33,316 bases of DNA from Bifidobacterium platyrrhinorum (GTDB lineage: Bacteria; Actinomycetota; Actinomycetes; Actinomycetales; Bifidobacteriaceae): assembly GCF_010667645.1 (NCBI RefSeq), contig NZ_WHZV01000001.1:45280-78595 (forward strand), written 5' to 3'. Position 1 is the first letter of the stretch. Each line of letters begins with the position of its first letter. Shown here piece by piece: positions 1-33,316 of this stretch. Below the pieces are notes generated by a model that was not told the DNA's origin, ran no database searches, and saw nothing but the letters and a program-made list of their open reading frames with translations. The position numbers and the translations under genes are program-made.

Positions 1-41
1 CCCCCCCCCCCCCCCCGCCCCCCCCCCCCCCCCCCCGCCCC
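1..41. other. Poly-C run at the window edge
   Basis: Bases 1-41 are all C except for G at 17 and 37. On the opposite strand this is a poly-G run, the pattern left by no-signal cycles in two-colour short-read chemistry at the edge of an assembled contig. It is most simply read as a technical artefact. No biological role can be supported. Confidence 0.7.
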
Positions 42-46
42 TATGT

Positions 47-224
47 CGTGCGCAGCGAATCGTTCCCGATAACGAAAGTGCGAGTCATCCGCACGCATCC
101 GCGCATATGCGAACACATGGGTATGCCCCGGAACCACTGGATTCCGGGGCATACCCATGTGTTCGTTTCGGCGAGGGCCGTCCTCGCACTTTCGCTGTTG
201 AGAACGATTCTCTGCAAAGCACAG
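47..224. repeat. Long imperfect inverted repeat with a perfect 24-bp core hairpin
   Basis: The core is a perfect 24-bp stem: 110-133 pairs with 142-165 around the 8-base loop at 134-141. Outside it, the left flank (about 47-93) and right flank (about 180-224) are also inverted copies of each other, with interruptions; both carry GAATCGTTC and CGAAAGTGCGAG in opposite orientations. The element lies just past the stop of the minus-strand LacI gene. It could terminate that transcript, although no clear U-tract follows the stem. The nested structure also fits a small palindromic mobile element (MITE-like). Confidence 0.6.
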
Positions 225-245
225 GCAGGGGGCGTGTCCCGCCGG

Positions 246-1331
246 CTACCGCCGCGGCAGGGAGCCGCGCAGGACCACGTCCGGCGCGCTCTGCACGTAG
301 ATGAGGCGGTCGTCGTCGCCCTCGTCGCGTTTGCCGAGGACGCTGTCGACCGCGGCCTGGCCCATCTCGGCCAGCGGCAGGTGCACGGTGGTCAGCGGCG
401 GGTAGACGTCCGCGGAATAGGGGATGTCGCCGAACCCGGTGACGCCCACGTCCTTGCCGGGTTCGAGCCCGTTGGCGCGCAGCGCGGTCATCGCGCCGAT
501 GGCCATCACGTCGTTGAGCGCGATGACCGAGTCGACGCCGCGGCCGTCGTACAACGCGCCCTCGCCGGGGGAGAGCAGGCCGGAACGTCCCATGCGCATG
601 ATGGCCGCGTAGCCTTCGGTGCGGCTGAACTTGCCGTTGGCCACGGCCTTCGGGTCCACGGCGACGCCGGCGGCGTCCAGCACGTCCATCACGCCGGCGA
701 GTCGCTCCTGGGAGGAGCGGTGCGCGTCGTCGCCCTTGAGGATCACGGGCCGTGAGTAGCCGGAGTCGACGATGAGCTTGGCGACGGCGCGGGCGCCGAC
801 GTCGTTGGCCACGTCCACGGCCGGGAACGGCAGGTTGCGGTTGAGCACGAACACGGCGCGCCCGCCGGACGCCTCGTACTGTTTGAGCTCCGATTCGAGC
901 TCGGGGCGTTCCGGCGCGTCGAGGTATTCGCTTTCGGAGACGATGATGCCGCGCGGTCGCGTCGCGACGGCCTTGCGCACCGCCTCCAGCTCCTCGTGCG
1001 GCGTGGCGGCCACGCCGATGGTCACCGAGATGCCGCGTTCGGCCGCCGCCCGGACCACGCCCTGCGACACGGCGGCGAAGTAGGGGTCGGAGATGTCGGA
1101 GACGAGCAGCACGATGCTCGGCGCCGTGCCCTTGGCCACCGCCTGCGCGTACGCGTTGGGGCGGTAGTTGAGCTTGGTGGCCGCCTCCATCACCTTCACG
1201 TACGACTGGTTGCGCACCTTGCGGGTGCTGCCGTTGAGCACGCGCGACGCCGTGGCGATGGAGACGTTGGCCTCCCTCGCCACGTCCATCAGCGTCGCCG
1301 GCGACTGCGCCTTGCCGTTCTGTACTGCCAC
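246..1331 (-). CDS. LacI-family transcriptional regulator
   Basis: This is a DNA-binding repressor or activator of the LacI/GalR family, about 361 residues. The N-terminal helix-turn-helix (residues about 13-34, TLMDVAREANVSIATASRVL) is followed by a hinge ending NYRPNAYAQAV and a periplasmic-binding-protein-like sensor domain (VLLVSDISDPYFA near residue 73; ALNDVMAIGAM and TGFGDIPYSADVYPPLTTV in the C-terminal half). I chose GTG 1331 because AAAGGA lies 8 bases upstream; an in-frame ATG at 1352 has no ribosome binding site. It is divergent from the glycerate kinase operon, with palindromic sites in between (1369-1384, 1468-1483). It probably controls that operon and itself. Related sites before the MFS and dehydrogenase genes suggest it may control those too (inference). 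The effector is unknown. Confidence 0.93.
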   Translation of the reverse strand: MAVQNGKAQSPATLMDVAREANVSIATASRVLNGSTRKVRNQSYVKVMEAATKLNYRPNAYAQAVAKGTAPSIVLLVSDISDPYFAAVSQGVVRAAAERGISVTIGVAATPHEELEAVRKAVATRPRGIIVSESEYLDAPERPELESELKQYEASGGRAVFVLNRNLPFPAVDVANDVGARAVAKLIVDSGYSRPVILKGDDAHRSSQERLAGVMDVLDAAGVAVDPKAVANGKFSRTEGYAAIMRMGRSGLLSPGEGALYDGRGVDSVIALNDVMAIGAMTALRANGLEPGKDVGVTGFGDIPYSADVYPPLTTVHLPLAEMGQAAVDSVLGKRDEGDDDRLIYVQSAPDVVLRGSLPRR

Positions 1332-1368
1332 GGTGGCCGTCCTTTGCATCATCGGAAAACGGAAAATG

Positions 1369-1393
1369 TTCTAAAACGTTTACCGCAATACTA
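1369..1393 (-). promoter_or_regulatory. Promoter -10 and operator of the LacI gene
   Basis: On the minus strand a -10 like TAGTAT (1393-1388) is followed within 3 bases by GGTAAACGTTTTAG, an imperfect palindrome centred on CG (1377/1378), the usual LacI-family operator form. An operator just after the -10 suggests autorepression. The -35 (TTCGCG, 18-base spacer) is weak. Confidence 0.55.
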
Positions 1394-1467
1394 GCGTGAT
1401 TTGCGTGATAACGCGAACAGTGGTTCGCGAAACGGCGAATCGGTGTCATAGGGTTGCAGAAAATATG

Positions 1468-1483
1468 TGGTAAGCGTTTTCCA
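1468..1483. promoter_or_regulatory. LacI-type operator before the glycerate kinase operon
   Basis: TGGTAAGCGTTTTCCA is a near-palindrome (6 of 8 half-site positions match) centred on CG and lying 32 bases before the glycerate kinase start. The GGTAAGC half-site recurs at 7784 and 8924. It is the likely binding site of the adjacent LacI regulator (inference). Confidence 0.65.
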
Positions 1484-1514
1484 TTCCGGCGTGTCGTGAG
1501 GTAAGCTGTGAGCC

Positions 1515-2669
1515 ATGACGCGATACCTATGCGCCCCGGACTCCTTCAAGGAGAGCCTGACCGCCATGGAGGCGGCGCAGGCGATGGCACGGGGCATCAA
1601 GAACGCGGACCCCGACGCCGAGGTCCGATGCCTGCCCATGGCGGACGGCGGCGAAGGCACCGCCCGCGCGCTCGCCGACGCCACCGGCGGCGCGATGCGC
1701 GCCGTCGACGCCCACGACCCGCTCGGCCGTCCGATCGCGGCCGAATTCGGCATGCTCGGCGACGGCACGACCGCCGTCGTCGAAACCGCCGAGGCCAGCG
1801 GCCTCGCCCTGCTCGCCCCTGAGGAACGCGACCCGCTCGCCGCCTCCTCATACGGCACGGGCGAACTCATCCGCGCCGCGCTCGACGCGGGCGCCACGCG
1901 GATCATCGTCGGTCTCGGCGGCTCCGCCACCAACGACGCCGGAGCCGGTCTCCTCAAGGCCCTCGGCGCCCGCCTCCTCGACCGTGACGGCCATGACGTG
2001 GCGCCCGGCGGCGCCGCGCTCGCCGGGCTCGACCACGTCGACCTGTCCGGTCTCGACCCGCGGCTCGCGCATGTCGGGATCGTCGCCGCCTGCGACGTGA
2101 CCAACCCGCTGACCGGCCCGCAGGGCGCCAGCGCCGTGTTCGGACCGCAGAAGGGCGCCTCGCCCGCCGACGTCGCCGCGCTCGACCACGCGCTCGCGCG
2201 TTTCGCCGACGTCATCGGACGCGAACTGTCCGTCGCCGTGGCCGACGTGCCCGGCGCGGGCGCGGCCGGCGGCATCGGCGCGGCGCTCAAGGGCGTCCTC
2301 GGCGCCGCGTTCCGCCCAGGCATCGATATCGTCATCGAGACCTCCGGACTCGACGAGGCCGCGCAATGGGCCGACGTGGTGTTCACCGGCGAAGGCTCCA
2401 TCGACTTCCAGACCAAATTCGGCAAGACGCCCGCCGGCGTGGCGCGGACCGCCAAACGGCACGGCAGGCCCGTCGTCGTCCTCGCCGGGCACGTGGGCGA
2501 GGGCATCGGCGAACTGTACGAAACCGGCATCGACGCGGTCTTCGGCATCGCCCCCGGCGCCGCCACGCTCGATGACCTGCTCGAGCACGCCGCCGACAAC
2601 GTCGCACGCACCGCCGAACAGGTCACCCGTCTGCTGCGGGTGCATGACAACGAAGGACAATCAGCATGA
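1515..2669 (+). CDS. Glycerate kinase (GarK/GlxK type)
   Basis: The enzyme phosphorylates D-glycerate with ATP, giving 2-phosphoglycerate in most members of this family. The 384-residue length is usual. Family signatures are the N-terminus (APDSFKESLTAMEAA), PMADGGEGT (about residue 42), the glycine-rich IIVGLGGSATNDAGAGLL (about 131-148), and GAGAAGGIGAAL. ATG 1515 is preceded by TGAGGT. The stop overlaps the next start by 4 bases (ATGA), implying translational coupling to the GH43 gene. Pairing a glycerate kinase with a xylosidase-type hydrolase and an isomerase is unusual. It suggests that the sugar route here releases glycerate rather than using only the pentose or fructose-6-phosphate pathways (inference). 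Confidence 0.93.
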   Translation: MTRYLCAPDSFKESLTAMEAAQAMARGIKNADPDAEVRCLPMADGGEGTARALADATGGAMRAVDAHDPLGRPIAAEFGMLGDGTTAVVETAEASGLALLAPEERDPLAASSYGTGELIRAALDAGATRIIVGLGGSATNDAGAGLLKALGARLLDRDGHDVAPGGAALAGLDHVDLSGLDPRLAHVGIVAACDVTNPLTGPQGASAVFGPQKGASPADVAALDHALARFADVIGRELSVAVADVPGAGAAGGIGAALKGVLGAAFRPGIDIVIETSGLDEAAQWADVVFTGEGSIDFQTKFGKTPAGVARTAKRHGRPVVVLAGHVGEGIGELYETGIDAVFGIAPGAATLDDLLEHAADNVARTAEQVTRLLRVHDNEGQSA

Positions 2670-4327
2670 CCACGATGATCACCAACCCGATCCTGCCGGG
2701 CTTCCACCCGGACTCCAGCGCCCTGCGCGTCGGCGACGACTACTACATCGCCGTCTCCACCTTCGAATGGTGGCCCGGCATCGACATCTACCATTCCAGG
2801 GACCTCGTCAACTGGGAGTGGGTCGCCGCCCCCGTCAACCGCGAATCGCAGGTCGACCTCCGCGGCAACTACGACTCCGGATCCCTGTGGGCGCCGCACC
2901 TAAGCTACGCCGACGGAAAGTTCTGGCTCGTCTACACGGACGTCAAGACCTACGCGCCGTTCAAGGACACCCTCAACTACGTCATCACCGCGCCGGACAT
3001 CACCGGTCCGTGGAGCGAACCGCACTTCCTGACCGCCTCCGGCTTCGACCCGGCCATCTTCCACGACGACGACGGCCGCAAATGGTTCCTCAACATGCTC
3101 TACGACTACCGCCCGGGCCATGAGAAGTTCTCCGGCACCGTCATCCAGGAATTCGATCCCGACACCATGCAGCTGATCGGCGAGCGCAAGCACTTCTACA
3201 AGGGCACCAAGCTCGGCGTGTGCGAAGGGCCGCAGATCCTCAAGAGGGACGGCTGGTACTACCTCCTGTGCGCGGCCGGCGGCACCGGATACATGCACGC
3301 CGCCACCGTGGCGCGTGCCCGCACGCTCGAAGGCCCGTTCGAGGATTCGCCGTACACGCCGCTCATGACGACCCGCGACGAGCCGGGCAACCCGCTGCAG
3401 AAGTCCGGCCACTGCTGCTTCCTGCAGATCGGCGACGAATGGTATGTCACGCAGATCTGCGGCCGGCCCCTGACCGAACGCGGCAACTGCACGCTCGGCC
3501 GCGAGACCGGCATCCAGAAGATCTACTGGACCGAGGATGGCTGGCCGCGTCTTGTCAACGACACGATCAGCCCGGACCTGAAGGTCCCGGCGCCCGCGAT
3601 CGCGCAGGGCGTCGTGCAGCGCACCGACCGTTCCGAGCGCATCGAGTTCGAGGCGGACCGCGCCGCGCAGGCGGACGCGCCGTTGAATTCCGTGACCGAT
3701 CCGGCCATCCCGCCGAGCCTGAAGACCCTGCGCACCTCGCTTGCGGCCGAGCAGGACTATTCGCTCACCGCACGCCCCGGATGGTTGCGCCTGTACGGCG
3801 CGCAGTCGCTGCGCTCGCAGCACCATCAGACCCTGTTCGCCCGCCGTTGGGAGGCGTACGACTTCGATGCGGAGACCGTGCTCGACTTCGATCCGACCGA
3901 CTACCAGCAGATGGCCGGTCTCATCCTCTACTACGACACGTGCAACTGGATCTACGCCTATGTGACCTTCGACTCCGAGGGCACCGACAGGCGCATCATC
4001 CAGGTGCTGCGCTGCGACCATGAGGAGCTCGAATACGGCTCCGAACCGATCGCGCTCGAGGACGGTCCCGTGCGCATCCGCGTGGAGGTCAGGCGCGACA
4101 AGGCGCACTTCCGCTTCACGCAGGGGCCGGACATGCACGCCGACAACCCGGTGTGGAAGGCCGTGGGCGGCGTCCAGCCGGCAGACCACATCAGCGACGA
4201 CTACGTCGAACGTACGATCAAGGGCTGCGCGTTCACCGGCGGCATGGTGGGCATCTGCTCGCAGGACATGGACGCCCACCGCTCGCACGCCGACTTCCAG
4301 TACTTCGACTACCGCGAACAGCACTGA
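2666..4327 (+). CDS. Glycoside hydrolase family 43 (beta-xylosidase/alpha-L-arabinofuranosidase type)
   Basis: This 553-residue enzyme has the two-domain layout of GH43 subfamily 11 beta-xylosidases: an N-terminal five-bladed propeller (about 1-320) and a C-terminal concanavalin-like beta-sandwich (about 350-550). The expected catalytic triad is visible: general base D16 in NPILPGFHPD, pKa-modulating D128 in GFDPAIFHDDDG, and general acid E187 in CEGPQIL. There is no signal peptide, so it acts on imported short oligosaccharides or glycosides. The start is translationally coupled to glycerate kinase (AAGGAC upstream, 4-base overlap). Xylosidase versus arabinofuranosidase activity cannot be settled from sequence. 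The neighbouring MFS symporter-like gene could supply substrate. Confidence 0.92.
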   Translation: MTTMITNPILPGFHPDSSALRVGDDYYIAVSTFEWWPGIDIYHSRDLVNWEWVAAPVNRESQVDLRGNYDSGSLWAPHLSYADGKFWLVYTDVKTYAPFKDTLNYVITAPDITGPWSEPHFLTASGFDPAIFHDDDGRKWFLNMLYDYRPGHEKFSGTVIQEFDPDTMQLIGERKHFYKGTKLGVCEGPQILKRDGWYYLLCAAGGTGYMHAATVARARTLEGPFEDSPYTPLMTTRDEPGNPLQKSGHCCFLQIGDEWYVTQICGRPLTERGNCTLGRETGIQKIYWTEDGWPRLVNDTISPDLKVPAPAIAQGVVQRTDRSERIEFEADRAAQADAPLNSVTDPAIPPSLKTLRTSLAAEQDYSLTARPGWLRLYGAQSLRSQHHQTLFARRWEAYDFDAETVLDFDPTDYQQMAGLILYYDTCNWIYAYVTFDSEGTDRRIIQVLRCDHEELEYGSEPIALEDGPVRIRVEVRRDKAHFRFTQGPDMHADNPVWKAVGGVQPADHISDDYVERTIKGCAFTGGMVGICSQDMDAHRSHADFQYFDYREQH

Positions 4328-4353
4328 ATTTTTCCAACGAAAGGACAACGATC

Positions 4354-5241
4354 ATGGCATGGGAACTGGCCGCGTCGACCCTCGGCGCACCGTACGATTC
4401 GATGGACGAGCTCGCCAAGACCTTCACCGCCACCGGGGTGACGAAGATCGAGGTCGCCGTCGGCGACGAGATGAAGTTCACGATGAAGTCCACCGACGAC
4501 GAGCTCAGGCGCATGCGCGACGAGCTCGCCGAGAAGGCCGGCGTCGCGATCTTCGCCGTCGACTCGCGCGTGCAGGTGTGCAACACCGCCCGCGACGAGG
4601 ATGAGCTCGTCGAAAGCCTCGAACACTGCCTGCACATGGCCAAGGTGCTCGGTGCCAAGTACGTGCGCGTCTTCCCGACCGCCCCGCTCGAGCCCAGCTG
4701 GGATCCGGACCGCCTGCCGGGCATGGTCCTGCCCGAAGGCATGAACCTCGCCGGCGTGTCCAAGCGCGGAGCCGAAATCATCGCCAAGGCCCTGCCGACC
4801 GCCGACAAGCTCGGCGTCCAGCCCCTGATCGAGACGCACGACAGCCACACCAACGGCGAGCGCAACGCGATCATCCACTACTACCTCGATAAGCTCGCCC
4901 CCGGCAACCAGGCGGGTTCCATCTGGGACCTCGCCCACCCGTGGCGCGTCGGCGAGGCGCCGGCCACCACCTTCGAGTACCTCAAGCCGTATCTCGTGAA
5001 CGGCCGCGGCGTCGTGCAGATCAAGGACTGCGCGTTCCCCGGCGACCAGACCCCGGTGCTGCAGGGCACCGGTCGCGTGCCGCTCGCCGAATGCTGCAAG
5101 CTGCTCAAGGACGGCGGCTACACCGGTCCGCTGTCGTTGGAGTGGGAGCGCCGCTGGTACCCCCAGGTCGAGCCGCTCGAGGAGGCCTTGAAGGCCGCCC
5201 GCAAGGCCATCGAGGCCCTGCCGGCCGAATCCCAGCTGTGA
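4354..5241 (+). CDS. Sugar phosphate isomerase/epimerase (AP-endonuclease-2 TIM barrel)
   Basis: This 295-residue protein of the xylose-isomerase-like TIM-barrel superfamily has the metal-binding acidic residues and histidine of these isomerases, epimerases and dehydratases in PLIETHDSHTNGE, SIWDLAHPWRVGE, VVQIKD and SLEWERRW. ATG 4354 is chosen because GAAAGGA lies 9 bases before it and the in-frame sequence further upstream overlaps GH43 with no family similarity. It is the last gene of the glycerate kinase-GH43 operon, 26 bases after GH43. The substrate is unknown. Relatives act on free or keto sugars, so a role in rearranging an oxidised sugar is possible (inference). Confidence 0.88.
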   Translation: MAWELAASTLGAPYDSMDELAKTFTATGVTKIEVAVGDEMKFTMKSTDDELRRMRDELAEKAGVAIFAVDSRVQVCNTARDEDELVESLEHCLHMAKVLGAKYVRVFPTAPLEPSWDPDRLPGMVLPEGMNLAGVSKRGAEIIAKALPTADKLGVQPLIETHDSHTNGERNAIIHYYLDKLAPGNQAGSIWDLAHPWRVGEAPATTFEYLKPYLVNGRGVVQIKDCAFPGDQTPVLQGTGRVPLAECCKLLKDGGYTGPLSLEWERRWYPQVEPLEEALKAARKAIEALPAESQL

Positions 5242-5251
5242 ACATACGGTT

Positions 5252-5307
5252 GAACGCGAATGGGGACGGAATCGGGAATTCGCCTGATTCCGTCCCCATT
5301 CGCGTTC
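5252..5307. terminator. Strong hairpin between convergent operons
   Basis: A perfect 22-bp stem (5252-5273 with 5286-5307) lies 10 bases after the isomerase stop. It extends inward by further pairs. No U-tract follows on either strand. Its place between two convergent operons suggests bidirectional transcription termination or 3'-end protection. Confidence 0.7.
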
Positions 5308-5471
5308 GGTGCGCAGCCGACTCCCCGGATTGGTCGCACACCAAACACGCGAAAAATATGTATGGACCCCATTGTCCCATTCAGTTGTGAACATCACCCA
5401 TCGGTCGATGTCCGGTTCCCGTTTCGGCCGGAACGCGCCGTTGTGTGTTTCGCCTACGCGATGCCCGAGGT

Positions 5472-5597
5472 TCAGCGGGCGGTCTTGGTGTCGTTGACGA
5501 TGTCGACGAGCACCTGGGCGTTACGGGCGGAGGACTGGGCCATGGTGCTGGCACCGTACATGGCGAGACCGCGAAGCATGGAATCCTTGAACGACAT
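5472..5597 (-). CDS. Small paralogous protein, copy A (41 aa)
   Basis: A 41-residue ORF starts at ATG 5597 behind a purine-rich GGAAAGGAAA site and stops at 5472. It begins MSFKDSMLRGLAMYGA and ends LVDIVNDTKTAR. It has no cysteine, no Sec signal and no long hydrophobic stretch. Two short amphipathic helices (about 3-21 and 27-38) separated by a polar segment are plausible, with net charge near +2. It is the third and last copy in a minus-strand tandem array. I do not recognise the family. The case for translation rests on three paralogues with ribosome sites, equal length and conserved reading frame. Confidence 0.8.
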   Translation of the reverse strand: MSFKDSMLRGLAMYGASTMAQSSARNAQVLVDIVNDTKTAR

Positions 5598-5713
5598 GAT
5601 GATTTCCTTTCCTTGTCCGAAGGCCCTTCCGTTCGGGTTGTTGCGGGCTTCGGCTTGTGTTTCTGTATTCGGCTATCGGATGATGACCGTGCGGGTCATC
5701 GGGGGAGTGCGGC

Positions 5714-5839
5714 TCAGCGGCCGATCTTGTTGTCGTTGACGATGTCGGCGAGCACCTGGGCGTTGCCGTAACCGTTGCGGGACATGGCATCGGCGCCGAC
5801 CATGGCGAGACCGCGAAGCATGGAATCCTTGAACGACAT
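5714..5839 (-). CDS. Small paralogous protein, copy B (41 aa)
   Basis: This is the middle copy of the array, 41 residues from ATG 5839 with the same GGAAAGGAAA ribosome binding site as copy A. Residues 1-13 (MSFKDSMLRGLAM) are identical to the other copies; it then diverges to VGADAMSRNGYG and returns to the shared C-terminal pattern NAQVLADIVND, ending KIGR. Substitutions are concentrated in residues 14-26, while both ends are kept, which fits selection on a protein. The net charge is about +1. Function is unknown. The 116-base spacer to copy A contains an inverted repeat GATGACC/GGTCATC (5682-5700). Confidence 0.8.
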   Translation of the reverse strand: MSFKDSMLRGLAMVGADAMSRNGYGNAQVLADIVNDNKIGR

Positions 5840-5954
5840 GATGATTTCCTTTCCTTGCCCGAGATTCCGCTTCCTGCGGGCATCCCGGTGTTTTTTCGTT
5901 GCGTTATCGGGTGATGACCATTCCGGTCATCGAAGTCCTATCGTTTCAGCTGTT

Positions 5955-6083
5955 TCAGCGGGCGAGCTTGTTGGACTCGTTGACGAGGTCGGAGAGGACC
6001 TTCGCGCTGCCCATGGAGTGCTGGGCCATGGTGCTGGCGCCGTACATGGCGAGACCGCGAAGCATGGAATCCTTGAACGACAT
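5955..6083 (-). CDS. Small paralogous protein, copy C (42 aa)
   Basis: This is the promoter-proximal copy, 42 residues from ATG 6083 with GAAAGGAAA six bases upstream. The N-terminal 21 residues match copy A. The rest (QHSMGSAKVLSDLVNESNKLAR) is the most diverged, with conservative changes at the hydrophobic positions (V29, L30, L33, V34). It follows a promoter with an overlapping LacI-type operator (6140-6181), so expression is probably sugar-dependent. No processing, export or immunity gene is adjacent, and no cysteine or double-glycine cleavage site is visible. It could be a regulator, a membrane-surface peptide, or an amphipathic bacteriocin-like peptide; none of these is established. Confidence 0.82.
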   Translation of the reverse strand: MSFKDSMLRGLAMYGASTMAQHSMGSAKVLSDLVNESNKLAR

Positions 6084-6139
6084 GGTGTTTCCTTTCGTTG
6101 GTCAAAGCCGTGCTGGCTTTGATGTTTTCCGGTTCCTTT

Positions 6140-6181
6140 TGAAACCGGTTTCAGAATAGCGCGTCATGGCGATCCGTGCAA
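6140..6181 (-). promoter_or_regulatory. Promoter and overlapping LacI-type operator of the small-protein operon
   Basis: On the minus strand TTGCAC (6181-6176), a 17-base spacer and TATTCT (6158-6153) form a good sigma-70 promoter. The perfect 14-bp palindrome TGAAACCGGTTTCA (6140-6153) begins at the last base of the -10 and covers the start site. That is the classic position for LacI-family repression. Confidence 0.72.
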
Positions 6182-6241
6182 GAGGGGAAGGGGTGCATCG
6201 GCGTGTCGTGCGCCGTCGGCGAAACCGTTGCGGCAGTTGTC

Positions 6242-6269
6242 TCGAACCGGTTCGATGCAAACGTTGGCA
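6242..6269. promoter_or_regulatory. Two further palindromic sites upstream of the small-protein promoter
   Basis: TCGAACCGGTTCGA (6242-6255) is a perfect 14-bp palindrome with the same AACCGGTT core as the 6140 site, about 100 bases away. It is followed directly by the imperfect palindrome TGCAAACGTTGGCA (6256-6269). The paired spacing allows DNA looping by a tetrameric LacI-type protein (inference). Confidence 0.5.
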
Positions 6270-6321
6270 GAACGCATGGTCCGGAAAGCCATGGAAAACG
6301 CGGATTCGCAGGATATGCGAA

Positions 6322-6360
6322 AAGCCCCCTGCCGATCGCGGATGGATCGGCAGGGGGCTT
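6322..6360 (-). terminator. Rho-independent terminator of the MFS gene
   Basis: A perfect 16-bp stem (6322-6337 with 6345-6360, 7-base loop) is followed on the minus strand by TTTT. It lies about 70 bases after the MFS stop. Confidence 0.85.
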
Positions 6361-6428
6361 GATGGTCGTATTCGGAAGGGAGTGCGGGAATCATGCCATA
6401 CGGCGTGTCGCGTCCGCTCCCGGAGGGC

Positions 6429-7694
6429 TCAGTGGACCTTCCTGATGAAGAAGATGCAGATGGCGGCGCTGGTCAGGACGATGAAGCCCATCGGGAACAG
6501 GCCGGCGTAGCCGAACATCTTGATGACCCAGGCGGCCAGCAGCGGGGCGGCGAGGTTGCCCACCACGCCGCAGGAGTTGAGGAACGCGAGGTCCTTGGCG
6601 GCGTTCTCCGGATGCGGCAGCACGGTGGTCATGATCGCCTGGTCGAGCGAGCTGAACACGCCGGAGCCCAGCGAGGAGACGGCCACGTAGATCGTGTACA
6701 TCACGGGCGTGGGGACGAAGAACGGCAGCCAGCAGGGCAGGCCGACGAAGAAGATGGCCACGGCGAGCGGGATCTTCACGCTGCGGAACTTGTCGGAGAT
6801 CGGGCCCGCGATGATGCCGCAGCCCATCGCGGCGATCATGCCGAGCAGCGCCATGAAGCTCATCCACTGGCCGGCGGTGGCCTCGTCCTGGTGCATGTAG
6901 TCGGTCAGCGTGTAGAGGCGGTAGGTGCCGATGCCGCCGGGGACCATCCACAGGAAGCGGGCGAGCGCCGCCAGCCAGTAGTCGCGTCCGCCGTCCGCCG
7001 GCGGCAGGAAGTTGCGCAGCGCCTCGACGACGGTGAAGGAGGAACGCGGCACGTGCGTGTTGGACGGTTCGCGGCAGACCGCCACGGACAGCAGCGACAG
7101 CACGCCGCCGATGGCCAGCGAGATGATGACGCCCTTGGGGATGTTCGTGACGAACAGCGCGGCGACGACCTGGGCGCCCTGCAGCGCGGCCTGGTGGCCG
7201 ACGCCGTACATGGAGGACGCGGTGCCGCGCCAGCGCGGGGCGACCTGGTCGGGCTGCCATGCGCAGCCGGCCGCGAGCATCGCGTTGTAGATGGCGGCGT
7301 ACACCCACCAGCTGCCCAGCACCACCGGCACGCTGGAGGTGAACGCGAAGGTCAGCAACGCGATGGTGCCGAACACGACGCCTCCCACGATCCACGGGGT
7401 GCGCGAGCCGAAACGGGAGCGCGTCATGTCGGACAACGCGCCGCCCACGATGCCGGCGACGATGGAGATGATCATCGTCACCGTGGAGATGATGGCGACG
7501 AGCGCCACCTTGCCCTCCGGGTCGATCTGGGCGATCTTGGCGGGCAGCAGCACCGCGTTGACGGCCTGGCCGGCCCAGTACCAGCCGGCGCCGCCGAACA
7601 GCAGGCCGAGCCCCGCCTTCCATGGGAACTTCGGCTGGTCCTCGTCCTTGGGGGACGGGTGCGCGGCCGCGGCCGGCTGCACTGAATCCTTCAT
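6429..7694 (-). CDS. MFS sugar transporter (GPH/sucrose-symporter-like)
   Basis: This 421-residue integral membrane protein has about 12 hydrophobic segments. The loop SDMTRSRFGSRTPWIVGG after the second or third segment matches the D-x-x-R-x-R-x-G-R-R-x-P-W signature of glycoside-pentoside-hexuronide and sucrose symporters in the major facilitator superfamily. GPISDKFRSVKIP is the equivalent loop of the second half. ATG 7694 has AAGGAG eight bases upstream. It is a single-gene unit with its own promoter, operator (7784-7797) and terminator. Shared operator sequence with the glycerate kinase and dehydrogenase operons suggests it imports the substrate of those enzymes. Substrate specificity cannot be read from sequence. 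Confidence 0.9.
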   Translation of the reverse strand: MKDSVQPAAAAHPSPKDEDQPKFPWKAGLGLLFGGAGWYWAGQAVNAVLLPAKIAQIDPEGKVALVAIISTVTMIISIVAGIVGGALSDMTRSRFGSRTPWIVGGVVFGTIALLTFAFTSSVPVVLGSWWVYAAIYNAMLAAGCAWQPDQVAPRWRGTASSMYGVGHQAALQGAQVVAALFVTNIPKGVIISLAIGGVLSLLSVAVCREPSNTHVPRSSFTVVEALRNFLPPADGGRDYWLAALARFLWMVPGGIGTYRLYTLTDYMHQDEATAGQWMSFMALLGMIAAMGCGIIAGPISDKFRSVKIPLAVAIFFVGLPCWLPFFVPTPVMYTIYVAVSSLGSGVFSSLDQAIMTTVLPHPENAAKDLAFLNSCGVVGNLAAPLLAAWVIKMFGYAGLFPMGFIVLTSAAICIFFIRKVH

Positions 7695-7783
7695 GTCAAC
7701 ACTCCTTCATGTTTGTTGTACGACATGGTGCGGGTTGCGCGCCTGCGGTTCCTTGTCTGCCGTGACATCGCCTTCGAATGAAC

Positions 7784-7835
7784 TGTAAGCGCTTTCCGCT
7801 GCAATGAATATACAGCGTTACGCAAATATTTGCAA
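7784..7835 (-). promoter_or_regulatory. Promoter and operator of the MFS gene
   Basis: On the minus strand TTGCAA (7835-7830), a 17-base spacer and TATATT (7812-7807) are followed about ten bases later by GGAAAGCGCTTACA (7797-7784), a LacI-type operator. Its location just after the start site implies repression. Confidence 0.7.
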
Positions 7836-7956
7836 AGGTTCTGTTCGGCAATCGGCGTGAATGTGTTGAAAAGCTTTGCAATACAAGGGAATGAGCATGT
7901 TTTCCCGTGCGTGTCGCAGCGGGGGCCACGCCGCGTGCCGATGCGTCTCCGGTATT

Positions 7957-7977
7957 CAAAAGCGCTTTCCGTATAAT
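7957..7977. promoter_or_regulatory. Second upstream LacI-type operator
   Basis: CAAAAGCGCTTTCC (7957-7970) repeats the GCTTTCC half-site of the 7784 operator 173 bases upstream. It is followed by TATAAT on the plus strand, but no -35 and no plus-strand gene accompany that hexamer. It may be an auxiliary operator. Confidence 0.5.
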
Positions 7978-7990
7978 GTGCTGTCCGTTG

Positions 7991-8117
7991 CGGGAGCATC
8001 CCGTCGGCCGGAAGATCCGGCGTGTCGGGCCGGTTAGACGACGGGTCGTCGGCGGTCGCGGCGGTCCGTGCGGGAGGGGCTTCCGATCGCCGTGCCGGTG
8101 ACGGATCCGGCCGTCAC
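7991..8117. terminator. Hairpins after the YczE-like gene
   Basis: Three stem-loops lie downstream of the minus-strand YczE gene: 8098-8117 (7-bp stem overlapping its stop codon), 8007-8021 (GCCGGA/TCCGGC) and 7991-8003 (CGGGA/TCCCG). None has a U-tract. They may end transcription before the MFS promoter. Confidence 0.45.
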
Positions 8118-8761
8118 GCGGCCTTCCTGACCGGCGGGCCGACGAAGCGGACGTGGCGGTTGATGAGGTTCACGATCTGACCGGTGATGACCGCGGCGAC
8201 CACCGTGCCCACGCCGAGGCCGTCGAGCCGGCCGAAGAAGACGGACGAGAGCACGCCCGCGATGATGATCAGCGAGACGTCGAAGCACACCTTGACCGTG
8301 CCGAAGCGCACCTTGGTCACCTTGGCGAACGCGTTCACGATGCCCTCGCCGGGCACCATGATCAGGGCGGGGGAGACCTCCATGCAGATGCCGAGCGCCA
8401 GGATCGCGCAGCCGAGCAGGAGCCCCGCACCCCGCGCCCACCAGGAGACCGGGTCGAACCACCCCAGCAGGGACATGCTCACGTCGAGCACGGCGGCGAA
8501 CCAGAACGTGACCGCCAGCTGCAGGTACTGGAAGGCGTGGAAGTCCCGTCGCAGCAGGATCACCTCGACGACCACGAAGACCACGTTCATCGCGAAGGTG
8601 GTGACGCCGAAGCTGATCTGCGGGAACCTGAGCGTCGTCACCCACGCGATGCTCGAGATCGGCGAGGTGCCGAGGTTGCTTTTCGTGATAAGCGCGATGC
8701 CGAAGGATTCGATGGCGATCCCGGCCAGGAAACATGCGAGGCGTTTCGCGATGTAGGGCAT
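8114..8761 (-). CDS. YczE/YitT-family integral membrane protein
   Basis: The 215-residue protein has five or six hydrophobic segments and begins with the family pattern AGIAIESFGIALITKSNLGTSPISS. A second conserved motif, VPGEGIVNAFAK, sits near residue 137. These are hallmarks of the YczE-like group (COG2364), whose transport or sensing function is unknown. ATG 8761 has a full AAGGAGG site. It is divergent from the dehydrogenase operon, with a LacI-type operator between them. It may serve as an accessory permease for the same substrate (inference). Confidence 0.85.
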   Translation of the reverse strand: MPYIAKRLACFLAGIAIESFGIALITKSNLGTSPISSIAWVTTLRFPQISFGVTTFAMNVVFVVVEVILLRRDFHAFQYLQLAVTFWFAAVLDVSMSLLGWFDPVSWWARGAGLLLGCAILALGICMEVSPALIMVPGEGIVNAFAKVTKVRFGTVKVCFDVSLIIIAGVLSSVFFGRLDGLGVGTVVAAVITGQIVNLINRHVRFVGPPVRKAA

Positions 8762-8815
8762 ATGCGTTCCTCCTTAACTGCGATGCCGGGCCATGCGCCG
8801 GCCCATTGGTAAAGA

Positions 8816-8829
8816 AATCGCTTACCGTT
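8816..8829. promoter_or_regulatory. Possible weak LacI-type site before the YczE gene
   Basis: GAAATCGCTTACCG contains one good GGTAAGC half-site (on the minus strand) and a degenerate partner. It lies about 60 bases before the YczE start and probably belongs to the same family of sites as 8924-8937. Confidence 0.3.
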
Positions 8830-8884
8830 TCTTTGCGCAGTGCGCAGGTGGTTGCCTTGGTCTGTTTTTGGCGTTTCTTGTGAT

Positions 8885-8937
8885 TTGCGCCACGTCATAG
8901 GGTGGTGTATAGTGCAAATCAACGGAAAGCGCTTACC
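8885..8937 (+). promoter_or_regulatory. Promoter and operator of the dehydrogenase-DUF993 operon
   Basis: TTGCGC (8885-8890), a 17-base spacer and TATAGT (8908-8913) are followed by the operator GGAAAGCGCTTACC (8924-8937). Both half-sites match those at 7784 and 1468. The operator lies just downstream of the predicted start of transcription. Confidence 0.68.
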
Positions 8938-9014
8938 AAATAAGATAAGCACGAACCACGAACAATGCAAGACGTGACTGCAAAGCCGCAATCAACGAAA
9001 GGAAACCGACGAAC

Positions 9015-10166
9015 ATGGCAGACAAGACCATCGGAGTGATCCTCAACGGCGCGACCGGCCGCATGGGCTACCGCCAGCACCTGTGCCGTTCCATCCTGCC
9101 GATCATCGAACAGGGAGGCGTGGAGCTGTCCGACGGATCGCGCGTCCAGCTCGACCCGATCCTCGTGGGCCGCCACGAGTCCAAGCTCAAGGAGGCCTCC
9201 GAGAAGCACGGCGGGCTCAAATACACCACCGACCTCGACTCGGTGCTCGCCGACCCGCACTACCCGCTGTACGCCGACTTCCTCGTCACCTCCGCCCGCG
9301 TCGAATCGCTGAAGAAGGCCATCGCCGCCGGCAAGGACATCTACACCGAGAAGCCGCTCGCCGAGACCTACGAGGACGTCCGCGAGCTCGTGCGCCTCGC
9401 CGAGGCCAAGGGCGTCAGGACCGGCGTCGTGCACGACAAGCTGTTCCTGCCCGGCCTGCTCAAGCTGCGCCGACTCATCAAGTCCGGATTCTTCGGCCGC
9501 ATCCTGTCGGTGCACGGCGAATTCGGCTACTGGGTGTTCGAAGGCGACTGGCGCGAATCCCAGCGCCCCAGCTGGAACTACAAGAAGGAGCTCGGCGGCG
9601 GCATGATCTCCGACATGTTCCCGCACTGGAACTACGTCATCGAAGGCCTGTTCGGCAGGATCAGGACCGTCTACGCGGAAGCGAAGACCGAGATCCCCGA
9701 GCGCGTCGACGAGAAGGGCGACGTCTACCAGGCCACCGCCGAGGACGCCGCCTACGCGATCTTCGAGCTGGAGAACGGCATCACCGTGCAGATGAACTCC
9801 TCCTGGAACACCCGCGTCTACCGCAACGAACTGCTCGAATTCCAGATCGACGGCACGCGCGGATCCGCGGTCGTCGGCCTGTTCGGCGCCGAGGTCCAGG
9901 TGCGCGACGTCACGCCGAAGGCCTTCTGGAACCCGGACGTGCCGGATCCGCACCACTACATGGACGACTGGCAGGAGATCGGCACCGACGAGACCTTCGA
10001 GAACGGCTTCAAGGCGCAGTGGGAGGAGTACATCCGCTCCCTCGCCGAAGGCACCGACTATCCGTACGACTTCGCCTCCGGCGCACGCGGCGTGCGTCTG
10101 GCCGAACTCGGCTACGAATCCACCGCCAAGGGCGCCAAGGTGCAGGTCCCCGAGGGCCGTTACTGA
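9015..10166 (+). CDS. Gfo/Idh/MocA-family NAD(P)-dependent sugar oxidoreductase
   Basis: The enzyme (383 residues) has an N-terminal Rossmann fold and a C-terminal alpha/beta substrate domain. The N-terminus reads IGVILNGATGRMG. The family EKPLA motif (about residue 112), whose lysine is catalytic in relatives, is present. WNYKKELGGGMISDMFPHW carries the usual D-x-x-x-H pair. Members oxidise a sugar, inositol or sugar-acid hydroxyl. ATG 9015 follows AAAGGAA at 10 bases. It is the first gene of an operon with DUF993 and a TIM-barrel isomerase and would supply the oxidation step of that pathway (inference). Confidence 0.92.
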   Translation: MADKTIGVILNGATGRMGYRQHLCRSILPIIEQGGVELSDGSRVQLDPILVGRHESKLKEASEKHGGLKYTTDLDSVLADPHYPLYADFLVTSARVESLKKAIAAGKDIYTEKPLAETYEDVRELVRLAEAKGVRTGVVHDKLFLPGLLKLRRLIKSGFFGRILSVHGEFGYWVFEGDWRESQRPSWNYKKELGGGMISDMFPHWNYVIEGLFGRIRTVYAEAKTEIPERVDEKGDVYQATAEDAAYAIFELENGITVQMNSSWNTRVYRNELLEFQIDGTRGSAVVGLFGAEVQVRDVTPKAFWNPDVPDPHHYMDDWQEIGTDETFENGFKAQWEEYIRSLAEGTDYPYDFASGARGVRLAELGYESTAKGAKVQVPEGRY

Positions 10167-10213
10167 CCGCCGTCCGTTCCGTACCCCGGCCAATCCGTCG
10201 AATCCAACCGCAT

Positions 10214-10239
10214 CGGCTCCCCGCAAGGGCGGGGAGCCG
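10214..10239 (+). promoter_or_regulatory. Intercistronic hairpin abutting the DUF993 ribosome binding site
   Basis: A perfect 11-bp GC-rich stem (10214-10224 with 10229-10239, loop AAGG) ends one base before AAGGAG (10241-10246). It may set the upstream-to-downstream expression ratio or act as an mRNA processing or stability boundary. Confidence 0.6.
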
Positions 10240-10253
10240 GAAGGAGCATGACC

Positions 10254-11474
10254 ATGACCTCATTCACACTGATCGGCGCCGACGGCGCGACGCGCGCCAT
10301 CGAAGCGAACCCCGCGCCGTCATTCGCCAAGCCCACGGCGCCGCTCGCCTCCCGCGTCGCATACGCCGCCGCGCACGTCGTGCCGCTCGCCTGGGCCGAC
10401 AACACGCCCGGCCGCCCGGCCGAAGTCGACTGGGACGCCACCATCGGCTTCCGTCGCATGGTCTGGTCGTGGGGACTGGGCGTGGCCGACTGCATGGACA
10501 CCGCCCAGCGCAACCTCGGCATGGACTGGGCCGCCACCGCCGAGCTCATGCGACGCTCCGGCGCGGCCGCGCGCGAATACGCCGCCAAGGAAGGGTGGGG
10601 GCGTTCAGTCGCCGACCTCGTCTGCGTGGGCGTCAACACCGACCAGCTCGAGCAGGGCGGCGACTACACGCTGCGCGAGATCGTCGACGCCTACCTCGAA
10701 CAGCTGTCCGTATGCGAGGAGGCGGGTGACGGCCCCGTCATCATGTGCTCGCGCCACCTGTGCCGCACCGCGCAAAGCCCCGCCGACTACATCAAGGCCT
10801 ACGACGAGGTCATCGGCGCCGCGAGGACGCCGGTCATCCTCCACTGGCTCGGCGAGGTGTTCGACGCGCAGCTGCACGGCTACTTCGGCTCCACCGACTG
10901 GCATGAGGCCTCGAAGACCGTCCTGACCATCATCGAACACAACCCGGGCAAGGTGCGCGGCGTGAAGATGTCGCTGCTCGACGCCGACTCCGAACGCTAC
11001 ATGCGCGCCATGCTGCCCGAGGGCACGATGATGCTCACCGGCGACGACTTCCACTACGTCGACCTCATCCGCGACGCCGAACAGGACGACCCGAAGCACG
11101 GCGGACGCGCCGTCATGCACTCCAACGCGCTGCTCGGCGCGTTCAGCGTGCTCGCGCCGCACGCCTCCGCCGCCATCCAGGCGCTCGACAGGGGCGACGA
11201 GGCCGAATACCTGCGCATCCTCGAACCCACGCAGGCGCTCGCCCAGCAGGTGTTCGTCCATCCCACCGAGTTTTACAAGACCTCCGTCTCGTTCATGAGC
11301 TGGCTCAACGGCCACCAGCCGGCCTTCCAGATGGTCGGCGGCCTGCAGTCCGCGCGCAGCCTGCCGAACCTGAGCCGCGTCGTCGAACTCGCCAACGCGT
11401 GCGGCGCGTTCGAGAAGCCGGAACTCGCCGCCGAACGCTGGAACGCGCTGCTCGCCATCAACGGCATCAACTAA
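10254..11474 (+). CDS. DUF993 family protein (putative dihydrodipicolinate-synthase-like TIM barrel)
   Basis: A 406-residue cytosolic protein that I recognise as DUF993, a family of uncharacterised actinobacterial proteins remotely like dihydrodipicolinate synthase and N-acetylneuraminate lyase. Visible conserved segments are VPLAWADNTPG, PVIMCSRHLCRTAQ, TPVILHWLGEVFD, KVRGVKMSLLD and MLTGDDFHY. KMS would hold the Schiff-base lysine if it is an aldolase; this is not proven. ATG 10254 is preferred over ATG 10248 because AAGGAG then sits 7 bases upstream instead of 1. It lies between a sugar dehydrogenase and an isomerase, so an aldol-type cleavage or dehydration of an oxidised sugar is a sensible hypothesis. 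Confidence 0.85.
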   Translation: MTSFTLIGADGATRAIEANPAPSFAKPTAPLASRVAYAAAHVVPLAWADNTPGRPAEVDWDATIGFRRMVWSWGLGVADCMDTAQRNLGMDWAATAELMRRSGAAAREYAAKEGWGRSVADLVCVGVNTDQLEQGGDYTLREIVDAYLEQLSVCEEAGDGPVIMCSRHLCRTAQSPADYIKAYDEVIGAARTPVILHWLGEVFDAQLHGYFGSTDWHEASKTVLTIIEHNPGKVRGVKMSLLDADSERYMRAMLPEGTMMLTGDDFHYVDLIRDAEQDDPKHGGRAVMHSNALLGAFSVLAPHASAAIQALDRGDEAEYLRILEPTQALAQQVFVHPTEFYKTSVSFMSWLNGHQPAFQMVGGLQSARSLPNLSRVVELANACGAFEKPELAAERWNALLAINGIN

Positions 11475-11486
11475 GGAAGCGATACC

Positions 11487-12332
11487 ATGACCAATCCGAT
11501 TCTTTCGATGAACCAGGCGACCATCAAGCACGCCGACCTGAGGCGGACGCTCGACACACTCACTAAGGCCGGCTACCACAGCGTCGGCCTGTGGCGCGAA
11601 CCCGTCGAGGCCGTGGGGCTCGACACGGCCGTGAAGATGGTCGCCGACTCCGGCCTGCGCGTGTCCACCATGTGCCGCGGCGGCTTCTTCACCATGCCCG
11701 AAGGCCCGGCGCGCCGCGCCTCCATCGACGACAACCGCAAGCTCATCGAAGAGACCGCCGCGTTCGGCTGCAAGGTCCTCGTGCTCGTCGTCGGCGGACT
11801 GCCGGAAGGCTCCAAGGACCTCATCGGCGCCCGCGCACGCATCTCGGACGCGCTCGCCGAACTCGAGAAGGACGCGCTCGCCGCGGGCGTCACGCTCGCC
11901 ATCGAACCGCTGCATCCGATGTACTGCACCGACCGCGCCTGCGTCTCGACGCTCGGCCAGGCGCTCGACCTCGCCGCCCCGTTCGATCCCAAGGCCGTGG
12001 GCGTGACCGTCGACACGTTCCACATCTTCTGGGATCCGCAGGTGCTCGGTTCCATCGCCCGCGCCGGGCGCGAGGGCCGCATCGCCACCTATCAGGTGTG
12101 CGATTACCGCACGCCGTTCGAGAAGGACGTGCTGCTGAGCCGCCACTACATGGGCGAGGGCGTCATCGATTTCAAGTCGCTCACCGAGGCGGTCGCCGCC
12201 ACCGGCTGGCGCGGCGACATCGAATGCGAGATCTTCAACCAGGCCGTGTGGGACACCCCGTTCGACCAGGTCGCCGCCAGGGTCTCCGAGGCCTTCGACA
12301 AGGAGGTCGCGCCGTACTGGCCGGTGCGCTGA
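11487..12332 (+). CDS. Sugar phosphate isomerase/epimerase (TIM barrel)
   Basis: A 281-residue xylose-isomerase-like TIM-barrel protein. Likely metal ligands are in AIEPLHP (Glu), VGVTVDTFHIFWD (Asp and His), and DIECEIFNQ (Glu). The start at 11487 lies 12 bases after the DUF993 stop, with AAGGAAG overlapping that stop. It differs from the isomerase at 4354 in length and motif sequence, so the region encodes two distinct enzymes of the superfamily. It is probably the isomerase, epimerase or dehydratase step between the Gfo/Idh/MocA dehydrogenase and DUF993 (inference). Confidence 0.9.
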   Translation: MTNPILSMNQATIKHADLRRTLDTLTKAGYHSVGLWREPVEAVGLDTAVKMVADSGLRVSTMCRGGFFTMPEGPARRASIDDNRKLIEETAAFGCKVLVLVVGGLPEGSKDLIGARARISDALAELEKDALAAGVTLAIEPLHPMYCTDRACVSTLGQALDLAAPFDPKAVGVTVDTFHIFWDPQVLGSIARAGREGRIATYQVCDYRTPFEKDVLLSRHYMGEGVIDFKSLTEAVAATGWRGDIECEIFNQAVWDTPFDQVAARVSEAFDKEVAPYWPVR

Positions 12333-12357
12333 GACCGCGCCGCGATGACGGGACGTC

Positions 12358-12422
12358 CATATGCGCCGGACCGTGTGGCCCGCGTCCGGGAGGGAATGCG
12401 GGCCGCACGGTCCCCGCATATG
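12358..12422. terminator. Large hairpin after the dehydrogenase operon
   Basis: The 26-base arm starting at 12358 (CATATGCG...) pairs almost fully with the arm ending at 12422. It lies 25 bases after the isomerase stop, consistent with operon termination before rpoZ. No clear U-tract is seen. TATACT (12425-12430) just beyond it may be the rpoZ -10. Confidence 0.65.
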
Positions 12423-12474
12423 GCTATACTCATTGCGGTTGAGATAGATTTTCCACGGTTTGGAGCATACGAAT

Positions 12475-12798
12475 ATGGCAGAAGAAACCGAGACCACCGA
12501 GGTGAAGGGCAACGAGGCGTTCGGCACCAGCCCCACCCCCGACGGCCTGGCCAGCCCGACGATCGACGATCTCATGGAGCACGCCGACTCCAAGTACGCC
12601 CTGGCGATCTTCGCCGCCAAGCGCGCCCGTCAGATCAACTCCTACTTCACCCAGCTCAACGAGGGCCTGCTGCAGAACGTCGGCCCGCTCGTCGAGTACC
12701 AGAACAACGAGAAGCCGCTGTCCATCGCCTTCCGCGAGATCAACGAGGGCCTGCTCGAGGAGACCCTCGGCGAGGACGACCTGACCGAAGGCAACTGA
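12475..12798 (+). CDS. rpoZ: RNA polymerase omega subunit
   Basis: This 107-residue small subunit stabilises the beta' subunit during RNA polymerase assembly. The core [30 protein letters not shown] (about residues 24-54, quoted in part: [18 protein letters not shown]) is the family signature. ATG 12475 has GGAG nine bases upstream; an in-frame TTG at 12460 is not supported. An acidic C-terminal tail (EDDLTEGN) is present. In other actinobacteria rpoZ commonly precedes metK and priA, as it does here. Confidence 0.95.
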
Positions 12799-12906
12799 CC
12801 TTTCCCGATTCGTCCTTCCGCCCCCGCGTTCTTCCGACACACGCTTGCCCTAGGACGGCGTGTCGTGTAGAACTGGACGGCAGGAGCGAACGACCTGAGG
12901 CTCGCG

Positions 12907-12955
12907 CCGGCCGTGACGTATGTCATACACGCCACGGTTTGGCACGGGCCTTTTT
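12907..12955 (+). terminator. Probable rho-independent terminator of rpoZ
   Basis: GGCCGTG (12909-12915) pairs with CACGGGCC (12943-12950) with one bulged base, and the stem is followed by TTTTT (12951-12955). The long interior contains smaller possible stems. Confidence 0.5.
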
Positions 12956-13113
12956 CGTAGCCGTGAGGCTGCGTCCATGGCGCGCGAAGCCGCGTCGAAG
13001 CCCGTGCGGTCCCCAAGAAAAAAAGAACAAACCGTATCATTGTGCCTCGCCTGCGCGAACGTCCTCGCGGACGTCCCGCCGCAGCGGGGCGATAAGTCCG
13101 AAAGAGGGATGAT
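12956..13113 (+). other. metK leader region, no gene seen
   Basis: The 158 bases before metK hold an A-rich tract (13016-13024) and TATCAT (13034-13039), which could be a -10, then a GTCC/GGAC mini-hairpin around 13070 and the GAGGGAT ribosome site. I cannot fit it to a known SAM riboswitch class by eye. Confidence 0.4.
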
Positions 13114-14340
<1,227 letters not shown>

Positions 14341-14373
14341 CGGCGAACGCGCCCCGCGACACGCCTGAACGTC

Positions 14374-14403
14374 AAAGGACCGGTACATATGTACCGGTCC
14401 TTT
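14374..14403. terminator. Perfect 30-bp palindrome after metK
   Basis: AAAGGACCGGTACAT and its exact reverse complement are adjacent (14374-14388 and 14389-14403), so the hairpin starts and ends in A and T runs on both strands. It fits a terminator of metK and sits only 11 bases before the priA -10. Confidence 0.7.
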
Positions 14404-14413
14404 CGCATGCCGC

Positions 14414-14426
14414 TACCATGGCTTCT
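14414..14426 (+). promoter_or_regulatory. Possible leaderless -10 for priA
   Basis: TACCAT (14414-14419) is followed after 7 bases by ATG 14427, placing transcription start on the start codon. No Shine-Dalgarno precedes any candidate start here. Confidence 0.4.
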
Positions 14427-16811
14427 ATGTCTATGACCGGGATGGAAGCGGAACAGCCGGCGCTCGACGGGCTCGCCCCCCGCAGGCGCCGCCGCGCGTC
14501 CGCCGGGCACACGCCCGCCGCCCACGATCCCATCGCCCGCGTCGTATTGGACATCCAGGCCACGCATCTGGGCCGCACCTTCGACTATCTCATCGACGAG
14601 AAGGATTCCGGGGCCGCCCGCCCCGGCGTGCTCGTGCGCGTCCGCTTCGGCGGCCGCCGCGTCAACGGCGTCATCTGGGAACGCGCAGCCGCCTCGGACA
14701 CGCCGCGCTCCGCCTTGCGCTACCTCGAACGCGTGCTCGGCGGCGACGTGCTCGTCCCCGCCTCGATGCGCCGCGACATCACGCTCATCGCCGACGCCTA
14801 CGGCGGCACCCGCGCCAACATCCTGCGCCTCGCCGTGCCGCCGCGCGTCGCCAAGGTCGAGAAGGAGCAGCGGCTCGTCGCCGGATTCGCGCGCGGTGGG
14901 GAAGCGGCCGTCGCGGCATCGGCGGCCGGCGGGTTCGCCGGACGCGCCGCCTCGCCCGCCGTCGACGCACATGTGCCCGGCACGGTCGCCGCGCGCATCG
15001 ACGCCCGCTACGACCGTCTCGCCGCGCAATACGACGCCGGCGTGCGCGACCTGCACGACGCGCTGCACGCCCGCGCCTTCCGCTCGTTCGTGTTCGACCC
15101 GCTGCCCGGCGTCGGACGGGCGGTGTCCGCGCTTGCCTGGATGGCCGCCGAATCGTTGGCCGCCGGGCATACGGCCGTCGTCGTCCTGCCCGGCATGCGC
15201 GAGACCCGCGACGTGCTCGACGCGATGGGGGAGCTCGGATTCGCGCCGTTCGGGCCGGGACGTTCCGGCACCGGCGGCTGGACCGGCGATGTAGCGGTCC
15301 TCAGCGCCGGCATGCCGCCCATGGACCGGTACCGCGCCTACCTCGCCATCGCCACCGGACAGGTGCGATGCGCGATCGGCCCACGCGCCGCCATGTACGC
15401 GCCCGTCGACGGCCCGGGCCTGTTCGCCATCATGGACGACGCCGCCTACCAGCAGGCCGACGGCATGATGCCCTACGCGCACGCACGCGGCGTGCTGCGG
15501 CTGCGCGCGCAGGCGCACGGCGGCGTGTTCGTCGCGCTCGCCAACGCGCGCAGCCCGTTGAGCCAGATGGAGGTCGCCGGACTGCCGGGCGTGGCCCCGC
15601 GCGCCGCCTCGACCGCGGTGAGCGGGCCGAGCACGCCGGTCCGGCCCCTGCCCAGCGTGCTTAAGGACGCCTCGCCGTGGGTGCGCTGGCTCAACCGCGA
15701 GGAGCTCGCCCGCCTCGCCGACCCGTCCATCGGCGCGCGTGTGCCGCACGTCGCCGTGGGCAACATCCGACAGGCCCTGCAATCCGGTCCGGTGCTGTTC
15801 TCCATCCCCGCGGACGGCGTGGCCGAGACGTTGAGCTGCGCGAACCCGAAATGCCTGCGCCAGGCGCGGTGCCGGCGGTGCACGGGGCCGCTGCAGCGCG
15901 TCCACGGCAATCCGGTGCCCCGGTGCCGCTGGTGCGGCGCGGCCGCGTCGAACTGGACGTGCCCGCATTGCCATGGCGAACGGCTGCGCGTCGTGCGCGT
16001 CGGCGCGGCCGGCACCGCCGACGAGCTGCGCGGCCTGTTCCGCAACGTGCCCGTGCTGCTGTCGTCGCCCAGCCAGCCGGGCGGCGTCATCGGCGAGATC
16101 GATCATCGGCCGCTCATCGTCATCGCGACGCCCGGCGCGGAACCGCGCGTGCGCGCGCCGGGGACGCCGGGCGTGGTGCCGGCGGGAGACGCGCGGGAGG
16201 TGGCCGTGCCCCGATACGTCTCCTACGCGGCCGTCGCGATCCTCGACGCGTGGACCAGCCTGTATACGCCGGGACTGGACGCGCGTGTGGACGCGCTGTC
16301 CACGTGGATGCGCGTCGTCTCCATGTGCGCCTCGCGCGAACGGGGCGGACAGGCGCTGCTGCTGGGGGAGACGGACCCGGCCATCGCGCAGTCGCTCATG
16401 CTGTGGGATCCGACGCTGCTCGCCTCGCGCGAACTGGAGGAGCGGTTGGAGACCGGCATGCCGCCGGCCGTGTCCGTCGCCTGCGTATGGGGGCGCCGCG
16501 ACGCCGTCGACCACGCGCTGCACGCGGTCGGCGTGCTCGGCGGCGACCTGGCCGTATGCCCGATGCCGGGAACCGGCGGCGTCGCGTCGGAACTGCCCGG
16601 CGTGCTCGGACCGGTGCCCATCCCGCAGCCGCGCACCGTCGACGCGCGCGAACTCGAGGTGACCGCGGACCGCGTGCGCGCCGTCATCCGCGTGCCGCAT
16701 GCGATGCGCGAGGAACTCGCCGCGCGCCTGCGCCGCGCGGTCGCACGGCACGTCGCCGCACGCGAGACCGGCGAACTGCGATTCCAGCTCGACCGCAAGG
16801 ACCTGATCTGA
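14427..16811 (+). CDS. priA: PriA-like primosomal protein N' without helicase motifs
   Basis: This protein of about 794 residues corresponds to the actinobacterial PriA, which helps restart stalled replication forks by binding DNA and loading the replicative helicase. The N-terminal DNA-binding domain (VVLDIQATHLGRTFDYLI, PGVLVRVRFGGRRVNGVI) is clear. The Walker A loop is replaced by PLPGVGRA and the DEEH box by MDDAAY, so no ATPase activity is expected. The zinc-binding cysteines are kept (about 471-515: CANPKC, CRRC, CRWC, CPHC). I favour ATG 14427, with a -10 seven bases before it; ATG 14418 is possible. Loss of helicase motifs is known in actinobacterial PriA. Confidence 0.9.
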   Translation: MSMTGMEAEQPALDGLAPRRRRRASAGHTPAAHDPIARVVLDIQATHLGRTFDYLIDEKDSGAARPGVLVRVRFGGRRVNGVIWERAAASDTPRSALRYLERVLGGDVLVPASMRRDITLIADAYGGTRANILRLAVPPRVAKVEKEQRLVAGFARGGEAAVAASAAGGFAGRAASPAVDAHVPGTVAARIDARYDRLAAQYDAGVRDLHDALHARAFRSFVFDPLPGVGRAVSALAWMAAESLAAGHTAVVVLPGMRETRDVLDAMGELGFAPFGPGRSGTGGWTGDVAVLSAGMPPMDRYRAYLAIATGQVRCAIGPRAAMYAPVDGPGLFAIMDDAAYQQADGMMPYAHARGVLRLRAQAHGGVFVALANARSPLSQMEVAGLPGVAPRAASTAVSGPSTPVRPLPSVLKDASPWVRWLNREELARLADPSIGARVPHVAVGNIRQALQSGPVLFSIPADGVAETLSCANPKCLRQARCRRCTGPLQRVHGNPVPRCRWCGAAASNWTCPHCHGERLRVVRVGAAGTADELRGLFRNVPVLLSSPSQPGGVIGEIDHRPLIVIATPGAEPRVRAPGTPGVVPAGDAREVAVPRYVSYAAVAILDAWTSLYTPGLDARVDALSTWMRVVSMCASRERGGQALLLGETDPAIAQSLMLWDPTLLASRELEERLETGMPPAVSVACVWGRRDAVDHALHAVGVLGGDLAVCPMPGTGGVASELPGVLGPVPIPQPRTVDARELEVTADRVRAVIRVPHAMREELAARLRRAVARHVAARETGELRFQLDRKDLI

Positions 16812-16881
16812 CCGCGGGGCGTCCCGCACGCATGGGAACATGGCGGAGGACCAACGGTTTCGACAACCAAGGAGGAACGCG

Positions 16882-17586
16882 ATGAAGGGTTGGCCGGGAG
16901 AACCGGATATGGAATACGACGTGCTGGTGGCCGACGGCGAGGCCGCCGCGAACGCGGGAAAACCCATCACCGACGTCATCTTCGACTTCGGCAACGTGCT
17001 CATCTACTGGAACCCGGCGGCCGTGCTCATCCCGCGCTACAGCCAGGAGACCATCGACCGGTTCCTCGACAACGACGTGTCCGGCTTCTACGACGCCAAC
17101 GACCGCATGGACGGCGGCGCCACCCCCGAGGAGGGCATCGCGTGGATGCGCGAGACCCACGGCGACAAGTGGGCCGACATCCTCCGGTACTATCTCGACA
17201 ACTTCCAGGATTCGCTCGTCGGCGTCGTGCCCGGCGCACGCGTGCTCATCAACGACCTCAAGGCCGCCGGAATCGGCGTATGGGGCCTGTCCAACTGGGA
17301 GAAGGAACTGTTCCCGATCGCGGAAAAGGCCACGCCGATCCTGCAGGAGCTCGACGGCAAGGTCGTCTCCGGCTATGTGAAGCTGCGCAAGCCGCACAAG
17401 GACATCTACGAACGAGCGCTCAAGGAGTTCGGCATCACTGCCGACGGCGCCGTGTTCGTCGACGACAAGGCGATGAACATCGTCGGCGCGAACGCCGCCG
17501 GCATCCGCGGCGTGCGCTTCAAGGACCCGGTCAAGCTGCGCGAACTGCTCATCAAGGCCGGCGTGGACATCCCGGACGTCGAGTAG
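16882..17586 (+). CDS. HAD-family hydrolase
   Basis: This 234-residue haloacid-dehalogenase-superfamily phosphatase has the nucleophile motif VIFDFGNVL (D35; the second acidic residue is Gly as in YihX-like members), motif II GLSNW, motif III lysine in [11 protein letters not shown] and motif [11 protein letters not shown]. The cap between motif I and II is helical. Substrate is probably a small phosphorylated sugar or similar metabolite, as for other YihX-like proteins. ATG 16882 has AAGGAGG six bases upstream. It lies between priA and fmt and is not obviously related to either. Confidence 0.9.
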
Positions 17587-17601
17587 CCCGCACGCCGCCC
17601 C

Positions 17602-17637
17602 GGCGTCCTGCGGGAGCCCGGCGTCCTGCGGGAGCCC
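17602..17637. repeat. Exact tandem repeat, 2 x 18 bp
   Basis: GGCGTCCTGCGGGAGCCC occurs twice in direct succession, 16 bases after the HAD stop. It is noncoding and looks like a recent slippage duplication. Confidence 0.85.
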
Positions 17638-17654
17638 GCCCGACATGACCTTCC

Positions 17655-17684
17655 GATATGCCTTCCCCGACGGGAAGGCATATC
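17655..17684. terminator. Hairpin between HAD and fmt
   Basis: A perfect 13-bp stem (17655-17667 with 17672-17684, loop CGAC). It lacks a U-tract but fits the series of palindromic intergenic hairpins of this region. Confidence 0.6.
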
Positions 17685-17761
17685 CATGCCCGACCATCCG
17701 CGACCTTCCCGGAAAACCCTCACGAATCCCCATGAATCCCCGATCAAGGAGACCATCACAC

Positions 17762-18724
17762 ATGCTCAGACTGCTGTTCGCCGGCACCCCCGACGTGGCC
17801 GTGCCGTCCCTCAAGGCGTTCGCCGCCGACCCGCGCTTCAAGGTCGCCGCCGTGCTCACCCGCCCGGACGCGCCCACCGGCCGCGGCCGCAAGCTCAGGC
17901 CCAGCCCGGTCAAGGCCGCCGCGCTGGAGCTCGGCATCCCCGTCATCGACGCGAAACCGCGCGACCCCGGTTTCCTCGATACGCTGAAGTCGCTCGACGT
18001 GGACATCGCCGCCGTCATCGCCTACGGCAACATCCTGCCCGTCGACGTGCTGGACGCCGTGCCGCTCGGCTGGTACAACCTGCACTTCTCCAACCTGCCC
18101 GCATGGCGCGGCGCCGCCCCCGTGCAGCGTTCCATCTGGGCCGGCGACAAGGTCACCGGCGCCGACGTGTTCAAGGTGGGCGAGGGATTGGACGACGGTC
18201 CGGTCATCGCCACGATGAGCGTGGAACTCACCGGCCGCGAGACCTCCGGCGAACTGCTCGACCGCCTCGCCGCCGAAGGCGCCCCCATGTACGTGGACGC
18301 GCTCGCACGCGTGGGGGAGGGGACCGCGGTCTACACCCCGCAGCCGGCCGACGGCTACACGTACGCGCACAAGATCGCCGTCGAGGACGCGCACATCGAT
18401 TTCACGGCGCCGCTCGAGGAGGCCGACCGACGGATCCGAGCCTGCACGCCGAACCCCGGCGCATGGTGCGAGCTCCATGCCGGCGAAGGCGCCGAGCCGA
18501 TCACCCTGCACGTGCTGCGCGCCCAGCCGGCCGACCCGGCGAACCCGAACACGCCCGCGTCATTGGCACCGGGCGAGCTCAAGGCCGGCAAGCGCAACGT
18601 GTGGGTCGGCACCGGCACGGCGCCGCTCGAACTGCTCGAGGTCAAGGCGCAGGGCAAGAAGGCCATGCGCGCCGCCGACTGGGCCCGCGGCGCCCGCCTC
18701 GCCGCCGACGCGCGCTGCGCGTGA
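17762..18724 (+). CDS. fmt: Methionyl-tRNA formyltransferase
   Basis: The 320-residue enzyme formylates initiator methionyl-tRNA with 10-formyltetrahydrofolate. Catalytic residues N106 and H108 ([10 protein letters not shown]) and D144 (EGLDDGP) are present. The substrate-loop [14 protein letters not shown] (32-45) and [12 protein letters not shown] are typical. The C-terminal oligonucleotide-binding-like domain follows from about residue 205. ATG 17762 has AAGGAG at about 10 bases. Confidence 0.96.
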
Positions 18725-18736
18725 GCGACGTGCATC

Positions 18737-18777
18737 GCCGCGGGTGGTCGCCCGCACCGTGGGCGTCCACCCGCGGC
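18737..18777. terminator. Bidirectional terminator between fmt and LacI
   Basis: An 11-bp perfect stem (18737-18747 with 18767-18777) encloses a second GCCC/GGGC stem. It lies between convergent genes, so it likely serves both. Confidence 0.75.
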
Positions 18778-18784
18778 CGGTGAA

Positions 18785-19807
18785 TTATTCCAGGGGGACC
18801 GTGGACTCCCTTTGGATGAGCTTGCACTTGAGCAGTTCGACGCCGTGATGCGGATGGCCGTTGATGGCGTCGATGAGCATCTCGGCGGCCCTGCGGCCGA
18901 TGTCCACGGCTCGGTTGTCGAGATCGGTGAGCGTGGGGCGCGCGACGTCCACGATTTCCTTCCAGTTGTCATGCCCGATCACGGCGACATCGTCGGGCAC
19001 CTTCAGTCCGCGTTCCTTGAGCACGTCGATGCACCCCCTGGCGATCTGGTCGTTCTGGCAGATGATGGCGTCGAAATCAAGATCCGGGTCGTCCAGAAGG
19101 AGTCTTGTGGCGCCGCGTCCCCATGAGCCGTCCCAGGTGCCGTATCGGATCGGGCCGACCGGTTCCAGTCCCGCCTCGTCGAGCGCGTCAAGAGACCCCT
19201 GCGTGCGGTCGGTGGCGGCGGAGAACGAGGGGTCGCCGCCGATGATGGCGATGCGTCTCCTTCCGCAGGACAGCAGGTGCCCGACGGCCATGCGCCCGGC
19301 ATCCACGTTGTCGCAGGTCACGGACGCGTCCTGCGGGTTTTCGGATGGGGCGTAGGCGTATACGACCGGGACGGGGATGTCTTCGGAAAGCGACGGGCGT
19401 GGATCGGTTTCACGTCCCATCAGGATCAGTCCGTCGACGCGCAGCGACAGCAGCTTGCGGATATGCATGGCTTCCAGAGTGGGGTCGTTGCGTGCGTTGG
19501 TGAGCAACACGGATATGGATTTGCTGCCGAGCACGTTTTCGGCGCCCATCATGATCTGCGTGCAGAAACGTCCGGACATGTCCGAGGTGACCAATCCGAC
19601 GGTCCCGCTCATGCCGTTGATGAGGGACTGCGCCAGGGCGTTGGGGGTGTATGACATCTCGTGTGCGATCCGTTGCACGAGTTGCCTGGTCTTGGCGCTG
19701 ACCCGGGGGTTGTCGTGCAGTGCCTTCGAGGCGGTGGACAGCGACACGCCGGCCCGTTTGGCTACGTCCTCCAACCGGGGGGATTCCTTGATGATGCCTT
19801 TCCGCAT
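18785..19807 (-). CDS. LacI-family transcriptional regulator of the arabinoside cluster
   Basis: This 340-residue regulator has a helix-turn-helix at residues 11-32 (RLEDVAKRAGVSLSTASKAL), the hinge SYTPNALAQSLINGMSGTVGLV and a sugar-sensing domain (CQNDQIARGCIDVL, VIGHDNWKEI). ATG 19807 has AGGAGG upstream. It is divergent from the ABC importer, with a near-consensus promoter and a palindromic operator between them (19900-19945). It is therefore the likely local repressor of the importer and GH127. The inducer would be a product of beta-L-arabinoside uptake (inference). Confidence 0.94.
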   Translation of the reverse strand: MRKGIIKESPRLEDVAKRAGVSLSTASKALHDNPRVSAKTRQLVQRIAHEMSYTPNALAQSLINGMSGTVGLVTSDMSGRFCTQIMMGAENVLGSKSISVLLTNARNDPTLEAMHIRKLLSLRVDGLILMGRETDPRPSLSEDIPVPVVYAYAPSENPQDASVTCDNVDAGRMAVGHLLSCGRRRIAIIGGDPSFSAATDRTQGSLDALDEAGLEPVGPIRYGTWDGSWGRGATRLLLDDPDLDFDAIICQNDQIARGCIDVLKERGLKVPDDVAVIGHDNWKEIVDVARPTLTDLDNRAVDIGRRAAEMLIDAINGHPHHGVELLKCKLIQRESTVPLE

Positions 19808-19899
19808 GATGCCTCCTGTGACGGCGGGTGGTCCTCGTGCTTTCGCACTGTGTGAAACATTGTGAAAATAATGGTATCAGATAAATCACTGCGGTCAAT

Positions 19900-19945
19900 T
19901 TGACATGCTCTCAAAGCGACTTTATGATGTGAAAAGGTTTTAACA
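19900..19945 (+). promoter_or_regulatory. Promoter and operator of the ABC importer
   Basis: TTGACA (19900-19905), 17 bases and TATGAT (19923-19928) form a near-consensus promoter. TGTGAAAAGGTTTTAACA (19928-19945) is an 18-base imperfect palindrome (TGTnAAAAnnTTTTnACA) beginning at the -10. It is the likely binding site of the divergent LacI regulator. A weaker minus-strand promoter for that regulator (TTGACC, 16 bases, TACCAT) begins in the same interval. Confidence 0.78.
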
Positions 19946-20040
19946 AAATGCGCAAGTGATGAGCATTAGTTGAGAACCTGACAAGGAAAAAGAAGATTTC
20001 GCCGTTCAGTGTTGAACGGATGGATGAACAGGAGAAAGCA

Positions 20041-21366
20041 ATGACAAGGTCGAACCGTTTCACCGTCAGGTCGTGGAAGCCTCTCGCGGCCATTGCGGCC
20101 GCCGCAATGCTGATTTCCCCGTTGGCGGCCTGTGGGGGAGGATCCGGCTCCTCGTCCGCGGACATTCCGGCCGGCGGCACCGATGACGGCACGAAACTGA
20201 CCCTGTGGGTCCGTTCGGACAAGGAACGCCAGGCGACCAACGTCGCCGAGGCGTACAACAAGTCCCACAAGAACCAGATCAAGGTGGAACTGGTCCCCAG
20301 CGAGGACATGGAGGGCAAGGTGGGCACGTCGTCGCAGACCGATTCGCTGCCCGACCTGCTGTCCGGCGACGTGGTGCGCATCCCGTACTGGGCCTCCGAA
20401 GGCATCTTCATGGACATCACCGAGCAGATCGACGGGCTCGACAACAAGGACGACCTGCAGCAGGGGCACATCGACGCCGGTACCGTGGATGGCGCCGAGT
20501 ACACGCTGCCGTTCTTCACCGACCAGTCCGTGCTCGTGTGGAACAAGGACCTCTATGAACAGGCCGGTCTCGATCCGGACAAGGGACCCTCCACGGTGGA
20601 GGAGTTCTACGAGCAGGCCAAGGCCGTCGCCGACCTCGGCCAGGACGGCGTCGCCGGAACCTACGTGGGCGGCCAGTGCGGCGGCGCGGCCGTGTTCATG
20701 ACGTTCCCGATGATCTGGGCGAGCGGCGAGGAGGTCATGAACGAGGACGGCACCAAGGCCCTGCTCGACGGCGGCGCCTCGAAGGCCGTGTTCAAGATGT
20801 ACCGCGACCTTGCGAACACCAAGAACGGCATCGGCGCCGGCTCCCAGGTGGAGAACTGCTCGACCTGGACCACGCCGTTCGCCAACGGCAAGATCGGCGT
20901 GATGCCGTACGCCGGAGCCTCGGTCGCCACGCTGATCGAAGCCGAATCGAAGGGCGGTCCGCACATCGGCGTGTCCGCCATCCCCGGAACCAAGAAGGGT
21001 AACGGCTCCTCGTTCCTCGGCGGCGACGCCGTGGGCATCTCAAAGGATTCCAAGAACGCCGCCCAGGCCTGGAACTTCCTGCAGTGGCTGACCACCGAGG
21101 ACGCCCAGCAGGAGGCGTTCGCCGACAAGGGCGACACCGCCTCCAACCTCAAGGTCATCGAGAACGGCTACAAGGACGTCGACGAGCGCATCCAGATCGC
21201 GAACGGCGTGCTGAAGAACGGCCGCACCCCGGTCTCCCCGCGTTTCAACGAGGCGTTCAACGCCTCCGGCTCCCCGTGGCAGATCCTGCTCCAGGACCAG
21301 ATCTGGGGTGATTCCGGCAAACTGAAGGCCGACAACCAGGCTATCACCGACGTGCTGGCCCAGTAG
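20041..21366 (+). CDS. Sugar ABC transporter substrate-binding lipoprotein
   Basis: The 441-residue extracellular binding protein of the CUT1 family (family 1 solute-binding) captures oligosaccharides and presents them to the permeases. A lipoprotein signal with lipobox LAAC (C31) follows a hydrophobic core. The mature part shows the binding-protein pattern LTLWVRSDKERQ, YTLPFFTDQSVLVWNKDLYEQ (in part) and WNFLQWLTTEDAQ. ATG 20041 has AGGAG upstream; an in-frame earlier codon at 20020 is not preferred. No ATPase gene is present in the cluster, so a shared MsiK-type ATPase elsewhere is expected, as is usual for CUT1 importers in actinobacteria. Confidence 0.95.
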   Translation: MTRSNRFTVRSWKPLAAIAAAAMLISPLAACGGGSGSSSADIPAGGTDDGTKLTLWVRSDKERQATNVAEAYNKSHKNQIKVELVPSEDMEGKVGTSSQTDSLPDLLSGDVVRIPYWASEGIFMDITEQIDGLDNKDDLQQGHIDAGTVDGAEYTLPFFTDQSVLVWNKDLYEQAGLDPDKGPSTVEEFYEQAKAVADLGQDGVAGTYVGGQCGGAAVFMTFPMIWASGEEVMNEDGTKALLDGGASKAVFKMYRDLANTKNGIGAGSQVENCSTWTTPFANGKIGVMPYAGASVATLIEAESKGGPHIGVSAIPGTKKGNGSSFLGGDAVGISKDSKNAAQAWNFLQWLTTEDAQQEAFADKGDTASNLKVIENGYKDVDERIQIANGVLKNGRTPVSPRFNEAFNASGSPWQILLQDQIWGDSGKLKADNQAITDVLAQ

Positions 21367-21391
21367 GATCCCCCGTCACGATCATCGGTGT

Positions 21392-21415
21392 CCCGGCGAT
21401 GACATTGTTGCCGGG
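21392..21415 (+). promoter_or_regulatory. Stem-loop between binding protein and permeases
   Basis: CCCGGC (21392-21397) pairs with GCCGGG (21410-21415) 25 bases after the binding-protein stop. Such hairpins commonly partially terminate or stabilise the mRNA so that the binding protein exceeds the permeases. Confidence 0.55.
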
Positions 21416-21489
21416 GCGCCAGGCCCTGAAGAAACCTATAGCCGATACCGATATATCGATTCGATTTTTCATCGCAAGGAACAACGGAA

Positions 21490-22428
21490 ATGTCTGCCGC
21501 AAGCCCCCAATCGCAGTCGAAGGCGCGACTGCGCAAACGCCCCCGCTCCAAGGCGGCCATGGCCGAAACCCGCAGGGGATGGTCATACGCCGCACCGGAC
21601 TGGGTGTTCATCATCGGCCTGTTCATTGTCCCCATCGTCCTGCTGGTCGTCATGGCCGGCTCCCGATGGTCGCTGATGGGAGGCAACCGGGGATGGAACT
21701 TCCCCGAGAACTTCATCAAGGTCTTCGAACACCCGTTGCTGCTCAAATCGATGGGCTTCACGCTCAAGTACACGGTGATCGTCACCATCATCCTGCTGGC
21801 GCTCGGCCTGGGACTCGCCCTGCTGGTACAGGAGTCCAGCAAGTGGAACTCCATACTGCGCACCTGCTTCCTGCTGCCGTCGGCGACGGGCCTGGCCTCC
21901 GCGTCCCTGCTGTTCTACGCGTTGTATTCGCCACAGGTCGGACCGGTCACCAGGATCCTGAGCTTCTTCGGGCTCATGGAGGCGGACGGATCGGTGCTCG
22001 CCACCGGTTCGAGCGCGCTCTGGGCCACGACGCTGGTCATCGTCTGGCGCTACTCCGGCTACTACATGCTGCTCATGATGATCGGATTGCAGTCGATCCC
22101 CGGCGACCTGTACGAGGCGGCGCGCATGGACGGCGCCGGTACCTGGCGCATCTTCCGTTCCATCACCCTGCCGCTGATGAAGCCGACCATCGTGATGTGC
22201 CTGGTCTACTGCGTGACCGGTTCGATCCTCGCCTTCGACCAGTTCTTCATCATCACGCGAGGCGGCCCGAACAACGAGACCCTCACCGTGGTCCAGCTGA
22301 TCTACAGCTTCGCGTTCGAGTCCAAAAAGGACCTCGGCATGGCCGCGGCGCTGTCGCTGCTCGTGCTCGTGTTCCTCGTCATCATCAACTCCATCCAGAT
22401 GCGCGGCATGCGCGACGACACCAAGTAA
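21490..22428 (+). CDS. Sugar ABC transporter permease (MalF-like)
   Basis: A 312-residue inner-membrane permease with about six transmembrane segments. The EAA loop that contacts the ATPase is EAARMDGAGTWRIFRSITLP (about residue 213). A basic N-terminus precedes the first membrane segment (VFIIGLFIVPIVLLVV). It starts at ATG 21490 behind AAGGAAC. It forms a heterodimer with the next gene product. Confidence 0.95.
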   Translation: MSAASPQSQSKARLRKRPRSKAAMAETRRGWSYAAPDWVFIIGLFIVPIVLLVVMAGSRWSLMGGNRGWNFPENFIKVFEHPLLLKSMGFTLKYTVIVTIILLALGLGLALLVQESSKWNSILRTCFLLPSATGLASASLLFYALYSPQVGPVTRILSFFGLMEADGSVLATGSSALWATTLVIVWRYSGYYMLLMMIGLQSIPGDLYEAARMDGAGTWRIFRSITLPLMKPTIVMCLVYCVTGSILAFDQFFIITRGGPNNETLTVVQLIYSFAFESKKDLGMAAALSLLVLVFLVIINSIQMRGMRDDTK

Positions 22429-22438
22429 GGAGACTGGC

Positions 22439-23257
22439 ATGAAAACCCCGATGTGGAAAAGGGTCGTCGGATACATCCTTCAGGCGCTCCTCGCCCTGCT
22501 GTTCGTCTCCCCGCTGCTGTGGGTGCTCATCAGCTCGTTCAGCCCGCAGCCCGGATCGTCGCAGATCGACGGCTGGGGCATCAACAACTACCTCACCCTG
22601 TTCGGCTTCCAGGAAGGCCTGCCGCGGTATCTGTTCAATTCGATCGTGGTGTCCCTGGTCGCGGTCGTCTTCTCGGTGCTGGTGTGCACGCTCGCCGGCT
22701 ACTCCTTCTCCCGGTTCAACTATCCGGGGCGCAACCTCGGCTTCATGGTCACCCTGTCCATCCTCATGGTGCCGTACGCCTCGCTGCTCATCCCCATGAT
22801 GGTGTGGTTCAAGAGCATCGGCCTCAACAACTCGCTGGTCGGCGTCGGTCTGGTGCTCACCCTGTTCCAGCTGCCCATGTCGGTGTTCATCATGCGCATC
22901 GCGTTCGACGCCATCCCCAAATCCCTGGAGGAGGCCGCCCTGTGCGACGGATGCAACTCGCTGCAGGCGCTGGTGAAGGTGCTCATGCCCAGCGTCAAGC
23001 CCTCCATGGTCACCGTCGGCCTGCTCGCCTTCCTCGAGGCATGGAACAACTTCATGATGCCCCTGTACCTCGTGAGTTCCGAGAACGCGCCGTTGCCGCT
23101 CGCGCTGGTCAACATGCGCAGCCAGGCGATGGGAGCCATCGACTACGGCATCACCGAGGCCGGCGTCGTCGTGCTCATGATCCCCTGCGCCGTACTGTTC
23201 CTCGCCCTCCAGAAGTACTACGTCAGAGGCTTCATGGCCGGAGCGGTGAAGGGCTGA
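22439..23257 (+). CDS. Sugar ABC transporter permease (MalG-like)
   Basis: This 272-residue partner permease has six transmembrane segments and the EAA loop LEEAALCDGCNSLQALVKVL. ATG 22439 has AAGGAG, 10 bases after the previous stop. The stop codon lies in the loop of a hairpin that is itself part of a 35-bp direct repeat. C-terminal residues GAVKG are typical for this family. Confidence 0.95.
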   Translation: MKTPMWKRVVGYILQALLALLFVSPLLWVLISSFSPQPGSSQIDGWGINNYLTLFGFQEGLPRYLFNSIVVSLVAVVFSVLVCTLAGYSFSRFNYPGRNLGFMVTLSILMVPYASLLIPMMVWFKSIGLNNSLVGVGLVLTLFQLPMSVFIMRIAFDAIPKSLEEAALCDGCNSLQALVKVLMPSVKPSMVTVGLLAFLEAWNNFMMPLYLVSSENAPLPLALVNMRSQAMGAIDYGITEAGVVVLMIPCAVLFLALQKYYVRGFMAGAVKG

Positions 23258-23398
23258 CAAGCCCTTCAGGACAGCCCGGTGGGCTGTCCGACCGCTTCGG
23301 GCGGAGGTGCGGAAGCACCGGAGCGATCGATGGGCTTCGCCGGCGAAGTCCCTGATTGCAGGACCGGAGCGGTGAAGGGCTGACAAGCCCTTCAGGAC
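23238..23398. repeat. 35-bp direct repeat flanking a row of hairpins
   Basis: The 35-base sequence at 23238-23272 recurs exactly at 23364-23398. The first copy includes the permease stop codon. Between them are hairpins at 23269-23289 (9 bp), 23292-23304, 23306-23319 and a 14-bp palindrome at 23335-23348. Each repeat carries its own hairpin (TGAAGGGCT/AGCCCTTCA). The pattern resembles palindromic mRNA-stabilising or REP/BIME-type arrays. Confidence 0.85.
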
Positions 23399-23431
23399 CA
23401 TACACTCTTCGATTTCGATAAAGGACAAACG

Positions 23432-25411
23432 ATGATCTCCCTCAACACCTCGCCCACGGTCGACATCACCTCGGGATTCTGGCGCAACTACCGCAACCTC
23501 GTCGTCGACAAGGTGCTGCCCTACCAGTGGGCCGTCATGGCCGACGAACAATCGGCCGTGCTGCCCGACGACCCGTCCTCCGGCAATTCGTTCGAAGGCA
23601 ACGAGGGCCACACCCTGCGCAACATCGAGATCGCCGCCGGTCTCGTCGAAGGCCACCACACCGGATACCAATTCCAGGACTCCGACCTCTACAAATGGCT
23701 TGAGGCGGCCGCATATGCGCTCGCCTACCGTCATGACGACCATCTGCGCGAGACCGCGGACCGTTTGGTGGACCTGATCGCCAAGGCGCAGGCCCCCGAC
23801 GGCTACCTCGTCACCCTGTTCCAGATCGACTGGCCTCAGGAGCGGTTCAAGAGGCTCCGCCAATCCCACGAGCTGTACACGATGGGGCATTACATCGAGG
23901 CGGCCGTGGCCTACTACGAGGTGACCGGCAACACCACCGCGCTGAACGTGGCGTGCCGCATGGCCGATTGCATCGACGCGAACTTCGGCGACGAGGAAGG
24001 CAAGATCCACGGCGTGGACGGCCACCCGGAAATCGAGGTGGCCCTGCCCCGACTCTACGAGGCGACGGGGGAGCGACGCTATCTGGACCTCGCCCGGTTC
24101 TTCCTGCATGAGCGCGGACGCAACCCCGATTTCTTCGACGAGCAGTTCGGCGACGGCGGCAGCGGCTGCCATATGCTGGACGTCGACGAGTTCGCCCGCA
24201 AGTACTACCAGATCGACAGGCCCTTCACCGGGCAGACCACCGCCGAAGGCCACGCCGTGCGCGTCGTGTACCTGTGCGAAGGCGCGGCGCACGTCGCCCG
24301 CCTGACCGGCGACGAGGAACTGCGGGAAGCCGCCGAACGGCTGTGGCGCAACATCGTGCGGCAGCGCATGTACATCACCGGACAGGTCGGTTCCACCCAT
24401 GAGGGCGAGGCGTTCACCGCCGACTACGATCTGCCGAACGACACGATGTACGGCGAATCATGCGCGTCCGTCGGCATGGCCATGTTCGCCAGAAGGCTGC
24501 TCGAGATCGAACCGCATGGCGAATACGCCGACGTGCTCGAAAAGCAGCTGTTCAACGGCGCCATCAGCGGCATGAGCCTCGACGGCTCCCATTTCTACTA
24601 TGTGAACCCGCTCGAGGCGGATCCGGTGCTGTCCGCACGCAACCCCGACAAGAAGCATGTGCTCACCCATCGCGCCGAATGGTTCGGATGCTCGTGCTGC
24701 CCAGCCAACATCGCGCGGCTTGTGGCCTCGGTGGACCGCTACCTCTATACGGTGCATGGCGACACCATCTACGCGCACCAGTTCATCGCGAACACCGCCG
24801 ACTTCGGCCACGGGATCGGCATCGAGCAGCGTGGCGATTACCCGTGGGACGGGCACATCGAATACACGGTCCGCAACCTCTCCGGAGAACCGTTCCGTTT
24901 CGCCGTGCACATCCCGGAATGGTCCGCGAACGATTACAAGCTCACCGTGGACGGGAAGGCATGCGACAAGCCCGTGGAGGACGGGTTCGTCGTCATCGAG
25001 ATCGCCCCCGGGCATGAGGACCGCATCGTGCGGCTGGACCTCGACATGCGGGTGAAGGCGATGGAGGCCTCGTCACGCGTACGTGTCGATGCGGGCAAGG
25101 TGGCCTTCATGCGCGGACCGGTGGTGTTCTGCGCCGAGGCCGCCGACAACGCCGAGGACCTGTGGCGCTACCACGTGCCGCGCGAGGTGCGTCTGGACGC
25201 GGACGCCCGCACCGAAGCGGCATACGAATCCGGACTGCTCGGGGGAGTGGAGACGATCACTGTGCCGGCGCGGGTGCGCGGGGATGATGAGGCGGAACCG
25301 CTTTACCATGAGGTCGAGGATGCCCGGATGGATGAGGCCACGCTCAAGCTGGTGCCCTACTACGCGTGGGCGAACCGTGAAGACGGACAGATGAGCGTCT
25401 GGCTCAATTGA
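23432..25411 (+). CDS. Beta-L-arabinofuranosidase, GH127
   Basis: This 659-residue cytosolic glycosidase matches HypBA1 of B. longum (658 aa) in length and active site. It hydrolyses beta-L-arabinofuranosides such as beta-1,2-linked arabinobiose from plant hydroxyproline-rich glycoproteins. By motif alignment the acid/base is E326 (STHEGEAF) and the zinc-thiolate centre is E342 and C344 (YGESCAS) with C422 and C423 (SCCPANI), C422 being the nucleophile. There is no signal peptide, so the ABC importer upstream must supply substrate. ATG 23432 lies 175 bases after the permease, following the hairpin array, with AAGGAC upstream. No GH121 or GH146 enzyme is next to it. Confidence 0.94.
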   Translation: MISLNTSPTVDITSGFWRNYRNLVVDKVLPYQWAVMADEQSAVLPDDPSSGNSFEGNEGHTLRNIEIAAGLVEGHHTGYQFQDSDLYKWLEAAAYALAYRHDDHLRETADRLVDLIAKAQAPDGYLVTLFQIDWPQERFKRLRQSHELYTMGHYIEAAVAYYEVTGNTTALNVACRMADCIDANFGDEEGKIHGVDGHPEIEVALPRLYEATGERRYLDLARFFLHERGRNPDFFDEQFGDGGSGCHMLDVDEFARKYYQIDRPFTGQTTAEGHAVRVVYLCEGAAHVARLTGDEELREAAERLWRNIVRQRMYITGQVGSTHEGEAFTADYDLPNDTMYGESCASVGMAMFARRLLEIEPHGEYADVLEKQLFNGAISGMSLDGSHFYYVNPLEADPVLSARNPDKKHVLTHRAEWFGCSCCPANIARLVASVDRYLYTVHGDTIYAHQFIANTADFGHGIGIEQRGDYPWDGHIEYTVRNLSGEPFRFAVHIPEWSANDYKLTVDGKACDKPVEDGFVVIEIAPGHEDRIVRLDLDMRVKAMEASSRVRVDAGKVAFMRGPVVFCAEAADNAEDLWRYHVPREVRLDADARTEAAYESGLLGGVETITVPARVRGDDEAEPLYHEVEDARMDEATLKLVPYYAWANREDGQMSVWLN

Positions 25412-25425
25412 CGGGAGAGCCGTAC

Positions 25426-25460
25426 ATCCGGGCGTGTGGTTTCGGACCATGCGCCCGGAT
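25426..25460. terminator. Hairpin after GH127
   Basis: ATCCGGGCG (25426-25434) pairs with CGCCCGGAT (25452-25460) and the stem continues inward with wobble pairs for 15 bp in all. It lies 14 bases after the GH127 stop and lacks a U-tract. Confidence 0.6.
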
Positions 25461-25490
25461 GATTACCGCAGTTCCCAGGATCGGCGGATG

Positions 25491-25597
25491 GCGACAAATT
25501 CCGGAAGTCACCTGTGATTGCCGGAATCTGTCGCTTTGACTCGGTGCCAGTGCAACTATTTCCGGGTAATAGGGATGCGTTCCGGAATCTGTTGCGC
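25491..25597. repeat. Degenerate palindromic repeats before serB
   Basis: GCGACAAATTCCGG (25491-25504) is an inverted match to CCGGAATCTGTCGC (25521-25534) with one mismatch, and CCGGAATCTGTTGCGC recurs at 25582-25597. A further GCTGGTT/AACCAGC stem follows at 25603-25626. No gene is seen between GH127 and serB. Confidence 0.6.
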
Positions 25598-25678
25598 TGA
25601 AAGCTGGTTCCGCGCAAGAAACCAGCGCATTGCCCCTGCTCGCGGGTGTTTTGCGCACCACCACGAGTAGAAGGGGAA

Positions 25679-26395
25679 CTAACGGCGCAGGAAGCCGAGG
25701 ACCTTCGTCAGGTCGCGCTCGTTGATGGACTCGTGGGCGGCCAATTGGGTCTTCGGCTTCGCGCAGAACGCGATGCCGAGGCCGGCGGCCTGGATCATCG
25801 GGATGTCGTTCGCGCCGTCGCCCACGGCCACGGTCTGCGCCATGTCGATGCCGTCGCGCTTCGCCCACTCGCGCAGCGCGTGCAGCTTCACGGTCTTGCA
25901 CACGATGTCGCCCACCACCTTGCCGGTGAGCTCGCCGTCGCGCGTCTCGAGACGGTTCGCCAGCCAATGGTCGATATGGGCCTCCTCGGCGAGACGGTCC
26001 ACCACCTCGTGGAATCCGCCGGACACCACGCCCACCTTCCAGCCGTGCGCATGCAGCGTATCGATGAGCTCCAACGCGCCGTTGGTGAAATGCAGCTTGT
26101 CATGCACCGTGTCGAACACGGAGACCGGCAATCCCTGCAGCAGCGCCACGCGGGCGCGCAACGCGTCGCAGAATTCCAGCTCGCCGCGCATCGCGCGGGC
26201 GGTCACCTCGGCGATGCGCTCGCCGCAACCGGCCGCCTCGCCCAGCTCGTCGATGACCTCCTCGTCGATGAGAGTCGAATCGACGTCCATGACCAGCAGT
26301 CCCGGTTCGGCGAGGGTCGGCGGCTGAGGGAACCCCCATCCGTCGCCGTGGGGAGTGTCGTGCTCGTCAAGGAATTGCGTGGCTTCTTGCGTCAT
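25679..26395 (-). CDS. serB: Phosphoserine phosphatase
   Basis: This 238-residue HAD-superfamily enzyme converts O-phosphoserine to serine, the last step of serine synthesis. The nucleophile motif MDVDSTLIDEE (D37 and D39), VGVVSGGFHEV (motif II) and VGDGANDIPM (motif IV) are as in SerB. The start is uncertain: ATG 26395 has GGAGG only one base away, while an in-frame TTG at 26425 would add ten residues. The divergent dedA start lies within 40 bases. Convergent to GH127. Confidence 0.93.
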   Translation of the reverse strand: MTQEATQFLDEHDTPHGDGWGFPQPPTLAEPGLLVMDVDSTLIDEEVIDELGEAAGCGERIAEVTARAMRGELEFCDALRARVALLQGLPVSVFDTVHDKLHFTNGALELIDTLHAHGWKVGVVSGGFHEVVDRLAEEAHIDHWLANRLETRDGELTGKVVGDIVCKTVKLHALREWAKRDGIDMAQTVAVGDGANDIPMIQAAGLGIAFCAKPKTQLAAHESINERDLTKVLGFLRR

Positions 26396-26420
26396 GCCTC
26401 CGATTGTCGAAAAACCTTGG

Positions 26421-26433
26421 GACAATACCCCCT
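26421..26433 (+). promoter_or_regulatory. Possible leaderless -10 for dedA
   Basis: GACAAT (26421-26426) ends 7 bases before ATG 26434, and no Shine-Dalgarno is visible. Transcription could begin at the start codon. Confidence 0.3.
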
Positions 26434-27201
26434 ATGCTTTTCGACGCCATCCACGACGCCATGAACATCAGCCCCGCCGTAACCTCGGCCGCCTCCGCCG
26501 CGATCGCGGCCGAACCCGTCTGCCCGACCGGCGACGGCGGGCTCATCCAGGTCATCACCGACTGGCTCGTCTCCCTCATGGAGACGGTCGGCGGCCTCGG
26601 CGTGGCCCTCGCCATCGCCCTCGAATCGATCTTCCCGCCGATCCCCTCCGAGGTGATCCTGCCGTTGGCCGGCTTCACCGCCTCGCGCGGCACGCTGAAC
26701 CTCGTCGAGGCGATCGTCTGGGCGACCGTCGGCTCCCTCATCGGCGCATGGGCGCTGTACGGCGTCTCACGATGGGTGGGCCTGCGCCGCATCCACAAGG
26801 CGGCGGACGTCATCCCCGGCGTGAGCCGCAAGGACGTGAACAAGGCGAACGACTGGTTCACCCGCTACGGCACGTGGAGCGTGCTCATAGGCCGCGTGAT
26901 CCCCGTGGTCCGTTCGCTCATCTCCATCCCCGCCGGATTCAACCGCATGGACTTCCTCCACTTCACCGGCTGGACCCTGCTCGGCTCGGCCGTGTGGAAC
27001 ACGGTCCTCGTCTCCGCCGGCTATTTCCTCGGCGCGGGCTGGTGCTCGATCCTCGGGGTCCTCAACGTGTTCGAGGACGTGGTCGTCGTCGCCTTCATCG
27101 TGGTCATCGCCGTGTTCGCCGCGCGCAAGATACGTACAGTGGTGCGTGGCCGCAACGCACGGCGCAACGACGGAGACGACGCAACGGAAGGTGACGCATG
27201 A
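26434..27201 (+). CDS. DedA-family membrane protein
   Basis: This 255-residue DedA (VTT/SNARE-associated) protein has the conserved reentrant-loop motif ESIFPPIPSE (64-73) and GRVIPVVRSLISIPAG (153-168), which contains the family arginine. Members are undecaprenyl-phosphate or phospholipid flippases that depend on membrane potential. At least four hydrophobic segments are visible. The last codons overlap the arc start (ATGA), so it is co-translated with the Pup-system ATPase. Confidence 0.9.
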   Translation: MLFDAIHDAMNISPAVTSAASAAIAAEPVCPTGDGGLIQVITDWLVSLMETVGGLGVALAIALESIFPPIPSEVILPLAGFTASRGTLNLVEAIVWATVGSLIGAWALYGVSRWVGLRRIHKAADVIPGVSRKDVNKANDWFTRYGTWSVLIGRVIPVVRSLISIPAGFNRMDFLHFTGWTLLGSAVWNTVLVSAGYFLGAGWCSILGVLNVFEDVVVVAFIVVIAVFAARKIRTVVRGRNARRNDGDDATEGDA

Positions 27202-28760
27202 GCGAAGGACACGAGGGGGACGGCCGGCCCGCCGAGGACCTGGCGGCATTGAACGACCGGCTCATGGCGAAGAACCATGCGCTCGCCGAGGCGCTCAACC
27301 GCGCCGGCAAGGAGCTGACCAAGGCGAAATCGCAATTGGCGCAGCTCGCCCAGCCGCCGCTCACCTTCGCCACGATGGTGAAGGTCGATGCGGTGCGCAC
27401 CGACGAGCTGGGCGTGCGGCACGCCAACGCCGAGATCATCGCCGGCTCCCGCCGCATGATCGTGCCCGTCGCCTCGAACCTCAACCCCGAGCGCCTCGCT
27501 GCCGGGCGCACCGTCGTGCTCAACGAGGCGATGGTGCTCGTCGAACAGCGCGACCACGACGCCGTCGGCATGGTGCGCACCGTCGACGAGACCCTCGACG
27601 ACGGCCGCCTCGTCATCCGCGACGCCGGGGGCAACGCCGCCGTCGCCCGCCGCGCCAGCGCGCTCGCCTCCGCGGCGCTCGAACGCGGCGACCGCGTCAT
27701 CGTCGAGGCGTCCGGCCGCCTCGTCATCGCGGCCCTGCCGAAGAAGGACGACGCCGACCTCGTCCTCGAGGAGACGCCCGACGTCTCCTTCGCCGACATC
27801 GGCGGCCTCGACCGGCAGATCGAACGCATCCGCGACGCCGTCCAACTGCCGTTCCGGCACCGCGGGCTGTTCGCGCGCTACGACCTCGCCGCGCCCAAGG
27901 GCGTGCTCCTGTACGGCCCTCCCGGCAACGGCAAGACGCTCATCGCCAAGGCCGTCGCCCACGCGCTCGCCGAAGGCGCGGACGGCACCGGCCGCGGCGT
28001 GTTCCTGTCCGTCAAGGGGCCGGAGCTGCTCAACAAGTTCGTCGGCGAATCGGAACGCCTCATCCGCCTCATCTTCCGCCGCGCGCGCGAACGCGCCGCC
28101 GACGGCCGCCCGGTCATCGTGTTCATCGACGAGATGGACTCGCTGCTGCGCACGCGCGGCTCCGGCGTCTCCTCCGACGTGGAGACCACCATCGTGCCGC
28201 AGTTCCTCGCCGAACTCGACGGCGTCGAATCGCTCGGCAACGTGATGGTGATCGGCGCCTCCAACCGCGTCGACATGATCGACCCGGCCGTGCTGCGCCC
28301 GGGCCGCCTCGACGTGAAGATCCGCATCGACCGGCCGGACGGCGAGGCCGCCGTCGCCATCGTGCGCCACTACCTGACCGACGACCTGCCGCTCGAGGAG
28401 GGCCTCGACGCGGACGCGCTCGCCCGCGTGCTCGTGCGCGACATCTACACGCGTTCCGCACGGCGCCACCTCGCCGACGTGCGCGACGAGCACGGCACGT
28501 GGAACGCGCTGTTCCTCGCCGACGTCACGAGCGGCGCGAGCCTCAAGAACATCGTGGACCGCGCGAAGACGCTCGCCGTCAAGGCGTCGATCGAACGCGG
28601 CGGCGACGTGGCGATCGGCGTCGACCTGCTCGCGAAGGCCGTCGAGGACGAATTCGCCGAGACACGCGACTCGCTGCTCGACGCCGACCCCGTGCAGTGG
28701 AGCCGCGTCAACGGCTTCGACGCCGGGGCCGTCACCGCGATCCGCGGCGTGGAACACTGA
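27198..28760 (+). CDS. arc: AAA ATPase ARC/Mpa of the Pup system, no proteasome-docking tail
   Basis: This 520-residue ring-forming ATPase unfolds pupylated proteins. Its N-terminal coiled coil (about 12-50), which binds Pup in relatives, is followed by OB domains (about 55-190) and an AAA module: Walker A GPPGNGKT (240-247), Walker B VIVFIDE (306-312), a pore loop with F281-V-G, and R367/R370 in VLRPGRLD. The C-terminus ends AIRGVEH. In Mycobacterium the last residues (GQYL type) dock into the 20S proteasome; that motif is missing. ARC here probably unfolds or disassembles targets without a proteasome, as proposed for corynebacteria. Translationally coupled to dedA. Confidence 0.92.
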   Translation: MSEGHEGDGRPAEDLAALNDRLMAKNHALAEALNRAGKELTKAKSQLAQLAQPPLTFATMVKVDAVRTDELGVRHANAEIIAGSRRMIVPVASNLNPERLAAGRTVVLNEAMVLVEQRDHDAVGMVRTVDETLDDGRLVIRDAGGNAAVARRASALASAALERGDRVIVEASGRLVIAALPKKDDADLVLEETPDVSFADIGGLDRQIERIRDAVQLPFRHRGLFARYDLAAPKGVLLYGPPGNGKTLIAKAVAHALAEGADGTGRGVFLSVKGPELLNKFVGESERLIRLIFRRARERAADGRPVIVFIDEMDSLLRTRGSGVSSDVETTIVPQFLAELDGVESLGNVMVIGASNRVDMIDPAVLRPGRLDVKIRIDRPDGEAAVAIVRHYLTDDLPLEEGLDADALARVLVRDIYTRSARRHLADVRDEHGTWNALFLADVTSGASLKNIVDRAKTLAVKASIERGGDVAIGVDLLAKAVEDEFAETRDSLLDADPVQWSRVNGFDAGAVTAIRGVEH

Positions 28761-28806
28761 CGATATGCGCAAGGCATCGAACGCAGGAACCGGGAGGGGA
28801 ACGGGC

Positions 28807-30477
28807 ATGAGCGTGAAACGAGTGATGGGCACGGAGACCGAATACGCGGTGTCGCAGCCGGGCGTCGCCTACTACCAGCCGGTCAAGCTGAGTTTCGACG
28901 TGGTCGGCGCCGCGGCCGACGAGGCCACGCGGCACATCCGCTGGGACTACCGGCAGGAGGACCCGGTCAACGACGCGCGCGGCACCAGGCTCGACCGCGC
29001 CGCCGCCCGCCCCGACATGCTCACCGACGCGCCCCAGCTCAACATCACCAACGTGATCGCCCCCAACGGCGGCCGCATCTACGTGGACCACGCGCACCCC
29101 GAATACTCCGCGCCCGAAACCACCGACCCGTTCCAGGCCCTCGCCTACGACCACGCCGGCGACCGGCTCATGCTCGCCGCCGCCCAAGCCGCCAGCGCCA
29201 CCGACCCCGAACTCAAGGCGTCCGGCCGACCGGTCGTGCTCCACCGCAACAACGTGGACGGCAAAGGCGCCAGCTGGGGCACGCACGAGAACTACATGAT
29301 GCGCCGCGACGTGCCGTTCGCGGACGTGGCCGCGCTCATGACCGCGCACTTCGTCTCCCGCCAGATCTGGGCCGGCTCCGGCCGGGTCGGCATCGGCGAG
29401 GCGAGCGAACAGGCCGGATTCCAATTGAGCCAGCGCGCCGACACGATCCACGCGAAGATCGGCCTGCAGACCACGTTCGACCGCCCCATCATCAACACGC
29501 GCGACGAATCCCATTCCACCGGCGAATTCCGCCGCCTGCACGTGATCGTCGGCGACGCGAACCGCATGGACGTGCCCCAGGTGTTGAAACTCGGCGTCAC
29601 CTCCATGCTCCTGTGGACGCTCGAACACGCGCAAGAGGCCGGCTACGACCTCGACGCGCTGCTCGGCTCCCTCCGACTCGCCGACCCGGTCGAGGCGATG
29701 CACACCGTCTCCCACGACCTGACGCTCGCCGCCGCGCTGCCGCTCGAAACCGGCGGCGCCACCACCGCATGGCTCATGCAGGTGGCCCTGCGCCGCGCCG
29801 TCTACGAGGTGGCCGCCGCCACGCTCGGCACCGACACGAAGGGCGAACCCGCATGGGAGGACCGCGAGACCCGCAACGTCATGGCCATGTGGGGGCAGGC
29901 GCTCGCCGACACCGCCGCCATCCGCCACGCCGACGACGATGCACGCCTCGCGATGAAGGTGGAAGGCGCCCGCGTCGAATGGCTCCTCAAATGGCAGCTG
30001 CTCGAGAAGCTGCGCCGCAAGACGGGCGCCTCCTGGGCGGACCCGCGCCTCGCCGCCGTCGACCTCTCATGGGCGGCGCTCGACCCCGCGAAATCCGTGT
30101 TCGCGAAACTCGTCGCCGCGGGCGGCGTCGAACGCCTCGTCGACGACGACGCGCTCGCGCACGCCGCCCAAAACCCGCCCGAGACGACGCGCGCCTGGCT
30201 GCGCGCCGCGCTCGTGCGCACGTTCCCCTCCGACGTGGTCGCCGCCAGCTGGTCGCACCTGACCGTGCGCGTCCCGCGGTCGGACGACGGCATGCCCGAC
30301 ACGTACGGCAATGCGTCACCGGCCGAGGCGACGAGCGTGCGCCCCGGCGACCTGGTGAGCCTCGACATGTCCGATCCGCTCGCGTTCCGTAAGGAGAACG
30401 TCGAGACCGCGGTGGCCGAGGCCTCCGACTCCGCCGCGCTCCTCGAACGGCTGTCGCTGGAACGGCGCGCCGCCTGA
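28807..30477 (+). CDS. dop: Depupylase/deamidase Dop
   Basis: This 556-residue glutamine-synthetase-like carboxylate-amine ligase-fold enzyme begins VKRVMGTETEYAV and keeps the catalytic aspartate (D94) in IYVDHAHPEYSAPE. The insert at about 40-75 (TRHIRWDYRQEDPVNDARG in part) corresponds to the Dop loop that separates it from PafA. In mycobacteria Dop deamidates Pup-GGQ and removes Pup from targets. The local Pup already ends in Glu, so only depupylation should be needed. ATG 28807 has GGGAGGGG upstream. It is 46 bases after arc in the same operon. Confidence 0.94.
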   Translation: MSVKRVMGTETEYAVSQPGVAYYQPVKLSFDVVGAAADEATRHIRWDYRQEDPVNDARGTRLDRAAARPDMLTDAPQLNITNVIAPNGGRIYVDHAHPEYSAPETTDPFQALAYDHAGDRLMLAAAQAASATDPELKASGRPVVLHRNNVDGKGASWGTHENYMMRRDVPFADVAALMTAHFVSRQIWAGSGRVGIGEASEQAGFQLSQRADTIHAKIGLQTTFDRPIINTRDESHSTGEFRRLHVIVGDANRMDVPQVLKLGVTSMLLWTLEHAQEAGYDLDALLGSLRLADPVEAMHTVSHDLTLAAALPLETGGATTAWLMQVALRRAVYEVAAATLGTDTKGEPAWEDRETRNVMAMWGQALADTAAIRHADDDARLAMKVEGARVEWLLKWQLLEKLRRKTGASWADPRLAAVDLSWAALDPAKSVFAKLVAAGGVERLVDDDALAHAAQNPPETTRAWLRAALVRTFPSDVVAASWSHLTVRVPRSDDGMPDTYGNASPAEATSVRPGDLVSLDMSDPLAFRKENVETAVAEASDSAALLERLSLERRAA

Positions 30478-30518
30478 CCGGGCGAATCAAGCGTTTCGTG
30501 GAGGCCGGGCGGGACCGC

Positions 30519-30555
30519 GCGACAAAACCCTCCCGTCCCGATACCATGGGTGCTT
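30519..30555 (+). promoter_or_regulatory. Possible promoter of the IMPase-like gene (leaderless)
   Basis: GCGACA (30519-30524), 17 bases and TACCAT (30542-30547) end 8 bases before ATG 30556, and no Shine-Dalgarno is seen. The arrangement resembles priA. Confidence 0.4.
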
Positions 30556-31413
30556 ATGGCACAACAGGAGAATCTGCGCGACCTCGCGATGAAGGTCGCC
30601 GACATCGCAATGGCAGCCGGCAAGCACGCGCTGCAGGACCAGATGGCCCCGCACGACATGCTCATCTCGCGCGAGAACCCCGGCGAACAGTTCAACGTGG
30701 AGGTCGACGGCCGCCTGCTGCGGTACATGTCCGGCCGTCTGGCGGACATGGAGCATTTCGACGGCTTCTGGCAGACCCGCCCCTCCACGTCGCGCCCGGG
30801 CCAGCGCTACTGGTGCGTCGGCAAGCTCGACGGCGCCATCAACTACATCCGCAACATGAGCGAATGGGCGGTCACCGTGTCCCTGTTCGAATTCAACGAG
30901 GAGGGGTCCGCCCAGCCGATCCTCGGCGTCGTGCACGCGCCGGCGATGGGCGAGACGTACCTCGCCGCGAAGGGCCAGGGCGCGGTGCGCATCCGCAACA
31001 CGCCCGTCGGCGAACGCCGTGAGAAGGTCGTGCCGTCCATGACCTCCACGCTCGACGGTTCGGTGGTGAGCTTCGGCATGTCCTACGTGCCGGGCGAGGC
31101 CGACCGCGCGCTGCAGACCGTCGCCTCGCTGTCGGCCGGCCGCCCAGCCGACGTCAAGCGTGTGGGTCCGGCGTCGCTCGACCTGTGCAAGGTGGCCGAC
31201 GGCACCTACGACGCGTACTTCGAGCCGATGCTGCATTACTGGGACGTGCCGGCCATCTCCGCGGCCGCCGTGGTCGTGTGGGAGGCGCAGGGCACGCTGC
31301 ACCGCTGGAACGGCGGCGCCATCCATTGGCGTCAGGACAACGACGTGGTGTGCACGAACGGTCTCATCGACCGCGACCTCAAGCAGTACCTCATCCAGCG
31401 CGACGACGACTGA
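30556..31413 (+). CDS. Degenerate inositol-monophosphatase-family protein
   Basis: This 285-residue protein has the fold pattern of the inositol monophosphatase/fructose-1,6-bisphosphatase superfamily. Motif A, normally WxVDPLDGTxNF, reads WCVGKLDGAINYI (86-98): the first metal-binding Asp is Gly 89 and the catalytic Thr is Ala 94. D92 and N96 remain. Motif B is kept (W229-D230 in HYWDVPAISAA). The upstream Glu-Glu site cannot be identified with confidence. It may be a weak or inactive phosphatase. It sits between dop and pup, 78 bases after dop. A link to pupylation is inference. Confidence 0.8.
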   Translation: MAQQENLRDLAMKVADIAMAAGKHALQDQMAPHDMLISRENPGEQFNVEVDGRLLRYMSGRLADMEHFDGFWQTRPSTSRPGQRYWCVGKLDGAINYIRNMSEWAVTVSLFEFNEEGSAQPILGVVHAPAMGETYLAAKGQGAVRIRNTPVGERREKVVPSMTSTLDGSVVSFGMSYVPGEADRALQTVASLSAGRPADVKRVGPASLDLCKVADGTYDAYFEPMLHYWDVPAISAAAVVVWEAQGTLHRWNGGAIHWRQDNDVVCTNGLIDRDLKQYLIQRDDD

Positions 31414-31453
31414 CGCGCGGCGCGGCCATCGGACGCGAATGGCCGCATGGCGG

Positions 31454-31479
31454 GCCCCGGGACCGGCTCCCGGGGCTTT
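31454..31479 (+). terminator. Terminator between the IMPase-like gene and pup
   Basis: GCCCCGGGA (31454-31462) pairs with TCCCGGGGC (31468-31476), followed by TTT. It separates pup-pafA from the upstream transcript. Confidence 0.7.
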
Positions 31480-31481
31480 CG

Positions 31482-31508
31482 CGTATCGTGACGTATCGTA
31501 GACGTATC
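31482..31508. repeat. Three CGTATC repeats upstream of pup
   Basis: CGTATC occurs at 31482, 31492 and 31503, spaced 10 and 11 bases, one helical turn each, about 70 bases before the pup start. Confidence 0.6.
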
Positions 31509-31577
31509 ACAGGAGCCGGCGGCCATGGGACATGCGGATGGTCCGGGCCCGTCGGCCACATACCACAGGGAGGCATC

Positions 31578-31775
31578 ATGCCGCAGCAGTTCGCACAGGC
31601 GGGCGGGTCACAGCAGGAACGGCCGCAGGACGCGGCGCAGGAGAACCAGGGCGGTCAGACGCGTTCGGACGTGGAGTTCGACGCGCTTGACGCGGTGCTC
31701 GACGACATCGAATCCACGTTGGAGACCAACGCCGAGGAATACGTGAAGAGCTTCGTGCAAAAAGGCGGCGAGTGA
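31578..31775 (+). CDS. pup: Prokaryotic ubiquitin-like protein Pup, ending in GGE
   Basis: This 65-residue protein is largely disordered with a C-terminal helical region (about 30-55, DVEFDALDAVLDDIEST) that binds the ARC coiled coil in relatives. It ends SFVQKGGE. PafA couples the C-terminal Glu to a lysine of the target; because the gene already encodes Glu rather than Gln, no deamidation is needed. ATG 31578 has GGGAGG upstream. The stop overlaps the pafA start (TGATG). No proteasome genes lie between pup and pafA. Confidence 0.97.
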   Translation: MPQQFAQAGGSQQERPQDAAQENQGGQTRSDVEFDALDAVLDDIESTLETNAEEYVKSFVQKGGE

Positions 31776-33250
31776 TGCCACAGCTGCGCGACAGCGGCAC
31801 GCGCGCCGCCCATGAGGCGGGCGCCACGCCGGCCGCGGAACTCGACGGCTTCGGCCGCATCTTCGGCGTGGAGACCGAATACGGTGTCTCCGTCACCGGG
31901 GCCGACCGCCCCGTGGACGCCGGGCAGGTGGCGATGACCATGTTCCGCCCGGTCGTCTCCCGCGCCCGGTCCACGAACACGTATCTGGACAACGGTTCGC
32001 GCCTCTACCTCGACGTCGGCTCGCACCCCGAGTACGCGACCGCCGAGGCGCGCGACCCGATGGACGCGCTCGCCCAGGACGCGGCCGGCGAACGCGTGAT
32101 GGCGTCGCTCGCCGCCGACGCGCAGTCGAAACTGCGCGCATCCCATGGCGAGGGGGCCGTCATCCACGTGTTCAAGAACAACGTGGATTCCGCGGGCCAC
32201 GCGTTCGGATGCCATGAGAACTACCTCGTGCGCCGGTTCGTGCCCTTGGAGACCATCGAGAGGCAGCTGCTGCCGTTCCTCATCACCCGCCAGCTCTACA
32301 CGGGGGCGGGGCGGTTCACGCCGGACGGTTTCCAGATCACGCAGCGCGCCGACTTCCTCGACGAGGCCGTATCATCCGCCACCACACGTTCGCGCCCGAT
32401 GGTCAACACGCGCGACGAGCCGCACGCCGACCCCGAGTCCTTCCGCCGCCTGCACGTGATCATCGGCGACTCCAACCGGTCGCAGTGGGCCACGTGGATG
32501 AAGCTCGCCGTCACGCACCTCGTGCTGTGCGTGATCGAGGACGCCGTGCGGCATGGGCGTCCCAGCGGATTCGAGGATCTTGCGTTCGCCGACCCGGCGG
32601 CCGCGAACCGGGCGGTGAGCCGCTGGCTGGGACCGGGGGAGCGCGGCGCGTCGGACGGCGCCGGGGCGGACCCCGCGGGCACGCCCGATCCGCTGTCGAT
32701 GCAGCGACGCTACCTCGATGTCGTCGAGGCGTTCGTGCGCGAACGCCATGACGACATCGACGCGTCCCTGCCGAAGACCGGTGTCGACGACGTGATCGCC
32801 TCGTGGCGGTGGGCGTTGGACGCGTTGGAACGGCGCGATTTCGCCGCATTGTCCACGCGCGTGGACTGGGCGGCGAAACACTGCCTCGCCGAGGCGTTGC
32901 GCCGCCGCCGTCCGGACACGGACCTCGCACGGCTCGAACAATTGGAACTCGACTACCATGACGTGGCCAACGGACGGCTGTACGCCTCGCTCGTGGCCCA
33001 TGGACGGCTCGGCGAACCGTTGGACGCGGCGACGGTGGCCGCCGCGAAGCACGAGCCTCCCTCGGACACGCGCGCGGCCCTGCGCGGCGCGTTCGTGCGG
33101 CGTGCGCTCGACACGGGGGCGCAGTTCTCCTGCGACTGGACCACGATGGTTGTCTCCTCGCCGGTGCGCCGCGAAGCGGTCCTGCTCGACCCGTTCTCCT
33201 GCGAGCCCACGGAACAGTACCGCGCCCTCATGGATTCGATGCGGGCGTAG
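31775..33250 (+). CDS. pafA: Pup ligase PafA
   Basis: This 491-residue ligase forms an isopeptide bond between the Pup C-terminal Glu and lysines of target proteins using ATP. IFGVETEYGVS (29-39) supplies the metal-binding glutamates. YLDNGSRLYLDVGSHPEY (70-87) holds the catalytic Asp, D80, and lacks the Dop loop. There are about 25 extra N-terminal residues before the GVETEYG segment compared with mycobacterial PafA. ATG 31775 overlaps the pup stop; an in-frame GTG at 31772 is possible. Coupling with pup implies balanced synthesis. Confidence 0.95.
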   Translation: MPQLRDSGTRAAHEAGATPAAELDGFGRIFGVETEYGVSVTGADRPVDAGQVAMTMFRPVVSRARSTNTYLDNGSRLYLDVGSHPEYATAEARDPMDALAQDAAGERVMASLAADAQSKLRASHGEGAVIHVFKNNVDSAGHAFGCHENYLVRRFVPLETIERQLLPFLITRQLYTGAGRFTPDGFQITQRADFLDEAVSSATTRSRPMVNTRDEPHADPESFRRLHVIIGDSNRSQWATWMKLAVTHLVLCVIEDAVRHGRPSGFEDLAFADPAAANRAVSRWLGPGERGASDGAGADPAGTPDPLSMQRRYLDVVEAFVRERHDDIDASLPKTGVDDVIASWRWALDALERRDFAALSTRVDWAAKHCLAEALRRRRPDTDLARLEQLELDYHDVANGRLYASLVAHGRLGEPLDAATVAAAKHEPPSDTRAALRGAFVRRALDTGAQFSCDWTTMVVSSPVRREAVLLDPFSCEPTEQYRALMDSMRA

Positions 33251-33295
33251 CCGGAAGGGATACGAGGCGATAGTGGGCGATATGCGAATCGGGGC

Positions 33296-33316
33296 GTCCG
33301 ACCACCATGGTCGGAC
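33296..33316. terminator. Hairpin ending the window
   Basis: A perfect 9-bp stem (33296-33304 with 33308-33316, loop CCA) lies 46 bases after the pafA stop. Whatever follows is cut off by the window end. Confidence 0.55.

Follow-up and report, generated by a model that had tools for sequence, protein, structure and literature searches.

Three small-protein genes arranged in tandem in Bifidobacterium platyrrhinorum very probably belong to one dedicated LacI regulon of small proteins, in which the repressor is predicted to bind a palindromic operator at the array promoter. We regard this regulon as well supported because the LacI gene, its operator and the small proteins of the array type (group I) co-occur in the genus, and because LacI and peptide agree in all the supported independent pairs of a tree. 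Control of the array by a sugar is plausible, and by analogy with SgrT of E. coli the proteins are likely to be intracellular effectors linked to sugar state. The array lies in a stretch of 33,316 nucleotides, called the window here, to which all plain coordinates refer.

Group I denotes the present array with its near relatives. Group Ib comprises the multi-subtype arrays of vansinderenii-callimiconis-simiarum-primatium type species, and group II consists mostly of single genes, such as that at G000:C3:15079-15201 in this genome. Group III is made up of MTNKNIFGDILNYCADNMFPESIAREKMAESARRHGNR, from this genome, and the corresponding ORF of G097.

Architecture of the array

The genes lie on the minus strand and encode small proteins A (42 residues, promoter-proximal; 5955-6083), B (41 residues; 5714-5839) and C (41 residues; 5472-5597). 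A purine-rich ribosome site precedes each ATG on that strand, AAAGGA for A (6090-6095) and AAGGAAAGGAAA for both B (5845-5856) and C (5603-5614). The copies are a tandem duplication with a unit of 242-244 bp; residues 1-13 are common to all three proteins, 21 residues are common to A and C, and the motif VLxD[IL]VN is present in each. The three ORFs, their own ribosome sites, the shared first 13 residues and the VLxDhVN pattern had been described in the original prediction, and each of these details was confirmed on the sequence.

Repeat analysis located several inverted repeats around the genes, given here without strand. Between A and B is the hairpin GATGACC-N5-GGTCATC (5913-5931) and between B and C a second one (5682-5700); the 7-bp stem GATGACC/GGTCATC is kept, the loop varies, and the stem may serve to process or protect the RNA. 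Between the array and a neighbouring MFS permease gene (6429-7694, minus strand; assigned as an ORF with a profile match and treated here as context) lies a perfect inverted repeat of 16 bp (6322-6360). This repeat likely ends the MFS transcript, which would make the array a transcription unit of its own. Beyond the last copy, C, a long near-perfect hairpin (5250-5309) in the gap between a sugar isomerase gene and the array is probably a terminator shared by the two; Rfam gave miRNA-like matches to this hairpin, all of them sub-threshold.

Promoter and operators

Upstream of A, on the minus strand, the −35 hexamer TTGCAC (6181-6176) and the −10 hexamer TATTCT (6158-6153) are separated by 17 bases. 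The predicted operator O1, the perfect palindrome TGAAACCGGTTTCA (6140-6153), overlaps the −10 hexamer by one base and lies over the expected transcription start, and the predicted operator O2, TCGAACCGGTTCGA (6242-6255), has its centre 102 bp from that of O1. The earlier description of a promoter overlapped by a perfect palindrome, with a second palindrome about 100 bases upstream, is thus accurate. A strict sigma-70 scan did not have TTGCAC-17-TATTCT among its listed promoters. Promoter and operator overlap in all 23 group I upstream regions examined, from which the hexamers and O2 were also read.

O2 is present in 15 of the 23 regions, at an O1-O2 spacing of 101-104 bp in every one of the 15, and absent from eight. 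Its position is kept in the window and in L033, loci where LacI is not adjacent. Since the O1-O2 distance is fixed, the arrangement suggests DNA looping between the two sites. An ACGCCG element in the gap between O2 and the −35 hexamer (6199-6204, minus strand) is conserved in 21 of the 23 regions.

Co-occurrence of LacI and group I

LacI-type regulation had been proposed from the palindromes, and a matching LacI gene was found outside the window: the ortholog in this genome (G000:C5:10037-11068; 74% identical to the L036 protein) lies on a contig other than that of the array. Among 112 genomes of the genus, group I occurs in 23 (E<1e-15), a LacI at least 67% identical to the one at G000:C5 is found in exactly these 23, and all 23 carry the operator form TGAAA[C/T]CGGTTTCA. 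By match coordinates, LacI and array lie next to each other in divergent orientation in 19 of the 23, with 226-560 bp between them; the gap is 1.8 kb in G044 and 22 kb in G017, and in G000 (this genome) and G097 LacI is on another contig. Among the 15 named group I loci, 12 show the divergent arrangement. Their outer flanks differ: some have metK-rpoZ, others the gene of a DUF6198 membrane protein, and others an ABC exporter accompanied by a TetR-like gene. At G070:C8:151203-152234 the LacI match by the array has one in-frame TAG, the array and operator looking intact.

Because related genomes could share peptide and LacI by descent, we made a proxy tree from a conserved exporter-gene segment of 38 genomes (G015 and G044 not among them), a one-gene tree and not a species tree. 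On it, a single clade of peptide-bearing genomes was rejected (p-AU 2.5e-8), the peptide trait changes at least six times on supported branches, and LacI and peptide agree in six of six supported independent pairs (sign test p 0.031). LacI was scored as present only at 67% identity or more, so its list is identical to the peptide list; counting the 49-53% homologues of four genomes without group I (G009, G051, G054 and G111) as present breaks the match in those four.

The related LacI of these four genomes (L160-L174) is located close to TGAAAnCGnTTTCA sites before GH88-family, GlcNAc-epimerase-family, SDR and MFS genes, and before genes that we take by eye to be GH43-like. The set looks like a plant-glycan regulon, possibly for glucuronoxylan. 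With homologues at 49-53% identity and sites of the same type at glycan-type genes, the peptide-linked LacI is most likely a descendant or a sister of such a plant-glycan regulator.

Operator sites across genomes

In this genome TGAAANCGNTTTCA occurs twice, once before the array (O1) and once before the group III ORF, which encodes 38 residues ending in Arg and has a ribosome site and a promoter TTGCAA-17-TATCAT. The 23 group I genomes hold 30 TGAAAnCGnTTTCA sites, of which 24 lie just before group I arrays, two before group III ORFs and two (G016:C27, G017:C7) before no such ORF, the remaining two falling outside the check for small ORFs. That check, which left out G003:C17, G055:C12 and G078, gave, downstream of the G016:C27, G017:C7, G030 and G033 sites, no small ORF that ends in Arg and has a ribosome site. 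The operator is not exclusive to group I, since 21 of the 89 genomes lacking group I also have a TGAAAnCGnTTTCA site, six of them with the exact TGAAACCGGTTTCA. The genome-wide search took exact 14-mers only, and weaker or O2-type sites could add targets.

Ahead of their fifth subtype, seven of seven Ib loci carry the same operator; in the five with matched promoter hexamers it sits between the hexamers. The main Ib array has another, highly conserved upstream stretch, TTGCGCCAGCGCTTGCGCA, at L048:5480-5550 and its counterparts in L049-L055, followed by AATTGCGCAGG in five of the eight shown; this distinct stretch suggests a second regulator. In B. vansinderenii, TTGTGAGCGCTAACA (L048:4362-4376) lies near the start of the first Ib gene and resembles the AraQ/MalR1 site discussed below. 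A tiny ORF preceded by a purine-rich site, MTFTERASIVDNVHNRR in L110 (7864-7917) and with a counterpart in L111, lies downstream of tRNA-like sequences and just before the adolescentis/dentium-type group II genes, and could be a leader ORF.

The small-protein groups

Copy A searched against 5.8 billion proteins gave 11 matches, two of them the window's own and one a homologue from other Bifidobacterium at E 1.1e-15; a 40-row profile gave 57 matches in the same collection. All matches with an organism name are from Bifidobacterium and annotated as hypothetical, many others carrying no name. The 24 named loci come from species such as B. stellenboschense, B. aesculapii, B. callitrichos, B. rousetti, B. 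saguini and B. vansinderenii. A search of 396 genomes of the order yielded, outside the genus, two borderline matches alone (E 0.006-0.008), one with an internal stop, which we take as chance. Copy A has no match at E<=1 among phage records (50,697) or plasmid records (72,556), and a phage or plasmid origin was rejected.

The family had been called undescribed. This holds for Pfam and NCBIfam, which return nothing at E<=10 for A, B or C; PHROGs gives weak matches alone (E >= 0.0035), to families of unknown function, and among the best matches in the open-access literature (titles and abstract starts, a scope with few subscription papers) none is about these proteins.

Homologues with a conserved frame were found in 23 of 112 genomes, as the original prediction had anticipated for genuine genes. 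A dN/dS near 1 had been named as evidence against them; the orthologs depart from it, their pN/pS, pooled from 12 pairs, being 0.41 (0 to 1.26 for single pairs), whereas the three window paralogs among themselves reach 0.88, 1.26 and 1.35, with 4.5-4.7 synonymous and 14.3-20.5 non-synonymous changes per copy pair. That the array ORFs are real protein-coding genes, their frame conserved across Bifidobacterium, is well supported by these comparisons.

Group II is present in 17 of the 112 genomes (below 1e-14), and two of its proteins, P0072 and P0076, have B. adolescentis as source name, which places a related single-copy group in that species. Profile comparison of groups I and II gave a probability of 48% (P 2e-4); 78% (P 2e-5) was obtained for I/Ib against III taken together with its look-alikes from Ib. 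Because this support between groups is weak, we speak of possibly related groups and not of one proven family. In group Ib, the same subtype across species has a mean identity of 72% (n=52) and different subtypes within one species 40% (n=49), which indicates that the subtypes are kept apart. Two loci of B. miconisargentati with one gene each (L043 and L044), 8 kb from one another, encode identical proteins; the L044 gene immediately follows an MFS gene, an arrangement also seen in the window.

The groups share a C-terminal Arg. One family profile was built with an Arg filter, and the claim therefore rests on unfiltered counts: terminal Arg is found in 81 of 81 group I, Ib and II ORFs of the loci (no Arg filter, located with profiles of Arg-ending rows), in all 56 visible proteins among the 57 profile matches, and in 26 of the 29 group II proteins read out of 50, P0064, P0103 and P0105 ending otherwise. 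As background, 97 of 344 ORFs of 36-45 residues in the named loci, members included, end in Arg. The near-invariant Arg, together with the CGC-TGA codons that specify the end, is a sharp oddity of these genes.

An amphipathic helix had been considered possible. The hydrophobic moment lends it weak support, being on average 0.8 sd above shuffles; the AlphaFold model of group I, one helix over residues 3-41, is of low confidence (mean pLDDT 70, pTM 0.28). Group II is modelled as two helices (pLDDT 68), and both models are too weak for the folds to be ranked.

Gene neighbourhoods

Permease genes recur near two of the other groups. A type of MFS gene whose only Pfam match is MFS_1, and which we label polyol-type because a zinc alcohol dehydrogenase gene is often alongside, lies within about 6 kb on either side in nine of ten group II loci (L071-L080) and six of nine Ib loci. 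It was found near none of 16 group I, nine adolescentis-type group II and two group III loci, and in none of 20 control stretches (170 kb), chosen around LacI or operator sites and not at random. The MFS gene beside the present array is of another type and is weak evidence for a link, as it recurs in four of 15 other group I loci and in four of the 20 control stretches; a permease as the target of the group I proteins is a guess.

The original prediction had found no export, modification or immunity gene nearby. None was recognised among the window neighbours, part of which were profile-searched, and the claim stands to that extent. At 27198-33250 the window has AAA ATPase, Dop-like, Pup-like and PafA-like genes in succession, which is presumably a pupylation locus.

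Proposed mechanism

We propose that a dedicated LacI repressor, encoded elsewhere in the genome, would bind O1, bridge O1 and O2 where both exist, and keep RNA polymerase off the array promoter until a sugar or sugar phosphate releases it. Repression at O1 with help from O2, and release by a sugar, are likely. One short mRNA would then give several helical proteins at once, in which the N-terminal half they have in common would recognise one partner and the diverged, Arg-ending C-terminal half would set the target. After the model of SgrT in E. coli, this target may be a permease or an enzyme for sugar, and not an outside target; it is the least certain step. The intracellular reading is favoured because no stretch of transmembrane length was seen (the highest 19-residue hydropathy in 44 sequences is 1.16) and no co-travelling export, maturation or immunity gene was recognised. 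Its connection with sugar is favoured because the regulator comes from a line of sugar regulators and two other groups lie near permeases. The chain as a whole, from sugar cue through LacI switch to intracellular proteins that act on the uptake or use of sugars, is put forward tentatively, as a possibility to which we give somewhat less than even weight.

If it is true, the array would stand under a regulator of the sugar type, both exact sites of which in this one genome precede small proteins alone. One LacI deletion should then switch on the whole set, which offers a ready genetic handle. To our knowledge the small proteins of bifidobacteria are little charted, sugar use being the chief topic of study. 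A wider scheme, which we think doubtful, would make these proteins a Bifidobacterium-wide class of 38-44 residue microproteins with an Arg-CGC-UGA end, one branch of which captured a plant-sugar LacI as a private switch and so answers sugar with a burst of helpers that directly retune permeases or enzymes. Under that scheme the array would be a sugar operon without enzymes, with small effectors as its sole output.

Alternative functions

The main rival is that the proteins are secreted leaderless peptides, antibacterial, host-acting or signalling, made as paralog sets on sugar and exported by a general ABC exporter, for example of the FtsX/MacB type. Tandem diverging paralogs of 38-44 residues with a constant N-terminus are usual for secreted leaderless peptides, and the array fits this pattern; the near-neutral divergence of the window paralogs would suit diversification against targets. 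In this genome LacI adjoins an FtsX/MacB-type ABC exporter and a gene that we recognise by eye as TetR-like, and exporter parts are present in seven of the 15 named group I loci. Such neighbourhoods suggested a dedicated exporter as a partner. The exporter is found in 55 of the 112 genomes at E<=1e-60, however; G044, which has the peptide, gives no such match, and in G015 the frame is just 249 codons long. The exporter is thus not obligatory. No immunity gene was recognised among the neighbours looked at, and the Ib subtypes are conserved across species, both of which speak against secretion.

The composition of the proteins also argues against it. The 44 sequences have a mean net charge of +1.5 (range -1 to 3) and a mean GRAVY of -0.17, no Trp, and Cys in three, whereas the aureocin A53-like leaderless bacteriocins average +4.63 and +0.16 (PMC11580447). 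The two sets are alike in being short and without a leader, and a cluster reported in the same paper includes a LacI gene (PMC11580447). An aureocin-like identity was rejected on this mismatch of charge, hydrophobicity and Trp content, the linked exporter moreover not being obligatory. Overall we consider secretion unlikely, yet the strongest competitor to intracellular sugar-linked effectors.

The proteins could instead be oligomer or scaffold subunits, several subtypes from one mRNA assembling into a structure. The vansinderenii-type group, with several subtypes at one locus and each of them maintained from species to species, would accord with this; 12 of the 23 group I genomes, on the other hand, show a single copy at E<1e-15, and no structure is predicted. 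We judge such an assembly improbable.

Translation itself could be the point, the CGC-UGA end causing a regulated ribosome pause or termination and the ORFs being sensing peptides. Of 76 distinct members, 73 end in the codons CGC-TGA; CGC is used at the terminal Arg in 69 of 70 cases as against 57 of 70 at a conserved internal Arg (McNemar p 0.0018, kinship ignored), and TGA is the stop in only 42 of 73 neighbouring control genes (kinship likewise ignored). Selection acts on the whole protein and not on the end alone, however, and the 3' gene of the array precedes no same-strand gene that it might control, only a hairpin and a convergent gene, which leaves this explanation with very little probability. 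Equally far-fetched are RiPP precursors with a conserved leader, a variable core and a modifying enzyme encoded elsewhere: codons 1-13 do not differ between the three window copies and the remainder has diverged, as such precursors would have it, but Cys is as scarce as noted above, the last residue is fixed and not variable, and no modification enzyme was recognised near the array or among the annotated recurrent neighbours, many small clusters lying outside that annotation.

Comparison with known systems

Staphylococcal PSM-beta and SLUSH-type peptides are tandem leaderless paralogs of about 43 residues. By this description they resemble the array, but they belong to another phylum, are more hydrophobic and are not known to have an invariant C-terminal Arg.

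SgrT, which acts on the glucose permease PtsG, is the model for intracellular sugar-linked effectors. It has about 40 residues and no leader and is made in answer to sugar state, as is predicted for the array. Compared by description, the array proteins are of similar length, likewise lack a leader and, among the neighbours annotated, any recognised modification gene, and have no hydrophobic stretch long enough to cross a membrane. SgrT is made from a dual-function RNA, whereas the array consists of tandem genes predicted to be under LacI control, and we know of no sequence similarity between the two.

On the regulatory side, AraQ and MalR1 are global LacI regulators of Bifidobacterium, which control central metabolism through the site TGTGAGCGCTCACA (PMC6882875, PMC4746261). 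They are like the predicted array regulator in being LacI-type with a palindromic operator. As regulators of the array itself they were rejected, since their published site differs from the TGAAACCGGTTTCA at the array promoter. The array regulator, by comparison, goes with TGAAACCGGTTTCA, whose two exact sites in this genome both stand before small Arg-ending ORFs.
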